Positions 1 to 64,000 of a stretch of DNA of 64,000 bases are shown here, in pieces. The notes beneath the pieces were generated by a model. That model ran no database searches. It was not told where the DNA came from and saw only the letters and a program-made list of their open reading frames with translations. A program made the position numbers and the translations under genes. Origin of the DNA: Friedmanniella luteola (lineage in GTDB: Bacteria; Actinomycetota; Actinomycetes; Propionibacteriales; Propionibacteriaceae); contig NZ_LT629749.1 of assembly GCF_900105065.1 (NCBI RefSeq), positions 682,001-746,000 on the forward strand. The letters are read 5' to 3'. The number at the start of each line of letters is the position of its first letter. The first letter of the stretch is position 1.

Positions 1-1
1 G

Positions 2-43
2 CGCACCGGTGACGCCTGGGACCTGGTCCGCCTGGCCCCCTGA
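2..43 (+). CDS. 3' end of an upstream gene (partial)
   Basis: The reading frame from base 2 to the TGA at 41-43 gives 13 residues ending DLVRLAP. Nearly every codon ends in G or C, as in real genes of this window. The frame is open to the window edge, so this is probably the C-terminus of a gene that starts outside. Too little is visible to name a product. Confidence 0.45.
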   Translation, partial: RTGDAWDLVRLAP

Positions 44-58
44 CGTCGGGGTCCGTCG

Positions 59-98
59 CCTGAGCTCGTCGAGGGCCCGCGTGGGGCTGGGGCTCAGG
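59..98. repeat. CCTGAGC...GCTCAGG inverted element between two genes
   Basis: CCTGAGC (59-65) faces GCTCAGG (92-98) across 26 bases, and the left half continues as CCTGAGCTCGTCGAGGG. This is one copy of a dispersed intergenic repeat also seen near 12.9, 23.2, 34.7 and 53.7 kb. It lies between the convergent ends of the upstream gene and the acVLRF1 gene, so it may act as a transcript end, though there is no T-run. Confidence 0.45.
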
Positions 99-117
99 GC
101 GCGTGGGCGGGCGACGG

Positions 118-753
118 TCACGCCCGGGCGTTGAGGGCGATCTCGACGGCGAGGAACTGCTCCGGGAAGGCCTGCAGGACGCGGAGCCGGGGGTCGGGCA
201 CCGGCAGGACGCGCGGTTCCAGCAGCGGCCGCAGGGCGGCGAGCCGGGGGTCGGCCAGCACGGCGACCACGGCCGGAGCGTCCCCGCCGCCGACCAGGGC
301 GTCGAGGGTGGTGGCGTGCGGGGCGAGGAGGCGGGCGGCGACGTCGGCGGTCTCGGCGTACGCCTTCGCCGACTGGTTGTCGCGCCGGCGGGCGTAGCGC
401 TGCTGCGACCAGCCGCCGGCCTTGGTCCGGCCCTGGACGTAGGTGGAGTCGACCTTCGACTCCAGCAGCCGGGCACCGCTGAAGCGGCCGACGGCGTAGC
501 CGCCCTTGCGGACCAGCACGGCCCCGACGACGCGGGTCCGGCCGACGTGCGCGACCAGCGCGTCGAGCGGCTCGCCGACGGGCCGCCACGGGAGGAAGGG
601 CACGGTGACCACCGCCTCCGCCCCGTCCTGCGCGACCAGGGTGACGGCGTCGCTGCTCAGGGTGGCCTCGACGGCGCCGTGCCGCGCGGCGAAGCCGTCG
701 AGCCAGCGCGGCAGCCGCTCCGGGGGCACCCGGACGACGCGGTCGGTCTCCAC
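118..753 (-). CDS. acVLRF1-type peptidyl-tRNA hydrolase / release factor
   Basis: A 211-residue protein of the actinobacterial Vms1-like release factor 1 family. Family members are eRF1-related and are proposed to release nascent chains from peptidyl-tRNA on stalled ribosomes. The GGxxxQ-type catalytic loop is visible as KAGGWSQQR near residues 111-119, flanked by the usual basic stretch (YARRR). A longer frame upstream exists, but I chose GTG at 753 because GAGGAG sits six bases before it and the conserved part begins there. It is transcribed alone, downstream of the DeoR gene and 343 bases from it. The family assignment rests on the loop and overall layout; substrate specificity is not visible. 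Confidence 0.8.
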   Translation of the reverse strand: METDRVVRVPPERLPRWLDGFAARHGAVEATLSSDAVTLVAQDGAEAVVTVPFLPWRPVGEPLDALVAHVGRTRVVGAVLVRKGGYAVGRFSGARLLESKVDSTYVQGRTKAGGWSQQRYARRRDNQSAKAYAETADVAARLLAPHATTLDALVGGGDAPAVVAVLADPRLAALRPLLEPRVLPVPDPRLRVLQAFPEQFLAVEIALNARA

Positions 754-1096
754 GGTGCTCCTCGAGGGTGGCCGCGCGCGGGGGCGGACGGGTGGGTCGG
801 GCAGCGTGGGGAGGTGCCCGGACATGGACGAACCCGCGAGCACTTCGGCGCGCCGCTCGATGTCGACGTCGTCGGCCGGTGAACAACTCCGGCGCTCGCG
901 GGTTCGGGTGTTGGCTGTGGATTAGCCGGCCGCAGGGGACCAGAACACACAGTCAGCGCGTGCGGCTAGCTGGCCGACACCTCACATGTCCCAAAGTCAT
1001 TCATCCTCTGGACCACCTCCTTCCCGTGTACCACAGAAGATAGGCCGCGATCTGGGCTGACGCAACGGTTATCCACGTCACATCCGCGCTCGTTCC
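754..1096. other. 343-base intergenic gap with a 13-bp inverted repeat
   Basis: No convincing gene is seen. The gap must hold the promoter of the acVLRF1 gene and the transcript end of the DeoR gene, both on the minus strand. It contains a perfect 13-bp inverted repeat (CGAACCCGCGAGC at 829-841 and its complement at 894-906, 52 bases apart). Two DnaA-box-like words are present: TGTGGATTA at 916-924 and TTATCCACG at 1069-1077. The gap is less GC-rich than its surroundings. The function of these elements is unknown. Confidence 0.5.
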
Positions 1097-1867
1097 TCAG
1101 GCCAGCAGGACCTCGACGCCGCGGGCCCGCAGGATGGCGATCACGGCCGGGTCGGCGTCGCTGTCGGTGATCACCGACGACACCTCGTCCACGTGGCAGA
1201 TGCGCGAGAACCCGATCGTCCCCAGCTTCGAGGAGTCGATGACGACGACGGTCCGCTTGGCCTGCTGGGCCATCACCCGGTTGATCGCCGCCTCGGCCTC
1301 GTCGTAGGTGGTGATGCCGGCCACCGGGTCCAGCCCGGTCGCCCCGAGGAAGCAGATGTCGGGGGTCAGCTGGCCGAGCGTCTCGCTGGCCATCGCCCCC
1401 ACCAGCTCATAGCTCTGCGGCCGGGCCACGCCGCCGCAGACGACGATCTTGACGAACGGCCGCACGATCAGCTCCGTGGCGATGTTGATCGCGTTCGTCA
1501 CCACGGTGATGCCCGTCTGCAGGGACTCCCGACCCGGGATCGCGCGGGCCACCTCGACCGTCGTCGTCCCGCCGTTGAGGGAGACGGTGCAGCCCGGCCA
1601 CAGCATCGCCACGGCGCACTGGGCGATCCGCGCCTTCGCCTCGCCGTGGTCGATCGCCTTGTAGCGCAGGGGGAGGTCGTAGGAGGTCGCGTTGGGGACG
1701 GCGCCCCCGTGGGTGCGGTTCAGCAGCTGTTGGTCGGCCAGGTAGTCGAGGTCGCGGCGGATGGTTGCGGCGGAGACGGTGAAGTGCTCGGCGGAGGCCT
1801 CGACGTCGATCTTGCCGTCGGACACCAGCAGTTCCAGGAGGGCCGACAGGCGCTCGGCACGCGTCAC
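1097..1867 (-). CDS. DeoR/GlpR-family transcriptional repressor of amino-sugar operon
   Basis: A 256-residue regulator with an N-terminal DeoR winged helix (about residues 1-55, recognition helix in SAATIRRDLDYL, followed by LNRTHGGAV) and a C-terminal DeoR sensor domain that normally binds a sugar phosphate (NGGTTTVEVARAI, GATGLDP, VVIDSSKLG). GTG at 1867 is chosen because GAGGAGGTGATC directly precedes it; a longer frame to 1918 would run into the operator region. It is divergent from the SIS-ROK-NagA-aldolase operon, so it most likely represses that operon, and perhaps itself, with release by an amino-sugar phosphate. Its position and neighbours resemble AgaR, but the exact inducer is an inference. 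Confidence 0.88.
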   Translation of the reverse strand: MTRAERLSALLELLVSDGKIDVEASAEHFTVSAATIRRDLDYLADQQLLNRTHGGAVPNATSYDLPLRYKAIDHGEAKARIAQCAVAMLWPGCTVSLNGGTTTVEVARAIPGRESLQTGITVVTNAINIATELIVRPFVKIVVCGGVARPQSYELVGAMASETLGQLTPDICFLGATGLDPVAGITTYDEAEAAINRVMAQQAKRTVVVIDSSKLGTIGFSRICHVDEVSSVITDSDADPAVIAILRARGVEVLLA

Positions 1868-1922
1868 CTGATCACCTCCTCGGCAGCCCTGGCGGCCGGA
1901 CGCGCCACCGTCCGTCATGCTA

Positions 1923-1961
1923 TGTTCATATCTGTTCGTTTGGTTAGCAAAACAAGCACAA
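1923..1961. promoter_or_regulatory. AT-rich operator/promoter between DeoR regulator and amino-sugar operon
   Basis: This stretch is much more AT-rich than its surroundings. It carries two direct repeats spaced exactly one helical turn apart: TGTTCATAT (1923-1931) and TGTTCGTTT (1933-1941), followed by an A-rich run with AAAACAAGCACA. DeoR-family proteins of the AgaR/GlpR type bind TTCRTTT-like repeats, so this is the obvious operator. The -10 positions of the two divergent promoters are not clear. Confidence 0.6.
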
Positions 1962-1983
1962 TCTGGACAGCAGGAGTGAAGCC

Positions 1984-2865
1984 GTGACCTTCTTCGTCGA
2001 CGACGAGATCGCCTCCCAGCCGGCCTGCTGGCGTCAGGCCGCCGGGCTGGCTCCCGGCCTGGCGGACGCGCTCAAGGTGCCCGGGGAGCGCGTCGGCTTC
2101 GTCGGCTGCGGCACGTCCTGGTTCATGGGGCAGATCATCGCGTCCTGGCGCGAGGCCGCCGGGTTCGGCGAGTCCGACGCGTTCAGCGCCAGCGAGGTCC
2201 CCGACCGCCCCTACGACCGGATCGTCGCGATCACCCGCTCGGGCACCACCACCGAGGTCGTCGAGCTGCTCGAGACGCTCCGCGGCCTGGTCCCGACGAC
2301 CGTGGTCCTGGGCGACCAGAGCACGCCGGCCGCCCGGCTCGCCGACCAGGTCGTCGACCTGTCGTTCGCCGACGAGCAGTCGGTCGTCCAGACCCGGTTC
2401 GCCACCTCCACCCTCGCCCTCTTCCGGGCGGCCTACGGCACCGACGTCGAGCCGCTGGCCGCCGCCGCCGAGGAGGCCGTCGCCGCACCGCTCGCCGACG
2501 GCCTGGCCGAGGCCGAGCAGGTCAGCTTCCTGGGCCGGGGCTGGACCATCGGGCTGGCGCACGAGGCGGCGCTGAAGTACCGCGAGACCTCGTCGTCGTG
2601 GGCCGAGTCCTACCCGGCCATGGACTACCGGCACGGACCGATCTCGATCGCCCGCCCCGGTCGGCTGGTGTGGATGTTCGGCGAGCCGCCCGCCGGCCTG
2701 GAGGAGCAGGTGCGCGCCACCGGCGCCACCTTCCTCGCCTCGGGGCGGGACCCGATGGTCGAGCTGGTGACGGTCCAGCGCGTCGCCGTCGCCCGCGCCC
2801 GGCTGCTCGGGGTCAACCCGGACACCCCGCAGCACCTGACGCGGTCCGTCGTCCTCGACGCCTGA
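1984..2865 (+). CDS. SIS-domain sugar-phosphate isomerase/deaminase (AgaS/GlmS-like)
   Basis: A 293-residue protein built of two sugar isomerase (SIS) domains. The first has the phosphosugar signature VGCGTSWF near residues 40-47 and ITRSGTTTE near 82-90. The second has FLGRGWTIGLAHEAALKYRETS, the usual GlmS/AgaS-type helix and loop. It is much shorter than E. coli AgaS and has no glutaminase domain, so it should deaminate or isomerise a free amino-sugar phosphate rather than make one. It is the first gene of the operon (GTG start with AGGAG nine bases upstream) and 8 bases precede the ROK kinase. With the class II aldolase downstream, a galactosamine-6-phosphate to tagatose-6-phosphate step is the best guess; a glucosamine-6-phosphate deaminase is the alternative. 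Confidence 0.8.
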   Translation: MTFFVDDEIASQPACWRQAAGLAPGLADALKVPGERVGFVGCGTSWFMGQIIASWREAAGFGESDAFSASEVPDRPYDRIVAITRSGTTTEVVELLETLRGLVPTTVVLGDQSTPAARLADQVVDLSFADEQSVVQTRFATSTLALFRAAYGTDVEPLAAAAEEAVAAPLADGLAEAEQVSFLGRGWTIGLAHEAALKYRETSSSWAESYPAMDYRHGPISIARPGRLVWMFGEPPAGLEEQVRATGATFLASGRDPMVELVTVQRVAVARARLLGVNPDTPQHLTRSVVLDA

Positions 2866-2873
2866 GCCGCGCG

Positions 2874-3806
2874 ATGTCCGACGCCGGGGGATCCGACTAC
2901 GTCGTCGCCGTCGACCTCGGCGGGACGCTGACCAAGGTCGCGCACGCCGACGCCGACGGCACGGTCAGCGGCGTGGTCCGGCTGCCCACCCAGCTGGTGG
3001 ACGGGCAGGCCTCGGTCAGCTGGCTCGCCTCCGTCCTCGACGACGCCGTCGCCGCCCGACCGGCGGGCACGTGCGCGGGCTTCGGCGTGGTGGTGCCGGG
3101 CATCATCGACGTCCCGCGCGGCGTGGTCCGGGCCGCGCCCAACGTCGGCTGGTACGACGTCCCGCTCCGGCTCCAGCTCAGCCAGCTGACCGGCCGCACC
3201 GGGACGGTCGCCCACGACGTGCGCTCGGGCGGACTGGCCGAGTGGCGGATCGGCGCCGGGGTGGGGGCGCGCAACCTGCTGTTCCTGCCGCTGGGCACCG
3301 GCATCGCCGGCGCCATGGTGGTCGACGGGCGGCTGGTCGACGCCGACGGCTACGCCGGCGAGATCGGCCACATCGCCGTCCCCGCGGCCGGGGACGCCGT
3401 CTGCCTCTGCGGCCAGCGCGGCTGCCTGGAGACGGTCGCGTCCGCGGTCGGCGTCGTCCGCACCCACGCGCGGCTGGCCGGCACGGTGCTGGACGCCCGC
3501 GAGGTCGCCGAGCTCGCCCGTGCCGGCGACCCCGCGGCCCGGCAGGCCTTCGACGTCGCGGTCGCGGCGCTGGTCGAGGCGCTCACCACCTACGCCACGC
3601 TGCTGGGCCCGGAGACCGTGGTGATCGGCGGCGGCCTGGCCGGCGCCTTCGACCTGCTGGGCCCCCCGGTCACCAGCGGTCTGGACGCCCGGATGGCCTT
3701 CCAGCGCCGGCCGCGGCTGGTGCCCGCCCGGCTCGGTGCCGACGCCGGCGTGATCGGGGCCGGGCTGGTGGCCTGGGACCTGATCCGTGAGGATGTGGGA
3801 CCGTGA
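2874..3806 (+). CDS. ROK-family sugar kinase
   Basis: A 310-residue ROK kinase expected to phosphorylate an N-acetylhexosamine or related hexose with ATP in the cytoplasm. Visible are the phosphate-1 motif AVDLGGTLTKVA near the N-terminus, the ExGH substrate motif in GEIGHI, and the ROK zinc site CLCGQRGCLE. A C-terminal VVIGGGLAGAF loop closes the ATP site. The ATG at 2874 is preferred over the much longer open frame from 2598, which overlaps the SIS gene and has no domain content. The stop overlaps the nagA start by GTGA, implying translational coupling. The neighbouring deacetylase suggests that N-acetylgalactosamine or N-acetylglucosamine is the substrate. Confidence 0.87.
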   Translation: MSDAGGSDYVVAVDLGGTLTKVAHADADGTVSGVVRLPTQLVDGQASVSWLASVLDDAVAARPAGTCAGFGVVVPGIIDVPRGVVRAAPNVGWYDVPLRLQLSQLTGRTGTVAHDVRSGGLAEWRIGAGVGARNLLFLPLGTGIAGAMVVDGRLVDADGYAGEIGHIAVPAAGDAVCLCGQRGCLETVASAVGVVRTHARLAGTVLDAREVAELARAGDPAARQAFDVAVAALVEALTTYATLLGPETVVIGGGLAGAFDLLGPPVTSGLDARMAFQRRPRLVPARLGADAGVIGAGLVAWDLIREDVGP

Positions 3807-4981
3807 CCCCCGACCCCTCCCCGCCCGACCCCGCTCGTCCCGCCCCGGCCGCCACCCGCCTCTGGTGCGAGCGGGTGGTGACCCCGGTGGGTGAGCGCCG
3901 CGGCGTCCTGCTCGAGGTCGCCGACGGCCGGATCACAGACCTGCAGGCCAGCCCGGCCGCGCCCGCCGGCGTCGAGCGGGTCGCCGGCTGGACGGTCCCC
4001 GGCTTCGTCGACACCCACGGTCACGGCGGCGGCGGGCACGACTACGCCACCCTGGACCTCGACGAGGCGCGAGGCGCCCGGGCGTTCCACCGGGCGCACG
4101 GCACGACGACGGCCCTGGCCAGCCTGGTGACCGCCGACCTCGACACCCTCGTGACCCAGATCCAGACGCTCGCGCCGCTGGTCCGGACCGGGGAGCTGGC
4201 CGGGCTGCACCTGGAGGGGCCGTTCCTCGCGCCGGCGAAGAAGGGTGCGCACACGGAGTCCCTGCTGGTCCCGCCGACCCCGGAGGCCGTCGAGCGCCTG
4301 CTGGAGGCGGCCGACGGCACCCTCGCGATGGTGACGATCGCACCGGAGCTGCCCGGCGCCCTGGCCGCCATCGCGCAGCTGGTGGGCGGCGGTGTCACCG
4401 TCGCGGTCGGGCACACCGACGGCGACGAGACCGACGCGCTCCGCGCCCTCGACGCGGGCGCCACCGTCGCGACCCACCTGTTCAACGCGATGCGGCCGAT
4501 CCACCACCGCGAGCCCGGCCCCGTCCCCGTGCTCCTCGGCGACGAGCGGGTCGTGGTCGAGCTGATCGGCGACGGCTTCCACCTGCACCGCGACGTCGTC
4601 CGGATGGCCGTCGACGCCGCCGGTCTCGACCGGGTCGCCCTGATCACCGACGCGATGGTCGCCACCGGCATGCCCGACGGCGGCTACACGCTCGGCGGGC
4701 TCGACGTCGTCGTCCGGCACGGCGAGGCGCGGCTGCTCGAGGCCGACGGCAGTCCCGGCTCCATCGCGGGGTCGACCCTGACGATGGCCGCGGGCTTCGC
4801 CTTCCTGGTCTCGCTGGGGATGAGCATCCCCGGCGCGTCCCACCTCGCCGCCAGCACCCCGGCCCGCCGGCACGGGCTCGACGACGTCGGGACCATCGAG
4901 GTCGGGGCGGCCGCCGACCTGTGCGTCGTCGACGACGGCGGCCGGCTGCAGCGCGTGATGCAGAACGGGGCGTGGGTCTGA
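3803..4981 (+). CDS. nagA: N-acetylhexosamine-6-phosphate deacetylase (NagA/AgaA family)
   Basis: A 392-residue amidohydrolase that should remove the acetyl group from GlcNAc-6-P or GalNAc-6-P. The metal-binding and catalytic landmarks are in the expected order: GFVDTHGHGGGG, the HLEGPFL glutamate, VGHTDGD, THLFNAMRPIHHREPG, and the catalytic aspartate in ALITDAM. The last sugar-recognition loop is GSTLTMAAGF. It starts at GTG overlapping the kinase stop, and its TGA shares one base with the aldolase ATG, so the three genes are translationally linked. Substrate choice (GlcNAc versus GalNAc) cannot be read from sequence; the tagatose-type aldolase next door favours GalNAc. Confidence 0.88.
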   Translation: MTPDPSPPDPARPAPAATRLWCERVVTPVGERRGVLLEVADGRITDLQASPAAPAGVERVAGWTVPGFVDTHGHGGGGHDYATLDLDEARGARAFHRAHGTTTALASLVTADLDTLVTQIQTLAPLVRTGELAGLHLEGPFLAPAKKGAHTESLLVPPTPEAVERLLEAADGTLAMVTIAPELPGALAAIAQLVGGGVTVAVGHTDGDETDALRALDAGATVATHLFNAMRPIHHREPGPVPVLLGDERVVVELIGDGFHLHRDVVRMAVDAAGLDRVALITDAMVATGMPDGGYTLGGLDVVVRHGEARLLEADGSPGSIAGSTLTMAAGFAFLVSLGMSIPGASHLAASTPARRHGLDDVGTIEVGAAADLCVVDDGGRLQRVMQNGAWV

Positions 4982-5820
4982 TGGCGGTCGTCGGGCTGAC
5001 CGAGCTGCTGACCCCGGCGGCCGCCGCCGGCCGTGGCGTCGGCGCCTTCAACGTCTTCAGCCTCGAGCACGCGGAGGCCCTCGTCGCGGGCGCGGCGCAG
5101 GCGGGCACCCCGGTGGTCCTGCAGCTGTCCCAGAACGCCGTGCGGTACCACGGCAGCCTGGCCCCCATCGCCCTCGCGACCCTGGCGCTGGCCCGGGCCG
5201 GCGACGTCCGCGCCGTCGTCCACCTGGACCACGCCACCGACGTCGACCTCGTCCACGAGGCCGTGGCGCTGGGCGTCGGCTCGGTCATGTTCGACGGCTC
5301 CGAGCTCGACTACGAGGCCAACGTGGCCACCACCGCCGCGGTCGTCGAGCACTGCCACGCCCGCGGCGTCGACGTCGAGGCCGAGCTCGGCGAGGTCGGC
5401 GGCAAGGACGGCGTGCACGCGCCGGGCGTGCGGACCCGGCCGGACGAGGCCGCGGCCTTCGTGGCCGCGACGGGCGTCGACGCCCTGGCCGTCGCCGTCG
5501 GCTCCTCGCACGCGATGACCGAGCGCAGCGCCGCCCTCGACCTCGGGCTGGTCGCGGAGCTCGCGGCCGCCGTTCCCGTGCCGCTGGTGCTGCACGGCTC
5601 CTCCGGCGTGCCCGACGACGAGATCGTCCGGGTCGTCCGCGCCGGGATGACCAAGATCAACATCGCCACCCACCTGAACAAGGTGTTCACCGCCGCCGTC
5701 CGGGAAACCCTGCAGGCACAGCCCGATCTGGTCGACAGCCGCAAGTACCTGGCCCCGGCGCGCGACGCCATGGCGGCCGAGACGGCCCGGTTGCTGATCA
5801 TGCTCGACGCCACCAGCTGA
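4981..5820 (+). CDS. class II fructose/tagatose-bisphosphate aldolase (GatY/KbaY-like)
   Basis: A 279-residue zinc-dependent aldolase that splits a ketose 1,6-bisphosphate into glycerone phosphate and glyceraldehyde 3-phosphate. The motifs are HLDHATD (catalytic Asp and zinc His), SVMFDGSEL, DVEAELGEVGGKDG (metal Glu), LHGSSGVPDDE (zinc His), and the phosphate loop TKINIATHLN. It is the last gene of the operon and completes a route from amino-sugar phosphate through tagatose-6-P to triose phosphates. A tagatose-6-phosphate kinase and a transporter are not in the visible operon. A class II fructose-bisphosphate or sulfofructose-type role cannot be excluded. Confidence 0.87.
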   Translation: MAVVGLTELLTPAAAAGRGVGAFNVFSLEHAEALVAGAAQAGTPVVLQLSQNAVRYHGSLAPIALATLALARAGDVRAVVHLDHATDVDLVHEAVALGVGSVMFDGSELDYEANVATTAAVVEHCHARGVDVEAELGEVGGKDGVHAPGVRTRPDEAAAFVAATGVDALAVAVGSSHAMTERSAALDLGLVAELAAAVPVPLVLHGSSGVPDDEIVRVVRAGMTKINIATHLNKVFTAAVRETLQAQPDLVDSRKYLAPARDAMAAETARLLIMLDATS

Positions 5821-5830
5821 TCACGGTGCG

Positions 5831-5848
5831 GTGAGGTCGAGACCTCAC
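5831..5848. terminator. perfect 8-bp palindrome after the aldolase gene
   Basis: GTGAGGTC-GA-GACCTCAC begins 10 bases after the aldolase stop. It could be the stem of a transcript end for the amino-sugar operon, but there is no T-run and the loop would be only two bases, so it could equally be a protein-binding palindrome for the gene starting at 6080. Confidence 0.4.
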
Positions 5849-6079
5849 GCGTCGGCCACGGCTGGGGCGAACTTCTGGCCTCGTCCGGCATCCGTAGACG
5901 GTCCGACCCCGGGGGCGTAGCGTCGGTTCCCGGGCGAACGCGGCAGGTGGGGGCGTTCGAGGCGCGGTGCACGAGGCGCGCGCCCGAGCTCGTCGTCCGA
6001 GGGGGGGTGGGTCTCGCAGGTCCATGGCGTCGCGTCCGCCGGACCAGATCCGAGCCCGGGCGAGAGGACGCACACCATC

Positions 6080-7600
6080 ATGGAGACGCAGGGCGGCATG
6101 AGCCGCCGATGGGCACTGAAGACCGCGGGAGCCGCTGGTGCGGCCGCGATCATGACCGGCGCTGGCGCGGGTGCCGCGCACGCCGACGAGAGCCGTCGAG
6201 GCGACGGCCACCGGCGCGACCGCGGCGTCGAGCCGACCGCCGGCACCTGGAAGACGTGGGTGCTGTCGTCGGGCACCGAGATCCCGGTGAAGCCGCCCCC
6301 GAGAGGGCAGGCAGCCCGGCGCGACCTCGACGCCGTGCTGAGGGCTGCCGCAGCACGCACCGACGAGACGCTCGAGCAGATCTCCTTCTGGGACACCGGA
6401 TCACCCGGCTTCCGCTGGAACCAGATCGGCGCGCAGCTGCTGGTCGCCAACCCGGCCCCCGACACCTTCCGGGTGGTCACCTACCTCAACCTCGCGATCT
6501 ACGACGCGACGATCGCCGCGTGGGCGTGGAAGCAGCACTACCGGCGGCAGCGCCCGAGCGGGGAGCGGTTGAGGACGGCGGTCGACACGCCCCGCAGCCC
6601 GTCCTACCCGAGCGAGCACGGCGCGGCCGCCGGCGCGGCGGTGGGCGTGCTCAGCCACTTCTACCCGGACCAGGCGGCCGCGCTGGCGGAGCGGGCCGCC
6701 GAGCACGCGGCGTCACGCGTCGCCGCCGGTGTCGAGCACCCGAGCGACTTCAAGGCCGGCTACGCGCTCGGCAGGGCGGTCGGGGCGAAGGTCGCCCGCG
6801 CGAGGATCGACGGCGACGGTTTCGACAAGCCGTACCGGGGCGACCCGGACGTGCCCTACCCCGGCGGCGACGGCTCGTACCCCGTCCTGCCGAAGGACGA
6901 GGGCTACATCCAGCTCGTGATCGGCGAGTGGAAGCCGCTCCTGATCGGGGACGTCACGGCGTTCCGCTCGCCGCCGCCCCCCGCCAAGGGCTCCGCCGAG
7001 CGGGCGGCCGAGGTGGCCGAGGTGAAGAACTACCCCCGCCGCAAGCAGGCCGACTTCGCCGAGCTCTTCTTCTGGGCGCAAGACCCGGCCGGACGACCGG
7101 AGCCCGACTCCGGCGCGTTCGTGAACGCTGCGCAGGCGGCGTTCTACTACGCGGTCGACGTCGCGTTCATCGTGCTCGAGGACATCAACCAGAAGATCCA
7201 CGAGTACAAGCTCGACGCGAACCCGCCGCGGGCGGCGCGCACGTACGCCTTGACATTCGCCGCCATGCTCGACGCGTACATCGCCTGCTGGAACGCGAAG
7301 TACCACTACCTCGTGGGTCGGCCGATCCACTTCGACCCGACGATCGACACGTTGTGGACGACCTACCCGGTGGCCGCCTACCCGTCCGGTCACTCCTGCA
7401 ACCTGACCGCGCCGGCGACCGTGCTCGGGTACCTGTTCCCGCGGGACGCGCACTACTTCCTCAGCCGGGCCAAGGAGAACGCGGCCTCACGGTTGTGGGC
7501 CGGCATCCACTTCCGCAGCGACTTCGAAGCCGGGGTGGCGATGGGCCAGGAGGTCGGCAGGGCGGTGATCGAGCACGCGAAGGCTGACGGCAGCTCCTAG
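6080..7600 (+). CDS. Tat-exported vanadium-dependent haloperoxidase / PAP2-type enzyme, two-domain
   Basis: A 506-residue secreted enzyme. The N-terminus SRRWALKTAGAAG is a twin-arginine signal followed by a hydrophobic stretch and AHA. The C-terminal half has the full vanadate/phosphate pocket: K407 and R414 (KYHYLVGRP), S436-G437-H438 (YPSGH), and R471 with H477 (RLWAGIH). The N-terminal half repeats this pattern: K151-R158 (KQHYRRQRP), YPSEH at 176-180, and R213 followed by EHPSDF. There, Glu takes the Gly place and the catalytic His is shifted by one. So the protein looks like a tandem duplication with one intact site. Halide oxidation or phosphatase activity are both possible for this fold. 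The start may be ATG 6080 or ATG 6098. It ends convergently, 20 bases from the next gene. Confidence 0.82.
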   Translation: METQGGMSRRWALKTAGAAGAAAIMTGAGAGAAHADESRRGDGHRRDRGVEPTAGTWKTWVLSSGTEIPVKPPPRGQAARRDLDAVLRAAAARTDETLEQISFWDTGSPGFRWNQIGAQLLVANPAPDTFRVVTYLNLAIYDATIAAWAWKQHYRRQRPSGERLRTAVDTPRSPSYPSEHGAAAGAAVGVLSHFYPDQAAALAERAAEHAASRVAAGVEHPSDFKAGYALGRAVGAKVARARIDGDGFDKPYRGDPDVPYPGGDGSYPVLPKDEGYIQLVIGEWKPLLIGDVTAFRSPPPPAKGSAERAAEVAEVKNYPRRKQADFAELFFWAQDPAGRPEPDSGAFVNAAQAAFYYAVDVAFIVLEDINQKIHEYKLDANPPRAARTYALTFAAMLDAYIACWNAKYHYLVGRPIHFDPTIDTLWTTYPVAAYPSGHSCNLTAPATVLGYLFPRDAHYFLSRAKENAASRLWAGIHFRSDFEAGVAMGQEVGRAVIEHAKADGSS

Positions 7601-7620
7601 CTCGGCGGCGCTCCCGGTGC

Positions 7621-8145
7621 TCAGTGCGCCGCCCGCCGCCGCGTGCCCAGCTCCAGCACCTCGACGGCCGGCGGCCGCTGCCCGGTGTCGCGGCCCAGCA
7701 GCCGGGGCGCCGGCGGACTGAGGGCCAGGTCGTCCTCCCAGCGGGAGGTGGGCACCGTCGCCGCGACCGGCAGCCCGACGGCGGCGAACGCGAAGGGGGT
7801 GGGGGCGTCCCGCAGCGCCTCCAGCTCCCGGACCAGGGACGCGTAGGCGATCCGGTTGCCCAGCTGGCGGGTGGCCGACATCGCCATGTCGGTGGCCACC
7901 AGGCGGCGCAGCCGCTGGACGTCGGCGACCAGCTTCTCGCGGCGGGCGTGGGCCCGGAGGGCCTCGACCATCGGGTCGGGCTCGTCCTCGGGCGTGAGCT
8001 GCGCGGCGAGCCGCTCGAGCAGCCCCATCACGCGGGGTCCGAGCCGGCGCCGGGTCGCCTCGGGGTCGGTCATGAGCAGGGGGAGCCCCACCAGCGCGAC
8101 CACGACGACGCACCAGGCGAGCAGCTCGGACACGCTGAGCTCCAC
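7621..8145 (-). CDS. hypothetical protein with one N-terminal membrane segment
   Basis: A 174-residue protein of unknown function. Residues about 8-26 form a single hydrophobic segment (LLAWCVVVVALVGLPLL). The rest is a charged, mostly helical cytoplasmic part with many Arg and Glu, then a proline-rich tail. The GTG start at 8145 is set by GAGGAGGGGA just upstream; longer readings of this frame run through the photolyase gene antisense and are not credible. It follows the photolyase gene on the same strand after 134 bases and may have its own promoter. I do not recognise a family. Confidence 0.65.
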   Translation of the reverse strand: MELSVSELLAWCVVVVALVGLPLLMTDPEATRRRLGPRVMGLLERLAAQLTPEDEPDPMVEALRAHARREKLVADVQRLRRLVATDMAMSATRQLGNRIAYASLVRELEALRDAPTPFAFAAVGLPVAATVPTSRWEDDLALSPPAPRLLGRDTGQRPPAVEVLELGTRRRAAH

Positions 8146-8279
8146 GGCCGTCCCCTCCTCGCCGAGCGGTTGCCGGCGCGAGCCGGCCCGGACGAGGGGC
8201 TGCGGACCCCGTCGCCCGTGGCCCCACTCTAGGTCGGCGGCGTCGGGTGCGGCAGGGGCACGAACGCGCGCCGGGAGGG

Positions 8280-9683
8280 TCAGCCGCGGCCGGTGAAGGC
8301 GGCGTAGCGGTCCAGCGACTCCCGCCGTTCCGTGGCGTGGTCGACGATCGGGTGCGGGTAGCCGCGCGGCAGCCCGTCCGGGTTGGTCCAGGGCGTGTGC
8401 AGGTGGGCGAGCGGCACGCCGGCGAGCTCCGGGACGTACCGGCGGATGTAGCGGCCGTCCGGGTCGAACTTCTCCGACTGCGTGACCGGGTTGAAGATCC
8501 GCACGTACATCGCCGGGTCGTTGCCGCAACCGGCCACCCACTGCCAGTTGAGCTGGTTCTGGGCCACGTCCCCGTCGCGCAGGTGCCGCATGTAGACGTC
8601 GGCACCGTGCCACCACGGCAGGTGCAGGTCCTTGACCAGGAACGAGCCGGTGACCAGCCGCAGCCGGTTGTGCATCCAGCCCTCGGCGATCATCTGCCGC
8701 ATCCCGGCGTCGACCAGCGGGTAGCCCGTCCGACCCTGCTCCCAGGCCGCCAGCCGGTGCGCGGCGAGGCTGCCGGGCACCGGGTCGTCCACGGCGAGGT
8801 CGACGAACTCGCGCTTGATCGGGTGCGTGACCGCGTCGGGCCGGTGGAACAGCACGTCGGCGTAGAAGTCGCGCCAGACGACCTGCCGCGCCAGCGCAGC
8901 GGCGCCCTCCGACGGCCGTCCGGCCAGGTCGGCCAGCACGGTCCGGGGGTGCAGGTGACCCCAGCGCAGGGGCGGGGACAGGTGCGTCGTCGCGTCGACG
9001 CCGGGCACGTTGTGCAGGGCCTTGTAGTCGGCCGGGCCGTGCGCGTCCCGGTCCAGCCAGGCCCGCCAGGCCGCCTGCGCGTGCCGCTCGCCGGCGACGG
9101 CGGCCAGCGCGGGCTCCGGCTCCTCCGGCGTGACCCGGCCCGCGGCCTCCAGCCAGGCGACCTGCGCGGGGTCGACCGCGGGCGCCGGCCCGTGCACGCC
9201 CCGGTCCGCCCACGCCCGGTGGAAGGGGGTGAACACCTGGAACGGTCGACCCGACTGCGTGCGCAGGGTGCCGGGGGCGACGCCGTAGGGCGAGCCGGTC
9301 GCCCGCAGCTCCACCGCCGTGGCCGCGAGCGCGGCCCCGACGGCTGCGTCCCGGCGCCGGCCGTAGGGGGCGAAGTCGGCGCTGACGTGGACGGTGGTCG
9401 CGCCCACCTGCGCGGCGACGCGGGGGAGCACGTCGGCGGGCCGGCCCTCGACGACGCTCAGCCCCGGACCGCCGCCAGCGCGCAGGTCGGCGTCGAGCGC
9501 GTGCAGGGCGGCCACCAGCCAGGCCCGCCGGCCGCGGCCGGCGGAGCGCAGCAGGACGGGGTCGAGGACGAACAGCGGGACGACCCCCGCCCCCTCCTCG
9601 ACGGCGGCCAGCAGGGCGGGGTTGTCGGCCAGCCGGAGGTCGCGGCGGGCCCACCACAGCGTGGCCGAGGGGGAGGCGTGCAC
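8280..9683 (-). CDS. phr: deoxyribodipyrimidine photo-lyase (cryptochrome/photolyase family)
   Basis: A 467-residue class I photolyase that repairs UV-induced pyrimidine dimers with light and FAD. The N-terminal alpha/beta antenna domain begins LWWARRDLRLADNPAL. The C-terminal FAD domain shows RRQ-type helix equivalents (ALARQVVWRDFYADVLF), EQGRTGYPLVDAGMRQM, GWMHNRLR, and NWQWVAGCGNDPAMYVRIFNP, the most diagnostic signature. The start is GTG at 9683, with CAAGAT six bases upstream as a weak leaderless -10. It is divergent from the DtxR-family gene with 76 bases between them, the only room for both promoters. Confidence 0.93.
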   Translation of the reverse strand: MHASPSATLWWARRDLRLADNPALLAAVEEGAGVVPLFVLDPVLLRSAGRGRRAWLVAALHALDADLRAGGGPGLSVVEGRPADVLPRVAAQVGATTVHVSADFAPYGRRRDAAVGAALAATAVELRATGSPYGVAPGTLRTQSGRPFQVFTPFHRAWADRGVHGPAPAVDPAQVAWLEAAGRVTPEEPEPALAAVAGERHAQAAWRAWLDRDAHGPADYKALHNVPGVDATTHLSPPLRWGHLHPRTVLADLAGRPSEGAAALARQVVWRDFYADVLFHRPDAVTHPIKREFVDLAVDDPVPGSLAAHRLAAWEQGRTGYPLVDAGMRQMIAEGWMHNRLRLVTGSFLVKDLHLPWWHGADVYMRHLRDGDVAQNQLNWQWVAGCGNDPAMYVRIFNPVTQSEKFDPDGRYIRRYVPELAGVPLAHLHTPWTNPDGLPRGYPHPIVDHATERRESLDRYAAFTGRG

Positions 9684-9759
9684 CGGCTAATCTTGCCTCG
9701 CGCACCGAACGTGCCGACGGCTGGACCGGGCCACGACGGAGAGCAGGGAGAATGACACC

Positions 9760-10455
9760 GTGAGTGACCTGATCGATACCACCGAGATGTACCTCCGGAC
9801 GATCTACGAGCTGGAGGAGGAGGGCATCGTCCCCCTCCGCGCCCGGATCGCGGAGCGGCTGCACCAGAGTGGTCCGACCGTGTCGCAGACCGTCGCCCGG
9901 ATGGAGCGCGACCAGCTGCTCCGCGTCGAGGGCGACCGCCACCTGGAGCTGACCGACGAGGGCCGCAACCGGGCCATCCGCGTCATGCGCAAGCACCGGC
10001 TCGCCGAGCGCCTGCTGATCGACGTCATCGGGCTGGACTGGGAGAAGGTCCACGACGAGGCCTGCCGCTGGGAGCACGTCATCTCCGAGGACGTCGAGCG
10101 CAAGCTGGTCGACCTGCTGAACTCCCCGACCCAGTCGCCCTACGGCAACCCGATCCCCGGGATGGCCGAGCTGGGCGTCACCGACGCCCCGGGCGTCTTC
10201 CGCGACGGCAACGAGCAGCTGCAGGACGTCGTGCGCCGCCAGACCAGCCCCACCCGGGTGGTCATCGAGCGGATGAGCGAGGAGATCCAGAAGGACGTCG
10301 AGATGATGGGCACCCTGCGCCAGGCGGGCATCCAGCCGGGCGCCGAGATCAGCGTCGAGGCGGGGGGCCTGGGCGTGCGGATGTCGGCGGCGGGCTGGCC
10401 CGACTGCGAGATCGACCGCGAGGCGTCCACGCACCTGTTCGTGTCGCGCGTCTGA
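9760..10455 (+). CDS. ideR: iron/metal-dependent repressor, DtxR/IdeR family
   Basis: A 231-residue regulator, the usual length of actinobacterial IdeR/DtxR. The N-terminal winged helix (about 1-70; LHQSGPTVSQTVARMERDQLL) is followed by the dimerisation and metal-binding domain with the signature HDEACRWEHVIS and ENP-type SPTQSPYGNPIPG. A C-terminal SH3-like FeoA domain covers roughly residues 150-231. Family members use Fe(II) as co-repressor for iron uptake genes. Start GTG at 9760 follows GGGAG. The gene symbol reflects similarity; a manganese-type (MntR) specificity is less likely given the SH3-like tail. Confidence 0.88.
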   Translation: MSDLIDTTEMYLRTIYELEEEGIVPLRARIAERLHQSGPTVSQTVARMERDQLLRVEGDRHLELTDEGRNRAIRVMRKHRLAERLLIDVIGLDWEKVHDEACRWEHVISEDVERKLVDLLNSPTQSPYGNPIPGMAELGVTDAPGVFRDGNEQLQDVVRRQTSPTRVVIERMSEEIQKDVEMMGTLRQAGIQPGAEISVEAGGLGVRMSAAGWPDCEIDREASTHLFVSRV

Positions 10456-10463
10456 CGCCCGAG

Positions 10464-11552
10464 GTGGCTGAGTCCGCCGTCGGGGCGCCGGCGATGAGCG
10501 CGCTGCTCGACGGGCACTGGTACGACGCCGTCGCCGGCCTGCTCGACACCGCCCTGACCCGCCCCGACCCGTTCTTCGGCCGGGGCGAGAAGCGGGACCT
10601 GACCCGCGCGCGCAACCTCGCGATGGCCGCCCGCCGGGTGCTCGACCTGGACGGCGAGGACTTCGGCGAGATCGCCGCCGGCTTCGACACCCCGTGGGCC
10701 CCGCGGCTCGCCGCCTCCGGCTTCCCCGCGGAGCCGCGGGCCGCCGAGCGCGGGGCCCTGGGCTCGCTCGTGCCGATCTACGAGCTGATGCTCGAGGTGC
10801 TGGACCTGCGGGCCATCCGGCGGGAGCCGCTGCAGGTGGTGGTCACCGCCCACCTCATCGGGGAGTACCTGCCGCAGCTGGCCTGGGAGTCGACGCTCGG
10901 CCACGCCGGCGACCCGCTCCGGCTCGAGGAGGTGGTCGGCGGCAGCCGCTGGGGCACCGACGACCCGGCCTGCCCGCACTCCTCGGCCCTGCGCAGCACC
11001 GCCAAGCGGGCGCTCAACGCCTGCCGCGGCGACCTGGAGGGCTACACCGCCTACCTCGACCGCTTCCACTCCCGCCAGGGCGACGCGCTCGCCGTCTGCG
11101 CGGTCAACGGCGCGACGGTCGGCGCCGGCGAGCGGCCCGACGTCGGCGAGTGGTGCCCCAACCCCTGCGCCTTCGTCACCGCCGGCTCGCTGGAGGACCG
11201 CCGCGACCTCGACGCGCGGGTCCGGCTGGCCAAGCTGTACGTGGAGTCGCCCGTGGTCGCGCTGCGGCACCACGCCCCGGTCGGGCACTTCTTCGGGGTG
11301 CCGTCGACGGCGGAGATCTCCGAGGCCTGGCTGCGGACGTGGGAGAAGCTGTCGACGCCGTGGAACGACGGCAGCAACCCGCTGCTGAGCACGCCGCCGG
11401 CCGCGACCGCGGTGCACGAGGCGCTGCCCGGCATGGCGGCGCTCGTCTCCGCCGTCGCGGGACGACCCCTGGGTCCGGGTCGGCTGCTCCGCGACATCGG
11501 CGACGACGTGGCCCGGGCGCTGGAGGCGACGGACGTGGAGGTGGTCGGATGA
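10464..11552 (+). CDS. hypothetical protein coupled to a methyltransferase
   Basis: A 362-residue cytoplasmic protein that I do not recognise. It is mostly helical in appearance, with no membrane segment or signal. Conserved-looking features are a Cys/His-rich centre (DPACPHSSA, NACRGD, EWCPNPCAF) and LRHHAPVGHFFGVP, which could bind a metal or cofactor. The start is uncertain: GTG 10464 or ATG 10494; neither has a good ribosome site. The stop overlaps the start of the following methyltransferase (ATGA), so the two proteins are made together and probably act in one modification reaction. Confidence 0.75.
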   Translation: MAESAVGAPAMSALLDGHWYDAVAGLLDTALTRPDPFFGRGEKRDLTRARNLAMAARRVLDLDGEDFGEIAAGFDTPWAPRLAASGFPAEPRAAERGALGSLVPIYELMLEVLDLRAIRREPLQVVVTAHLIGEYLPQLAWESTLGHAGDPLRLEEVVGGSRWGTDDPACPHSSALRSTAKRALNACRGDLEGYTAYLDRFHSRQGDALAVCAVNGATVGAGERPDVGEWCPNPCAFVTAGSLEDRRDLDARVRLAKLYVESPVVALRHHAPVGHFFGVPSTAEISEAWLRTWEKLSTPWNDGSNPLLSTPPAATAVHEALPGMAALVSAVAGRPLGPGRLLRDIGDDVARALEATDVEVVG

Positions 11553-12337
11553 GCGGGCGCGACGGCGGCGACGAGCCGCTGGACTGGAAGGCCTTCCTCG
11601 CCGACTTCCACCGGGCCCGGGCCGGCGTCGCCGAGGCCGTGCTGTCCCGGGCCACCGCCGGCGACCACTCGCCCTACCGCTGGCTGGGCCGGGCCGTCTC
11701 GGCCGACGCGGAGACCATCGTCGACCTCGCGGCCGGGTCGGGGCCGATGTCGCGCGAGCTGGCCCGACCCGGCCGGACCGTCGTCGGCGTGGACGTCTCG
11801 GAGGCCGAGCTCGCGCTGGCCGCCGAGCGCGGTCCCGGGCCGTGGGTCCGCGCCGACGCGCTCCGGCTGCCGGTGCGGGACGGCTCGGTCGACGTGGTCA
11901 CCAGCTCGATGGGCCTCGTCGTCGTCCGGCCGCTGGACGACCTGCTGGCCGAGGTCACCCGGGTGCTCCGGCCCGGCGGCGTGCTGGCCGCCATCGCGCC
12001 CGCCGTCCGCCCGCTCGGCCCCGCCGACCTGCTGACGCTGGGCCAGATCAGCCGCCGGCTGCGGGCCAAACCGCGCTTCCCGGGGCCGGTGGAGCTGGCC
12101 GGGTTCCACAAGGCGCTCGAGGCCGTCGGCCTGACGCGGGTGGAGGACAAGCGCGAGCGCTACCGGTTCACCATCCGCACCCGGGAGGACGCGGAGCTGG
12201 TGATGTCGGCGCTCTACCTGCCGACCACCCGGCGGTCCCGCGTCGAGGCCGCCGTGGAGTACCTGGAGGACCGGCTGGAGCGCGCCGAGAGCGTCGAGAT
12301 CGCCATCCCGATGCGCCGCGTGGTGGCCATCAAGTAG
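11549..12337 (+). CDS. class I SAM-dependent methyltransferase
   Basis: A 262-residue Rossmann-fold methyltransferase. The SAM-binding motif I is IVDLAAGSGPMSRELA, the acidic end of beta-2 is VVGVDVSEAEL, and motif post-II is VRADALRLPVRDGSVDVVTSS, with LRPGGVLAAIAP as motif III-like. This is the UbiE/Methyltransf_11 type acting on small molecules or unknown substrates. The ATG overlaps the stop of the preceding hypothetical gene (ATGA), so it is translationally coupled to it. The substrate is not visible. Confidence 0.85.
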   Translation: MSGRDGGDEPLDWKAFLADFHRARAGVAEAVLSRATAGDHSPYRWLGRAVSADAETIVDLAAGSGPMSRELARPGRTVVGVDVSEAELALAAERGPGPWVRADALRLPVRDGSVDVVTSSMGLVVVRPLDDLLAEVTRVLRPGGVLAAIAPAVRPLGPADLLTLGQISRRLRAKPRFPGPVELAGFHKALEAVGLTRVEDKRERYRFTIRTREDAELVMSALYLPTTRRSRVEAAVEYLEDRLERAESVEIAIPMRRVVAIK

Positions 12338-12379
12338 GCCTCCGCGGCACCCGCCCGCGCAGCCGGAGGGGAACACCCG

Positions 12380-12448
12380 GTGGACCTGGTCGCCCTCGCC
12401 GTCCTCGGCTTGCTGGCCGCTGCCGGAGCGACGACCCTGCGGGAATAG
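12380..12448 (+). CDS. candidate 22-residue membrane microprotein
   Basis: A short frame GTG...TAG encodes 22 residues starting MDLVALAVLGLLAAAG and ending TTLRE. The first two thirds are fully hydrophobic and long enough to cross or dip into a membrane, with an acidic and basic end. A strong ribosome site GGAGGGG (12365-12371) lies eight bases before the GTG, and codon third positions are G/C rich. It sits alone between the methyltransferase and thioredoxin genes. It is too short for comparison, so function is unknown; it could also be a leader peptide for thioredoxin. Confidence 0.45.
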   Translation: MDLVALAVLGLLAAAGATTLRE

Positions 12449-12520
12449 TGCCCGGCCGGGGTTGGTTGTGCCCCGTGACCGCGGCGGGCAGGCGGCCGAG
12501 ACTTCCGGACAGGAGCAAGC

Positions 12521-12919
12521 ATGGCAACGATCGACATCAGTGCCGACACCTTCGAGACCACCATCACGGGCAACGACATCGTCCTGGTGGACTTCTGGGC
12601 CGAGTGGTGCGGCCCGTGCAAGCGCTTCGGACCCATCTACGAGAAGTCGTCCGAGCAGCACAGCGACGTCGTCTACGCCAAGCTCGACACCGACGCGAAC
12701 CAGCAGCTCTCGGGCCAGCTCGGCATCGAGGGCATCCCGACGCTGATGGCCTTCCGCGAGGGCGTCATGGTCTTCAACCAGGCCGGCGCGCTGCCGGGGC
12801 CGGCGCTCGAGCAGGTCATCGACGCCGTCAAGAAGCTGGACATGGACGAGGTCCACGCGCAGGTCGAGAAGCTGCAGGCCGAGCACGGCGACCACGACCA
12901 CGCCGACCACCAGCACTGA
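12521..12919 (+). CDS. trxA: thioredoxin with His-rich C-terminal tail
   Basis: A 132-residue cytoplasmic thioredoxin, a disulfide reductase. The active site WAEWCGPCK (residues about 27-35) and the cis-proline loop GIEGIPTLMAFREG are intact. Compared with standard thioredoxins (about 108 residues) it has an extra C-terminal helix rich in Glu, Lys and Val, and a tail HGDHDHADHQH with five His alternating with Asp, which could bind zinc, copper or nickel. ATG 12521 follows CAGGAG. The downstream triple repeat separates it from the convergent nucleoside hydrolase. Confidence 0.93.
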   Translation: MATIDISADTFETTITGNDIVLVDFWAEWCGPCKRFGPIYEKSSEQHSDVVYAKLDTDANQQLSGQLGIEGIPTLMAFREGVMVFNQAGALPGPALEQVIDAVKKLDMDEVHAQVEKLQAEHGDHDHADHQH

Positions 12920-12921
12920 GG

Positions 12922-12990
12922 TCCGCTCCCTGAGCTCGACCTCCGCTCCCTGAGCGACCTCCGCTCCCTGAGCTCGTCGAAGGGCAGCGA
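12922..12990. repeat. three direct copies of TCCGCTCCCTGAGC in a convergent gap
   Basis: TCCGCTCCCTGAGC occurs at 12922-12935, 12942-12955 and 12960-12973. The last copy extends into CTCGTCGAAGGGC. The array starts right after the thioredoxin stop and ends at the nucleoside hydrolase stop. It belongs to the dispersed CCTGAGC...TCGAAGG element family of this window; possible role in ending or protecting transcripts. Confidence 0.7.
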
Positions 12991-12993
12991 CCG

Positions 12994-13956
12994 TCAGGCC
13001 GCGTAGGCGTCCACCACCTCGGTGAACGCCCGCGCGGCCTGCTGCACGTCCAGGTCCAGGACGACCTCGACCGTCGGCCACGGGTCGTCGCTCCGGGCCT
13101 GCAACTCCTGCGCGACCGGCCGCCGGTCGACGACGGTCTGGCCGCGGCCGAGCCCGGCGAGGTCCACCCGGACGGGGTGGCGGCCGACCGTGAACAGCTC
13201 CGGCCGGGTCAGGTAGACCAGCGCTCCGGCGTCACCGATGCCGCCGACGTAGGCCTGCGACGACAGGCCGTCGGCGCGGGCGCCGCGGCGCAGCAGCAGC
13301 TCCCCGACCAGCTGCTGGGCCGGGTGGTCGCTGGCCGCGTAGCGCCGCGCGTGCTCCTCCTCGACGGTCAGCCGGTTGAAGACGTCCAGGCCGTACATCG
13401 CCGTGGGGACGCCGGACTCGAGGACGCAGGTCGCCGCCTCCGGGTCCAGCCAGACGTTGAACTCGGCCACCGCCGTCACGTTGCCGACGGAGGCCGACCC
13501 GCCCATGAAGACGATCCGCTCCAGGTGGTCGGTCACCTCGGGGTGCAGGGTGAGCAGCAGCGCGATGTTGGTCTGCGGAGCCAGGGCGACCAGGGTCACC
13601 GGGCTGTCCGCCTCGACGACCTGCTGGCGGAGCAGCTCGACGGCGTTCAGCGGGCTGACGGTCCGGGCGGTGGCGGGGAGGACGATCCCCGCGAGGCCGT
13701 CCTCGCCGTGGAACGCCGACTCCTGCTGGACGCGCTCGACGAGCGCTTTCCGGGCGCCGGCCCCGACGGGGATGTCCGGGGCGCCGGCCGCGTCGAGCAC
13801 CTGCTGGGTGTTGGCGACGACCCGCTCCAGGCTCGCGTTGCCGGCGACGCAGCTGACGGCGCGGATCGTCAGGTCCGGGTGCGCGACGGCGTAGAGCAGC
13901 GCGAGCGCGTCGTCCGTGCCGGTGTCGACGTCCAGGACGATGGTGCGGGCAGGCAT
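12994..13956 (-). CDS. nucleoside hydrolase (IunH/RihC family)
   Basis: A 320-residue calcium-dependent N-ribohydrolase, which splits nucleosides into ribose and base for salvage. The family's Asp cluster is at the N-terminus as VLDVDTGTDDALAL (residues about 6-19). Other motifs are VGAGARKAL near 78, FMGGSASVGNVT, and the EFNVWLDPEAA region that binds ribose. ATG 13956 is chosen over a longer reading because GGAGGTCG precedes it. Base specificity cannot be told. It is a single gene facing the thioredoxin gene. Confidence 0.9.
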   Translation of the reverse strand: MPARTIVLDVDTGTDDALALLYAVAHPDLTIRAVSCVAGNASLERVVANTQQVLDAAGAPDIPVGAGARKALVERVQQESAFHGEDGLAGIVLPATARTVSPLNAVELLRQQVVEADSPVTLVALAPQTNIALLLTLHPEVTDHLERIVFMGGSASVGNVTAVAEFNVWLDPEAATCVLESGVPTAMYGLDVFNRLTVEEEHARRYAASDHPAQQLVGELLLRRGARADGLSSQAYVGGIGDAGALVYLTRPELFTVGRHPVRVDLAGLGRGQTVVDRRPVAQELQARSDDPWPTVEVVLDLDVQQAARAFTEVVDAYAA

Positions 13957-14041
13957 CGACGACCTCCGGGCGGGTGTGGGGTGGGGGCTCGGGCGATCCA
14001 CTAACCTAGACGCTCGGGTCCGGCGCCGACGGCGCTGGTCG

Positions 14042-14117
14042 GCCCCCATAGCTCAGGGGATAGAGCAAAGGTTTCCTAAACCTTGTGTCGCAGGTTCGAA
14101 TCCTGCTGGGGGCGCCA
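14042..14117 (+). tRNA. tRNA-Arg (anticodon CCT)
   Basis: A 76-base cloverleaf. The acceptor GCCCCCA pairs with TGGGGGC, the D-arm is AGCTCAGGGGATAGAGC, the anticodon stem AAGGT/ACCTT holds loop TTCCTAA with anticodon CCT, and the T-arm CAGGTTCGAATCCTG is canonical. The 3' CCA is encoded. It reads AGG codons. Confidence 0.96.
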
Positions 14118-14160
14118 ACCGTGGACCGACCGGCCCTCCCCGGCCTGGTCGCCGGCCGCC

Positions 14161-14820
14161 CTACGCGCCCGACGACCCGTGCCAGACCGGTGCCACCTCC
14201 CGGCGGTAGCGACGGCCGAAGAGCCCGCCCAGCACCGTCAGCACCGGGGCCGGCACGTTCGCCCGCAGGGCGGTCCTCTCCTCCGCCGAGGCACCGTCCT
14301 GCACCCAGGCGAAGAACGTCCCGGCCTTGGCCGGGCTCGACCGGCGGCTGAACCGCGCGCTCATCGTCTTCATCGCCGGGTCGCCCGCCCGCTGGGTCAG
14401 CAGCCCCTCGGTCTCGGCCTCCTCGTGGTCGAGGTGGGTCACCGTCGTCCGCTGGAGCCGGCCCAGGGCGGCAGCGGCGTCGTCGGCGTCGGACCGGCTC
14501 GCGGAGGAGCTGAGCCGCGCCATGGCGTCCCGGGCCGTCGCCAGGTCCGCGGCCATGGCCTCGTGCTCGGCGTCGAACGTCTCGAGGGTCGAACGGGTGA
14601 CCCCGACCGCGTCCAGCGCCGGCCAGGCGACGGCGTGCTCGCCCTCGTGGTGGTCGGTGAGCTGCGCGTCGAAGTTCTCCCACGCCCGGTGCAGGGCAGC
14701 GGCGCGCTCCCGGTCGCCGTCCACGAACGCGTCGAGGGCCTGCCGGAACCGGACGAGATCGCGGCGCACGGCTCGGTGGATGGTCTTGTTCATGCTCATC
14801 TGCGGGTGCGACGTGGCCAT
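14161..14820 (-). CDS. hemerythrin HHE-domain protein
   Basis: A 219-residue cytoplasmic protein with one hemerythrin-like four-helix bundle in residues 10-145. The di-iron ligands are visible as H15, HHEGEH (57-62), H86 and HLDHEE (129-134). Such proteins sense or store oxygen, nitric oxide or iron. The remaining third (about 150-219) is a helical extension with a basic end. The mRNA is probably leaderless: TAGCGT (14832 to 14827) lies six bases before the ATG and there is no ribosome site. It is next to the DUF2652 gene in the same orientation. Confidence 0.85.
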   Translation of the reverse strand: MATSHPQMSMNKTIHRAVRRDLVRFRQALDAFVDGDRERAAALHRAWENFDAQLTDHHEGEHAVAWPALDAVGVTRSTLETFDAEHEAMAADLATARDAMARLSSSASRSDADDAAAALGRLQRTTVTHLDHEEAETEGLLTQRAGDPAMKTMSARFSRRSSPAKAGTFFAWVQDGASAEERTALRANVPAPVLTVLGGLFGRRYRREVAPVWHGSSGA

Positions 14821-14917
14821 GGCGACACGCTAGGAGTGGCGAGCGGCCCGGGGAAGAGTGCGGGTGCCCTGCTGACGGCCTGCACATCCCGACGGTGCGA
14901 CGCGGGAGCCGCCAGGA

Positions 14918-15634
14918 TCAGCCCGCCGGGCTCAGCGCCGCCGGACGTCGCCGGGCGAGGATGTGCGGAAGCCCTCGTCCGACCATGGCGAAGGTGCTGC
15001 CGATCCGCTGCGGCCACGAGGGGTCGGCCAGCGGGGCGCCCGCCGGCAGGTCCTGGAGGTCCACGACGTGGGCCTGCACGGCGCCGATGCCCTCCAGGTC
15101 CAGGCCGACGTCCTGCACGGGCAGCCCGGCCGCGGCGGCGGCGCCCTCGCGGTAGAGCTCGTCGGAGACCAGCAGGTACTCCGGCACGGCGACGGGGTTC
15201 TTGAGCAGACGGTGGACCTGGATCACATCCAGCCCGACCAGCTTCTTCCGGCGGCGGATCGTCTGGGTGGCGACCTCGCCGAGGTGGGCGACGAACTTGA
15301 GCTTGAGCTCGCTCGTCCTGGTGCAGCTGCCGCACGGGCACATGTTGAGCTCGACGAACCGTCGCTCCTGGTGGAAGGCCCGGTGCAGGGCGACGGCGGC
15401 CTCGGTGACGGCCGCCCACACCGCCGGCCCGTCCAGGCCCTCCGCGTCGCGGGAGAGGAAGGCCGCGTCGCCCTCGACCTCGATCAGGTCGAAGCCGTGC
15501 GCCGCGTCGACGATCTTGCCGAGCATCCGGGTGGTCGCCGCCTCCGCGTGCCCCAGGACGCTGCGGTGGAACTGCATGTACTCGGTGTAGCCGCCGATGT
15601 CGGCGATCAGCAGGAGCGCCCGTCGGGTCGGCAT
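14918..15634 (-). CDS. DUF2652 protein, class III nucleotidyl-cyclase-like
   Basis: A 238-residue protein of the DUF2652 type, which resembles class III adenylate/guanylate cyclase domains. Both metal-binding Asp positions are kept: D12 in ADIGGYTEYM and D56 in EVEGDAAF. The base-selecting Lys of adenylate cyclases is Glu (E52), as in guanylate cyclases. R142 aligns with the transition-state Arg, but the Asn before it is absent (VIQVHR). A CPCGSC cluster (99-104) may bind a metal. Whether it makes a cyclic nucleotide is unknown. The start is leaderless: TAGCGT ends seven bases before the ATG. It is divergent from the PIG-L/CNB gene. Confidence 0.78.
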   Translation of the reverse strand: MPTRRALLLIADIGGYTEYMQFHRSVLGHAEAATTRMLGKIVDAAHGFDLIEVEGDAAFLSRDAEGLDGPAVWAAVTEAAVALHRAFHQERRFVELNMCPCGSCTRTSELKLKFVAHLGEVATQTIRRRKKLVGLDVIQVHRLLKNPVAVPEYLLVSDELYREGAAAAAGLPVQDVGLDLEGIGAVQAHVVDLQDLPAGAPLADPSWPQRIGSTFAMVGRGLPHILARRRPAALSPAG

Positions 15635-15750
15635 GCCGGCGACGCTAGCAGTGCACGACCGCCCGTGGTAGAACTTCCTCGCTCGTCCGATGGCGGCTCG
15701 TGGCCCGCCCCGAACGCTCAGGCTGGGAGAGGGCTGGACGTGATCAGGCC

Positions 15751-16911
15751 GTGACGCCCCGTCCGCCCTCCCCGGACGGTCTCGCTGCGCTGTGGGGTCC
15801 GCTCGAGCCCGGCGAGCGGCCGTTGCGCGTCCTGGGCCTGTTCGCCCACCCCGATGACGAGGTCTTCTGCGTCGGCGGCACCATCGCCCTGGCCGCGGCC
15901 GCCGGGGCCGAGACCGCCCTCGTCTCCCTGACCCAGGGCGACGCCGGGCAGATCCGGGACTCCGCGGTCGCCACCCGGCGCACCCTGGGCGCGACCCGGG
16001 TCGGTGAGCTGGAGGCGGCGGCCAAGGCCCTGGGCGTCGGCGCGGTGGAGTGCTTCGACCTCGGCGACGGGAACCTGGCCCGGATGCCGTACGCGGACCT
16101 GGTCGTCCTGGTGCGGGAGGTCCTTCAGCGGCACGCCCCGGACGTGGTGGTCACCTTCGGCGACGACGGCGGCTTCGGTCACCCCGACCACATGGCGTCC
16201 TCGCGAGCCGTGCTCTCGGCGCGCGAGCAGCTGGCCCGCCCGCTCCGGGTGCTGCACGCCCGCTTCCCGGCGCACGACCGCCTGCTGGTGGACCTCTTGG
16301 TCGAGTGGCTGACGTCGCGGGAGCGGGAGTCCGTCGGGACGGCCGGGTTCGGCAACGCGCTGCGCCTGTTCGCCGACGGGTCCTCGGTGCTGGGGTTCGC
16401 GGCCGACCACCTGCACGTCCAGTGGTTCCCGGCCGGCTCGTTCGTCATCGAGCAGGGGGAGCCGGCCACCGAGCTGTTCTGCATCCTGTCGGGCTCGGTG
16501 GACATCGTCGTGGAGGACGCCGACGGCGGGCTGCGCACCGTCGACACGGCCTACGCGGGCGCCTTCGTCGGCCAGGACGGCCTGGCCACCAACCGTCCGC
16601 GCAACGCCCACGTCATCGCCCGCGACGACGTCACCTGCTTCGTGCTGTCGCCGCGCGGGCGCGACCTCTCGGCCGGCCGGGGGACCAGCGCCACCGTGGC
16701 CGACGACCCGTCCGGGTCCGACCGACCGGGCCCGGCGGCCGACGACCCCGACGGCGAGGACGACGTCGTCGTCGACGTGCACGCGGCCCTCGACCAGAAG
16801 ATCGCGGCGCTGGTCGCGCACCGCTCCCAGTACGCGCTGGACGCGGAGCTGCTGCCGCGCCAGGTGCTGAGCCCGTTGCTGAGCACCGAGTACTTCACCG
16901 TGGTCGGCTAG
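15751..16911 (+). CDS. PIG-L (LmbE) deacetylase with an inserted cyclic-nucleotide-binding domain
   Basis: A 386-residue fusion. The PIG-L/LmbE zinc deacetylase part starts with FAHPDDE (32-37) and has GFGHPDH near 141-147. At about 220-306 a CNB/CAP-like domain intervenes (FPAGSFVIEQGEPATELFCILSGSVDIVV, ending RPRNAHV). After an acidic Pro/Asp linker, the terminal PIG-L helix resumes as DVHAALDQKIAALVAHRSQ (about 340). So the CNB domain is nested in the deacetylase. Its phosphate-binding cassette keeps the Arg but has VGQ instead of FGE. Related LmbE enzymes act on GlcNAc-inositol, mycothiol conjugates and similar. GTG 15751 is my choice; GTG 15700 is possible. It is 26 bases upstream of an MFS-CNB gene. 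Confidence 0.82.
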   Translation: MTPRPPSPDGLAALWGPLEPGERPLRVLGLFAHPDDEVFCVGGTIALAAAAGAETALVSLTQGDAGQIRDSAVATRRTLGATRVGELEAAAKALGVGAVECFDLGDGNLARMPYADLVVLVREVLQRHAPDVVVTFGDDGGFGHPDHMASSRAVLSAREQLARPLRVLHARFPAHDRLLVDLLVEWLTSRERESVGTAGFGNALRLFADGSSVLGFAADHLHVQWFPAGSFVIEQGEPATELFCILSGSVDIVVEDADGGLRTVDTAYAGAFVGQDGLATNRPRNAHVIARDDVTCFVLSPRGRDLSAGRGTSATVADDPSGSDRPGPAADDPDGEDDVVVDVHAALDQKIAALVAHRSQYALDAELLPRQVLSPLLSTEYFTVVG

Positions 16912-16937
16912 CCGGAGCAGCGGGCGGGGGCGGGGTG

Positions 16938-18614
16938 ATGGCGGCGACGGCGGGGCTGCGCGGACGGCTGGACGGCACCCGCCAGGCGCTGCGGAACCCC
17001 CCGCTCGCCCGCCTGCTGGTGGTCTGGGCGGTCTGGATCACCGCGGACTGGGCGTTGTTGATCACCGTCTCGCTGCTGGCGCTCGACGTCGGCGGCCCGG
17101 CCGCCGTGGGCCTGGTGGGCGCCGTGCGCGTGCTCCCCGCGGCGCTGCTGAGCGCTCCCGCCTCGGTGCTGACCGATCGCTGGGTCCGCAGCCGGCTGCT
17201 GGCGGTCGTCCTGGCGGGCTCGGGTGCGCTGACCGGGGTGCTCGTCTGGTGCGCCTCCGTCGACGCGGGCCTGCCGGTCCTGCTCGTCGTCGTCGCGGCC
17301 GGCTCGGCGATCGGCGCGGCCGTCCGACCCACCCTGCAGGCGATGGTGCCGACGCTGGTCACCTCGCCCGCCGACCTGATCGCCGCCAACGCGGCCTACG
17401 CGACCATCGAGGCCGTCGGCACGGTCGTCGGGCCCGGCCTGTGCGCGGCCCTCCTCGGCGCGGTCGGCCCGCCCGGGGTCCTCGGCGTGCTGGCGGTGCT
17501 CCTCGGCCTGGCCGCCCTGGTCGCCGCCGCGATCCGCACCCCGTTCCGACCGGTCCGGTCGGCCCGGACGTCGGCCCGGGCGGCCTGGCTGGCGCCGCTC
17601 GCCGGCTTCCGCGTGCTCGCGCGGCCGGGGCTGCGGCTCGCGATCTCGCTCTTCCTCGGTCAGACCACCATGCGGGGCCTGCTCAACGTCTTCGTCGTGC
17701 TGGTCGCCACGTCGATGGTGGGCGGGTCCGAGTCCCGGGCCGGCAGCCTCTTCATCGCGATGGGGGTCGGCGGGCTGGTCGGCGCCGCCGTCGCCCTGGG
17801 GCTGGGCCCGCAGCACGGGAGCCGCTGGATCGCGCTGGGCATCGCCCTGTGGGGGCTGCCCGTCGTCGCCATCGGGCTCTGGCCGGACGCGACCGTCGCC
17901 TCGGTCGCGCTCGCCGTCCTGGGGTTCGGCAACGCGCTCCTCGACGTGTCGGGGTACACGCTGGTCAACCGGCTGGTCCCCGACCACCTCGCGGGCCGGG
18001 CCTGGGGCGCCTTCAGCGCCCTGGGCGCGGCCGTCGTCGCCCTCGGCTCGCTGGCGGCCCCGCTGCTGGCGGGGCTGGTGGGGCTGACCGGCGCGATGGT
18101 GCTGACCGGCGCCGTGCTCGCGCTCGCGCCGGCCGTCACCTGGCGGTGGCTCAGCCGCCTCGACGCCCTGGCGAGCGGTCGGGCCGAGGACGTGGAGCTG
18201 CTCCGTCGGGTCCCGCTGTTCGCCGCGCTGTCCCTGGTCGGCGTCGAGCGGCTCGCGCGGGGCGCCCGCACCCGGGATCTGGCGGCGGGCGAGGTCGTGG
18301 TCGAGCAGGGCGAGCCCGCCGCGGACTTCTACGTCATCGCCGAAGGGGCGGCCCTCGTCACGCGGGACGGCCGGGAGGTCCGCCAGCTGGGTCCGGCCGA
18401 GGCGTTCGGCGAGATCGCCCTGCTGGACCCCGGACCGCGCACGGCCACCGTCACGACCGCGGCACCGACCCGCCTGCTCGTCGTGGACCGGGACGGCTTC
18501 GTCGCCGCCGTCACGGGGCACCGGCCGACCGACGACCTCGCCCGGGAGCGGGTGGCCCGGCTGCGCTCCGCCGACGAGGAGCGCTCGACGGGCGAGCCCG
18601 ACGGGCCCCGGTAG
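16938..18614 (+). CDS. MFS transporter with C-terminal cyclic-nucleotide-binding domain
   Basis: A 558-residue membrane protein. Residues about 20-400 form roughly twelve hydrophobic segments of the major facilitator type, with the cytoplasmic loop TDRWVRSRLLA after the second helix. Residues about 415-540 are a CNB domain (AAGEVVVEQGEPAADFYVIAEG) with an intact phosphate cassette FGEIALLDPGPRTATV near 489-502, where Glu and Arg contact the cyclic phosphate and ribose. Transport gated by a cyclic nucleotide is therefore plausible; the substrate is unknown. It follows the PIG-L/CNB gene by 26 bases, so both are likely one operon. A GTG directly before the ATG is an alternative start. Confidence 0.86.
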   Translation: MAATAGLRGRLDGTRQALRNPPLARLLVVWAVWITADWALLITVSLLALDVGGPAAVGLVGAVRVLPAALLSAPASVLTDRWVRSRLLAVVLAGSGALTGVLVWCASVDAGLPVLLVVVAAGSAIGAAVRPTLQAMVPTLVTSPADLIAANAAYATIEAVGTVVGPGLCAALLGAVGPPGVLGVLAVLLGLAALVAAAIRTPFRPVRSARTSARAAWLAPLAGFRVLARPGLRLAISLFLGQTTMRGLLNVFVVLVATSMVGGSESRAGSLFIAMGVGGLVGAAVALGLGPQHGSRWIALGIALWGLPVVAIGLWPDATVASVALAVLGFGNALLDVSGYTLVNRLVPDHLAGRAWGAFSALGAAVVALGSLAAPLLAGLVGLTGAMVLTGAVLALAPAVTWRWLSRLDALASGRAEDVELLRRVPLFAALSLVGVERLARGARTRDLAAGEVVVEQGEPAADFYVIAEGAALVTRDGREVRQLGPAEAFGEIALLDPGPRTATVTTAAPTRLLVVDRDGFVAAVTGHRPTDDLARERVARLRSADEERSTGEPDGPR

Positions 18615-18622
18615 GACGGTGC

Positions 18623-18640
18623 GACCGCAACCGTGCGGTC
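18623..18640 (+). terminator. hairpin after the MFS-CNB gene
   Basis: GACCGCA-ACCG-TGCGGTC forms a perfect 7-bp stem with a 4-base loop, eight bases after the stop. No T-run follows, as is common in GC-rich actinobacteria. Confidence 0.5.
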
Positions 18641-18734
18641 TCCGCGGCCCCGACGACGGCCCTGGCGCCGGTGAGGCCGCCTAGGCTGGTCCGGAGGACG
18701 CCGAGCGCTGCGTTCCGAGGACGAGGAGCAGCAG

Positions 18735-19256
18735 GTGGCCGAGCAGGTGAGCGATCTGCCGACGGTCCTGAGGGCCTTCCGCGCGGGCGACGAGCAGGCC
18801 CTGGCGGCGACCTACGCACGCTGGTCGCCGCTGGTCCACAGCATCGCCCTGCGGTCGCTGGGCGACGTCGGCGACGCGGAGGCGGTCACCCAGCGGGTCT
18901 TCACCCGCGCGTGGACCGCCCGCGACACCGCCGGCACGCCCCGCGTCGTCGGGTTGCCGGCCTGGCTGGTCGGGCTGACCCTCGAGGAGGTCGCGCGCTC
19001 CCGGATCTCCCGGGACACCGGGTCGGTCACCGCCGCCGGGTCCGCCGACGTGGCCGACCGGCTGCTGCTGGCGGACGGGGTGTCCCACCTGGACGCCGAG
19101 CCCCAGCAGGTGCTCCGGATGGCGTTGTACGGCGAGCTCACCCACACCCAGATCTCCGACCGCCTGGGGCTGTCCTCCGGCACCGTGCGGGCCCACCTGC
19201 GGCGCGGCCTCGACACGCTGCGCGAGCGGCTGGAGGTGCAGCCGCATGCATGTTGA
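18735..19256 (+). CDS. ECF-type sigma-70 family sigma factor
   Basis: A 173-residue extracytoplasmic-function sigma factor. Region 2 covers about residues 8-75 (AFRAGDEQALAATYARWSPLVHSIALRSLGD...AVTQRVFTRAW) and region 4 about 115-168 (LTHTQISDRLGLSSGTVRAHLRRGLDTLRERL). Start GTG 18735 follows GAGGAG. The last 11 bases overlap the next gene, an anti-sigma factor of zinc-binding type, the standard ECF arrangement. It lies downstream of the MFS-CNB gene after a hairpin and a 94-base gap, so it is probably transcribed separately. Target genes are unknown. Confidence 0.9.
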   Translation: MAEQVSDLPTVLRAFRAGDEQALAATYARWSPLVHSIALRSLGDVGDAEAVTQRVFTRAWTARDTAGTPRVVGLPAWLVGLTLEEVARSRISRDTGSVTAAGSADVADRLLLADGVSHLDAEPQQVLRMALYGELTHTQISDRLGLSSGTVRAHLRRGLDTLRERLEVQPHAC

Positions 19257-19860
19257 TCCCGAGCTGCTGGTCCTGCTCGCCCTGGGCGAGGACGTCGGCA
19301 CCGCCGACGAGCGCCGTCACGCGCAGAGCTGTCCCGCCTGCGCCGACGAGCTCGCGGACCTCCACCGGGTGGCGACCGTCGGCCGTGGCGCGCGGGACGA
19401 GACCCGGCTGGTCAGCCCCGGCCCGGACGTCTGGGCCAGGGTCCGCGCCGAGCTGGGCCTCGACCGCGCGCCGGAACCGTCCCTCCCTCCGACCGCGCAC
19501 GCCAGGCCGGGGCACGACCTGAGGGCGCACGCCCGGCTGACCCCGGTCGAGGCGACCTGGTCCCAGGCGTCGGGCCGGGCGGACCTCGCCACCGACGAGC
19601 GCGGCCGGCGCGTCCTCCAGGTCGCCCTGCACGCCGACCTGCCGTCCTCCGGCATCCGCCAGGCCTGGTTGGTCCACCGCCTCGACCCGAGCCGACGCCA
19701 GACCCTCGGCATCCTGGACGGGCGCGACGGCCTGTGGACCGTCGACCACTCCATCGACCTGCAGGAGTACGCGATCCTCGACATCTCGCAGCAGGGCACG
19801 GGGGAGACCGAGCACTCCGGTCAGACCATCGTCCGCGGCGAGCTCACGCTCGTCGGCTGA
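19246..19860 (+). CDS. zinc-binding (HxxxCxxC) anti-sigma factor without membrane anchor
   Basis: A 204-residue partner of the sigma factor it overlaps. The N-terminal zinc anti-sigma domain has H25, C29 and C32 (RRHAQSCPAC). The C-terminal half resembles the RskA extracytoplasmic domain (RQAWLVHRLDP...GILDGRDGLWTVDHSIDLQEYAILDIS), yet there is no hydrophobic segment between them. This suggests a soluble, cytoplasmic anti-sigma factor that may sense redox or a ligand directly. It differs from the membrane-anchored anti-sigma encoded at 31283-31975. Confidence 0.84.
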   Translation: MHVDPELLVLLALGEDVGTADERRHAQSCPACADELADLHRVATVGRGARDETRLVSPGPDVWARVRAELGLDRAPEPSLPPTAHARPGHDLRAHARLTPVEATWSQASGRADLATDERGRRVLQVALHADLPSSGIRQAWLVHRLDPSRRQTLGILDGRDGLWTVDHSIDLQEYAILDISQQGTGETEHSGQTIVRGELTLVG

Positions 19861-19892
19861 CCCGCACCGGTCCGAAGGCGCCGCCGGGCGGG

Positions 19893-19949
19893 CGAGTGCT
19901 GAGGAGGTGCGTCCCGGCGCCGGTTCCAGCTGCGCATCTTCAGCACTCG
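19893..19949. terminator. long imperfect hairpin after the anti-sigma gene
   Basis: CGAGTGCTGA (19893-19902) pairs perfectly with TCAGCACTCG (19940-19949). Inner bases GTGCG and CGCA extend the stem. It lies 33 bases after the anti-sigma stop. No T-run is present; it probably ends the sigma/anti-sigma transcript. The rest of the 244-base gap up to the sialidase shows no gene. Confidence 0.45.
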
Positions 19950-20104
19950 TGGGGTGAGACGCGGTCCGCCCGGGACCTTGGTCCGGGGTCTGATGGGCAC
20001 GTTCTCGGACCGGAGCCCCCGAGCGCCTCGACGGAGTCCATGTCGCACGGTCGCGGTGGCTACGCTCGGGGTGACCTCGGGGCGGAAACGATGGAAGGCG
20101 TCTG

Positions 20105-21277
20105 ATGACCGCGACCACCCGCCCGCTCCTTCGCCGCGCCAGCAGCGCGGTCCTGCTCGTGATGGCCCTGGTGATGACCTCGGCACCGCTGCCGCACGCC
20201 GACGCCGCGGCCAAGACCTGCAGCGCCACGCCCTTCCGCACCAACGCGGGCCGGAAGGTGGTCTACCGCATCCCGGCGATGGTGCGGACCCCCCAGGGGA
20301 CGCTCGTCGCCTTCGCCGAGCGGCGGCGCAGCACCAGCCCCGCCGCGGACATCTCCGACACCGAGGTCGTCACCGTCCGCTCCACCGACCGCGGCTGCCA
20401 CTGGAGCAAGCCCCGGGTGATCGGCGACGCCGGCAAGGGCACCGTCGGCAACCCGGCCCCGCTGGTCGACACCAGCACCGGCGACGTGCTGCTCGTCACG
20501 ATCCTCCGGCCGAAGGGCGGCACGACCGGGCACGGCTTCCACCTGCAGCGCAGCACGGACGACGGCCGCACCTTCACCGCCTACGCGAAGGCGAGCAAGG
20601 ACCTGGCGGGCATCCCGCGCTGGTCCGGCGGGCTGACCGGGCCGGGTCACGCGATCCAGCTGCGCTCCCCCCGGAGCAAGCACCGTGGCCGGCTCGTCGT
20701 CCCGATGGGCTACAAGGACGGCAACCGCTACGGCGCCTACGCCGTCGTGAGCGACGACCACGGCAAGACCTGGAAGGTCGGCTACAAGGCGACCGGCGAC
20801 GACGGCCGGATCGAGGGCACCGTGGCCGAGCTGCCCGACGGCCGGCTCTGGATCAGCTACCGCAACCGCAACGCGAAGGCCCCGGTGGGCACCGGTCGGA
20901 TCGCCACCTTCTCGAGCGACGGCGGCTCCAGCCTCGACGCCCCCTTCAAGCGGGCCGGGCTGCCGACCGTCTCGGTCCAGGGCAGCGCCCTCGCCCTGAC
21001 CGGCCCCCACGCCGGCACCCTGCTGTTCTCGTCGCCGTCCCGCAAGGACCCGACCCGGCGGCACGGCATGGCCCTGTTCGTCAGCCGCGGCGCGAGCGCG
21101 GGCAAGAGCTGGGGCAGCGGCCGCCCCGTCCAGAAGGACAGCCGGCCCGGCGCCTACTCCGACCTCGTGCAGCTCGACGGCGCCACCGTCGGCATCCTCT
21201 ACGAGACCGGCCAGACGACGTGGAAGGAGCGCATCGACTTCCGCAGCCTCCGGATCGCGGACGTCCTGAAGCGCTGA
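20105..21277 (+). CDS. secreted exo-alpha-sialidase (BNR/Asp-box repeats)
   Basis: A 390-residue exported sialidase-fold enzyme expected to release terminal sialic acid. A Sec signal occupies residues 1-35 (RRASSAVLLVMALVMTSAPL...ADAAA). The mature part shows the catalytic YRIP motif (VVYRIPAMV), an Arg triad context (ERRRS), Asp-boxes STDRGCHWS, STDDGRTFT and SDDHGKTWK, the acidic EGTVAELPDG, and the Tyr/Glu region YSDLVQL and GILYETG. That is a single six-bladed propeller without carbohydrate modules. ATG 20105 follows GGAAGG. The LacI gene downstream may control it. Related enzymes can act on Kdn or other acids. Confidence 0.87.
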   Translation: MTATTRPLLRRASSAVLLVMALVMTSAPLPHADAAAKTCSATPFRTNAGRKVVYRIPAMVRTPQGTLVAFAERRRSTSPAADISDTEVVTVRSTDRGCHWSKPRVIGDAGKGTVGNPAPLVDTSTGDVLLVTILRPKGGTTGHGFHLQRSTDDGRTFTAYAKASKDLAGIPRWSGGLTGPGHAIQLRSPRSKHRGRLVVPMGYKDGNRYGAYAVVSDDHGKTWKVGYKATGDDGRIEGTVAELPDGRLWISYRNRNAKAPVGTGRIATFSSDGGSSLDAPFKRAGLPTVSVQGSALALTGPHAGTLLFSSPSRKDPTRRHGMALFVSRGASAGKSWGSGRPVQKDSRPGAYSDLVQLDGATVGILYETGQTTWKERIDFRSLRIADVLKR

Positions 21278-21446
21278 CCCGTCCGGACCGGCCGGCGGGT
21301 CGAGCGCCCGGCAGGGGTCCTCCGGCAACCGGGTCGTGCACCAACGGACCTGGCTGCCCCGGACGTGCCCGGGTAGATTGCCCGGAGCAGATCCGCACTC
21401 GGGGGAGGGCTTCTGACGCACGCACGAGCCTCCGGGGGGACCAACC

Positions 21447-22469
21447 ATGAGTCGTAGGGCAACCGCACAGGACGTGGCCGACCTGGCCGGCGTCTCGCGC
21501 AGCGCCGTGTCGCTGGTGCTGAACGGGCGGGCGAAGGGGCTCATCTCCGCCGCCAAGCAGGAGGCCGTGCTGGACGCGGCCCGCCGCCTCGAGTACACGC
21601 CCAACGCCGTGGCGCAGAGCCTGCGGACGTCCCGCACCCGCATCCTCGGGGTGCTGACCTGGCGCGGGGTGGGCGGGCTGCCGCTGCACCTGATGGCGTC
21701 GGCGCTCCAGACGTCGCTGAACAGCGGCTACAAGCTGATCAAGATGTACGCCGAGCCCACGGAGATCGACCAGCGCCGGGCCCTGTCGACGCTGGGCAAC
21801 CAGCAGGTCGACGGCATGCTGGTCGTCGCCCCCGAGCTGTGCGAGTACGCGGCGGTCGAGGCGCTGTCTGCGTCCCCGGTGGTGCTGCTCAACTGCCAGG
21901 ACCCCGAGCAGCGGCTCACCAGCGTCGCGCCCGACGAGGAGGGTGCCGGCCGGGGCGCGGTCGAGGCGCTGCTCGACCGCGGCCACCGGGACATCGCCCT
22001 GCTCAGCGGTCCGCTGACCCACTTCCAGACGGGGCTCCGGGCGGCGGGCGCCGCCCAGGCCCTCGTGGGGGCCGGGATCGCGCCCCGGCAGGTGGCGGCC
22101 GACGACCTCCGGATCGACGAGGGCCTGGCCGCCGCCACCGCCCTGCTCACCGCCGACCGGCCGCCGACCGCCCTGGTCTGCACCAACGAGCGGCTCGCCG
22201 TGGGCGTCATGCTGGCGGCGGCGCGGCTGGGCCTGACGGTGCCGGACGACCTCTCCCTCGTCAGCCTGGACGACCGGGAGCAGCTGAGCGCCCAGCTCAG
22301 CCCCGAGGTCACCCGGATGGAGCGGCCCGACGACCTGATGGCCACGCACGCCGCCGAGCTGCTGATCGAGTGGTTGGACAGCGGCAGCGCTCCCGAGGCG
22401 CAGCACTACTCCTTCGTCTGCCCCCTCGTGGCAGGCGCCTCGGTCGCCGGTCCCCGCCCCCGGGGCTGA
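21447..22469 (+). CDS. LacI-family transcriptional regulator
   Basis: A 340-residue repressor. The N-terminal LacI helix-turn-helix is DVADLAGVSRSAVSLVLNG (about residues 8-27), with the hinge NAVAQSLRTSRTRILGVLT. The remainder is a periplasmic-binding-protein-like sugar sensor (VDGMLVVAPE, GHRDIALLSG, PTALVCTNERLAVGVMLAA, SLDD). Such proteins control carbohydrate genes. It lies between the sialidase and a membrane protein gene starting seven bases after its stop, and no operator could be identified with confidence. Confidence 0.9.
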   Translation: MSRRATAQDVADLAGVSRSAVSLVLNGRAKGLISAAKQEAVLDAARRLEYTPNAVAQSLRTSRTRILGVLTWRGVGGLPLHLMASALQTSLNSGYKLIKMYAEPTEIDQRRALSTLGNQQVDGMLVVAPELCEYAAVEALSASPVVLLNCQDPEQRLTSVAPDEEGAGRGAVEALLDRGHRDIALLSGPLTHFQTGLRAAGAAQALVGAGIAPRQVAADDLRIDEGLAAATALLTADRPPTALVCTNERLAVGVMLAAARLGLTVPDDLSLVSLDDREQLSAQLSPEVTRMERPDDLMATHAAELLIEWLDSGSAPEAQHYSFVCPLVAGASVAGPRPRG

Positions 22470-22476
22470 CGACGAC

Positions 22477-23187
22477 GTGCCCGACCGCAGCCGGCGCGCC
22501 GTCGCGGTGGTGCGGAGCGCGGTCGGCACGCGGGCGCGGCGTCGGCTGCTGGCCGTCGTCCTGCTCGTCGGACTGCTGACCGCCGTCGCGGTCGCGACGG
22601 CGACGGCTCCGGCCGGGCGGACGTTCGCGGGCCTGACGGCTCCGGTCCAGCTGGTGATGTCGGTGGGGGTGCCCTGCACCGGGGTGCTCCTCGGACGGGA
22701 CCTCGCCACTCAGGAGGCTCGCCCCCCGGTGCTGCCGAGCCTCCTGGGTGCGGGGCTGGTGGCCGCCGGCGCCGCCCTGGTCGGCGTGCTGGCCACCGCG
22801 GGCGTCCTCGGCGTGGTCGGGTCCCGGGCGGCGGACCCGTGGGCCGGCGCGGCCGCCGTGACCCTGGGGAGCGTGCTGGTCCAGGTGCTCGCCCAGCTGG
22901 TCGGGACCGGGCTCGGCCTGCTCATCCCGTCGGTGACCCTCGCCTGCCTGTCCACCGTCGTGCTGCCCCTCGGCCTGTGGGCCGTCCTCGGGGCGAGCGA
23001 CGCGCTGCGCCCGGCCCGGGGCTGGCTGACGCCCTTCGCGACCACCGGTGCCCTGCTGGCCGGCCGGATGACCGCGGTGGCGTGGGCGCGCTGGCTGGTC
23101 GTGGTCCTGCTGTGGGGGGTCGGGCTCAACCTGCTCGGGGTGCTCCGGGCGCGCTCCGAGCGGGCCGCGGGGCCCGCAGCCCCCTGA
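22477..23187 (+). CDS. polytopic membrane protein, ABC-2-permease-like
   Basis: A 236-residue integral membrane protein with about six hydrophobic segments (near 24-44, 53-73, 86-110, 124-150, 152-172, 205-224). The arrangement resembles ABC-2 type permeases that work with a separate ATPase, but none is encoded nearby. GTG 22477 lacks a ribosome site and follows the LacI stop by seven bases, suggesting translational coupling. Function unknown. Confidence 0.7.
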   Translation: MPDRSRRAVAVVRSAVGTRARRRLLAVVLLVGLLTAVAVATATAPAGRTFAGLTAPVQLVMSVGVPCTGVLLGRDLATQEARPPVLPSLLGAGLVAAGAALVGVLATAGVLGVVGSRAADPWAGAAAVTLGSVLVQVLAQLVGTGLGLLIPSVTLACLSTVVLPLGLWAVLGASDALRPARGWLTPFATTGALLAGRMTAVAWARWLVVVLLWGVGLNLLGVLRARSERAAGPAAP

Positions 23188-23207
23188 GGCCCCCCGCGAG
23201 GTGTCGG

Positions 23208-23226
23208 CCCTCCGACAGGCTCAGGG
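23208..23226. repeat. dispersed element CCCTCCGACAGGCTCAGGG
   Basis: A half-copy of the CCTGAGC...GTCGAAGG family, here in inverse orientation, in the gap between two convergent genes. See the full palindromic copy at 53659-53693. Confidence 0.6.
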
Positions 23227-23268
23227 CGCGGGCCCTCGGCAGCTCGGGGAGCAGGGGTTCGGACGGGT

Positions 23269-23439
23269 TCAGGGAGCTGGGGCCTCGGAGCCCGTCTGGT
23301 CGTCGGCGTCCTGGGCGTGGATCTGGTCGCTCTCCGCCTCGTCGGACTGCCCCTCGGTGCCGTCCGGTCGGCCCTCGGGCGGGGCCGTCATGGTGGGCTC
23401 GGCGTCCTGGTCGTGCTCGTCGGCGCTGTTCTCGGTCAT
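23269..23439 (-). CDS. small acidic hypothetical protein
   Basis: A 56-residue frame from ATG 23439 to TGA. A ribosome site TAGGAG stands six bases upstream. The product is extremely acidic and polar (about one third Asp/Glu; MTENSADEHDQDAEP near the start, ending SEAPAP) and is probably disordered. It lies 45 bases after the SDR gene on the same strand and could be co-transcribed with it. Such small acidic proteins are common but uncharacterised in actinobacteria. Confidence 0.6.
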   Translation of the reverse strand: MTENSADEHDQDAEPTMTAPPEGRPDGTEGQSDEAESDQIHAQDADDQTGSEAPAP

Positions 23440-23484
23440 GCCGTGCTCCTACCCGTCCGGCGCCGGCCCACGCAGGGGCGCGGG

Positions 23485-24252
23485 TCAGCGGATCGTGTAG
23501 CCGCCGTCGACCAGCAGGTCGGCGCCGTTCACCATGGCCGCGGCGTCGCTGGCGAGGTAGACCGCGGCGGCGGCGATCTCCTCGGGGAGGGCGAAGCGGC
23601 CGACCGGGATGTCGGCCTTCAGCGCCTCGCCCTCGGGGTTGTCCCAGGCCGCGCGCCCGAGGTCGGTGAGCACCACCGTCGGGCTGATGGTGTTGGCCGT
23701 GACACCCCGGCCGGCCCACTCCGACGCCAGGACCCTGGTCATCCCGACCAGGCCGAACTTGGAGGCGCAGTAGGCGACGTGGCCCGGCAGCGCCACCGTC
23801 GCCGCCTGGGAGGCGATGCTGATCACCGTGCCCCGGCCGCGGGCCAGCATCAGCCGGCCGACGTGCTGGCTGACCAGGAACGCGCCGCGGAGGTTGACCG
23901 TCATCGTCCGGTCCCAGGCCTCCATGCCCAGCTCCTCGGCGGGCGCGAGCACCGCCAGGCCCGCGCTGTTGACCAGCACGTCGACCCGCTCGTGCTGGTC
24001 GGCGACGGCGCTGACCGCCGCCGTCACCGAGCTCTCCTCGCTGACGTCGCAGGCCAGCGCCGTCGCGGCGGACCCGTCGGACACCTTGCGCCGGGCCGCG
24101 TCCAGGTCGCGGTCGAGGACGACGACCGTCGCGCCCTTCGCCGCGAACGCGTCGACGACGGCGGACCCGATGCCCGAGGCCCCGCCGGTGACGACGGCGA
24201 CCTTCCCCGCCAGCGAGAAGTCGAGCAGGGCGTCGGCACCGGTGTCGTCCAC
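23485..24252 (-). CDS. SDR-family dehydrogenase, GolD / D-threitol dehydrogenase-like
   Basis: A 255-residue classical short-chain dehydrogenase using NAD(P). The cofactor motif is TGGASGIG, an acidic Asp follows beta-2 (VVLDRD, favouring NAD), then NSAG, and the catalytic Ser/Tyr/Lys appear as ISIASQAA and YCASK. The C-terminal region PTVVLTDLGRAAWDNPEG and ASDAAAMVNGADLLVDGGY resembles polyol dehydrogenases of the GolD/threitol type, so a sugar-alcohol substrate is likely. I place the start at GTG 24252 because GGAGGAGG lies nine bases before it; GTG 24261 is adjacent to that site and less likely. It is divergent from the ClpN regulator. Confidence 0.85.
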   Translation of the reverse strand: MDDTGADALLDFSLAGKVAVVTGGASGIGSAVVDAFAAKGATVVVLDRDLDAARRKVSDGSAATALACDVSEESSVTAAVSAVADQHERVDVLVNSAGLAVLAPAEELGMEAWDRTMTVNLRGAFLVSQHVGRLMLARGRGTVISIASQAATVALPGHVAYCASKFGLVGMTRVLASEWAGRGVTANTISPTVVLTDLGRAAWDNPEGEALKADIPVGRFALPEEIAAAAVYLASDAAAMVNGADLLVDGGYTIR

Positions 24253-24337
24253 GGGTCGCACCCTCCTCCGACCGGACCGTCACCGCAAGGGACCACGCGG
24301 GGGCTTCGGCGGACCTGATCGAGCCCTGAGCCGGGGC

Positions 24338-24385
24338 GTCAACCTGGGGTTGACGGAGAAGCGGTCGTCAACCTAGGGTTGACGC
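24338..24385 (+). promoter_or_regulatory. leaderless promoter covered by two 17-bp palindromic operators
   Basis: Two palindromes, GTCAACCTGGGGTTGAC (24338-24354) and GTCAACCTAGGGTTGAC (24367-24383), have 7-bp arms and 3-bp centres set 29 bp apart. The right arm of the first contains a -35 TTGACG (24350-24355). The centre of the second contains a -10 TAGGGT (24374-24379) after an 18-base spacer. The ATG follows six bases later, so transcription should start at the start codon. A bound repressor would cover both hexamers. Confidence 0.8.
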
Positions 24386-25063
24386 ATGACCACCGCCGCC
24401 GTCCGGCTGGACGACCTCATCGCCGCCGTCGCCCACGCCCACCCCGACCCGCTGGAGCGGCTGCAGCAGGCCGTCGCGCTCGGCAGCCACCTCGACGACG
24501 TCGCCGACGCCCTGATCGGCCACTTCGTCGACCAGGCCCGCCGCAGCGGCGCCTCCTGGACCGACATCGGTGCCAGCATGGGCGTCTCCAAGCAGGCCGT
24601 GCAGAAGCGGTTCACCGCCAAGGCCGGGGGAGCGCCCGACCCCAGCGCCGGCTTCAGCGCCTTCACCGAGGGGGCGCGGCTCGCGGTCGTGGCCTCCCAG
24701 GAGGAGGCACGGACGGCCGGCCACGACCGGATCACCGTCGCGCACCTGCTGCTCGGCCTGCTCGCGGACCCGAGCGGCAGCGCGGCGCAGCGCGTCACCG
24801 GGCAGGGGCTCGACCTCGACGTCGTCCGGGCCACCGCGCGCAAGACCCTGCCCGAGCCGGCGGCCGCGGTCCCCGCGCTGATCCCGTTCGACGCGCACGC
24901 CAAGCGCGCCCTGGAGCAGTCCTTCGGCCGGGCCGAGGAGCTGGGCGCCGCCCGGGTCGGCACCGAGCACGTGCTGCTGGCGGTCGCCGCCGTCGAGGAC
25001 GGCACGGGCGTGCTGGCCGGGCTCGGCTTCGACCCGGCCGCGGGCCAGGGCGGGACGGCCTAG
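24386..25063 (+). CDS. HTH - Clp N-terminal domain protein, probable autorepressor
   Basis: A 225-residue cytoplasmic protein. Residues about 50-75 contain a helix-turn-helix (SWTDIGASMGVSKQAVQKRF). Residues about 85-215 hold two ClpN (Clp repeat) motifs: ARLAVVASQEEARTAGHDRITVAHLLLGLL and AKRALEQSFGRAEELGAARVGTEHVLLAV. There is no ATPase domain. The protein may bind DNA and recognise Clp substrates or partners. Its own start is preceded immediately by two palindromes overlapping the promoter hexamers, so autoregulation is likely. The next gene, a DHFR-like protein, follows after nine bases but has its own leaderless -10. Confidence 0.85.
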   Translation: MTTAAVRLDDLIAAVAHAHPDPLERLQQAVALGSHLDDVADALIGHFVDQARRSGASWTDIGASMGVSKQAVQKRFTAKAGGAPDPSAGFSAFTEGARLAVVASQEEARTAGHDRITVAHLLLGLLADPSGSAAQRVTGQGLDLDVVRATARKTLPEPAAAVPALIPFDAHAKRALEQSFGRAEELGAARVGTEHVLLAVAAVEDGTGVLAGLGFDPAAGQGGTA

Positions 25064-25072
25064 GGTCACCGG

Positions 25073-25642
25073 GTGCGCACCCTCACCTACTACGTGGCCG
25101 CGACCGTCGACGGCTTCATCGCCGGGCCGGCGGGGGAGTTCGACTTCTTCGGCTTCGAGGGCGACTCCGCCGCCTGGATCATGGCCGAGTACCCCGAGAC
25201 GCTGCCGGCCCACGCCCGCGGGCCGCTCGGTCTCACCGACACGCCGTCACGGCAGTTCGACACCGTGCTGATGGGCCGGCGCACCTACGAGCCGGGGCTG
25301 GCCCTCGGGATCCGGAGCCCCTACCCGCACCTGCGGCAGCTCGTGTTCTCGCGCAGCCTGGACCGGTCGACCGAGGACGTCGAGGTCGTCGCCGAGGACC
25401 CGGTCGCGGTGGTGCGGCGGCTCAAGCAGCAGGACGGGGCCGGACTGTGGCTGGCCGGCGGCGGAGAGCTGGCGGGGTGCCTCCGCGACGAGGTCGACGT
25501 CCTCCTCGTCAAGCGGAACCCGGTCGTCATCGGGACCGGCGTGCCCCTGTTCGCCGGGCCGTTCCGCCCGGCCGGGCTGACCCCGGCCGGCACCCGCACC
25601 TTCGAGACCGGGGTCGTGGTGGAGACCTACCGCCGCTCCTGA
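25073..25642 (+). CDS. dihydrofolate reductase / RibD C-terminal domain family protein
   Basis: A 189-residue protein of the DHFR-like RibD_C family, predicted NADPH-dependent reductase. Landmarks are YYVAATVDGFIAG at the N-terminus, VLMGRRTYEPGLAL, QLVFSRSL, and LWLAGGGELAG (nucleotide-binding glycine loop). The substrate is unknown; these small relatives are not usually true folate enzymes. TAGGGT, which includes the stop codon of the ClpN gene, lies six bases before the GTG, so a leaderless transcript can begin here in addition to read-through. Confidence 0.84.
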   Translation: MRTLTYYVAATVDGFIAGPAGEFDFFGFEGDSAAWIMAEYPETLPAHARGPLGLTDTPSRQFDTVLMGRRTYEPGLALGIRSPYPHLRQLVFSRSLDRSTEDVEVVAEDPVAVVRRLKQQDGAGLWLAGGGELAGCLRDEVDVLLVKRNPVVIGTGVPLFAGPFRPAGLTPAGTRTFETGVVVETYRRS

Positions 25643-25686
25643 ACCGCCCAGCGCTCCGGGTCCCGCAGCACCGCTAGGTTGGCCGG

Positions 25687-26148
25687 GTGCCGCGCGTGCT
25701 GCTGACGGGGATGTCCGGGACGGGCAAGAGCACGCTCCGGGCCGAGGTCGAGCGGCGCGGGTGCCGGACGGTCGAGACCGACGACGAGGGCTGGCACCGA
25801 CCCGACGGCGGCTGGGACGAGAGCCGGATGGCGACCCTGCTGGCCTCCCACGCCGACCTCCTGGTCGTCGGCACGGCCGACAACCAGGGGCGGTTCTACG
25901 ACCGCTTCGCCCACGTCGTGCTGCTGAGCGCGCCGGCCGAGGTCCTGCTCGCCCGGGTCGCGGCGCGGACCACCAACCCCTACGGGCGGACGCCGGAGCA
26001 ACGGGCCGCGATCCTCGACCACCTCGAGACCGTGGAGCCGCTGCTGCGCGCGGGGGCGACGCTGGAGCTCGACGGCCGGCGCCCCGCGCCGGAGCTCGCG
26101 GACGTCGTCGAGGGCCTGCTGCGCGGTCGCCCGGCCGGACGCGGCTGA
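25687..26148 (+). CDS. small P-loop nucleotide-binding protein (kinase-like)
   Basis: A 153-residue protein with a Walker A motif GMSGTGKST at residues 8-16 and a short adenylate/shikimate-kinase-like core (VETDDEGWH, DLLVVGTADNQGRFYDRF, VVLLSAPAEVLLARVAAR). A lid-type Arg region follows. It is expected to phosphorylate a small molecule with ATP; the substrate is unknown. The start is leaderless, with TAGGTT (25675-25680) six bases before GTG. It ends convergently with the FG-GAP gene, separated by a strong hairpin. Confidence 0.82.
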   Translation: MPRVLLTGMSGTGKSTLRAEVERRGCRTVETDDEGWHRPDGGWDESRMATLLASHADLLVVGTADNQGRFYDRFAHVVLLSAPAEVLLARVAARTTNPYGRTPEQRAAILDHLETVEPLLRAGATLELDGRRPAPELADVVEGLLRGRPAGRG

Positions 26149-26204
26149 CGCCGGGCGCGCGAGCCGCGGCACCCCGACCCGCTGACGGGTCCGGGCAGAC
26201 GAAC

Positions 26205-26230
26205 GGCGCGGCACCCGCAGGTGCCGCGCC
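26205..26230. terminator. bidirectional terminator hairpin
   Basis: GGCGCGGCACC-CGCA-GGTGCCGCGCC is a perfect 11-bp stem with a 4-base loop between the convergent P-loop and FG-GAP genes. Confidence 0.8.
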
Positions 26231-26241
26231 GCCCGGGTGGT

Positions 26242-27840
26242 TCAGCGAGCGGTGACGGCGGACCCGAAGCGGTCCGAGCGCTCGGCGGCGCTCGGCGCAC
26301 CGGTGATGCTCTGCGTGACCACCTGGTCACCGCTGATGGTGACCCCGTTCGTGGCCCCGCGGAACACCTGGACCGACCCGCCGTCGGGGGCCGCCCCGAC
26401 GTTCTCGTTCGGCACCCCCACCGCGAGGTCGGCGTAGCCGGAGCCGACGAGGTTGGCCGAGGCCAGGGCCGCGCCGAACTGGTCGCCCTTCTCGGCGGCG
26501 GCGTCCGACCCGCGGTTGCTCTGGTGGATCAGCTTGTCGTCCGCGGTGCGCAGCCCCGGCGTCGAGCCCTCGAAGACGGCGACGGCGCCGGCGTCGGTCT
26601 GGCCGACGACGTTCTCCAGCGGCACGCCGACGGCGAGGTCGGCCTTGCCGGACCCGGCGAGGTTGGCCGCGGTCACGGAGTAGCCGAACAGGTCGCTCTT
26701 CTCGGACACGTCGGCCACGCCCCGGGTGTTCTGGCTGACCAGCTGGTCGCCGGAGGCGCTGACGCCGCCGGTGCCGCCGCGGAGCAGGTGCACGGCCCCC
26801 GCGTCGGAGATCGAGCCGACGTTCTCCCGCGGGACGCCGACGGCGAGGTCGGCCTTGCTGTTGCCGGCCAGGTCGGCCACGGCGAGCGACCAGCCGAAGC
26901 GGTCGCCCGTCTCGGCCTTGTCGGCCACGTTCTTGGTGTTCTGGCTGATCACCTGGTCACCGGCCGTGCTGAGGGCGCCCCCGGTGCCGCGCAGCACGTG
27001 GACCGCGCCCGCGTCGGCGACCCGGCCCACGTTCTCGTAGGGGATCCCGACGACGAGGTCGCGCTTGGTGCTGCCGGAGACGTCGCCCACCGCGAGCGCC
27101 TGACCGAAGTGGTCGCCGGTCTCGGCCACGTCGTTCGCGCCGGCGCTGTTCTGGTGCACCAGCTGGTCGTTGGTGGTGGTGACGCCGCTCCGGGAGCCGC
27201 GGAGCAGGTGGACGGCACCCGCGTCGCGGATCCGCCCCACGTCCTCCAACGGCACACCGACGGCGAGGTCCGCGATCGTGCTGCCGGCCACGTCGCCGAC
27301 CGCGACCGCGCCGCCGAAGCGGTCACCGGCCTCGGCCACGTCCAGGGCCCCCGCGCTGTCCTGGGTCAGGAACTGGTTCCGGGTGGGCTGCAGGCCGGTC
27401 GAGGAGCCGTAGAAGACCTGGACCGCGCCGGCGTCGACGCGCGTGCCGACGTCCTCGAGCGGGACGCCGACGGCGAGGTCGCCGAAGCCGTCCCCGTTGA
27501 GGTCGCCCATGGCGACGGCGGAACCGAAGCGGTCGCCACGCTCGGCGGTGTCGGCCACCCCGTTGACGTTCTGGTGCAGCACCAGGCTGCGGGTGCCGCT
27601 GAGGCCCCCGGCGGCACCGTAGAAGACCTGGACGGCCCCGGCGTCGGCGGTGGTGCCGACGTCCTCGAGAGGGACGCCGACGGCGAGGTCGGCGTAGCCG
27701 TCGCCGTTGAAGTCGTTGGCGGCCGCGGGTGCCGCGGCAGCGGTCGGGGCGAGCGGACCGGGGGCCACCAGGGCCACCGCCGATCCGAGTCCCAGGCAGG
27801 CGAGCGCCGTCGCGCCGACCCTGCGTCGAAGTGCGGACAT
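26242..27840 (-). CDS. secreted seven-bladed FG-GAP (integrin-alpha-like) beta-propeller
   Basis: A 532-residue exported protein. A Sec signal spans residues 1-40 (LACLGLGSAVALVAPGPL...AAAA). The mature chain is seven repeats of about 65-70 residues, each containing a variant of ADLAVGVPLEDVG, then DAGAVQVFYG, and ending GDRFGSAVA. The first two repeats carry clear calcium loops (DFNGDGYAD and DLNGDGFGD); later repeats have Ser/Ala-Gly-Ser variants. Seven repeats are enough to close one propeller, and nothing else is attached. Such proteins often mediate binding on the surface; the ligand is unknown. The start has GGGAG upstream. Confidence 0.88.
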   Translation of the reverse strand: MSALRRRVGATALACLGLGSAVALVAPGPLAPTAAAAPAAANDFNGDGYADLAVGVPLEDVGTTADAGAVQVFYGAAGGLSGTRSLVLHQNVNGVADTAERGDRFGSAVAMGDLNGDGFGDLAVGVPLEDVGTRVDAGAVQVFYGSSTGLQPTRNQFLTQDSAGALDVAEAGDRFGGAVAVGDVAGSTIADLAVGVPLEDVGRIRDAGAVHLLRGSRSGVTTTNDQLVHQNSAGANDVAETGDHFGQALAVGDVSGSTKRDLVVGIPYENVGRVADAGAVHVLRGTGGALSTAGDQVISQNTKNVADKAETGDRFGWSLAVADLAGNSKADLAVGVPRENVGSISDAGAVHLLRGGTGGVSASGDQLVSQNTRGVADVSEKSDLFGYSVTAANLAGSGKADLAVGVPLENVVGQTDAGAVAVFEGSTPGLRTADDKLIHQSNRGSDAAAEKGDQFGAALASANLVGSGYADLAVGVPNENVGAAPDGGSVQVFRGATNGVTISGDQVVTQSITGAPSAAERSDRFGSAVTAR

Positions 27841-28105
27841 GGTGTTTCTCCCAGCAGGTCAGCCGGTGCACGCCCGTTCGGGCACCAGTCGCGGCCGACC
27901 GTAACAAGGTCTGCCGCCTCGTGGCGAGCGCCCGCCGGTCGGCCCGCCTGGCCGCGGTGACGAGCAGCACATAAGTGCGCGGCGGCGAGCGCTCCGTGCG
28001 GGGTCCGCCCCGTTCCCGGTGTCAGCGGCGTCTGCGAAGGTGAGCCACGTCACTCGATCGGTCGGGGGAGTCGACGACGCCTCGACCCGTTGCCCAGGAG
28101 GGCCC

Positions 28106-29653
28106 ATGGACTCACCCCGCAGCCGAGGCCGCACCCGGCCGTTCCTCCGCCGGACGGCGGCGCTGGCCGCCGCCGCCCTGGCCGCCTCGCTGGCTCTGGC
28201 CGTGCCCACCGCCGACGGCGCGGTCGCGCGCGGCCGCAGCACCCAGGAGCCCGGCGTCACCGTCAGCCTGTGGGAGTGGAACTGGCCGTCGATCGCACGA
28301 GAGTGCACGGACGTGCTGGGCCCGGCCGGCTACGACGGCGTCCAGGTCGCGCCGCCGCAGAACTCGCTCAAGCGCACGGCGCTCGGCAACGGCTCCGACA
28401 CGGTGCTGCACCCGTGGTGGGAGGTCTACCAGGCCGTCAGCTACGACCTCACCAGCCGGATGGGCACCGAGGCGCAGTTCAAGAAGATGGTGAAGGCCTG
28501 CCGCAAGGCGGGCGTGAAGGTCTACGTCGACGCGGTCATCAACCACACGACCGGCCAGGGGAGCACCTCCTACGGCGGGGTCGACTACCAGCCCTACACC
28601 TACGCGGGGACCTACGACAAGGGCGACTTCCACGCCCCGTCGGGTGAGTGCCCCTCCAGCGACGGCGGCATCCAGGACTTCAACGCCAAGGCGCAGGTGT
28701 GGAACTGCAACCTCGTCGGCCTGGAGGACCTGCGCACCGGGACCGACGACGTGCAGGCCGAGCTGGCCGGCTACCTCAACAAGCTGATCCGCTACGGCGT
28801 GTCCGGGTTCCGCGTGGACGCGGCCAAGCACATGCCGCAGCGGGACCTCGACGCCATCTACGCCCGACTGAACCGGACGGCGGACGGCGTCAGGCCCTAC
28901 TGGGTGCTGGAGGTGCTGCCCGGGGGCCCCGGTGTCCTGCGGCCCGAGGCCTACCTGCGCTCCGGCGACGTGCTCGGCGTCGACGGCGCCCGGCAGATGC
29001 AGCAGGCGTTCAAGAGCTACACCGGCACCGGGAACGTCGGCAGCCTGTCCTCGCTCGAGGTCTTCGGCCCGGAGGCGGGGCTGACGCCGGGCGCGAAGAC
29101 CCTCTCCTTCGTGACCAACCACGACAGCGAGCGCAACCGGAACGACTACCTGAGCTCCCAGGACGGCCCCACGTTCATCCTGGCGAACCAGTGGCTGCTG
29201 GCGCAGGGCTACGGGTCCCCGCAGGTGTACTCCAGCTTCACCTGGGAGCAGGCCGACGCCTCCCCGCCCGCGCGGCCCGACGGCCGGGTCACCGACACCG
29301 TCTGCGGCCAGGGCTGGACGTGCGACCACCGCAACCCGGGCATCGTCGCCATGGTGGGCTGGCACGACTACGTCGGGAAGGCGAAGCGGGCCAACTTCTG
29401 GTCCGACGACGCCAACGTCGTCGCGTTCAGCAAGGGCAACCGCGGCTGGGTCGCGCTGAACAACGGCGCGGCCGCGAAGCAGGTCCGCGTGCAGACCGGG
29501 CTCCCGGGCGGTCGCTACTGCGACGTGGTGGGTGGCGCTCCGAGCGCGGGTGCCTGCACGGGCACCGTCGTGACCGTCGGCAGCACCGGCTTCGCCACGG
29601 TCACCGTGCCGGCCAAGGGTGTCGTCGCGATCACCCGGGCGAGCCGCCGCTGA
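28106..29653 (+). CDS. amy: secreted alpha-amylase (GH13)
   Basis: A 515-residue exported alpha-amylase that hydrolyses internal alpha-1,4 bonds of starch. After an Arg-rich Sec signal (residues 1-40), the catalytic barrel begins VTVSLWEWNWPSIARECTDVLGP. The four GH13 regions are DAVINHT, GFRVDAAKH (nucleophile Asp), EVLPGG (acid Glu) and FVTNHDS (third Asp). A C-terminal beta domain ends near residue 515; there is no starch-binding module. It resembles the animal/Streptomyces amylase subgroup. ATG 28106 is chosen because CAGGAGGG precedes it; the longer frame from 28019 lacks a signal. A 15-bp hairpin follows the stop. Confidence 0.92.
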   Translation: MDSPRSRGRTRPFLRRTAALAAAALAASLALAVPTADGAVARGRSTQEPGVTVSLWEWNWPSIARECTDVLGPAGYDGVQVAPPQNSLKRTALGNGSDTVLHPWWEVYQAVSYDLTSRMGTEAQFKKMVKACRKAGVKVYVDAVINHTTGQGSTSYGGVDYQPYTYAGTYDKGDFHAPSGECPSSDGGIQDFNAKAQVWNCNLVGLEDLRTGTDDVQAELAGYLNKLIRYGVSGFRVDAAKHMPQRDLDAIYARLNRTADGVRPYWVLEVLPGGPGVLRPEAYLRSGDVLGVDGARQMQQAFKSYTGTGNVGSLSSLEVFGPEAGLTPGAKTLSFVTNHDSERNRNDYLSSQDGPTFILANQWLLAQGYGSPQVYSSFTWEQADASPPARPDGRVTDTVCGQGWTCDHRNPGIVAMVGWHDYVGKAKRANFWSDDANVVAFSKGNRGWVALNNGAAAKQVRVQTGLPGGRYCDVVGGAPSAGACTGTVVTVGSTGFATVTVPAKGVVAITRASRR

Positions 29654-29665
29654 CGGCCCGGGCGA

Positions 29666-29701
29666 GGGACGGCTCGCCCCGCGGGAGGGGCGAGCCGTCC
29701 C
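29666..29701. terminator. 15-bp perfect hairpin terminator
   Basis: The arms 29666-29680 and 29687-29701 (GGGACGGCTCGCCCC and its complement) enclose a six-base loop. It serves the convergent amylase and DUF4394 genes. Confidence 0.85.
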
Positions 29702-29707
29702 GCCGGA

Positions 29708-30547
29708 TCAGCGGTCGAGGTCGACGGCCAGGTCGGTGACCGTGCCCCGGAACCAGCCCTGGCCCACGACGTCACCGGTGAGCAGGTCGACCCGGTACAG
29801 GCCGGAGCGGTGGCCGACGCTCAGCACGGCAAAGCCGGTGTTGGCGACGGTGGTGCCCCGCTCGACGGTGCTGCGGACGTCGAACCCGACGTCCGCCCCG
29901 GCGTCCACCCCGAGCTTGCCGGTGGCGGCCAGCGACCCGGAGTTGGCCGGGGACTGCAGCGCCACCTGGTCGAGCGCGGTGTCGAGGTCGAACAGCGACG
30001 TCGCCGTGTCCGCGGCCAGGTCGTTGTTCGTGTAGGCGGCCCCCGCGACGCCGGTCGCCGGCACCGCGAGGTAGTTGAGCGCGCCGTCGACGACCGTGGC
30101 CGCGCTGGGGGCGTCCCCGGTGCCGAAGGGCTGGCGCAGGTTCTGGCCGGTGTCGCTGACCACCCGCAGGGCGTTGGCGGCCGGGTTGAAGTCGACGCCG
30201 AACGACGTGCCCGAGGGGGTGACGCTGAGCCGGCCGGCCGCGGTCGCCTTCCCGGAGCGGGTGGACAGGGTGTAGATCCCGCCCCGGTCACCGACGCCGT
30301 ACAGCTTGCCGTTCTGCACCCGCCGGTCGATCCCGACCAGCTTCGTGTCCCCGGCCAGCCCGCGCACCGGGCCGATCGAGCGGGCCTTCCCCGGGCGGTC
30401 GGTGTCGAACTTCACCAGCGCCGTGCCCCCGCGGGCGAGGCCGACCGCGTCCGGCCCGCCCGACCCGGTGGCGGCGGCGCTGAGCGGCACCCCCACGGCG
30501 GCGGCGGTGACGGCGGCGACGGCGATGGCAGCTCTGCGAATCCTCAT
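29708..30547 (-). CDS. secreted DUF4394-domain protein
   Basis: A 279-residue exported protein. The signal peptide is residues 1-27 (AAIAVAAVTAAAVGVPLSAAATG). The rest matches the DUF4394 type, a beta-propeller-like domain with motifs LVGIDRRVQNGKLYGVGDRGGIYTL, GVDFNPAANALRVVSDTGQNLR and YTNNDL. Biochemical role unknown. A ribosome site GAGAGGAA precedes the ATG. It is divergent from a sigma/anti-sigma pair; DUF4394 and fasciclin-like proteins are often in ECF regulons, so control by that sigma factor is plausible. Confidence 0.84.
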   Translation of the reverse strand: MRIRRAAIAVAAVTAAAVGVPLSAAATGSGGPDAVGLARGGTALVKFDTDRPGKARSIGPVRGLAGDTKLVGIDRRVQNGKLYGVGDRGGIYTLSTRSGKATAAGRLSVTPSGTSFGVDFNPAANALRVVSDTGQNLRQPFGTGDAPSAATVVDGALNYLAVPATGVAGAAYTNNDLAADTATSLFDLDTALDQVALQSPANSGSLAATGKLGVDAGADVGFDVRSTVERGTTVANTGFAVLSVGHRSGLYRVDLLTGDVVGQGWFRGTVTDLAVDLDR

Positions 30548-30749
30548 CGGACAGTTCCTCTCGTGCGCCCGGACCCGGGCGGGGCGTCACCGGTGGCGAC
30601 GCCGGTGTCTACGCGGCCGGGACGGCGGGCGTTGAACGTCGGGGCCGCGAGCCGCCCGCCCGCTCACCGCCGGGCTCCGAACTCCTGCTGAACGCCGGTG
30701 CTGGTGGCTGCGTAGCCACCCGGACGGGAACCGGAGCGGGAGGGGTGCG

Positions 30750-31286
30750 GTGCAGCGGGGTGGCGACCTCTCGGCCGACAGCGGGCTGCGCGCCGCCTAC
30801 GCCGCTCACGGACGCGAGCTCTACCGGTTCGCGCTGCGCGGGCTCGGCGACCCCGGGCTGGCGCAGGACGCGGTCCAGGAGACGTTCCTGCGGGCCTGGC
30901 AGTCGGCGCACCGCTACGACCCGGCCCTGGCCAGCCTGCGCGTCTGGCTGTTCGCCATCGCGCGCAACGTGATGATCGACCTGCACCGGCGGCGCACCAA
31001 GGGTTCCTTCGCGCCCGTCGCGACCGACGGGGCGGCGGCGGAGGAGGAGCTGCGTCCGGCGGCGGACCCGACGGAGCAGGTGCTGGACCGCACCCTGGTC
31101 GTGCAGGCGCTGGGGCGGCTCAGCCCAGAACATCGAGAGGTGATCGTGGAGACCTACCTGCGGGGACGCAGCTACGACGAGCTGGCGACGACGAGCGGCG
31201 TGGCGGCGGGGACGCTGCGCAGCCGGGCGTTCTACGCGCTCAAGGCGCTCCGGGTCGCCATGGAGGAGATGGGGGTGTCGCTGTGA
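30750..31286 (+). CDS. ECF sigma factor, SigK-like
   Basis: A 178-residue ECF sigma factor. Region 2 is about residues 12-85 (YAAHGRELYRFALRGLGDPGLAQDAVQETFLRAWQSAHRYDPALASLRVWLFAIARNV, read in pieces) and region 4 about 120-172 (LGRLSPEHREVIVETYLRGRSYDELA...GTLRSRAFYALKALR). GTG 30750 has GGGAGGGG upstream. The stop overlaps the anti-sigma start (GTGA). Upstream sequence contains TGAACG words, but I cannot assign its own promoter with confidence. Confidence 0.92.
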   Translation: MQRGGDLSADSGLRAAYAAHGRELYRFALRGLGDPGLAQDAVQETFLRAWQSAHRYDPALASLRVWLFAIARNVMIDLHRRRTKGSFAPVATDGAAAEEELRPAADPTEQVLDRTLVVQALGRLSPEHREVIVETYLRGRSYDELATTSGVAAGTLRSRAFYALKALRVAMEEMGVSL

Positions 31287-31975
31287 CGGACCAGGACCGC
31301 ACCGGCGGGCACCTCGGAGACGGTGGGCACGCCGCGCTCCGCGAGCTCCTGGGTGCGCACGTGCTCGGCCAGCTGGCCCCGGGGGAGCGCCAGCGGGTCG
31401 AGGTCCACCTGGCCGGCTGCGCGGACTGCCGCGCCGAGGTGGCGGCCCTCGAGCCCGTCGTCGCGGCGCTGCAGCAGCTGGACCCCAGCCTCGCCGACGC
31501 CGCCGACCCGCCCGCCGCGCTGGAGGGCGAGGTGATCGCGGCGGTCGGCGCCCGGCGGCGGGCCGCGGCCCGCCGGTCGGTGCGGCGGCGGGTGGCCGGG
31601 GCCGTCCTGGTGGCGGCGAGCGTGGCCGCGGCGTTCGGGGCGGGCGCCTGGTTCGCCGGGTCCCGGGACCAGCCACCCGTGATCGCCGTCGACCTGAGGC
31701 TCGACGCGCCGGGCCTCACCGCCGACGCCGGCCTGGTCCGGCACACCTGGGGCACCGAGCTGAAGCTCGAGGCCGCGGGGCTGGACCGCGGCCAGAGCTA
31801 CGCCGTCACCTTCGTGCGCGACGACGGGTCGCGGGTGAGCGCGGGGAGCTTCCTCGGCACCGGCGCGGACGCGGTCCGGTGCAGCGTCAACGCCGCCGTC
31901 CCCGTCGACGAGACGCGCCAGCTCCTGGTGACCGACCCCGGCGGGACGGTCGTCATGGACGCAGACCTGGGCTGA
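31283..31975 (+). CDS. membrane-anchored zinc anti-sigma factor (RskA-like)
   Basis: A 230-residue anti-sigma factor. The cytoplasmic zinc domain has H42, C46 and C49 (VHLAGCADC). A single membrane helix spans about residues 104-126. The outer domain (about 130-230) resembles RskA C-termini (ELKLEAAGLDRGQSYAVTFVRDDG). It would hold the overlapping sigma factor at the membrane until regulated proteolysis releases it. The start overlaps the sigma stop by four bases. Confidence 0.88.
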   Translation: MTDQDRTGGHLGDGGHAALRELLGAHVLGQLAPGERQRVEVHLAGCADCRAEVAALEPVVAALQQLDPSLADAADPPAALEGEVIAAVGARRRAAARRSVRRRVAGAVLVAASVAAAFGAGAWFAGSRDQPPVIAVDLRLDAPGLTADAGLVRHTWGTELKLEAAGLDRGQSYAVTFVRDDGSRVSAGSFLGTGADAVRCSVNAAVPVDETRQLLVTDPGGTVVMDADLG

Positions 31976-32016
31976 CCGTCGCCTGCTCCGTGCTCAGCAG
32001 CCTGGCGGTCAGCCGG

Positions 32017-33228
32017 TCACCGGGTCGGTGAGGGGGACGGTGACGGCGACGCCGTGCCGGCCAGCGGTGCGGTCACGACGGCCCCGACGAGCCCGGCGAT
32101 CACGCGCTGGCCGGCGTCGTTCGGGTGCAGCCCGTCGGAGGCGTAGAGCCCGCCCCCCGCGGCGGTGGCGGCGGGCATCTGGTCCCGCAGCGAGAGCAGC
32201 CCGACCGAGGGGTTGGCGGCGACGAGCTGCGCGATCTGGTCCTGGTAGGTGCCCATCTGGTCGGCGTTGTCCAGCGTCGGGGAGAACTGGTAGGGGAACA
32301 CCCAGTAGATCGACGGCGGGGTGGGCAGCGACATCAGCATGTCGACCAGGCTCTGCGCCTGCTGGCGGAACGTGGCCGGGTCCGTCCCCTGCAGCACGTC
32401 GTTGCCGCCCAGCTCGATGGTCACCAGGTCCGGCGCCAGGGTGCTCGTCGTCTGCCGCCAGCCCTCGAGGTCGGTGAGGAACGGCACCGCCAGGGTGGCC
32501 GAGGACCAGGCGCCGTCGACGGTCGTGATGCCCGAGGTCTCCCCGCCGTCGTAGACCATCAGGCCGGCGAACACCACGTCCGAGGCGGCGGTGACGACGA
32601 CCGTGTGGTCGCCCCCGGTCGCGAAGGTGGCTCGGGTCCGGCTGGCGGGGGCCGGCGTCTCCGTGGTGGTGGAGACGCTGACCGGCGGCCCACCGTCCAC
32701 GGTGTAGCTGAAGGTGCCGGCCAGCGGGGCCCCGACCCAGCACAGGTCGACCGACGTGCCGGTCACCGAGAACGTCAGGCTGGCTCCCGGCGCCATCTCC
32801 AGGGCCTTGTGGCCGAGGTCGGCGAAGCCGTAGCCCGCCTCCGCCGAGCCGTCGCGCATGACCAGCGTGCCCTCGGAGGCGCTGTAGCGGTTGCCCCAGG
32901 GGGAGTCCGGGCCGTAGACCCGCTGGCGGGCGGGGACGTAGTCGGCGCGGCCGCCGCCCGGGTCGGCGGCGTGCAGCGCGTCGGAGACCTGGGTGAACCA
33001 GCGGCTCTCCACGGTCGAGGCGCCCTGGCCCTCGGCGAGGGACTCCCCGATCGAGTACCAGACGGCGGGTTCGGACGCCCGGCCGGCCAGCGCGGCTCGC
33101 CACTGGTCGAGCACCCCCACCGTCCGTGTCGCCGACGGTGCGGGTGCACCGGCGCCGCTGCGGCACGAGCCGGCGGTGAGGAGGACGACGACGACCAGCA
33201 GGCAGGTCAGCAGGGAGCGGGTTCTCAC
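32017..33228 (-). CDS. SGNH/GDSL-family hydrolase, probable lipoprotein
   Basis: A 403-residue exported esterase-like protein. The N-terminus is a lipoprotein signal with lipobox LLTAGSC (Cys at about residue 22). The SGNH blocks are block I SIGESLAEGQG (Ser nucleophile), block III IELGGNDVL and block V DGLHPNDAG. A beta-rich insert (about 135-240) separates blocks I and III. The C-terminus is a Ser-Pro repeat. Substrate unknown; cell-wall sugar O-acetyl esters are typical. It begins 10 bases after the GNAT gene and is probably co-transcribed with it. Confidence 0.83.
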   Translation of the reverse strand: MRTRSLLTCLLVVVVLLTAGSCRSGAGAPAPSATRTVGVLDQWRAALAGRASEPAVWYSIGESLAEGQGASTVESRWFTQVSDALHAADPGGGRADYVPARQRVYGPDSPWGNRYSASEGTLVMRDGSAEAGYGFADLGHKALEMAPGASLTFSVTGTSVDLCWVGAPLAGTFSYTVDGGPPVSVSTTTETPAPASRTRATFATGGDHTVVVTAASDVVFAGLMVYDGGETSGITTVDGAWSSATLAVPFLTDLEGWRQTTSTLAPDLVTIELGGNDVLQGTDPATFRQQAQSLVDMLMSLPTPPSIYWVFPYQFSPTLDNADQMGTYQDQIAQLVAANPSVGLLSLRDQMPAATAAGGGLYASDGLHPNDAGQRVIAGLVGAVVTAPLAGTASPSPSPSPTR

Positions 33229-33238
33229 GCGTCGCCGC

Positions 33239-33736
33239 TCAGCCGATCCAGCGGGCGAACCACACGTCGTCGACCAGCCGGCCGTCGGGCAGGGCGAACT
33301 CGTGGTGGAAGCGGGCCTCCTCGGCGAAGCCGGCGCGCGTGTAGAGGTCGACGGCCGTGGCGTTGGTGGCCAGGGCGCGGACCTCCACCTTGCGGGCGCC
33401 GCGGACGCGGGCCTCCTCCACGGCGGCGGCGAGGAGCTTCGCCCCGATGCCCTGGCCGCGCGCGGCGGGTGAGACCAGCAGGTTCAGCAGCCGGAGGACG
33501 TGGGCGTTGCTGGGTGCCGTGAACTGGCGGTCGAGGTCGACGTGGCCGAGGATCACCCCGTCCGGCTCCTCGACCGCGACGAGGACGTCGCCGGGTTGCC
33601 GGTGGGGCCCGAAGAAGGGCTCGTCGACGCCGGTCCGCGGCCGCGCGCGCAGCTCCAGCGCCCAGGCCGCGTTCTCCAGCGTGGCGAGGGCGTGCTCGTT
33701 CTCCGGCCCGGCCGGGTGAACCTCGATCCACGGCAC
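33239..33736 (-). CDS. GNAT-family N-acetyltransferase
   Basis: A 165-residue acetyltransferase. The acetyl-CoA loop is VSPAARGQGIGAKLLAAAVEEA (about residues 91-112, motif A R/QxxGxG/A), followed by VEVRALATNATAVDLYTRAGF, the usual motif B. Substrate unknown. The mRNA is probably leaderless: TACGGT (33748 to 33743) is six bases from the GTG. It heads a two-gene unit with the SGNH lipoprotein and is divergent from the dioxygenase gene. Confidence 0.86.
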   Translation of the reverse strand: MPWIEVHPAGPENEHALATLENAAWALELRARPRTGVDEPFFGPHRQPGDVLVAVEEPDGVILGHVDLDRQFTAPSNAHVLRLLNLLVSPAARGQGIGAKLLAAAVEEARVRGARKVEVRALATNATAVDLYTRAGFAEEARFHHEFALPDGRLVDDVWFARWIG

Positions 33737-33764
33737 CGGACGACCGTAGCAGTGGCGGCTTCAC

Positions 33765-33793
33765 TTGATAATTCAACTCATTCCTCGTACACT
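33765..33793 (+). promoter_or_regulatory. strong promoter with TTGA-TCAA operator for the dioxygenase gene
   Basis: TTGATA (33765-33770), a 17-base spacer and TACACT (33788-33793) make a good sigma-70-type promoter. The -35 lies inside TTGATAATTCAA (33765-33776), a TTGA/TCAA palindrome like the one before the nitroreductase gene at 38.5 kb. A MarR-type repressor is a plausible binder. Confidence 0.65.
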
Positions 33794-33838
33794 CGGTGCA
33801 GCGCCAGACGGTGCTGATCCTGCGACCGAGAGCCGACC

Positions 33839-34717
33839 ATGACCTCCCTGTTCGAACGCGGCGTCCCCGCCGGTGCCTACGACGCGTTCCTGCCCGGGGC
33901 GGTGGCCGCCAGCCGCCGTCAGCCGCTGTGGCAGCCGGAGGACGGGCCGCTGCCCTCGCTGTTCCTCAGCCACGGCGCCCCGCCGCTGCTGGACGACCCG
34001 GAGTGGATGGCCAAGCTGCTGGCGTGGTCGCTCTCGATGCCCAAGCCGCGCTCGATCCTCATCGTCAGCGCGCACTGGGAGTCCGCCCCGCTCTCGCTGT
34101 CCTCGAGCGTGGCGGCCGCCCCGCTGGTCTACGACTTCGGCGGCTTCCACCCCCGCTACTACGCGCTGACCTACCCGACGCCCGACGCCTCGGCGCTGGC
34201 GTCGCGGGTGCACGCGGTGATGGGTGACGCGACCCCGGTGCACGAGCACGCCGAGCGCGGCCTGGACCACGGCGCCTGGGTGCCGCTGATGGTGATGTAC
34301 CCGCTGGCCGACGTGCCCGTCCTGCAGCTGAGCCTGCCCACGGAGGACCCGGGCGACCTGCTGGCCCTCGGCGGCCGTCTCCGCGCCCTGCGCGAGGAGG
34401 GCGTGCTGGTCATCGGATCGGGTTTCACCACGCACGGGCTGCCGTTCCTGACCCGCGCCAACGCCGCCGGGGAGGTGCCCACCTGGTCCTCCGACTTCGA
34501 CCAGTGGGCGGCCGAGCTGCTGGCGGCGGGCGACGTCGACGGGCTCGCCGGCTTCCGCGACCACGCGCCCGGCATGCCCTGGTGCCACCCGACGGTCGAG
34601 CACTTCATCCCGATGTTCGTCACCTTCGGCGCCGCCTCCGCCCCGCCCGCGTCGGCCCTCACCACCATCGACGGCTACATGATGGGGCTGTCCCGCCGAT
34701 CGTTCCAGCTGGGATGA
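33839..34717 (+). CDS. DODA-type extradiol ring-cleavage dioxygenase (LigB superfamily)
   Basis: A 292-residue class III extradiol dioxygenase of the YgiD/DODA group, which opens catechol-type rings with a metal ion. Metal and active-site motifs are FLSHGAPPLL, IVSAHWES, the central GLDHGAWVPLMVMYP, and GSGFTTHGLPFL. Length fits the family. The quinone/catechol detoxification role fits the promoter, which looks inducible. It is followed after 72 bases by ybaK. Confidence 0.88.
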   Translation: MTSLFERGVPAGAYDAFLPGAVAASRRQPLWQPEDGPLPSLFLSHGAPPLLDDPEWMAKLLAWSLSMPKPRSILIVSAHWESAPLSLSSSVAAAPLVYDFGGFHPRYYALTYPTPDASALASRVHAVMGDATPVHEHAERGLDHGAWVPLMVMYPLADVPVLQLSLPTEDPGDLLALGGRLRALREEGVLVIGSGFTTHGLPFLTRANAAGEVPTWSSDFDQWAAELLAAGDVDGLAGFRDHAPGMPWCHPTVEHFIPMFVTFGAASAPPASALTTIDGYMMGLSRRSFQLG

Positions 34718-34718
34718 G

Positions 34719-34738
34719 CCCTTCGACGGGCTGATGGG
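34719..34738. repeat. dispersed element (degenerate copy)
   Basis: CCCTTCGACGGGCTGATGGG starts one base after the dioxygenase stop and is a diverged copy of the CCTTCGACAGGCTCAGG family. Confidence 0.5.
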
Positions 34739-34789
34739 GAAGCGGACGGGCTCACGGCGCGACAGCGCGGCATCCGGCACGATGGAGCC

Positions 34790-35275
34790 GTGACCGAGCC
34801 GCAGCAGACCTGGCCCGCCGGCGTCGGACGGATGCTGGCGGGGGCGGCCGAGCGCGGCCTCGCCGTGGAGGTGCGGCCCCGGCCGGCGGCCCGCAGCCTG
34901 GAGGAGGCGGCCGGGCTGCTCGGGATCACCCCGGCCGACATCGCCAAGACGCTGGTGCTGCGCCGCTCCGACGGCAGCTACCTGTTCGCCGTGCTGCCCG
35001 GCGACACCCAGCTGGCGTGGCCGAAGTTCCGTGCCCTGGTCGGGGTGAACAAGCTGACGCTGCCCGACGCCGCCGAGGCCCTGGCCGCCACGGGCTACGC
35101 CCGGGGGACGATCACGCCGGTGGGCAGCACCACGGCCTGGCCGCTCTGGGTCGACACCCGGCTGGCCGGTCGACGGGTCGCGATGGGTGCGGGGGACCAC
35201 GGGTTCAGCGCCTTCCTCGACGCCGACGCGCTGGTCACCGCCTACGCCGGCACGGTCGCCGACCTGGCCGGCTGA
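34790..35275 (+). CDS. ybaK: YbaK/EbsC-type Cys-tRNA(Pro) deacylase
   Basis: A 161-residue trans-editing enzyme that hydrolyses Cys-tRNA(Pro) mischarged by prolyl-tRNA synthetase. The YbaK fold is seen in ITPADIAKTLVLRRSDGSYLFAVLPGD, the conserved lysine region VGVNKLTLPD, and GSTTAWPLWVDTRL. GTG 34790 has a weak leaderless signal (CACGAT six bases before) and no ribosome site. Confidence 0.88.
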   Translation: MTEPQQTWPAGVGRMLAGAAERGLAVEVRPRPAARSLEEAAGLLGITPADIAKTLVLRRSDGSYLFAVLPGDTQLAWPKFRALVGVNKLTLPDAAEALAATGYARGTITPVGSTTAWPLWVDTRLAGRRVAMGAGDHGFSAFLDADALVTAYAGTVADLAG

Positions 35276-35325
35276 GCCCGCCGCGACGGCCGGGGAACGT
35301 GCGCCGCCGCCCTACACTTCCCGGC

Positions 35326-36378
35326 ATGGCCAAGACGGGGGTCCTCAGCCGACGCGTGCTCGCGACGGTCTGGCTGGTGGTCGGGGCCGCGATGGTCGCC
35401 GTCCCGGTCTGGCTCGGCTGGACGCGCTGGCAGCCGGTGCTGATGGGCCACCCGCTGATGCTCGGGCTCACCATCGGCTGCGGACTGCTCGGTTTCGTCG
35501 CCCTGGCCTGGGCCTTCGCCAGCCTGGTGCTCGGGGACCGCTCCGAGGACGACGAGACCCGCCCCCGCACCGAGCGGCAGCGGGCCCGGCGGGCCAGCCG
35601 ACGGATCGCCCTCGCCGTGCCGGCGCTGTTCGTCTGCGTGCTGCTGGTGGGCGCCCTCGCCTGGTCGCGACCGTTCCCCGCCTCGCCCGTCGCCGTCGCG
35701 GCCATGCGCTCCGGGGGTGACGTCCGGGTGTCGGACCGGCTGACCTGGTTCGAGATGGCCTCGACCGCCCGGGACGACGACGACCAGGTGGTCCGGCCCA
35801 CCACCGGGCTGGTCTTCGTGCCCGGCGCCCGCGTCGACCCCCGCGCCTACGCCAACGTCCTGCGACCGCTGGCCCGGGCGGGCTACCTCGTCACCGTCCT
35901 CAAGGAGCCGTTCGGGGTGTCCTTCGTCGACGCGGGCCACCCGGAGCGGGTGATGGCCGCCCACCCCGAGATCGCCCAGTGGGTGGTCGCCGGGCACTCG
36001 CTCGGTGGCGTCACCGCCGCCTCCTTCGCCGACGGCACCCCGACGGTCGGCGACGCCCGGGTGGCGGGGCTCGTGCTGTGGGCGTCCTACCCGGCGCGTC
36101 GGCTGGAGCGCCCCGACCTCCGCGTCACGTCGGTGGCGGGCGAGCGGGACGGCCTGAGCACCCCGGCCACGATCGACGCGGCCAAGGACGACCTGCCGCC
36201 CGACACCACCTACGTGGTGGTGCCCGGCGCGGTGCACAGCTGGTTCGGCGACTACGGCGACCAGCCGGGCGACGGGACGCCCACGGGCGACCGGGCGGCG
36301 GCGCAGGCGCAGATCACGAAGGCCACCCGGGCCGTGCTGGCCGCGGTGACCCCGAAGCCGCCCGCGAAGAAGAAGTAG
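35326..36378 (+). CDS. membrane-anchored alpha/beta hydrolase
   Basis: A 350-residue protein with two N-terminal membrane segments (about 10-30 and 43-68), a third near 91-112, and an external alpha/beta hydrolase domain. The nucleophile elbow is AGHSLGG (S225), followed by a probable Asp in GERDGLS and His in HSWFGDYG. The Lys-rich end is PPAKKK. ATG 35326 is chosen over the longer frame from 35017, which overlaps ybaK; TACACT seven bases upstream indicates a leaderless mRNA. Substrate unknown. Confidence 0.82.
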   Translation: MAKTGVLSRRVLATVWLVVGAAMVAVPVWLGWTRWQPVLMGHPLMLGLTIGCGLLGFVALAWAFASLVLGDRSEDDETRPRTERQRARRASRRIALAVPALFVCVLLVGALAWSRPFPASPVAVAAMRSGGDVRVSDRLTWFEMASTARDDDDQVVRPTTGLVFVPGARVDPRAYANVLRPLARAGYLVTVLKEPFGVSFVDAGHPERVMAAHPEIAQWVVAGHSLGGVTAASFADGTPTVGDARVAGLVLWASYPARRLERPDLRVTSVAGERDGLSTPATIDAAKDDLPPDTTYVVVPGAVHSWFGDYGDQPGDGTPTGDRAAAQAQITKATRAVLAAVTPKPPAKKK

Positions 36379-36442
36379 CGCCGTCCGCTCCGCCGCCGTC
36401 CCGGGCCGCTCGCCCCGGCGGCACCTCCCTAGGATCAGGGGC

Positions 36443-37825
36443 ATGAGCGCACAGGGACTGCAGCAGGCCCAGGACAAGATGGTCGCCGCCGGGGTGAACC
36501 CGCAGGCCATCGAGGTCTTCAGCCACTACTACCACCAGCTCGAGGAGGGCGTCAGCGGCGTCATCTCCGAGGACAGCATCGACCCGCTGGAGGACCCCGA
36601 CCTGCTCAGCGACGTCACGATCAGCGACGAGGAGGCCCGGTCCGCCCTCGCCGCCACCGTGATCATCAAGCTCAACGGCGGGCTCGGCACGTCGATGGGG
36701 CTGGACCGCGCCAAGTCCCTGCTGACCGTCCGGGACGGCAAGAGCTTCCTCGACCTCATCGTCGACCAGGTCCGCGCCGCCCGCGCCAGCTCCGGCGCCA
36801 CCCTGCCGCTGGTCTTCATGAACAGCTTCCGCACCCGCGAGGACACCCTCGCCGCCCTGGCCGGCTACGACGACCTCGCCGTCGAGGGCCTCGACCTCGA
36901 CTTCCTGCAGAGCCAGGAGCCCCGGCTGCGCGCCGACGACCTGACGCCGGTCGCGTGGCCGGCGGACCCGACGCTTGAGTGGTGCCCGCCCGGGCACGGC
37001 GACCTCTACCCGGCGCTGGAGGCGTCCGGTCTCCTGGACCGGCTGCTGGCGCTGGGCTACCGCTACGCCTCCGTCTCCAACTCCGACAACCTGGGCGCTG
37101 CCCCCGACGCCACCATCGCCGGCTGGTTCGCCGCCAGCGGTGCCCCCTACGCGGCCGAGATCTGCCGTCGGACGGCGGCGGACCGCAAGGGCGGTCACCT
37201 GGCCGTCCGCAAGGCGGACCGCCAGCTGATCCTGCGCGACACCGCGCAGACGGCCAAGGAGGAGATGCACTACTTCACCGACGAGCACCGGCACCCGTAC
37301 TTCCACACCAACAACCTGTGGTTCGACCTCCAGGTGCTCTCCCGCACCCTCAAGGAGCGGGGGTCGGTGCTGGGCCTGCCGCTGATCAAGAACGAGAAGA
37401 CGGTCGACCCCGCCGACCCGACCTCGACGCCGGTGGTCCAGATCGAGTGCGCGATGGGTGCGGCGGTCGAGGTCTTCGACGGCGCGACGGCGATCGGTGT
37501 CGGCCGCGAGCGCTTCCTGCCGGTCAAGACGACGAATGACCTGCTGCTGCTGCGCTCCGACGTCTACGAGGTCGACGACGCGGGCCACCTGGTGCGGGTG
37601 ACCGACCCGGCGCCACTGGTCGACCTGGCCGGCGACCACTACAAGACGATCTCGGCCTTCGACGCGCGCTTCCCGGCCGGCGCCCCGTCGCTCCGGCGGG
37701 CCAGCGGCCTGGCCGTCGAGGGGGACTGGACCTTCGAGGCCGACGTCACCGTCGTCGGCGCCGGACGGCTGCCCGACGAGGGCGGGCCGCGCACCGTGCC
37801 CGCCGGGACCGTGCTGCAGGGCTGA
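36443..37825 (+). CDS. UTP-glucose-1-phosphate uridylyltransferase (UDPGP/UGP2 type)
   Basis: A 460-residue nucleotidyltransferase of the eukaryote-like UDPGP family, making UDP-glucose from UTP and glucose 1-phosphate. The nucleotide loop is KLNGGLGTSMGLDRAKSLL (about residues 74-92). Other motifs are FMNSFRTREDT, CPPGHGDLYPALEASGLLD, SVSNSDNLGA and the Lys region GRERFLPVKTTNDLLLLRSD. This differs from bacterial GalU. A leaderless -10 TAGGAT lies seven bases before the ATG. UDP-galactose or UDP-GlcNAc specificity is possible but less likely. Confidence 0.88.
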   Translation: MSAQGLQQAQDKMVAAGVNPQAIEVFSHYYHQLEEGVSGVISEDSIDPLEDPDLLSDVTISDEEARSALAATVIIKLNGGLGTSMGLDRAKSLLTVRDGKSFLDLIVDQVRAARASSGATLPLVFMNSFRTREDTLAALAGYDDLAVEGLDLDFLQSQEPRLRADDLTPVAWPADPTLEWCPPGHGDLYPALEASGLLDRLLALGYRYASVSNSDNLGAAPDATIAGWFAASGAPYAAEICRRTAADRKGGHLAVRKADRQLILRDTAQTAKEEMHYFTDEHRHPYFHTNNLWFDLQVLSRTLKERGSVLGLPLIKNEKTVDPADPTSTPVVQIECAMGAAVEVFDGATAIGVGRERFLPVKTTNDLLLLRSDVYEVDDAGHLVRVTDPAPLVDLAGDHYKTISAFDARFPAGAPSLRRASGLAVEGDWTFEADVTVVGAGRLPDEGGPRTVPAGTVLQG

Positions 37826-37854
37826 GCGGACCAGCGCCGGCTGGCCGCGGTCGA

Positions 37855-37888
37855 CGGGGGCCCGCACCCCCAGGGGTGCGGGCCCCCG
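37855..37888. terminator. 16-bp perfect hairpin terminator
   Basis: CGGGGGCCCGCACCCC (37855-37870) and its exact complement (37873-37888) are two bases apart. It serves the convergent UDPGP and nitroreductase genes. Confidence 0.85.
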
Positions 37889-37900
37889 TGCCCGTCGTGG

Positions 37901-38548
37901 TCAGACGGTGGTGACGACCTCGTCGTAGCCCAGCCGCGGCTGGCGCGGGCGGTAGGACTCCGCCGAGGGGTGGCCCAGGTTGACCACCATGAAGACGCGG
38001 TGGCGGCCGTCGGGGAAGAACTCCCGGCTGACGGCGTCGGCGTCGAAGCCGCCCATCGGACCGGCGGCCAGGCCCGCGGCGCGGACGGCCAGGATGAAGT
38101 AGCCCGCCTGCAGCACGGCGTTGGTGTGGGCCGCGGCGGCGCGACCGGCCTCGTCGGCGAACCCGGCCTTCGCGTTCGGGTAGACGGGGAAGACACGGTC
38201 CAGCTCGTCGTGGAAGTCGACGTCGGCGGCCAGCAGCGCCACCAGGGGGGCCGCGCCGGTCCGCTCCTTGTTGCCGCCGGCCATGTGCTCGACCAGACGC
38301 GCCCGAGCCTCGGGGGAGCGGACGAGCACCATCCGGAGGGGCTGGGTGTTCATCGCCGTCGGACCCCACTTGAGGAGGTCGTGCACGGCGCGCACCTGGG
38401 CGTCGGTGACGGGCTGGTCGGAGAAGCGGTAGGCGGTGGCCGCCTGTCGGAAGAGCTGGTCGGCGACCCCCGCCGGGACGGCGAGCGGGGCGTCGAACTC
38501 CTGCTCGAAGGCGTTCAGGTCGGCGGCGTTCACATCGAGGTCGGTCAC
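37901..38548 (-). CDS. nitroreductase family protein, malonic semialdehyde reductase (RutE)-like
   Basis: A 215-residue FMN oxidoreductase. Motifs are YRFSDQPVTDAQVRAVHDLLKWGPTAMNTQPLR (FMN phosphate and ring contacts, read in parts), AAPLVALLAA, and YFILAVRAAGLAAGPMGGFD, characteristic of the RutE/HadB branch that reduces malonic semialdehyde, quinones or nitro compounds with NAD(P)H. GTG 38548 is preferred over a TTG at 38566. A TTGA/TCAA motif just upstream is shared with the ring-cleavage dioxygenase promoter. Confidence 0.86.
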   Translation of the reverse strand: MTDLDVNAADLNAFEQEFDAPLAVPAGVADQLFRQAATAYRFSDQPVTDAQVRAVHDLLKWGPTAMNTQPLRMVLVRSPEARARLVEHMAGGNKERTGAAPLVALLAADVDFHDELDRVFPVYPNAKAGFADEAGRAAAAHTNAVLQAGYFILAVRAAGLAAGPMGGFDADAVSREFFPDGRHRVFMVVNLGHPSAESYRPRQPRLGYDEVVTTV

Positions 38549-38549
38549 G

Positions 38550-38570
38550 GTTGATTCAACGTTCAATTAG
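38550..38570. promoter_or_regulatory. TTGA-TCAA type operator before the nitroreductase gene
   Basis: GTTGATTCAAC (38550-38560) is palindromic except at its centre, and is followed by GTTCAATTAG. The AT-rich motif directly abuts the proposed start. It resembles the TTGATAATTCAA at 33765-33776. Confidence 0.5.
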
Positions 38571-38661
38571 TTTGGCTATTCCTCCGTCCGTGCGACGCCC
38601 GTCACGACGGGCCTCCGCCCGGTCTGCGACCATGGGTGGCTCTCGACCAGCCGGAGGTGTC

Positions 38662-39006
38662 ATGGACGACCAGCACGTGCCCGCCTGGCACGAGGCGCTG
38701 GCCTACGCCGTGACCGGTGTCCGCTTCGACGACCTCGGGCGCCAGCCCCGTCCCGACCTCGACGCCCTGACCGCGCTGCTGCGCCCGCGCCTGGGCGCGG
38801 AGGTCGACGTCGCCGAGCTGACCCGGGCCCACCCGCTGCCGGCCGACCTCGCCGAGGGTCTGGGTGCGGCCCAGCTGGGGGCGGCGCTGGCGGAGCTCCG
38901 CCGCCGGCTGACCGGGCCGTCGCCGACCGTGGTTGCCGGCGAGCGACCGCTCACCGCCGACGAGCGCCGCCTGCTGCAGGACGTGCCGCCCCACCACGGC
39001 GTCTGA
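38662..39006 (+). CDS. small hypothetical protein
   Basis: A 114-residue soluble, acidic, helical protein with no motif that I recognise. It starts DDQHVPAWHEALAYAVTGV and ends VPPHHGV. ATG 38662 is supported by GGAGGTG seven bases before; an upstream extension of the frame is not. It is alone and converges with mscL. Confidence 0.7.
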   Translation: MDDQHVPAWHEALAYAVTGVRFDDLGRQPRPDLDALTALLRPRLGAEVDVAELTRAHPLPADLAEGLGAAQLGAALAELRRRLTGPSPTVVAGERPLTADERRLLQDVPPHHGV

Positions 39007-39030
39007 GGCGGAGCGGCGGCCGGTTCTGCG

Positions 39031-39396
39031 TCAGCCCCGGTTCTGCGCCCGGAGCAGGTCGCGGATCTCGGCCAGCAGGTCCTCGGTGGACGCGGCCTGC
39101 TCGGGCTCGTCGGCCTTGCGGACCCGGCTGAACCGGTTGTAGGGGACGACGACGGCGAAGTACAGCACGGCCGCGGTGAGGACGAAGGTGATCAGCGCGG
39201 TCAGGAAGTTGCCGACGTTGATGCCGCGCACGGCGACGTCGCTGAGCCCCTCCACCCGCACGACCAGACCCAGCAGGTCGAGGACGATGCTGGTGAACGC
39301 CTGGACGACCGCGGCGAAGACGGTGCCCATGATGAAGGCCACCGCCAGCTCGATGAGGTTCCCCCGCAGGAGGAACTCCTTGAATCCCTGCAGCAT
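39031..39396 (-). CDS. mscL: large-conductance mechanosensitive channel
   Basis: A 121-residue MscL, which opens under membrane tension to release solutes. The N-terminal amphipathic helix GFKEFLLRGNLIELAVAFIMG leads into TM1; TM2 is about residues 65-90 (FLTALITFVLTAAVLYFAVVVPYNRF). The charged C-terminal helix (EDLLAEIRDLLRAQ) ends the protein. A GGAGGAAG ribosome site precedes the ATG. It lies downstream of the SAF and FmdB genes on the same strand. Confidence 0.97.
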   Translation of the reverse strand: MLQGFKEFLLRGNLIELAVAFIMGTVFAAVVQAFTSIVLDLLGLVVRVEGLSDVAVRGINVGNFLTALITFVLTAAVLYFAVVVPYNRFSRVRKADEPEQAASTEDLLAEIRDLLRAQNRG

Positions 39397-39477
39397 CGTG
39401 CTTCCTCCGGCGAGTTCGGTGATCGGGCTGGGACGCCGGACGGTAGCAGGGCGACGCCGGGGCGGGCGGGACTGCGG

Positions 39478-40194
39478 TCAGTGCCAGGTCAGGGTCAGCG
39501 GACCCGCCACCGCCGCCCGGGCGAGCGCCGTCGCGGTGCCCGTCGGCACCTCGACCAGCACGAGACCTCCGTCACTGCCGGTCGCGGTCTCCTCGTCCAC
39601 GTGCGGCACGGTCACCACCCGGGCGCTCCGGGCGACGACGGACGCGCCGCCGCCCTGCTCGTCCGTGCCGACCAGGTCGACCACGTCCCCGGGCCGCAGC
39701 AGGGTCACCAGGCCGGGGTCGGAGAGCCGGACCGGCGCCACCACCCGTCCGGACGCCGGTCCGGCCCGGGGAGCGACCAGGGCCAGCGGCGTCAGCACCT
39801 GACCCTGGGCGACCGGTGCGCTGACCGCGCGGCCGACCGCCTGCTCCGCCGCCGTGAGGGCGCCGGCGGGCAGGTCGGCGGCCCGGAGAGGCCGACGCTG
39901 CAGGTCGGCCGCCGTCAGCACGCTGCCGCCGGCCAGCTCGTGCGCGGCGACCAGCACGGTGCGCTCGGGCGGGCCCTCGGGCAGGGCGGCCGAGACCGCC
40001 GTGAGGACGGCGAGGGCCGCGGCGACCGCGGCCAGCGGACGCCGGTGCCAGGAGGCGGCGCGCAGCAGCGTGCGGAGGGGGTGACGCCGACCCGGCCCGG
40101 TCAGGGCGGCGGGCCGGCGACGGGTGCGCGGGGACGGCGGGAAGGTCACGCCGTCAGTCTCGGGACGCGCCGCCGGGGCGTGCGCGTCGTCCAC
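39478..40194 (-). CDS. SAF-domain protein, CpaB/RcpC-like
   Basis: A 238-residue protein with one membrane helix near residues 50-70 (RPLAAVAAALAVLTAVSAAL) and an exported SAF domain (ERTVLVAAHELAGGSVLTAADLQRRPLRAADLPAGAL). This is the CpaB/flagella basal body P-ring-like fold. A second beta domain (PVRLSDPGLVTLLRPGDVVDLVG) follows. In pilus systems CpaB supports the secretin, but no pilus gene is here. The start is either GTG 40194, four bases after the fmdB stop, or GTG 40149. It is probably in one operon with the Ruc-like gene. Confidence 0.8.
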   Translation of the reverse strand: MDDAHAPAARPETDGVTFPPSPRTRRRPAALTGPGRRHPLRTLLRAASWHRRPLAAVAAALAVLTAVSAALPEGPPERTVLVAAHELAGGSVLTAADLQRRPLRAADLPAGALTAAEQAVGRAVSAPVAQGQVLTPLALVAPRAGPASGRVVAPVRLSDPGLVTLLRPGDVVDLVGTDEQGGGASVVARSARVVTVPHVDEETATGSDGGLVLVEVPTGTATALARAAVAGPLTLTWH

Positions 40195-40198
40195 AGCC

Positions 40199-40588
40199 CT
40201 AGGAGCTGGCGGCCTTGCTGGGTGTGGACGAGGACGAGGACGAGCCGCTGCCGGAGGACTCCTTGGCCAGCGCCGACGTCCCCTGCGGGCCCGAGCCGTT
40301 GGTGCCCGAGCCGTTGCTGCCCGAGCCGTTGCTGCCCGAGCCGCTGCCGGCGGTCTCCTTGGCGGGCGTGGAGCTGCTGCCTCCCCCGGAGGAGCCGTTC
40401 TCGGACGGGGCCTTGCGGCTGTCGGTGCGGTAGAAGCCCGAGCCCTTGAAGACGACGCCGACCGCGTTGTACACCTTGCGGAGGGAGCCGCCGCAGTTCG
40501 GGCACTCGGTCAGCGCCGCGTCGGTGAACTTCTGCACGGCCTCGAGGTCGTGCCCGCACTCGGTGCACCGGTACTGGTAGGTAGGCAT
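40199..40588 (-). CDS. FmdB-type zinc ribbon protein, Ruc-like chaperone
   Basis: A 129-residue protein. The N-terminal FmdB zinc ribbon has paired cysteines YRCTECGH and ECPNCGG. The second half is a disordered Gly/Ser/Asn-rich tail with repeats of GSGSN. This matches mycobacterial Rv0991c (Ruc), a redox-regulated chaperone for unfolded proteins. Upstream is a CIRCE-like element, consistent with HrcA-controlled heat-shock induction. ATG 40588 follows GGAGAG. The SAF gene starts four bases after its stop. Confidence 0.87.
   Translation of the reverse strand: MPTYQYRCTECGHDLEAVQKFTDAALTECPNCGGSLRKVYNAVGVVFKGSGFYRTDSRKAPSENGSSGGGSSSTPAKETAGSGSGSNGSGSNGSGTNGSGPQGTSALAKESSGSGSSSSSSTPSKAASS
40290..40349. 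repeat. four 15-bp tandem repeats inside the FmdB-like gene
   Basis: CCCGAGCCGTTGCTG-type units (40290-40304, 40305-40319, 40320-40334, 40335-40349) encode the GSNGSG repeats of the tail on the minus strand. Length variation by slippage would stay in frame. Confidence 0.8.
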
Positions 40589-40643
40589 GAGCGTGCTCTC
40601 TCCGGTCTCAGGTGGATCAGGCGCCGGTGACGATACGACGCAC

Positions 40644-40670
40644 TTAGCACTCCAGCATAACGACTGCCAA
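40644..40670. promoter_or_regulatory. CIRCE element (HrcA operator) before the FmdB/Ruc-like gene
   Basis: TTAGCACTC-N9-GACTGCCAA: the left arm is identical to the CIRCE consensus, the spacer is exactly nine bases, and the right arm matches GAGTGCTAA at seven of nine positions. It stands 56 bases before the FmdB start and about 64 before the divergent acylase. HrcA repression relieved by heat is expected. Confidence 0.8.
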
Positions 40671-40733
40671 CGCACCCGCGGGCCGCGGCTGCGGAGGGAG
40701 GGCGGGGACGGCCGCGGTCACTAGGCTGAGCCG

Positions 40734-43280
40734 GTGCGTCGCCTTCCCCGCTGGCTGTTGTTCCCCGCCATCGTCGTCGTGCTGGCGCTGGTCGTGCTGC
40801 CCTTCCTGGCCGTCAGCCTGGTCCGCGAGTCCACCCCGACGACGGAGGGCCGGCTCACCCTGCCCGGGCTGGGTGCTCCGGTCGAGGTGCTCCGTGACGC
40901 CAGCGGCGTCCCGCACGTCTACGCCGACAACCCGGAGGACCTCTTCGAGGCCCAGGGCTTCGTGGCCGCCCAGGACCGGTTCTTCGAGATGGACTTCCGC
41001 CGTCACCTGGCCGCGGGTCGGCTGGCCGAGCTGTTCGGGGAGTCGCAGGTGAGCACGGACGCCTACGTCCGCACGCTGGGCTGGCGCCGGGTGGCCGAGC
41101 AGGAGCTGCGCCTGCTGTCCTCCTCGACCCGCCGCTACCTGGACGCCTACGCGGCCGGGGTCAACGGCTACCTGCGCGAGCGGTCACCCGCCGAGCTGTC
41201 CCTCGAGTACCGCTTGCTCGGGGTCCAGGGGCTGCGCGGTGCCCCGGAGGCGTGGACGGCCGCCGACTCGCTGGCGTGGCTCAAGGTGATGGCCTGGCAG
41301 CTCGGGTCCAACCAGGACGACGAGGCCTCCCGCGGCCTGCTGAGCGCCACCCTCGGCCCCGGCCGGGTCGCCGAGCTCTACCCGCAGCACCCGCTGGAGG
41401 GCTACGACCCGATCCTCGACCGTGGCGACGTCCGCGGACGGGCCTTCGACCCGGACGCGGCGCTGGTCTCCGGTCGGCCGGCCCCGGCCGGGCTCTCCCG
41501 GGCCCAGCTGCAGGCCGCCCAGCCGGCCCTCGCCGGTGCGGCCGCGGTCGACCGGCTGCTGCCCGCCGTCCTCGGCACGGCCGACGGGGCCGGCGGCATC
41601 GGCTCCAACTCCTTCGTCGTGGCGGGCTCCCGGACGGCCAGCGGGAAGGCGCTGCTGTCCAACGACCCGCACCTGGCCACCTCCATCCCCTCGACCTTCG
41701 CCCAGGTCGGGCTGCACTGCCGCACGGTGTCGAAGGCGTGCCCGTTCGACGTCTCCGGCTTCAGCCTCGCCGCCGTGCCGGGCGTGGTGATCGGCCACAA
41801 CAGCGCGGTCGCCTGGGGGATGACCACCAGCTACGCCGACGTGCAGGACCTCTACCTCGAGCAGGTCCAGGGCGACACGGTCCGCCGCGGTCCGGTGTAC
41901 GAGCCGCTGGAGCAGCGCACCGAGGAGATCCGCGTCCGCGGCGAGGACCAGCCGCGCGCCCTGCGGATCCGCTCGTCGCGGCACGGGCCGCTGCTGTCCG
42001 ACGTCAGCGCCGCGCTGCAGCGGGTGGGGGCGCAGCGCGGGGAGTCGGGCGGCTCGGGCTACGCCGTGTCCGTCGCCTGGGTCGGCTCCACCCCGGGCCG
42101 CACCATGGACGCGCTGCTGGGGCTCAACCGGGCCCAGGACTTCCGCCAGTTCCGGGCCGCGCTGGCGCTGCTGTCCGCGCCGTCGCAGAACTTCGTCTAC
42201 GCCGACACCGCCGGGAACATCGGTTACCAGCTGCCCGGCGACCTGCCGGTCCGGGGCCGGGGCGACGGCCGGACGCCGTCCCCGGGCTGGGACGAGCGGT
42301 ACGACTGGACGGGCCGGATCCCGTTCGCCCAGCTGCCCTACACCTACAACCCGCCGAGCGGCTACCTGGTGGCGGCCAACCAGCAGGTCATCGGCCGGCA
42401 GTACCCCTACCCGGTCGGCTCCGGCTACTCCTACGGCTGGCGGAGCCAGGAGATCCGCGACCGGCTGGCCGACGCGCCCCCGCTGACCCTCGACGCGGCG
42501 GAGCAGATCTTCTACGACGAGACGGTGCGGCCCGCCGCCGCTCTCGTCCCGGCCCTGCTGAAGGTGCGGGTGGCCGACCCGTGGGTCGCCGAGGGGCAGC
42601 GCACGCTCGTCGGCTGGGACTACAGCGCCTCGGCCGACTCCGCGCCCGCCGCCTTCTACAACGTCGTCGTGCACGACCTGCTCGAGCTCACCTTCCGCGA
42701 CGAGCTGCCGCAGGACCAGTGGCCGCACGGCGGCGACCGGTGGTACGCCGTCCTCGACAGGCTGCTGGCCGACCCGGACAACGCCTGGTGGGACGACGTC
42801 ACGACCCCGCAGGTCGAGCGGCGCGACGACATCCTGCTGGCGGCGATGACCGACGCCCGCTCCGAGATCACCTCGCTGATGTCCCGCGACCCCGACGGCT
42901 GGCGCTGGGGTCACCTGCACCAGGTGCGGCTCGAGAGCCTGACGCTCGGCCAGAGCGGCATCGCCCCGGTCGAGGCGCTGTTCAACCGAGGGCACTACCC
43001 GGTGGGCGGCGGCCCGGCCGTCGTCAACGCCCTGGGCTACGACGACCTGCTCGGGTACGGGGTGACGACGGCCCCGACGATGCGGATGCTGGTCGACCTC
43101 GGGGCGCTCGACGGGTCGCGCTGGATCAACCAGAGCGGGGTCTCCGGGCACGCGTTCGCCGAGCACTACGACGACCAGACCGAGCTGTGGGCGACCAACC
43201 AGATGCTGCCCTTCGTCAGCTCCCGGCCCGCGGTGGAGGCCGCGACGGCGGACCGGCTGGAGCTGGTGCCCGGCGGCTGA
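40734..43280 (+). CDS. penicillin acylase family protein (Ntn hydrolase)
   Basis: An 848-residue extracytoplasmic amidase. Residues 7-30 form an N-terminal membrane segment. The alpha-subunit region follows, then the autocleavage site between G290 and S291 in GGIGSNSFVVAG, where Ser becomes the N-terminal nucleophile. Later hallmarks are LLSNDPHL and GHNSAVAWGMTT. Substrates could be beta-lactams, acyl-homoserine lactones or other N-acyl compounds; none is implied by context. A leaderless -10 TAGGCT is six bases before the GTG. Confidence 0.9.
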   Translation: MRRLPRWLLFPAIVVVLALVVLPFLAVSLVRESTPTTEGRLTLPGLGAPVEVLRDASGVPHVYADNPEDLFEAQGFVAAQDRFFEMDFRRHLAAGRLAELFGESQVSTDAYVRTLGWRRVAEQELRLLSSSTRRYLDAYAAGVNGYLRERSPAELSLEYRLLGVQGLRGAPEAWTAADSLAWLKVMAWQLGSNQDDEASRGLLSATLGPGRVAELYPQHPLEGYDPILDRGDVRGRAFDPDAALVSGRPAPAGLSRAQLQAAQPALAGAAAVDRLLPAVLGTADGAGGIGSNSFVVAGSRTASGKALLSNDPHLATSIPSTFAQVGLHCRTVSKACPFDVSGFSLAAVPGVVIGHNSAVAWGMTTSYADVQDLYLEQVQGDTVRRGPVYEPLEQRTEEIRVRGEDQPRALRIRSSRHGPLLSDVSAALQRVGAQRGESGGSGYAVSVAWVGSTPGRTMDALLGLNRAQDFRQFRAALALLSAPSQNFVYADTAGNIGYQLPGDLPVRGRGDGRTPSPGWDERYDWTGRIPFAQLPYTYNPPSGYLVAANQQVIGRQYPYPVGSGYSYGWRSQEIRDRLADAPPLTLDAAEQIFYDETVRPAAALVPALLKVRVADPWVAEGQRTLVGWDYSASADSAPAAFYNVVVHDLLELTFRDELPQDQWPHGGDRWYAVLDRLLADPDNAWWDDVTTPQVERRDDILLAAMTDARSEITSLMSRDPDGWRWGHLHQVRLESLTLGQSGIAPVEALFNRGHYPVGGGPAVVNALGYDDLLGYGVTTAPTMRMLVDLGALDGSRWINQSGVSGHAFAEHYDDQTELWATNQMLPFVSSRPAVEAATADRLELVPGG

Positions 43281-43281
43281 G

Positions 43282-43295
43282 CCCGCAGCTGCGGG
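43282..43295. terminator. palindrome after the acylase gene
   Basis: CCCGCAGCTGCGGG is a perfect 14-bp palindrome two bases after the stop, followed by a second GC-rich stem (AGGCC...GGCCT). Together they probably end the acylase transcript before the ileS promoter. The remaining sequence up to 43388 shows no gene. Confidence 0.5.
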
Positions 43296-43395
43296 AGGAC
43301 GGCAGGCCGGCGGGCCTCGTCCGGTGTCGTCCTCCCGCCGCTCCCGCCCCGCCCGGAATGCGTTGGCCGACCACCCGGCCGACGGGCCTAGAATG

Positions 43396-43602
43396 GCGGC
43401 ACAGGCAGTGATCCGGCCATCACCGGTGAGCCTCCGGAAGAACGGGCCGCCAGGCCTCACTAGAACCGGACGGGTGGGCCCGTCATCGCCTTCGACCCAG
43501 AGCGGTCGTCCTCCGGTGCACCGGCGGGCGGCAAGCGAGGTGGTACCGCGGCGGTGACGTCGTCCTCGTGCAGGCAGCAGCCCACGAGGAAGAGACGTCC
43601 CG
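43396..43602 (+). promoter_or_regulatory. T-box riboswitch of ileS, translational type
   Basis: A -10 TAGAAT (43389-43394) precedes the leader. A short stem I holds CCGGCCATCACCGG, with ATC at 43419-43421 as the likely Ile specifier. The T-box core GCGAGGTGGTACCGCGG lies at 43535-43551 and contains the TGG that meets uncharged tRNA. TCCTCGTG (43563-43570) is perfectly complementary to CACGAGGA (43583-43590), which carries the ribosome site, so the hairpin hides it. Uncharged tRNA-Ile should free translation of ileS. Confidence 0.92.
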
Positions 43603-46600
43603 ATGACCTACCCGAAGCAGACGACCGGACCGTCGACCCCGGACCCCGTCGAAGGGTCGACGAGCATTCCGTCGAGCCCGCGGTTCCCGGAGCTGGAGGA
43701 GCGGGTGCTCGCGTTCTGGAAGGCCGACGACACCTTCACGGCCTCCGTGGAGCGCAACCCGGCCGGGGAGAACGGCAGCAACGAGTTCGTCTTCTACGAC
43801 GGCCCGCCCTTCGCGAACGGCCTGCCGCACTACGGCCACCTGCTGACCGGCTACGTCAAGGACATCGTGCCGCGCTACCAGACGATGCGCGGCCGGCACG
43901 TCGAGCGCCGGTTCGGCTGGGACTGCCACGGCCTGCCCGCCGAGCTGGAGTCGATGCGCCAGCTGGGGCTGAAGACGAAGGACGAGATCCTCGAGCTGGG
44001 CATCGACAAGTTCAACGACGCCTGCCGGGAGTCGGTGCTGCGCTACACCGACGAGTGGCAGGCCTACGTCACCCGCCAGGCGCGCTGGGTCGACTTCGAG
44101 CACGACTACAAGACTCTCGACATCTCCTACATGGAGAGCGTGCTCTGGGCCCTCAAGACCCTGTACGACAAGGGCCTGGTCTACGAGGGCCTGCGGGTGC
44201 TGCCCTACTGCTGGAACGACGAGACGCCGCTGTCCAGCCACGAGCTGCGGATGGACGACGAGGTCTACCAGAACCGGCAGGACCCGGCCGTCACCGTCGG
44301 CTTCCGGCTGGAGACCGGCGAGCTGGCGCTGATCTGGACGACGACGCCCTGGACCCTGCCCAGCAACCTCGCCATGGCCGTCAACCCGGCCATCGACTAC
44401 GTCGTCGTCGAGCACACCGGCGAGGACGGGCGCAGCGAGCGGTACGTCCTCGCCGAGTCCCGGCTGGCCGCCTACGCCCGTGAGCTGGGCGAGGACGCCG
44501 CCGACCACGTCGTCGAGCGGCTGAAGGGCGCCGACCTGCTGGGCCGCCGCTACACCCCGCCGTTCCGCTACTTCGTCGGCACCGAGAACGCCCACGTGGT
44601 GCTGGCCGCCGACTACGTGACCACCGAGGACGGCACCGGCCTCGTGCACATCGCCCCCGCCTTCGGCGAGGAGGACAAGGCCGTCACCGACGCGGCCGGG
44701 ATCGCCGTCGTCGTCCCCGTCGACGCGGCCGGCAGGTTCACCGCCGAGGTGCCCGAGTACGCCGGCCTGCAGGTCTTCGACGCCAACCTGGCGATCATCG
44801 ACGACCTGCGCGCGGCGACCGGCTCGGTCTCCCCGGGCACGGTGCTGCTGCGCCGCGAGACCTACGACCACCCCTACCCGCACTGCTGGCGCTGCAAGAA
44901 CCCGCTGATCTACAAGGCCGTCTCCAGCTGGTTCGTCGCCGTGACCGCGATCAAGGAGCGGATGGTCCAGCTCAACGACCAGATCACCTGGGTGCCCGAG
45001 CACGTCAAGGACGGCCAGTTCGGCAAGTGGCTGGCCGGCGCCCGGGACTGGTCGATCAGCCGCAACCGCTTCTGGGGCAGCCCGATCCCGATCTGGAAGT
45101 CCGACGACCCGGCCCACCCGCGCGTCGACGTCTACGGCTCCATCGCCGAGCTGGAGGCCGACTTCGGCGTCGAGGTGACCGACCTGCACCGGCCCTACGT
45201 CGACCAGCTGACCCGGCCGAACCCCGACGACCCGACGGGGCGCTCGACCATGCGCCGGATCGAGGACGTCCTCGACGTCTGGTTCGACTCGGGCTCGATG
45301 CCCTACGCCCAGGTGCACTACCCGTTCGAGAACGCCGACTGGTTCGAGCACCACTACCCGGGCGACTTCATCGTCGAGTACATCGGCCAGACGCGCGGCT
45401 GGTTCTACACGATGCACGTGCTGGCCACCGCCCTCTTCGACCGGCCCGCGTTCCAGAACTGCATCAGCCACGGCATCGTGCTGGGCAGCGACGGGCAGAA
45501 GATGAGCAAGTCGCTGCGCAACTACCCCGACGTCAGCGAGGTGTTCGACCGCGACGGCGCCGACGCGATGCGCTGGTTCCTGATGTCGTCGCCGATCCTG
45601 CGGGGCGGCAACCTCGTCGTCACCGAGCAGGGCATCCGCGAGGGCGTCCGGCAGGTGATGATCCCGCTCTGGAACGCCTGGTACTTCTTCTCCCTGTACG
45701 CCAACGTGGCCGACGGTGGAGGCGACGGTGCGGGCGCGCCCTCGAGCCCCGGGCGGGGCTACGAGGCGCAGGAGCGCTACGACTCCGACGACGTCCTCGA
45801 CCGCTACGTCCTCGCCAAGCTGCGCGACCTCGTGGAGACGCTCACCACCGAGCTCGACCGCCTCGAGGTGGCCGCCGCCTGCGACGCCACCCGCGGCTTC
45901 CTCGAGGTGCTCTCGAACTGGTACATCCGGCGCTCCCGCGAGCGGTTCTGGGACGGTGGGTCCGCCGCCTCGCACGCCGCGTTCGACACCCTGCGCACGG
46001 TGCTGGAGGTGCTCTGCCGGGCGATCGCCCCGCTGCTGCCGCTGACCACCGAGGAGATCTGGCGCGGCCTGACCGGCGGCCGCTCGGTGCACCTGACCGA
46101 CTGGCCGGACGCCGCGCTGCTGCCCGCCGACGACGCCCTGGTCGCCGCGATGGACCGGGTCCGCGAGGTCTGCTCGACCGGCTCCGGCCTGCGCAAGGCC
46201 GAGAACCTCCGCGTCCGGCTGCCGCTGGCCAAGCTGACCGTGGTGGCCGACGACGCGGCCGCGCTGGAGCCCTTCCGCAGCCTCGTCGCCGACGAGCTCA
46301 ACGTGCGGACGGTCGAGCTCACCCACGTCGACGCCGGCGACGCGTCCGCCTTCGGGGTGCGGCAGACCCTGCAGGTCAACGCCCGCGCCGCCGGCCCGCG
46401 GCTGGGCAAGCAGGTGCAGGTCGCCATCAGGGGCAGCAAGAGCGGCGACTGGTCGGTGGCCGACGACGGCACCGTCACCGCCGGCGGCATCGCGCTGGTC
46501 GAGGGGGAGTACACGCTGCAGACCGTCGTGGCCGACGCCGACCCGTCCGACCAGCGCGCGGTCGCGATGCTCCCGGGCGGCGGCTTCGTCATCCTCGACA

Positions 46601-46878
46601 CCGCGGTCACCCCCGAGCTCGCCGCCGAGGGCCTGGCCCGCGACGTCATCCGGGCCGTGCAGCAGGCCCGCCGCGAGGCGGGGTTCGAGGTCAGCGACCG
46701 GATCGCGCTCACCCTGGGCGGCGGGGCGGACCTGGTCGCGGCGGTGCACACGCACGCCGCCCTGATCCGGACCGAGACCCTGGCCACCTCGCTCGAGGCC
46801 GCCGAGCAGCCGCTCGGGCCGGACGCCGTCGACATCGGCGACAAGCAGCGCGTGGCGGTCACGGTCAGCCGGGCCTGA
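43603..46878 (+). CDS. ileS: isoleucyl-tRNA synthetase
   Basis: A 1091-residue class I synthetase that charges tRNA-Ile. The HIGH-type signature is [17 protein letters not shown], the editing domain lies between about 190 and 410 ([13 protein letters not shown]), and KMSKS is seen in [13 protein letters not shown]. The C-terminal tRNA-binding region follows a Gly/Pro linker. Length and the HYGH form suggest the longer, eukaryote-like IleRS branch. Expression is controlled by the T-box leader; ATG 43603 is preceded by GAGGAAGAG. Confidence 0.97.
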
Positions 46879-46904
46879 CCGCGCCGTCGCCGGGAGGGAC
46901 CGAG

Positions 46905-47177
46905 ATGGCTGTGATCCGCCGCCGGGTGGTCGTCACCGGGCGGGTGCAGGGCGTGTTCTTCCGCGACAGCACCCGCCGGGAGGCGCGCCGCCGGCGGGTC
47001 TCCGGCTGGGTGACCAACCGGGAGGACGGCAGCGTCGAGGCCGTCTTCGAGGGCGAGCCCGACGCCGTCGACGCGATGATCGCCTGGACCCGCCGGGGGC
47101 CGGTGAGGGCGCGGGTCGACCGCCAGACCGTCACCGAGGAGGAGCCGACCGGCGCTTCCGGGTTCGCGGTGGTCTGA
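46905..47177 (+). CDS. acyP: acylphosphatase
   Basis: A 90-residue acylphosphatase that hydrolyses carboxyl-phosphate bonds. The catalytic Arg is in VVTGRVQGVFFRDSTRREA, and the catalytic Asn in GWVTNREDGSVE; both positions are standard. It starts 26 bases after ileS with GGGAGGGA upstream and is probably co-transcribed. Its four-base gap to the convergent cyclo-ligase gene leaves no room for a separate terminator. Confidence 0.92.
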   Translation: MAVIRRRVVVTGRVQGVFFRDSTRREARRRRVSGWVTNREDGSVEAVFEGEPDAVDAMIAWTRRGPVRARVDRQTVTEEEPTGASGFAVV

Positions 47178-47181
47178 GGGG

Positions 47182-47787
47182 TCAGCGCACGCAGGGCAGC
47201 AGCGCCTCGGGCGTCACGATGGCGTCGACCGGCCGGTCCCACGCCTGGGCGGGGATGGTCTCGAGCACCTCGTCGGCGTTGAGCAGCACCCAGACCGGCG
47301 CGCCCGGGTCCGCCGACACCAGCGCCCGGTCGTACCAGCCGCCGCCCCGGCCCAGCCGGTCGCCGCGCCGGTTCGCGGCCAGCCCCGGGCACAGCACCAG
47401 CTCGGCGCGGGACAGGCCGCCGTCGGGCAGCGGGCCGGTGGTCGGCTCGAGGATCCCGTGCCGACCCAGCCGCAGGGCGTCCGGACCGCCGTACGGTGCC
47501 CACGCCGGCGCGGGACCGAGGCTCAGCACGGGCAGCAGGACCTCCACCCCGTGGGCCGCCAGCCAGCCGACCAGCTGCAGGGTCCCCGGCTCGACCCCGG
47601 TGGAGAGGTAGGCGGCGACGGTGCGCGGCAGGGTGGTGGCCAGGGCCTCGTCGACGACGGCCAGCCGGGCCTCGTCGTCCGCCGTCCGCTGCTCGGGGCG
47701 GCGGCTCTCGCGGCGCAGCTGGACGGCGTGCCGGAGCACCTGCTTCGCCCCGCTCAGGGCGTCGTCGTCGGCAGCGGTCGCGGGCAC
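47182..47787 (-). CDS. 5-formyltetrahydrofolate cyclo-ligase
   Basis: A 201-residue MTHFS enzyme, converting 5-formyl-THF to 5,10-methenyl-THF with ATP. The signature LGRGGGWYDRAL and the upstream VLCPGLAANRRGDR fit. The N-terminal basic helix (KQVLRHAVQLRRESRR) is typical. Its GTG start is leaderless with TAGCAT six bases before. Its location beside moeA, FmdB and SepX genes matches a conserved mycobacterial neighbourhood. Confidence 0.92.
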   Translation of the reverse strand: MPATAADDDALSGAKQVLRHAVQLRRESRRPEQRTADDEARLAVVDEALATTLPRTVAAYLSTGVEPGTLQLVGWLAAHGVEVLLPVLSLGPAPAWAPYGGPDALRLGRHGILEPTTGPLPDGGLSRAELVLCPGLAANRRGDRLGRGGGWYDRALVSADPGAPVWVLLNADEVLETIPAQAWDRPVDAIVTPEALLPCVR

Positions 47788-47793
47788 GCCTCC

Positions 47794-47823
47794 ATGCTAG
47801 GGATGCCCTCGGGGCCCTAGCAT
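47794..47823. promoter_or_regulatory. symmetric back-to-back leaderless promoters
   Basis: ATGCTAGGG (47794-47802) and CCCTAGCAT (47815-47823) form a 9-bp inverted repeat. Each arm contains a -10 TAGCAT for the gene on its side. The minus-strand GTG (47787) begins six bases away, the plus-strand GTG (47831) seven. Only 43 bases separate the two start codons. Confidence 0.75.
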
Positions 47824-47830
47824 CGTGCCG

Positions 47831-49489
47831 GTGACCGCAGCCAACTCCGCCCCGACGAGCCACGACCGCGACTGGTGGCGCCAGGCCGTCGTCTACCAGG
47901 TCTACCCGCGCAGCTTCGCCGACAGCAACGGCGACGGCATCGGCGACCTGCCCGGCCTCACCTCGCGGATGGACTACCTGGCCGACCTCGGCGTGGACGC
48001 CGTCTGGTTGAGCCCGTTCTACCCCTCGGCCCTCGCCGACGGCGGCTACGACGTCGCCGACTACCGCGACGTCGCCCCCGAGCTGGGCACGCTGGCCGAC
48101 TTCGACGCCCTGGTGGCGGCGGCGAAGGCGCGCGGGCTCAAGGTCGTCGTCGACATCGTCCCCAACCACACCTCGGACCTGCACGTCTGGTTCCAGGAGG
48201 CGCTGGCGTCCCCGCCCGGCTCCGCCGCCCGCGCGCGCTACATCTTCCGCGACGGGCTGGGCCCCGACGGCGCCGAGCCGCCGTCGGACTGGATCTCCCA
48301 CTTCGGCGGTCCCGCGTGGACACGGGTGCCGGACGGCCAGTGGTACTGCCACCTCTTCGCGCCCGAGCAGCCGGACCTCGACTGGGGCAACCCCGAGGTG
48401 CACGAGGACTTCCTCACCACGCTGCGCTTCTGGGCCGACCGTGGCGTCGACGGCTACCGGGTCGACGTCGCGCACGCGCTGGCCAAGGACCTGTCCGAGC
48501 CGCTGCGCAGCAAGCCGACGCTGGAGGACGAGGGCGTGCCCCTCGACGGCACCGACCCGCTGTACGACCGCGACGAGGTGCACGAGATCTACGCCGAGTG
48601 GCGCCGGGAGGTCTTCGACCGCTACGACCCGCCGCGCACCGCCGTCGCCGAGGCCTTCGCGCCGTCGGAGCGCCGGGCGCTGTACGCCCGTCCCACCGAG
48701 CTCGGCCAGGCGTTCAACTTCGACCTCCTCAAGGCCGACTTCGGCGCCGAGGACTTCCGCACGGTGATCGACTTCTGCCTCGGTGAGGCCGAGCGGGCCG
48801 GCTCGTCCACCACCTGGGTGCTGTCCAACCACGACGTCGTCCGGCACGCCACCCGCTACGGGCTGCCGCGGGGCGTCGACCTGGACGCCTGGCTGATGGG
48901 CGAGGGCCAGGTGCCGCCGCTCGACGAGGCGCAGGGGCTGCGGCGGGCCCGGGCGGCGACGCTGCTGATGCTGGCCCTGCCCGGCTCGTCCTACCTCTAC
49001 CAGGGGGAGGAGCTCGGCCTCCACGAGGTGGCCGACATCCCGCTCGGCGCGCTGCAGGACCCGATCTGGCTGCGGACGCTCAACACCAAGAAGGGCCGCG
49101 ACGGCGCCCGGGTCCCACTGCCCTGGTCCGACGAGGGCGCCTCCTACGGGTTCGGCTCCGGCGCGGCCTGGCTGCCGCAGCCGGCCGCGTTCTCCCGGAC
49201 CGCGGTCTCGGCGCAGCGCGGCGCCGCCGGCTCCACGCTGGAGCTGTACACGCAGGCGCTGCGGCTGCGGCGCACCCTGCAGGGACCGGAGTCGCTGACC
49301 TGGCTGCCGGCCGGGGACGAGGTGCTGCACCTCGAGCGCCCGGGCGGCTGGCACTGCGTGATGAACTTCGGCAGCGACCCGGCGCCGCTGCCCGAGGGTC
49401 AGCTGCTGCTGAGCAGCGCGGCCGCCCCGGTCGTCGACCAGCTGCCGGGGGAGACGACGGTCTGGCTCACTCGTCCTCGTCCGGCGTGA
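47831..49489 (+). CDS. GH13 alpha-glucosidase
   Basis: A 552-residue cytoplasmic GH13 enzyme, related to oligo-1,6-glucosidase and alpha-glucosidases. It begins [28 protein letters not shown]. Regions I-IV are [19 protein letters not shown] (nucleophile Asp), AVAEAF (acid Glu) and [10 protein letters not shown]. It should release glucose from maltose- or isomaltose-type oligosaccharides. I place the start at GTG 47831 because TAGCAT ends seven bases before; GTG 47825 is in frame but inside the expected initiation region. Its last 23 bases overlap the convergent Nei gene. Confidence 0.9.
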
Positions 49490-50390
49490 CCGTCGCGTCG
49501 TCCACCGCGGAGGCCAGCTCGGCGCCGGCCCCGCGGGCGTCGGTCCGCGGCTCGGGCTGGCAGCGCGGGCACCAGAAGAGGTTGCGGGTCACCATCACCG
49601 CGTGGGCGATCGGGGTGTCGCAGCGGCGGCAGGGCTCACCGGTCCGCCGGTAGACGTAGTGCGCGTCGACCCGGCGGGCGGGACCCGAGCGGCGCTCCCG
49701 GTCGTCGGGGTCGGTGGTGATGATCTTGCCGCTGCGCACGCCGGCGCGCATCAGCCGGACGAGGTCCTCCCACATGTCCAGCCAGACCACCGGGTCGAGG
49801 TCGCGGCCCGCGAGGTAGGGGTGGACGCCGTGCCGGAACAGGATCTCCGCGCGGTAGACGTTGCCGACCCCGGCCAGCACGGTCTGGTTCATCAGCAGCG
49901 CGCCCAGCGCGGTGCGGCTGCGCGCCAGCCTGGCCTGGGCCAGCGCCGGGTCGGACCCCGGCCGCAGCGGGTCCGGCCCCAGCTTGGCGGCGACGGCGTC
50001 CTTCTCCCCGCGGGTGATCACCTCGCAGGTGATCGGTCCCCGCAGGTCGAGGTAGCCGACGTCGCCCTGCAGCCGCAGCCGGAGGGCGCCGCGGGGCTCC
50101 GGCGCGGGCAGGTGGCCCTCGGTGAACTTGCCGTACAGGCCCAGGTGGACGTGCAGGTACAGGTCGTCGCGGGGGGCGCGGGCGCTCGGCTCCCCGCCGG
50201 GGGCGGAGGCCCGCCCGTACCGGTGGAAGAGGTGCTTGCCGTAGGCGTCGGTGCCCTCGAGGGTGCGGCCGTCGAGCAGGGCGGCGCCGCCGTCGAAGCG
50301 GCCCTGCGGGCTCGAGGCGTGCAGCGTCTGACCGCCGAACAGCTTCGCGTGCCGTCGGGCCAGGCGGTGGATCGTATGTCCTTCGGGCAC
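49467..50390 (-). CDS. nei: Fpg/Nei family DNA glycosylase (endonuclease VIII)
   Basis: A 307-residue DNA repair glycosylase/AP lyase that removes oxidised bases. The N-terminal PEGHTIHRLARRH supplies the catalytic Pro and Glu after Met removal. A helix-two-turn-helix follows (MNQTVLAGVGNVYRAEILFRHGVHP, read in parts), and the C-terminal zinc finger is PCRRCDTPI...FWCPRCQP. The PEGHT form is that of actinobacterial Nei1. The acidic tail extends past the finger. GTG 50390 is leaderless, with TACAGT seven bases before it. The end overlaps the glucosidase gene. Confidence 0.93.
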   Translation of the reverse strand: MPEGHTIHRLARRHAKLFGGQTLHASSPQGRFDGGAALLDGRTLEGTDAYGKHLFHRYGRASAPGGEPSARAPRDDLYLHVHLGLYGKFTEGHLPAPEPRGALRLRLQGDVGYLDLRGPITCEVITRGEKDAVAAKLGPDPLRPGSDPALAQARLARSRTALGALLMNQTVLAGVGNVYRAEILFRHGVHPYLAGRDLDPVVWLDMWEDLVRLMRAGVRSGKIITTDPDDRERRSGPARRVDAHYVYRRTGEPCRRCDTPIAHAVMVTRNLFWCPRCQPEPRTDARGAGAELASAVDDATVTPDEDE

Positions 50391-50528
50391 GCAGGCGACT
50401 GTAGTGCGCGCCCCCCAACTCCCCGAGGTGTCGCGAGCCCGCCGACCCCGGGGTCGACGGGCTTCTGGCCAGTCGGCACGGGCCCCGGTTCGGCGCCTCG
50501 CGGAGGAGCGGGATCTAGGGTGGCCGGT

Positions 50529-51851
50529 ATGCCCCTGTTCGGCCGCAAGAAGAGTGACGACCCGGCTCCGCTGGACCGGACCCGCGAGCCGCTGCCCCCG
50601 CCGCCCGAGCCCGGGCCGTCCGGCCTGCGCACGCTCGACGACCACCGCGACTACCTGCTGAGCTGCCTCGAGCCGCTGCCCGCCTTCAGCCAGCACGTGC
50701 TCGACGCGCTGGGGCTCAGCCTGTGCGAGGACGTCTACGCGCCGATCAGCATGCCGCGCTTCGACAACTCCGCGATGGACGGCTACGCGGTCCGCGCCGT
50801 CGACGTCGAGGCCGCCGGGGACGAGAGCCCGGTGAGCCTGCCCGTCGTCGGTGAGGTCGCCGCCGGCCAGGACGCCCTGCACCGGCTGTCGCCGGGCACG
50901 GCGATCAAGATCATGACCGGCGCCCCGCTGCCCGCGGGCGCCGACGCCGTCGTCCCCTACGAGGCCACGGACCGCGGCAGCAGCGACGTCCGCGTCTACG
51001 CACCCAGCACCGCCGGGCAGCACGTCCGCTACGTCGGTGAGGACGTCGAGGCCGGGACGCACCTCTTCTCCGTCGGCCAGCAGCTCGGCCCCCGCGACAT
51101 CGGCCTGCTGGCCGGCATCGGGCACGACCAGGTGCTGGTCCGGCCGCGGCCACGGGTCGCCGTCGTGAGCACCGGCACCGAGCTGGTGGAGCCCGGCCTG
51201 GAACTGGGCAACGACCACCAGATCTACGACTCGAACTCCTACCTGCTGGCTGCTGCCGCCCGGCAGGCCGGCGCCCACGTCTTCCGGGTCGGCCTGGTCA
51301 GCGACGACCCCGAGCAGGTCAAGCAGCTGATCACCGACCAGCTGGTGCGCGCCGACCTCGTCGTCAGCACCGGCGGCGTCAGCCAGGGCGACTACGACGT
51401 CGTCAAGGCGGTGATGCCGGAGCTGGGAGCCACCGACTTCACCCAGGTCGCCATGCAGCCGGGCAAGCCGCAGGGCTTCGGGCTGGTCGGCGACGACCGG
51501 ACGCCGATGATCATGCTGCCGGGCAACCCGGTCAGCGCGTTCGTCTCCTTCGAGGCCTTCGTCCGGCCTGCGATCCGCCGGCTGATGGGCGTCACCCCCT
51601 ACACCCGACCGACGGTCCGCGCCCGCGTCACCCACCCGGTCAGCTCGGCGCCCGGACGGCGGCAGCTGGCCCGCGGCATCGTCACCGTGGACGAGGACGG
51701 GACCCGGCTGGTCGAGCTGGCCGGCGGGCACGGCTCGCACCTGATGGCCGACCTGGCCCGGGCCAACGCGCTGGTGGTGCTGCCCGAGGACGTCACCGCC
51801 GTCGAGGCGGGCGAGGACGTGGACGTCTGGCTGCTGGACGAGGTCGCCTGA
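50529..51851 (+). CDS. moeA: molybdopterin molybdenumtransferase MoeA
   Basis: A 440-residue MoeA, inserting molybdate into adenylated molybdopterin. Hallmarks are PRFDNSAMDGYAVR, KIMTGAPLPAGADAVVP, VSTGTEL, YDSNSYLL, STGGVSQGDYD, and MLPGNPVSAFVSFE. A 30-residue Pro-rich lead (FGRKKSDDP...) precedes the domain. ATG 50529 is leaderless with TAGGGT seven bases upstream. The TGA shares a base with the moaC ATG, so it heads the operon moeA-moaC-mog-rimJ. Confidence 0.95.
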   Translation: MPLFGRKKSDDPAPLDRTREPLPPPPEPGPSGLRTLDDHRDYLLSCLEPLPAFSQHVLDALGLSLCEDVYAPISMPRFDNSAMDGYAVRAVDVEAAGDESPVSLPVVGEVAAGQDALHRLSPGTAIKIMTGAPLPAGADAVVPYEATDRGSSDVRVYAPSTAGQHVRYVGEDVEAGTHLFSVGQQLGPRDIGLLAGIGHDQVLVRPRPRVAVVSTGTELVEPGLELGNDHQIYDSNSYLLAAAARQAGAHVFRVGLVSDDPEQVKQLITDQLVRADLVVSTGGVSQGDYDVVKAVMPELGATDFTQVAMQPGKPQGFGLVGDDRTPMIMLPGNPVSAFVSFEAFVRPAIRRLMGVTPYTRPTVRARVTHPVSSAPGRRQLARGIVTVDEDGTRLVELAGGHGSHLMADLARANALVVLPEDVTAVEAGEDVDVWLLDEVA

Positions 51852-52339
51852 TGGCCGAGACGCCGTTCCCGCACCTGACCGCGACCGGCCAGGCGCGGAT
51901 GGTCGACGTGTCGGCCAAGGAGGTGTCGGCGCGCAGCGCGACCGCGGCCGGCCGGGTCCGGTTGAGCGCGGCGTGCGTCGCCGCCCTGCGGGACGGCTCG
52001 GTGCCCAAGGGCGACGCGCTGGCCGTGGCGCGGATCGCCGGCATCCAGGGGGCGAAGCGGACCCCCGACCTGGTGCCGCTCTGCCACCCGCTCTCGATCA
52101 GCGGGGTCGACGTGACGGCGGAGGTCACCGACGACGGCGTCGAGCTGACCGCCACCGTGCGGACCACGGACCGCACCGGCGTCGAGATGGAGGCGCTGAC
52201 CGCCGTGAGCACAGCCGCGCTGACCGTCGTGGACATGATCAAGGCCCTCGACCGGGCCGCGGTGATCACCGACATCCGCGTGCTGGCGAAGTCGGGCGGC
52301 CGGCGCGGGGACTGGCAGCGCGCGGAGGAGGAGCGGTGA
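51851..52339 (+). CDS. moaC: cyclic pyranopterin monophosphate synthase MoaC
   Basis: A 162-residue MoaC, acting with MoaA to make cyclic pyranopterin monophosphate from GTP. Motifs are MVDVSAKEVSARSATA, GDALAVARIAGIQGAKRTPDLVPLCHPL, and GVEMEALTAVSTAALTVVDMIKA. It overlaps moeA by one base and mog by four. Confidence 0.96.
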   Translation: MAETPFPHLTATGQARMVDVSAKEVSARSATAAGRVRLSAACVAALRDGSVPKGDALAVARIAGIQGAKRTPDLVPLCHPLSISGVDVTAEVTDDGVELTATVRTTDRTGVEMEALTAVSTAALTVVDMIKALDRAAVITDIRVLAKSGGRRGDWQRAEEER

Positions 52340-52851
52340 GCGGTCCGACCGACGGGGCGGGCGACGCGGGCCTGCCGGAGGCGCTGGTGCTGACGGTCTC
52401 CACCCGGGCGTCGGCCGGCGTGTACGAGGACCGCTCGGGACCGGTCGTCGTGGAGGCGCTGCGGGCCCTCGGCTTCGCCGTCGGCGACGCGGTGGTGGTG
52501 CCCGACGGAGACGCCGTGGGTGACGCCCTGCGGGGTGCCGTCGCCGCCCGCCGGCCCCTGGTCATCACCACCGGCGGCACCGGCCTCAGCCCCGACGACC
52601 ACACCCCGGAGCAGACCCGGAGCGTCGTGCAGCGGGAGATCCCGGCGCTGGCCGCCGAGATCGCCCGGTACGGCGTGGACCACGGGGTGCCGACGGCGCT
52701 GCTCAGCCGTGGCGTCGCCGGCGTCGCTGGTCAGACCCTGGTGGTCAACCTCCCCGGTTCGACCGGGGGAGCCCGCGACGGGATGGCCGTGCTGGCCCCC
52801 GTCCTGCCGCACGCCGTGGCCCAGCTGCGTGGTGCCGACCATCCCCGGTGA
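52336..52851 (+). CDS. mog: molybdopterin adenylyltransferase (MogA/MoaB type)
   Basis: A 171-residue molybdopterin-binding protein that adenylates molybdopterin for MoeA. The MoCF signature is VITTGGTGLSPDDHTPEQT, with the N-terminal VLTVSTRASAGVYEDRSGP and GVAGQTLVVNLPGSTGGARDG later. GTG 52336 overlaps the moaC stop by GTGA, and its own stop overlaps the next gene. Confidence 0.93.
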   Translation: MSGPTDGAGDAGLPEALVLTVSTRASAGVYEDRSGPVVVEALRALGFAVGDAVVVPDGDAVGDALRGAVAARRPLVITTGGTGLSPDDHTPEQTRSVVQREIPALAAEIARYGVDHGVPTALLSRGVAGVAGQTLVVNLPGSTGGARDGMAVLAPVLPHAVAQLRGADHPR

Positions 52852-53552
52852 GCGCAGCCGCCCCGGGAGGCGGCCCTGAGGTGGGCGGAGACGTCGAGCG
52901 GCCGCAGCGCAGCGTGTCCGCACTCCAGATGTCCGGCCGGCACCACTGGCCGGTGACGCTCCGGCACGGGCCGGTCCGGCTCGCCCCGATGCGGACGCGC
53001 GACCGGGCCGACTGGGAGCGCGTGCGGCGGGCGAACGCGAGCTGGCTGCGGCCCTGGGAGGCGACGCTGCCGCCCGGCGGCCACGCCGGTCCCGCGACGT
53101 ACGCAGGGCTGGTGCGGACGCTGTCGCGGCAGGCCCGGGAGGGTCGGATGCTGCCCTGGTTGGTCTTCTGGGACGGCGACGGCCGCGGCCGGCCGCAGCT
53201 CGCCGGACAGCTGACGGTCAGCGGCATCGTCGGGGGCTCGGCGGCCTGGGGCCAGATCGGCTACTGGGTGGACGAGCGCCTGGCCGGCCGCGGCATCATC
53301 CCCACGGCCGTGGCGCTGGCCGTCGACTACTGCTTCGAGGTCATGCACCTGCACCGGATCGAGATCGCCATCCGGCCGGAGAACGACAAGAGCCTGCGGG
53401 TGGTGACCAAGCTGGGGTTCCGGCCCGAAGGCCTGCGGCCCCGCTACCTGCACATCGACGGCGACTGGCGCGACCACCTGGTGTTCGCGCTGAACGCCGA
53501 GGAGGTCCCGGGCGGCCTGCTGCAGCGGTGGGAGAGCCTGCGTCCCCGCTGA
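52848..53552 (+). CDS. rimJ: RimJ/RimL-type GNAT acetyltransferase
   Basis: A 234-residue acetyltransferase resembling those acting on protein N-termini. The core starts RLAPMRTRDRADWERVRRANASWLRPWEA (in parts), the acetyl-CoA region is YWVDERLAGRGIIPTAVALAVDYCF, and HRIEIAIRPENDKSLRVVTKLGFR is the classic RimJ motif. Four-base overlap with mog. The same moeA-rimJ-sepX order occurs in mycobacteria (Rv0994-Rv0996), so the gene name is by position and family. Confidence 0.87.
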   Translation: MSAAAPGGGPEVGGDVERPQRSVSALQMSGRHHWPVTLRHGPVRLAPMRTRDRADWERVRRANASWLRPWEATLPPGGHAGPATYAGLVRTLSRQAREGRMLPWLVFWDGDGRGRPQLAGQLTVSGIVGGSAAWGQIGYWVDERLAGRGIIPTAVALAVDYCFEVMHLHRIEIAIRPENDKSLRVVTKLGFRPEGLRPRYLHIDGDWRDHLVFALNAEEVPGGLLQRWESLRPR

Positions 53553-53591
53553 CCCTCCGCCCGCGCGGCCCGAGCCGGCGGCCGGCGGCCG

Positions 53592-53667
53592 GCGTCCGCG
53601 GCCCGAGCCGGCGTCCGCGGCCCGAGCCGGCGTCCGCGGCCCGAGCCGGCGTCCGCGGCCTGAGCCT
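53592..53667. repeat. 19-bp tandem repeat array
   Basis: GCGTCCGCGGCCCGAGCCG repeats from 53592, 53611, 53630 and 53649 with a period of exactly 19 bases. The last copy grades into CCTGAGCC of the neighbouring palindrome. Intergenic between rimJ and sepX. Confidence 0.85.
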
Positions 53668-53693
53668 GTCGAAGGCCCTTCGACAGGCTCAGG
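53659..53693. repeat. full 17-bp palindromic copy of the dispersed element
   Basis: CCTGAGCCTGTCGAAGG (53659-53675) and its exact complement (53677-53693) stand one base apart, giving a long hairpin. It follows the moeA operon and could end its transcript. Half-copies occur at five other intergenic sites in this window. Confidence 0.85.
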
Positions 53694-53784
53694 GAACGGG
53701 GTCGTCGGCCCGCGCCGGCCGTTTCTTCCCGACACACCGCCGCAGGTCCGGGGGCCGGCGGAGGCCGCCCCCTACGGTTCGGGT

Positions 53785-54558
53785 GTGGGGACGACGGGTG
53801 TGATCTTCGGTGCGATCGCGATCGCCTGGCTGGCCTATCTCGTGCCCCACTTCGTGCGCCGTCGCGAGGAGGAGCTCGTCGTCGACGAGGCCGACCCCGC
53901 CAGCCGTTTCTCGGAGTCCATGCGGATCGTCCGGCACGGCACGGCCCCGCTGCTCAACCAGGACCTGAGCCCGATCGCGGAGTACGAGGTGTCGACGCCG
54001 CTCACCCGCCGGGCCGCCATCCACGAGCTGCGACGCCTGGAGCAGGTCGCGGCCAGCCGTCGTCGCCGGGTCCTGCTGGTCCTGCTCGCGCTGCTGAGCG
54101 CCACCGTCGCCGTCGCCGCCCTGGGCCTGGTGCCGTGGGGGCTGGTCCTGGTCCCGGGTGCGCTGCTGGTGGCCTTCCTCGCCGTCGCCCGGGTCAGCGT
54201 CCGCGCCCTGCGACGGGAGCTCGACGCCCGCTTCGCACGGGTCCGGCGGGGCAGTGACACCGAGTCCACCGTGCGGCTGAGCCGCAAGGACCTGGTCGCC
54301 GCGACGTCCGCCCCGGCGAAGGCGCTCACCACCGCCTCGGCGTCGAGTGCCCTCTGGGACCCGGTGCCGATCACCGTCCCCACCTACGTCTCCAAGCCGC
54401 TCGCGCCGCGCACCGTCCGGACGATCGACCTCTCCGGGCCGGGTGTGGCCAGCTCGACCCGGCACGACGGGCCGGTCACCGCCGACGCCCCCGCCGCCCC
54501 GGTCCGGGCAGCCCGTTCCGACGTCGAGGACGACGGCCGGCAGGCGGCCGCGAGCTGA
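53785..54558 (+). CDS. sepX: divisome protein SepX/GlpR family
   Basis: A 257-residue membrane protein of the actinobacterial SepX/GlpR type, which associates with the cell division machinery and peptidoglycan growth. TM1 is residues about 5-21 (VIFGAIAIAWLAYLVPHF), followed by RRREEE. Two adjacent helices occupy about 92-135 (RRRRVLLVLLALLSATVAVAAL...). The cytoplasmic tail is disordered and Ala/Pro/Thr-rich with a short PVPITVPTYVSKPLAPRTVRTIDL motif. GTG 53785 has TACGGT six bases upstream (leaderless). The position after moeA-rimJ supports the assignment. Confidence 0.87.
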   Translation: MGTTGVIFGAIAIAWLAYLVPHFVRRREEELVVDEADPASRFSESMRIVRHGTAPLLNQDLSPIAEYEVSTPLTRRAAIHELRRLEQVAASRRRRVLLVLLALLSATVAVAALGLVPWGLVLVPGALLVAFLAVARVSVRALRRELDARFARVRRGSDTESTVRLSRKDLVAATSAPAKALTTASASSALWDPVPITVPTYVSKPLAPRTVRTIDLSGPGVASSTRHDGPVTADAPAAPVRAARSDVEDDGRQAAAS

Positions 54559-54619
54559 GTCGTGGCGGGGAGCACGGCCCCGCCAGTGGTATTGTTCTGC
54601 GGTCGGCGCAGCCGACGGA

Positions 54620-54692
54620 GGGGCTTTGGCGCAGTTGGTAGCGCGTCTCGTTCGCAATGAGAAGGTCAGGGGTTCGAATCCCCTAAGCTCCA
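54620..54692 (+). tRNA. tRNA-Ala (anticodon CGC)
   Basis: A 73-base cloverleaf: GGGGCTT pairs with AAGCTCC (one G-T), D-arm GGCGCAGTTGGTAGCGC, anticodon stem TCTCG/TGAGA with loop TTCGCAA, and T-arm AGGGGTTCGAATCCCCT. The CCA end is not encoded. It reads GCG codons. The 200 bases after it hold no visible gene. Confidence 0.95.
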
Positions 54693-54892
54693 CTCCCTCG
54701 AAGTAGCCTCGGTCAGGCACGTCACTCCTCTGGGCCTCGGCCCTCACCCCTCTCGTACGGGCGGAGCTCTGACGTCTCCCGCCAGCGCCACGCGGACCAC
54801 CGGTCCGAGCGCCGGGTGGGTCGGGGTCCGGGGCGGCGGTCGCCGACCTCGTCGCCGGTTCCCGGGGCACCGGTGTTCGAGCTCCGCCCGGG

Positions 54893-55420
54893 TCAGCGGA
54901 GGCCTCCGTCGGCGATGATCGCGACCGCCACGAGCAGGGCGGCGACCCAGTCGACGGTGGCGCAGAACGGCGGCCACCACCGGGTGTTGTCGACGAACCG
55001 GGTGCGGTGCTGCCACAGGTCCTTGAGCCCGTGGCCAGCCAGTCCGGCCACGACGACCCAGGGTGTCGCGGTGACGGCGGCCGCTGCCACGAGGACGAAG
55101 GCGCTGAGGACGCCGACCTCGACCGCGATCACGTGGCGGCGGCCGTCAGCGACGGCGAAGCCGAGGTAGACGGCGGCGATGAACGCCAGCCCGACGGCGT
55201 AGACCGTCGCCGCTGGCAGCCACCAGAAGGCGAGCGGTGCAGCCGCGGTGGCGATGCCGACCACGATCCCCCAGCCGATGGCGGCCCGATGACCGTCAGG
55301 CTCGTGACCGGCCCTGCCGGGAGCTGACCCGGTGCGGGTTGGCGCCGACCCCGGTCTGACGTCGTGCGGCCGGGCTCGGGCGGGGTCGTCCGCGTGGTGG
55401 ACGGGAGCGCGTGAGGTCAT
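54893..55420 (-). CDS. four-helix hypothetical membrane protein
   Basis: A 175-residue protein. A polar N-terminus of about 50 residues is followed by about four membrane segments (IGWGIVVGIATAAAPLAFWWL, AVGLAFIAAVYLGFAV, VEVGVLSAFVLVAAAAV, VDWVAALLVAVAII). A conserved-looking loop is GHGLKDLWQHRTRFVDNTRWWPPFCA. AAGGAA precedes ATG 55420. Seven-base tandem repeats lie directly upstream. It is probably the last gene of the DJ-1 operon. I do not recognise the family. Confidence 0.75.
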   Translation of the reverse strand: MTSRAPVHHADDPARARPHDVRPGSAPTRTGSAPGRAGHEPDGHRAAIGWGIVVGIATAAAPLAFWWLPAATVYAVGLAFIAAVYLGFAVADGRRHVIAVEVGVLSAFVLVAAAAVTATPWVVVAGLAGHGLKDLWQHRTRFVDNTRWWPPFCATVDWVAALLVAVAIIADGGLR

Positions 55421-55440
55421 GGCGAGATTCCTTCCGGTTG

Positions 55441-55475
55441 GGTGGCAGGTGGCAGGTGGCAGGTGGCGGGTGGCG
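55441..55475. repeat. five tandem copies of a 7-bp unit GGTGGCA/G
   Basis: Three GGTGGCA and two GGTGGCG units lie in the short gap between two minus-strand genes, 21-55 bases before the start codon at 55420. Copy number changes would alter spacing to the upstream gene or a promoter. Confidence 0.85.
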
Positions 55476-55491
55476 GGCTGGTCGCGGGCCG

Positions 55492-55887
55492 CTAGAGGCG
55501 GCCGAGGGCGATCACGGCGATCCAGACCCAGCCGGTGCTGACGGCGAGGAACGAGGCGACGGTGAGGACCCGGAAGACGACGGTCGCCTGGAGCTTCTCG
55601 TCGACCATCAGCGGTGCGAACAGCAGGGCGTTGGTCCAGCCGCCGATGCCGACGGCGAGCACGGGGGCCAGCGGCAGGTCGGGCACCGCCGCCCCGGCGG
55701 CGATGAGCAGGCTGCCCATGATGATGAGGTCCAGGTGCAGCTGCCGGAGCCGACGCGGGTGGTTGATGCGCAGGGTCGCCATCAGCCGCTTGGACGCCGG
55801 GCCGCCTTCGAGGGTCAGCGCGTAGGGGAAGCCGAGCACGGCGCCCAGGGCGACCTCCGCGAGGCCGGCCGCGACGAGGCCGTTCAT
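55492..55887 (-). CDS. small four-helix membrane protein, possibly isomerase-like
   Basis: A 131-residue protein with about four hydrophobic segments. The layout LMATLRINHPRRLRQLHLDLIIMGSLLIAAG (in parts), with His residues near the second helix and GGWTNALLFAPLM later, recalls hydroxylaminobenzene-mutase/styrene-oxide-isomerase membrane proteins, but the match is only by eye. The ATG overlaps the stop of the DJ-1 gene (ATGA), so the two proteins are translationally coupled. Confidence 0.75.
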   Translation of the reverse strand: MNGLVAAGLAEVALGAVLGFPYALTLEGGPASKRLMATLRINHPRRLRQLHLDLIIMGSLLIAAGAAVPDLPLAPVLAVGIGGWTNALLFAPLMVDEKLQATVVFRVLTVASFLAVSTGWVWIAVIALGRL

Positions 55888-57326
55888 GACGGCACCACGA
55901 CATCGGCGGGTGGGCGGGTGGTGGATGGACGGCCGACGGCCGGGGGTCGGGGTCGGGGCGGCCGCGTCGCGGGAGGTTCTGCGCTGCGGCGCACAGAGCG
56001 GCGGACAAGGGTGGGAACGAAGCCGACGGCCCCGGCCAGCAGCAGGCCGAGCACCACCAGCAGCGGCACCCGCAGCCCGGCGGTGCCCTCGGCCAGCTCC
56101 AGGGTGTCGGTCGGGTAGTCGATCATCTTGGCCGCGGACACCGCGGTCGCGCGACCGGCGGTCGCCGCCAGGTACTCCAGGCCCCCGTCGAACCCGGCGT
56201 CGCCGCCCGGTCCCCGCAGCGCGTCGACCGGCAGTCCCTGCTGGGCGGCCCAGCCGCGGATCTGGGTTCCGCCGGCGGTGCCGTCGCTGGTGGCCGGCAC
56301 CACGACCCGGTCCAGAGGAGGGGCGTCGGCGAGGGGATGGGCCGCCAGGACGACCCCGTGCCGGGTGGTGACGGTGCTGCCGGTGGCGATGGCGATCGCA
56401 CGGGCGGCGTAGGAGTTGGAGTACACCTCGAAGGCGCTGGCGACGTCGAGCTCGCTGACGCCGTCGGCGAGCGCCAGGCCGAGGGTCGGTCGGAACCAGG
56501 GCACGGCGAGGTCGAGGGCGACCGGCAGGTCGGCGGCGGTGAGGGACTGCACCGGGATCGTCGTCGACGCGGTGGGTGACCAGTTCGGGTAGTGGACGAG
56601 CCGGCCGACGCGGACAGCTTCCGGGGTGCCGGCCAGCTGGTCGACGAGGTGGAGGGCGCCGGGGATGCCGGAGGTGATCCCCGCGGTGGTGGTGATCGAT
56701 CCGTCGTCGACGTACCGTTCGCCGTCCACCCAGCGCGTCTCGGGGTGCTGCTCCGTCAGGGCGCTGATCCGCGACCAGTGGCTGGTGGCGGTCCGCCCCT
56801 CCAGCAGCCCGGTGGCGGCCAGCAGCCGCGCGCCGGCGCAGACCGAGAGGATCCGCGCACCGCGCTGCGACTGCTCGACCACCCAGGCTCGCAGCGGGGC
56901 CTCCGCCTCGCCGTCCGGGTCGTCGACGGCCGGGACGACGACGACGTCCGGCCTCGTCGCCCGGCCTGCGGCGACATCGGCGAAGGTGTAGGTCGGGACG
57001 ATGGCCGGGCCGCCGTCGACGGGCGCCGGTGCGGCACTGGCCGCCACGGTGTAGACGGAGAACGCCGGCGAGCTGGCGAACACCTCGAACGGTGCGAGGG
57101 CGTCGCTGCCGACGGTTCCGGAGGCTCCGAGGGCGACGGCGACGACGAGGCGCCCACCCGATGATGGCCGGTCGGGCGGTCTGTCGGGACTGGCTCCGCC
57201 GGGTGTCGCCGCGTGGCTCTGGCTGGTGCTGCGGACGACGCCGGCGACCGCGAGCCCGGACAGGGTCAGCAGCATCAGGGCGGCCGCGATGGCGGCCCGG
57301 GCGATGCGCGTGAGGTGGGACGACAT
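55884..57326 (-). CDS. membrane-anchored tandem DJ-1/PfpI domain protein
   Basis: A 480-residue protein. TM1 is about residues 11-30. Domain 1 (about 58-250) is a DJ-1/PfpI (GATase1-like) fold with acidic E81 (PFEVF) and nucleophile elbow SVCAGA with C163. Domain 2 (about 280-420) repeats the start of the fold (GLALADGVSELDVASAFEVY) but lacks the Cys elbow. TM2 is about 425-447, then a basic Pro-rich tail. The two domains would lie outside the membrane between TM1 and TM2. AGGAGG precedes ATG 57326. It resembles the sensor half of GlxA-like regulators without DNA-binding part. Divergent from the LuxR-type gene. Confidence 0.83.
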   Translation of the reverse strand: MSSHLTRIARAAIAAALMLLTLSGLAVAGVVRSTSQSHAATPGGASPDRPPDRPSSGGRLVVAVALGASGTVGSDALAPFEVFASSPAFSVYTVAASAAPAPVDGGPAIVPTYTFADVAAGRATRPDVVVVPAVDDPDGEAEAPLRAWVVEQSQRGARILSVCAGARLLAATGLLEGRTATSHWSRISALTEQHPETRWVDGERYVDDGSITTTAGITSGIPGALHLVDQLAGTPEAVRVGRLVHYPNWSPTASTTIPVQSLTAADLPVALDLAVPWFRPTLGLALADGVSELDVASAFEVYSNSYAARAIAIATGSTVTTRHGVVLAAHPLADAPPLDRVVVPATSDGTAGGTQIRGWAAQQGLPVDALRGPGGDAGFDGGLEYLAATAGRATAVSAAKMIDYPTDTLELAEGTAGLRVPLLVVLGLLLAGAVGFVPTLVRRSVRRSAEPPATRPPRPRPPAVGRPSTTRPPADVVVPS

Positions 57327-57476
57327 GGTGTTCCTCCTGGATCTGTGGGTGGCGCCCGCTCGGCGTGGTCTCGCTGCGGTCCGTCGCCTCGCTGCGTCGA
57401 GCGTCGCGTCGCCGGGGGCTGGTTCGCCCCGGTCAGATGGCCGGTGTCGCCGGCTCAGGCGCCCTAGGCTGACGCC

Positions 57477-60221
57477 GTGCTGCACGGCCGCGACCCGGAG
57501 CGAGCTCGGCTCGCCCAGCTGCTCGCGGCCGCGCGAGCCGGGCAGGCGTCCAGCGTGCTGGTCCGGGGCGAGGCCGGGATGGGGAAGTCGGCGCTGCTCG
57601 ACGACACCGCCGTGTGCGCCTCCGGGTTCCGGGTGCTCCGGACGGCCGGGCTGGAGGCGGAGTCCGCGCTGGCGTTCGCGGCCCTGCACCGGCTCCTCCG
57701 TCCCGCGTCGGACCGGGTGGCTGCGGTGCCGGCTCCGCAGCGGCGGGCGCTGCGGGTGGCGTTCGGGGAGGAGGACGGGGGCCGTCTCGACCCGTTCCTG
57801 GTGGCCCTGGGAACGCTGACGCTGCTGACCGAGCTCGGCGAGACGGAGCCGGTGCTGTGTCTGGTCGACGACCTCCCCTGGCTCGACGCCGCCTCGCGTG
57901 ACGCGCTGCTGTTCGTCGCCCGACGGCTGCTCGCCGAACGGGTTGTCATCGTGTTCGCCGCCCGCGACGACGAGGCGCGGTCGTTCCTCAGCCCCCTCGA
58001 CGTGCCCGAGCTGTCGCTGCGGCCGTTGGCGCCCGCGGCGGTGCGGTCGTTGCTCGAGGAGCGCGCCGGCGCCGGCGTCGCGGACCCGGTGGTGGACGCG
58101 CTGGCGGCGCGCACCGGTGGGAACCCGCTGGCCCTGGTCGAGGCTCCCGGTCGGCTGAGCGCAGGCCAGCTGTCCGGGACCGACCTGCTGCCCTCCGAGC
58201 TGCCGCTCACCGAGCGGATGGAGCGGACCTTCCTCGACCGTTGCCGTCGGCTGTCCCCGGAGGCTCAGACGCTGATGCTGCTGGCGGCCGCGGACGACTC
58301 GCTCCACCTCGCCGAGCTGCGCCGCGCCGGCCGGGCGCTGGGGGCCGGCGAAGTCGCCTTCGGCGAGATGGAGCGCTCGGGCCTGCTGCGGGTCGACGGC
58401 GACCTCGTCCAGGTGCGTCACCCCCTGGTCCGCTCGGCGGTCTCCCAGGCCGCCACCGCCGCCGAGCGCCGGGTCGCCCACGCCGCACTCGCCGCGGCTC
58501 TCGACCACGGCGCCGGGGCTGGGGCCGGTGCGGACGCGGACCGGCGGACGTGGCACCGGGCCGCGGCGGCCGAGGGAGCCGATGACGCCGTCGCCGAGGA
58601 GCTCGCGGCCACCGCTGCCCGGGCCGAGAGTCGCGGCGGCCACGAAGCCGCCTCGCTGGCCTACGCCCGTGCTGCCGAGCTGAGCACCCGCGACGACCAG
58701 CGCGCGCAGCGGCTGCTCGCTGCGGCCCGCAACGCCTACGCGGCGGGCCGGACCGACGAGGCCGAGGCGCTCCTCACGTCCGCACGGGCGGTCGCCGACG
58801 AACGGCGCTTGCGGGCCGCGATCGACCGGCTCCGCGGGCGGATCGAGGTCGCGGCCGGGTCCGCCGTCGACGCGCACCGCATCTTCATCACCGCCGCCCG
58901 CGACGTCGCCGCCCAGAGCCCGGTCCAGGCTCTGGAGATGGCGGCGTACGCCGGGGTGCTGCGCAGCCACGGCATCGACAGCGGCGCCGCCCTGCCGCCG
59001 GGCACCCTGTCGTCCTTCGTCGAGCCGGACGACGCCCCGCGGGTGCGGTGCCTCAAGCTGCTGCTGGAGGCGACCGACCGCGAAGCGGACCAGGACTGGG
59101 CCGGGGCCATCGGCACGCTGAGGACCGCGCTGAGCCACGGCATGGCGGCGGAGGACCGCGACGTGTGGGCGAACCTGGGGAACCTGGCGCTGCACCTGGG
59201 TGACGACGCCGCCCACCGTTCCTTCTTCATCCGCATGCTGGCCGCAGCCCGGACCGACGGTGCCGTGATGGAGGTGCTGTACGCGCTGCACCGGCTGTGC
59301 TTCAGCCAGTACGCGGCCGGCGACTGGTCCGCCGTGCGCCGCTCAGCCGATGAGGCGTTGTCGCTGGCCCGCAGCATCGGCCAGCCGGCGCAGACCGGAA
59401 CCCCCCTGGCCTGGCTGACCCTGCTGGCGGCGCTGCAGGGGCGCGATGACTACGACGACCTCCACGAGCGGGCCACCGCGCTCCTCACCCATCACCGACT
59501 GGGCGTGATGGACGGCTTCGTCGCCGATGTGCTGCGCTGGGCCCGCGCCGTGCGTGCGGGTCTGGGCGGCGATGCGGGCGAGTCCCTGCACCACTTCACC
59601 CGGATGCGCGACGGGGTGCTGGCCCGGCTGGCGGCCACGCCCCGCATCTCAGCCGCGGTCCAGGCCGCCGACCCTGTCCTCGCGCGGGCGTGGACCGACG
59701 AGATGGAGCGGTTTGCCGCGGCGAGCGCGCTGCCCTGGGCGCAGGCGGTGGCCTGCTACGGCCGCGCGTTGCTGGCCGGGACGGGGGAGGAGGCCACCGC
59801 GCTGTTCGAGGGCTCGCTGCGTCATCACGCGGGAGCGGGCCGTCCCTTTGACGCCGCGCGCGCCGAGCTGGCCTACGGTGAGCACCTGCGCCGTGCTGGA
59901 CGTCGCGTCGACGCCCGGGAGCACCTGAAGCGGGCACTCGACGCCTTCCGGGACCTGGCCGCCGACCCGCTCGCGGAGCGAGCGGCGGCCGAGCTGCGCG
60001 CCTCCGGGGAGACGGCTCGCCGACGCGACCCCTCGACCCTGGTCCAGCTCACCCCCACCGAGCTGCGGATCGCCCAGCTGGTCCGTGAGGGGATGAGCAA
60101 CAAGGACGTCGCCGAGCTCTGCTGGATCTCACCCCGCACGGTCGCGTTCCACCTCCGCAACGTCTTCACCAAGACCGGCGTCACCTCCCGCGGGGAGCTG
60201 GCCCGTCTCACCCTCGGCTGA
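57477..60221 (+). CDS. LuxR-family regulator with AAA-type ATPase (LAL-like)
   Basis: A 914-residue large regulator. The N-terminal ATPase has Walker A GEAGMGKSAL (about residues 31-40) and Walker B-like LCLVDDLPWLD near 123. A long helical TPR-like middle follows. The C-terminal LuxR helix-turn-helix is LTPTELRIAQLVREGMSNKDVAE...SPRTVAFHLRNVFTKTG (about 857-900). Such STAND-type regulators integrate an inducer with ATP binding. TAGGCT six bases before the GTG implies a leaderless mRNA. The divergent DJ-1 operon (150-base gap) is a natural target. Confidence 0.92.
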   Translation: MLHGRDPERARLAQLLAAARAGQASSVLVRGEAGMGKSALLDDTAVCASGFRVLRTAGLEAESALAFAALHRLLRPASDRVAAVPAPQRRALRVAFGEEDGGRLDPFLVALGTLTLLTELGETEPVLCLVDDLPWLDAASRDALLFVARRLLAERVVIVFAARDDEARSFLSPLDVPELSLRPLAPAAVRSLLEERAGAGVADPVVDALAARTGGNPLALVEAPGRLSAGQLSGTDLLPSELPLTERMERTFLDRCRRLSPEAQTLMLLAAADDSLHLAELRRAGRALGAGEVAFGEMERSGLLRVDGDLVQVRHPLVRSAVSQAATAAERRVAHAALAAALDHGAGAGAGADADRRTWHRAAAAEGADDAVAEELAATAARAESRGGHEAASLAYARAAELSTRDDQRAQRLLAAARNAYAAGRTDEAEALLTSARAVADERRLRAAIDRLRGRIEVAAGSAVDAHRIFITAARDVAAQSPVQALEMAAYAGVLRSHGIDSGAALPPGTLSSFVEPDDAPRVRCLKLLLEATDREADQDWAGAIGTLRTALSHGMAAEDRDVWANLGNLALHLGDDAAHRSFFIRMLAAARTDGAVMEVLYALHRLCFSQYAAGDWSAVRRSADEALSLARSIGQPAQTGTPLAWLTLLAALQGRDDYDDLHERATALLTHHRLGVMDGFVADVLRWARAVRAGLGGDAGESLHHFTRMRDGVLARLAATPRISAAVQAADPVLARAWTDEMERFAAASALPWAQAVACYGRALLAGTGEEATALFEGSLRHHAGAGRPFDAARAELAYGEHLRRAGRRVDAREHLKRALDAFRDLAADPLAERAAAELRASGETARRRDPSTLVQLTPTELRIAQLVREGMSNKDVAELCWISPRTVAFHLRNVFTKTGVTSRGELARLTLG

Positions 60222-60347
60222 CCAAGCCCTCGCCATCCCGGCCATCTGACCGGTGCCATGCCCGCGGACTGCCGCGAAGGTCAGAGGTGCCGGCCGAGCG
60301 TGCCGGACGGACGCCGCCCCGCAGACGGCTCCACGGCAGGGACCGCG

Positions 60348-61133
60348 ATGAACCAGACCAAGGACCTGCACGGCGTGCAGGACACGGTGGGGCCCGCGAG
60401 CTGGGTGCAACGCACCTCGGGCCGGCTCACCACCGCCGAACGCCGGGCGCTGCTGCGTCCGCTCGCCCGGACCCACGTCCAGAACGCGGTCGGGCGGCTC
60501 CGGCTCGCCCTCGGTGTCCACCCGGGCCGCCACGCCCACGTGGCTGCGGACCGCCTCAGACCACCCACCAGTCCGCTGACGCGGGTGGCGGAGCAGCGCG
60601 CCCGGGGGATCCTCCCCGGTCCGTTGCTGCACCACAGCTACCGCACCTACGTCTACGGCCGCGCCCTCGGCGAGCTCGAGAGCGTCGACGTCGACACCGA
60701 GCTGCTCTACGCCGGTGCCCTGCTCCACGACACCGGCCTGGTGGACCCGACCGGCGACGCCGACTTCACCCTCACCTCGTCGCGCCTGGCGCGGGCCGTG
60801 GCCGAGGACGTCGGGCTCTCGACCGCCGCCACCGACACCCTGCTGACCGCCATCACGCTGCACTGCACGCCCGGGGTCACCGCGGCCGCCGGCCCGGTCG
60901 CCTACCTGCTCGCGGCCGGTGCCGCCGCCGACGCCGTCGGCTTGCGCTGCTGGGAGCTGCCCTCGGCCACGCTCGCCGACGCGGCGCGGGAGCACCCCCG
61001 CGACGGCTTCCCGGACGTGTTCATCCAGGCCTTCCGCCATGAGGCTGTGCGCGTGCCCGAGGGCCGCGCCCGGCTGCTGCTCCGCTACGGCGCCTTGACC
61101 GCCGCCATCCGGTTCGCCCCGTTCTCCGTCTGA
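60348..61133 (+). CDS. HD-domain protein
   Basis: A 261-residue cytoplasmic protein. An HD phosphohydrolase-type motif is visible: H of LHHSYRTYVYG, then LLYAGALLHDTGL (HD pair), and a later ITLHCTPG. Metal-dependent hydrolysis of a nucleotide or small molecule is expected, close in layout to cyanamide hydratase-like HD proteins. ATG 60348 has CAGGGA upstream; a longer frame from 60258 is less likely. Same strand as the LuxR gene and the exporter. Confidence 0.78.
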   Translation: MNQTKDLHGVQDTVGPASWVQRTSGRLTTAERRALLRPLARTHVQNAVGRLRLALGVHPGRHAHVAADRLRPPTSPLTRVAEQRARGILPGPLLHHSYRTYVYGRALGELESVDVDTELLYAGALLHDTGLVDPTGDADFTLTSSRLARAVAEDVGLSTAATDTLLTAITLHCTPGVTAAAGPVAYLLAAGAAADAVGLRCWELPSATLADAAREHPRDGFPDVFIQAFRHEAVRVPEGRARLLLRYGALTAAIRFAPFSV

Positions 61134-61242
61134 GTCCGACGAGGCCGCCGTCAGGCAGGCCCCTGGCGTCCACCGGGCGCCCCCGACGACCGCACGTGCA
61201 GGTCACCAGCGATCCACCCGTCCTCAACCGCAGGAGGTCCCC

Positions 61243-62700
61243 ATGTCACACGCTCTGCACCACTCCACCGCCGCCGCTCCCCCCACCCCGACCAAGGACG
61301 CGCAGCCGCGCCGCCCCTGGTCGGTGATGGTCCTCGCGCTGACCGCGCAGGTCCTCGTGGTGCTGGACATCTCCGTGGTCAACACCGCCATGCCCGTCAT
61401 CGGGCGTGAGCTCGGCCTGGCGGGCGGCGACCTCCAGTGGATGGTGACCGCCTACCTGCTGCTCTCCGGCGGCGGGCTGCTGCTCGGCGGCCGCATCGCG
61501 GACCTGCTGCCGCGCCGACGCGTCTTCCTCACCGGCCTGACGCTGTTCACCGCCGCCTCCCTGGGCAGCGGGTTCGCCTCCTCCGCCAGTCAGCTGATCG
61601 CCGGCCGCGCCCTGCAGGGAGCCGGCGCCGCCCTGATGACCCCGGCCGCCCTCGCCCTCATCATGACCACCTACAGCGGCGCCCAACGCGCCAGGGGGCT
61701 CGCCCTGTGGGGCGCCATCGGAGGACTGGGCGTCGCCGCCGGTGTCGTCGTCGGTGGTGCGCTGACCACCTGGACCGGGTGGCAGACGATCTTCTGGGTC
61801 AACGTCCCCGTCGGCGTGGTGGCGCTGGCCGCCGCGGCCCACCTGCTGCCGCGGGGGTCCGCGGGCCGGCTGGGCGCCACCCGCTTCGACGTCCTGGGGG
61901 CCGCGACGCTCGTGGCGGGCCTCGCCACCCTGATGTTCACGCTGGCCCGCATCGAGTCGCGCGGCTGGGCGTCCGTCTGGACGTTGGCCGGTCTGGTGAT
62001 CGCAGCGGCGGCCGTCGTGGCGTTCCTCCTGGTCGAGCGTCGCGCACCCGCGCCGCTGATCCCACCGCACACATGGAGGATCGCCTCGCTGGTGTGGTCC
62101 ACCCTGGTGATGCTCGGCATCACCGGCCTGCTGATCGGCACGGTCTTCCTCACCTCCAACGTCGTCCAGACCACGCTCGGCTACTCGGCCCTCACCGCCG
62201 GGCTGGCGTTCCTGCCGCTGGCGACCGCGCTGGTCGTCGGGACCCACGTCGCCGCCCATGCCGCTGCGCACCTGTCGGGGCGGGTGATCGCGGCCGTCGG
62301 GCTGGTGGTGGTCGCCGGTGGGTCGCTGCTGCTGGCGCGGGTCACCGCCGCCGCCTCCTACCGCACCGACCTGCTGCCCGGGCTGGTCGTCGTCGGGCTG
62401 GGGTCCGGGCTGGTCTTCGTGGCGGTCTCGGCCGCGGCGATGCGCGACATCCCCGTCGAGCACGCAGGCCTGGCCTCCGGGTTCTTGATGACCGGTCACG
62501 AGGTCGGCGCCGCCCTCGGCGTTGCGGTGCTGTCCGCCGTCGCGACCGCCGCCGGCCCGCTGACCACGCCTGACGGCGCCGCGGCCGCCGTCGCCCCCGG
62601 CTTCATCACCGCCGCCGGGATCGCCGCCGCCCTCGCGGTCGTCGCCCTGCTCCGGATGCCCGCCACCCGCGGTGCCGCAGGTCCGATCCACCTGCACTGA
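61243..62700 (+). CDS. MFS drug/solute exporter (DHA2-like)
   Basis: A 485-residue membrane transporter with about 14 hydrophobic segments. The DHA motifs are VVLDISVVNTAMPVIG (TM1), LGGRIADLLPRRRVFLTG (motif A) and ALQGAGAALMTPAALALI (motif C-like antiporter region). Proton-driven export is expected. AGGAGG stands before the ATG. It follows the HD gene by 109 bases and precedes the hydrolase gene by 69. Confidence 0.9.
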   Translation: MSHALHHSTAAAPPTPTKDAQPRRPWSVMVLALTAQVLVVLDISVVNTAMPVIGRELGLAGGDLQWMVTAYLLLSGGGLLLGGRIADLLPRRRVFLTGLTLFTAASLGSGFASSASQLIAGRALQGAGAALMTPAALALIMTTYSGAQRARGLALWGAIGGLGVAAGVVVGGALTTWTGWQTIFWVNVPVGVVALAAAAHLLPRGSAGRLGATRFDVLGAATLVAGLATLMFTLARIESRGWASVWTLAGLVIAAAAVVAFLLVERRAPAPLIPPHTWRIASLVWSTLVMLGITGLLIGTVFLTSNVVQTTLGYSALTAGLAFLPLATALVVGTHVAAHAAAHLSGRVIAAVGLVVVAGGSLLLARVTAAASYRTDLLPGLVVVGLGSGLVFVAVSAAAMRDIPVEHAGLASGFLMTGHEVGAALGVAVLSAVATAAGPLTTPDGAAAAVAPGFITAAGIAAALAVVALLRMPATRGAAGPIHLH

Positions 62701-62769
62701 CCCCCGGTCGCCACCCGTTCCGGTCCACGCTCGCCAGCAGCGACCCACCCGCTCGAGAAGGAGACCACC

Positions 62770-64000
62770 ATGAGCGTCCAGACCCACCCGACCAGCCGGC
62801 CGCAGCGCACGCCGGACCCGACCAGGGAAGCCACGAACCGCCGCCCCGCCGGGCGCACCATCGTCGCTTCTGCCGTTGCTGGCGCGGTCGCCGCGCTGGT
62901 GCTCGCCCTCGTCGTGTTCGACGGTGGCACCGAGGCCACCATCACCGGGGCCCTGCTGCTCGGGTTCGGGTTCGGCTGGGCCCTGATGGCCGTGCTCACG
63001 GTGTGCCGCACCCGCCAACCGCAGCGGTGGGCGGTGGTGCCGGCGGTCGCCCTGGGCTTCACGGGCGCGGCCCTCGTGGTTCTCGAGCCGGGCGACCAGA
63101 CCCTCACCGCGTCGACCTGGGTGTGGCCGCCGCTCATGGTGGCGCTCGCGGGGTGGATGGTCGTCCAGGTGCGCCGCTCGGTGACCGGGAGGGCGCGCTG
63201 GGTGCTCGCCGCGGCGATCGCGGTGCTGGTCCTGGCCTCGATCGGCGCCGTCTACGGCAACGTCGCGCGGACGGCGGACCGGGCCGCGTTCCCCGCCCCC
63301 GGACAGCTGCACGACGTGGACGGTCACCGGCTCCACCTCGACTGCCGGGGCGAGGGCAGCCCGACCGTCGTGCTCTCCAACGGACTCGGCGGATCCTCGG
63401 CCGGGTGGGCACGGATCATGGGGCCCGTGGCCGCCACCGCCCGGGTGTGCGCCTACGACCGCGCCGGTCAGGGCTGGAGCGACGACGTCGCGAGCCCCCG
63501 GGACGGCGTGCAGTCGGCCGAGGACCTGCACACGTTGCTCGCGGTGGCCGGTGAGCACGGCCCCTACGTGCTGGTCGGGCACTCCACGGGCGGCACCGTC
63601 GCGATGACGTACGCCGCCCGGTATCCCGATCAGGTCGTCGGCCTGGTGCTGCTGGACAGCGCCAGCCCCGAGCAGTTCACCCGCCTGCCCGCCTACCCCG
63701 GCCAGTACCAGCTGCTGATGCGCCGGGGCCTGGCGCTGCTGCCGACGCTGAGCCGCCTCGGCCTGGTCCACCTGGTCCCCGGGACCTCCCACCTGCCGGC
63801 GGCCGACGCCGCGCGGGTCGACGCGCTCTCCGCCGCCCCGCGGGCCTACCGGAGCCAGCGGGACGAGATCTCGGTCCTCCCGGAGGTCTTCGCCCAGGCC
63901 CAGGCGCTCAGCACGCTCGGCGACCGACCGCTCGCCGTGCTGACCGCCTCCGCGAGCAGCACCGGGACCGACGGCTGGGTCGGCGCCCAGGACCAGCTCG
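62770..64000 (+). CDS. membrane-anchored alpha/beta hydrolase (runs off the window)
   Basis: An open frame from ATG 62770 (AAGGAG upstream) to the window edge, at least 410 residues with no stop. The N-terminal part has about five hydrophobic segments (near 34-58, 63-80, 88-106, 119-137 and 141-160). An alpha/beta hydrolase domain follows: oxyanion region LSNGLGGSSAGW, then AYDRAGQGWSDD, nucleophile elbow VLVGHSTGG (S272), and LVLLDSASPEQF. The C-terminal His is outside. It may be co-transcribed with the exporter. Substrate unknown. Confidence 0.88.
   Translation, partial: MSVQTHPTSRPQRTPDPTREATNRRPAGRTIVASAVAGAVAALVLALVVFDGGTEATITGALLLGFGFGWALMAVLTVCRTRQPQRWAVVPAVALGFTGAALVVLEPGDQTLTASTWVWPPLMVALAGWMVVQVRRSVTGRARWVLAAAIAVLVLASIGAVYGNVARTADRAAFPAPGQLHDVDGHRLHLDCRGEGSPTVVLSNGLGGSSAGWARIMGPVAATARVCAYDRAGQGWSDDVASPRDGVQSAEDLHTLLAVAGEHGPYVLVGHSTGGTVAMTYAARYPDQVVGLVLLDSASPEQFTRLPAYPGQYQLLMRRGLALLPTLSRLGLVHLVPGTSHLPAADAARVDALSAAPRAYRSQRDEISVLPEVFAQAQALSTLGDRPLAVLTASASSTGTDGWVGAQDQL

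Follow-up and report, generated by a model that had tools for sequence, protein, structure and literature searches.

Cyclase-like DUF2652 genes linked to genes for transporters and deacetylases with cyclic-nucleotide-binding domains: a candidate signalling locus in Friedmanniella luteola and its relatives

In the window, a 64,000-nucleotide stretch of contig NZ_LT629749.1 of Friedmanniella luteola, a gene for a class III cyclase-like protein of the DUF2652 family lies beside genes for a PIG-L deacetylase and an MFS transporter that both carry a cyclic-nucleotide-binding domain (CNB). We found this gene set to be real and conserved, its parts each being of a known kind (cyclase and CNB effector). 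Its core is formed by the DUF2652 and MFS/CNB genes, the PIG-L/CNB gene being an addition. The function is well suggested: our best reading, which we hold to be moderately probable, is a local circuit in which a cyclic mononucleotide, perhaps cGMP, would gate an exporter and a deacetylase.

The earlier note had placed the DUF2652 gene divergent from two tandem genes for the CNB-bearing proteins. Strands, coordinates and Pfam domains agree with this arrangement:

14918 to 15634, minus strand: DUF2652 class III cyclase-like protein, 238 aa (Pfam)
15635 to 15750, no strand: divergent intergenic region between the DUF2652 and PIG-L/CNB genes, 116 bp
15751 to 16911, plus strand: PIG-L deacetylase with inserted CNB, probable GTG start at 15751
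16938 to 18614, plus strand: MFS transporter with C-terminal CNB, 558 aa (Pfam)

The first protein matches DUF2652 (PF10851) with E 2.3e-36 and 124.8 bits against a gathering score of 22.1. The second matches PIG-L (E 3.7e-30) and cNMP_binding (E 8.3e-16), the third MFS_1 (E 4.6e-23) and cNMP_binding (E 2.5e-18). The PIG-L/CNB gene probably starts at the GTG rather than at the longest-ORF start at 15700, since sequence conservation begins there; the MFS/CNB gene starts with an ATG 26 bases past the PIG-L/CNB stop. Within the intergenic region the portion beside the DUF2652 start is partly conserved among relatives. No close match to the locus was found in PLSDB when plasmid carriage was considered. 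Directly downstream of the MFS/CNB gene an ECF sigma factor is followed by an HxxxCxxC (anti-sigma-like) protein (18735-19860); these two genes are missing at the other linked loci and were therefore rejected as part of the unit. Further on are a BNR-repeat (sialidase-like) protein and a LacI-family regulator (20105-22469).

Conserved linkage across genomes, which the earlier note had proposed to look for, was found in eight genomes from five families of one class (f1, f2, f9, f108, f115), in otherwise unrelated flanks. The idea of a module thus withstood a check by which it could have failed. All eight window-type DUF2652 genes adjoin an MFS/CNB gene, and at five of them a PIG-L/CNB gene is present as well. 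Within the genus, PIG-L/CNB occurs in 4 of 20 genomes, every time with a divergent DUF2652 gene and an MFS/CNB gene alongside. A scan of the whole collection with the C-terminal half of PIG-L/CNB returned only two loci and was too narrow to judge the spread of the set, so we surveyed 395 genomes of the class with a profile of the window-type DUF2652. This yielded five window-type genes in five families, at 282 bits or more, together with eight DUF2652 genes of mycobacterial type, all from one genus (f5/g33) that we infer to be Mycobacterium. Four of the loci were new; MFS/CNB is adjacent in each, and PIG-L/CNB is present in one (G898).

The arrangement of the genes differs from locus to locus. 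In the window the DUF2652 gene is divergent from PIG-L/CNB, which is followed by MFS/CNB. Microlunatus flavus (G059) has MFS/CNB convergent with DUF2652 and DUF2652 divergent from PIG-L/CNB, and in G898 MFS/CNB is divergent from PIG-L/CNB, which in turn is convergent with DUF2652. At two loci (G671, G797) DUF2652 and MFS/CNB lie on the same strand with a gap of roughly 40-50 bp, and at another (G712) the two overlap, the DUF2652 gene beginning before the end of MFS/CNB. When all flanks were compared with each other (some 20 kb of surroundings per locus for the eight loci, but 5 kb in the case of the Friedmanniella MAG G543), the only other common genes were LacI-type regulators and two low-identity pairwise matches.

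The genes might be neighbours by chance, or an ordinary CNB transporter might happen to sit beside an unrelated DUF. MFS/CNB proteins are indeed broadly distributed in the phylum (matched in 26 of 246 genomes) and mostly occur without DUF2652. Cyclase genes in general are only about twice as dense near unlinked MFS/CNBs (9 in 355 kb) as at control loci (3 in 248 kb), and we rejected as not convincing the idea that MFS/CNBs generally lie beside class III cyclases. Against a chance arrangement, a CNB gene was found within 3 kb at only about 1 of 21 other-type DUF2652 loci with flanking sequence (G346), some of these controls being on short contigs where absence is not certain. The difference from 8 of 8 has a Fisher p of about 2e-6, uncorrected for relatedness. 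Mycobacterial DUF2652 loci that were examined showed no MFS/CNB partner, and no CNB gene is near a DUF2652 gene of the f5 genus (G814) whose product shares the E/K residue pair of the window protein. Taken with the differing flanks and gene orders and a transporter exchange described below, these data largely refute a chance association, which we regard as very improbable. As side observations, one MFS/CNB (G135, L047:141-6829) lies about 650 bp from a gene for a class III cyclase-AAA-TPR protein on a contig without DUF2652, and in G300 (L193:4194-6206) an MFS protein apparently carries two tandem CNB domains.

In the phylogenetic tree the eight linked DUF2652 proteins form one clade (96/99), inside which the DUF2652 proteins of the five PIG-L/CNB carriers group together (94/99). 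As this clade has one origin, the eight loci are not independent events. The linked MFS/CNBs fall into two separate supported clades: one comprises the window, G114, G543 and the unlinked G073; the other M. flavus, G898, G671, G797, G712 and the unlinked G135, whose contig makes it the one MFS/CNB without DUF2652 in a mostly linked clade. It follows that in one lineage the transporter was replaced by one of another subfamily without loss of the linkage. The simplest account would start from an ancestral pair of MFS/CNB and DUF2652, to which PIG-L/CNB was added once, with a single transporter exchange in the lineage of the window. That the pairing outlasted this exchange speaks for a functional tie between the two proteins.

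The earlier note had described a CNB attached to both partner proteins. A CNB is present in each, but that of the deacetylase is inserted rather than appended. In the numbering of the 403-aa ORF the PIG-L core spans about 47-190, the CNB about 216-320 and the C-terminal PIG-L part about 358-403, which by sequence places the CNB within the PIG-L fold, between core and C-terminal part. Ordinary PIG-L proteins end in a segment like VDCSSVYQRKLEALRQHRTQ...EAF; the window protein has the corresponding terminal VDVHAALDQKIAALVAHRSQ...EYF, with the CNB lying between it and the PIG-L core, and the distant PIG-L/CNB proteins of G286 and G898 show the same split. The zinc-site motifs AHPDDE and GHPDH are invariant in five aligned proteins. 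MshB and BshB2 of the PIG-L family share the core with AHPDDE and HPDH motifs and differ from the window protein by its inserted CNB; their NCBIfam equivalog cut-offs were missed by a wide margin (88 vs 195 bits and 81 vs 224 bits). The mycobacterial acetyltransferase Pat (CNB-GNAT, PDB 4ava, 4onu) likewise combines an enzyme and a CNB of similar sequence in one chain, but its catalytic domain is another one and its CNB is N-terminal. PIG-L/CNB was seen without DUF2652 once, in G286 from another class, where it adjoins putative NRPS-type, Sfp-type and ThiF-like genes (L125:2628-10706, by sequence reading). This case and the wide occurrence of MFS/CNB without DUF2652 indicate that each effector can serve other inputs.

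For both CNBs the best solved relatives are the regulatory domains of PKA and PKG (E 1e-20 or better). The CNB of the transporter has a canonical phosphate-binding cassette, FGEIALLDPGPRTATV, whose Gly-Glu and Arg are retained in aligned relatives; FGE...PRTATV is found in the window, G114, G059, G135 and G073, and close variants in G898, G671, G797 and G712. In the deacetylase the cassette reads GQDGLATNRPRNAHV. Its Arg is kept in all six proteins, and its Glu is replaced by Gln in three (window, G114, G543), a point against the proposed circuit, and present in the others (G059, G898, G286). Bacterial cAMP receptors also carry Ser or Thr after the cassette Arg, for which reason an assignment to cGMP from the Thr at this position was dropped.

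The DUF2652 protein of the window gave no direct Pfam match to PF00211. In a profile comparison (hhalign) of 29 DUF2652 sequences with 30 class III cyclase domains from relatives, the two families aligned over 146 columns in the correct motif register, with E 5.8e-6 and a probability of 85%; two decoy families reached E 0.15-0.53 and probabilities of 0.1-0.4%. This sequence comparison shows homology of DUF2652 with class III cyclases across the catalytic domain. The evidence for the fold rests on the profiles, since AlphaFold models from shallow alignments failed (mean pLDDT 31 for DUF2652, 41 for PIG-L/CNB); a profile of eight DUF2652 proteins, run against the PDB, gave only a weak cyclase match (3mr7, E 0.78). 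Both metal aspartates noted earlier are borne out by the alignment, in which D12 and D56 fall on the class III positions. At the substrate positions E52 replaces Lys and K131 replaces Asp, so that the usual K/D pair has become E/K. I138 takes the place of the transition-state Asn, and the Arg is kept as R142. Across the family the substrate pair covaries (K/E, E/K, A/T, S/S, E/R, N/E). By the residues used by Ramakrishnan et al. (2016, PMC4886424), the window pattern D,D; E,K; H,R would predict a putative guanylyl cyclase, and E52 and K131 weakly and only slightly favour cGMP as product. The missing Asn and the unusual substrate pair mean that the protein could be inactive; some active cyclases lack this Asn (PMC4886424).

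Two side observations concern the family as a whole. A CxCxxC motif (C99/C101/C104) and His 117 are invariant in 29 of 29 homologues compared and are a possible metal or redox site; zinc is absent from the text of the 2016 paper (PMC4886424). Also, other actinobacterial genomes encode fusions of DUF2652 with a polyketide-cyclase/SRPBCC domain (L044:455-1615, strong match; L059:9588-10700, weak match).

The residue pattern bears on an alternative in which the CNBs read the general cAMP pool supplied by a canonical cyclase, and DUF2652, as a pseudo-enzyme or sensor that binds nucleotides, acts on its partners otherwise, e.g. by protein contact. The genome of the window encodes seven CNB proteins and a CRP-like protein, and has one canonical class III cyclase (PF00211) that could supply the nucleotide; the absent transition-state Asn and the E/K pair would suit a pseudo-enzyme. 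On the other hand, the Arg and both metal aspartates, needless for such a protein, are preserved in nearly all DUF2652 proteins compared, and the complete genome of M. flavus carries the trio without a PF00211 match at E <= 1e-10. At this strict cut-off DUF2652 is favoured as the nucleotide source there. We consider the general-pool alternative unlikely, while ranking it above the other alternatives.

A further explanation is an antiphage system like Pycsar (PycC with PycTIR or PycTM; PMC11224242), in which DUF2652 would make a cyclic pyrimidine upon infection and the membrane protein or the hydrolase would be the effector. The logic of a class III-fold cyclase gene beside CNB effectors is the same, the CNBs hit PycTIR models in their CNB portion, and PycC clades vary among themselves at the substrate positions (PMC11224242). 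However, DUF2652 matched none of the PycC models (PADLOC), neither putative effector is a pore or TIR protein, one being a full-length transporter and the other an intact hydrolase, and the neighbouring genes scanned in the window seem to belong to metabolism or regulation. An antiphage role thus seems improbable.

The earlier note knew of no described system with these three parts. This holds for the trio and for PIG-L/CNB: neither a conserved trio nor a PIG-L or LmbE protein with a CNB was found in our literature search. It does not hold for the components, as DUF2652 was published as a nucleotide cyclase-like family, with CNB genes listed near Rv2561 in M. tuberculosis (PMC4886424), and the existence of MFS-CNB fusions is mentioned in a review (PMC10710835). 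The published DUF2652 proteins belong to the same Pfam family with the same D,D / E,K / H,R pattern, e.g. I4EWW4 of Modestobacter marinus. No MFS/CNB or PIG-L/CNB partner is reported for them (PMC4886424), whereas here MFS/CNB lies beside every member found of one DUF2652 clade. Likewise, the transporters have the architecture mentioned in the review (PMC10710835), and in our data two of their subfamilies are linked with a cyclase-like gene.

Since a cyclase-like gene travels with a CNB-bearing transporter and often a deacetylase, the locus has the appearance of a small, private circuit for signalling. Some signal would switch on the DUF2652 enzyme, which would form a cyclic mononucleotide, cGMP being slightly favoured. 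The nucleotide would bind the cytosolic CNB of the transporter and change efflux; bound by the CNB inside the deacetylase, it would change hydrolysis of an N-acyl substrate, whose product may be the exported compound. A glycoconjugate as the substrate of deacetylation or transport, as proposed earlier, is a guess. In the stricter form of this circuit the DUF2652 enzyme would directly gate both the MFS exporter and the PIG-L deacetylase through their CNBs by a private second messenger, which we put forward tentatively as a possibility somewhat weaker than the broader circuit.

The prediction that DUF2652 proteins are cyclases dates from 2016, and we found no pathway or receptor for them in the literature. 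With two candidate receptors in a conserved, reshuffled gene set, this prediction becomes directly testable. If the dedicated circuit is true, an MFS exporter and a PIG-L hydrolase would be under the control of cyclic nucleotide binding, of which we found no described case, and a pathway would be assigned to a DUF2652 protein for the first time, one of post-translational control of transport and deacylation.
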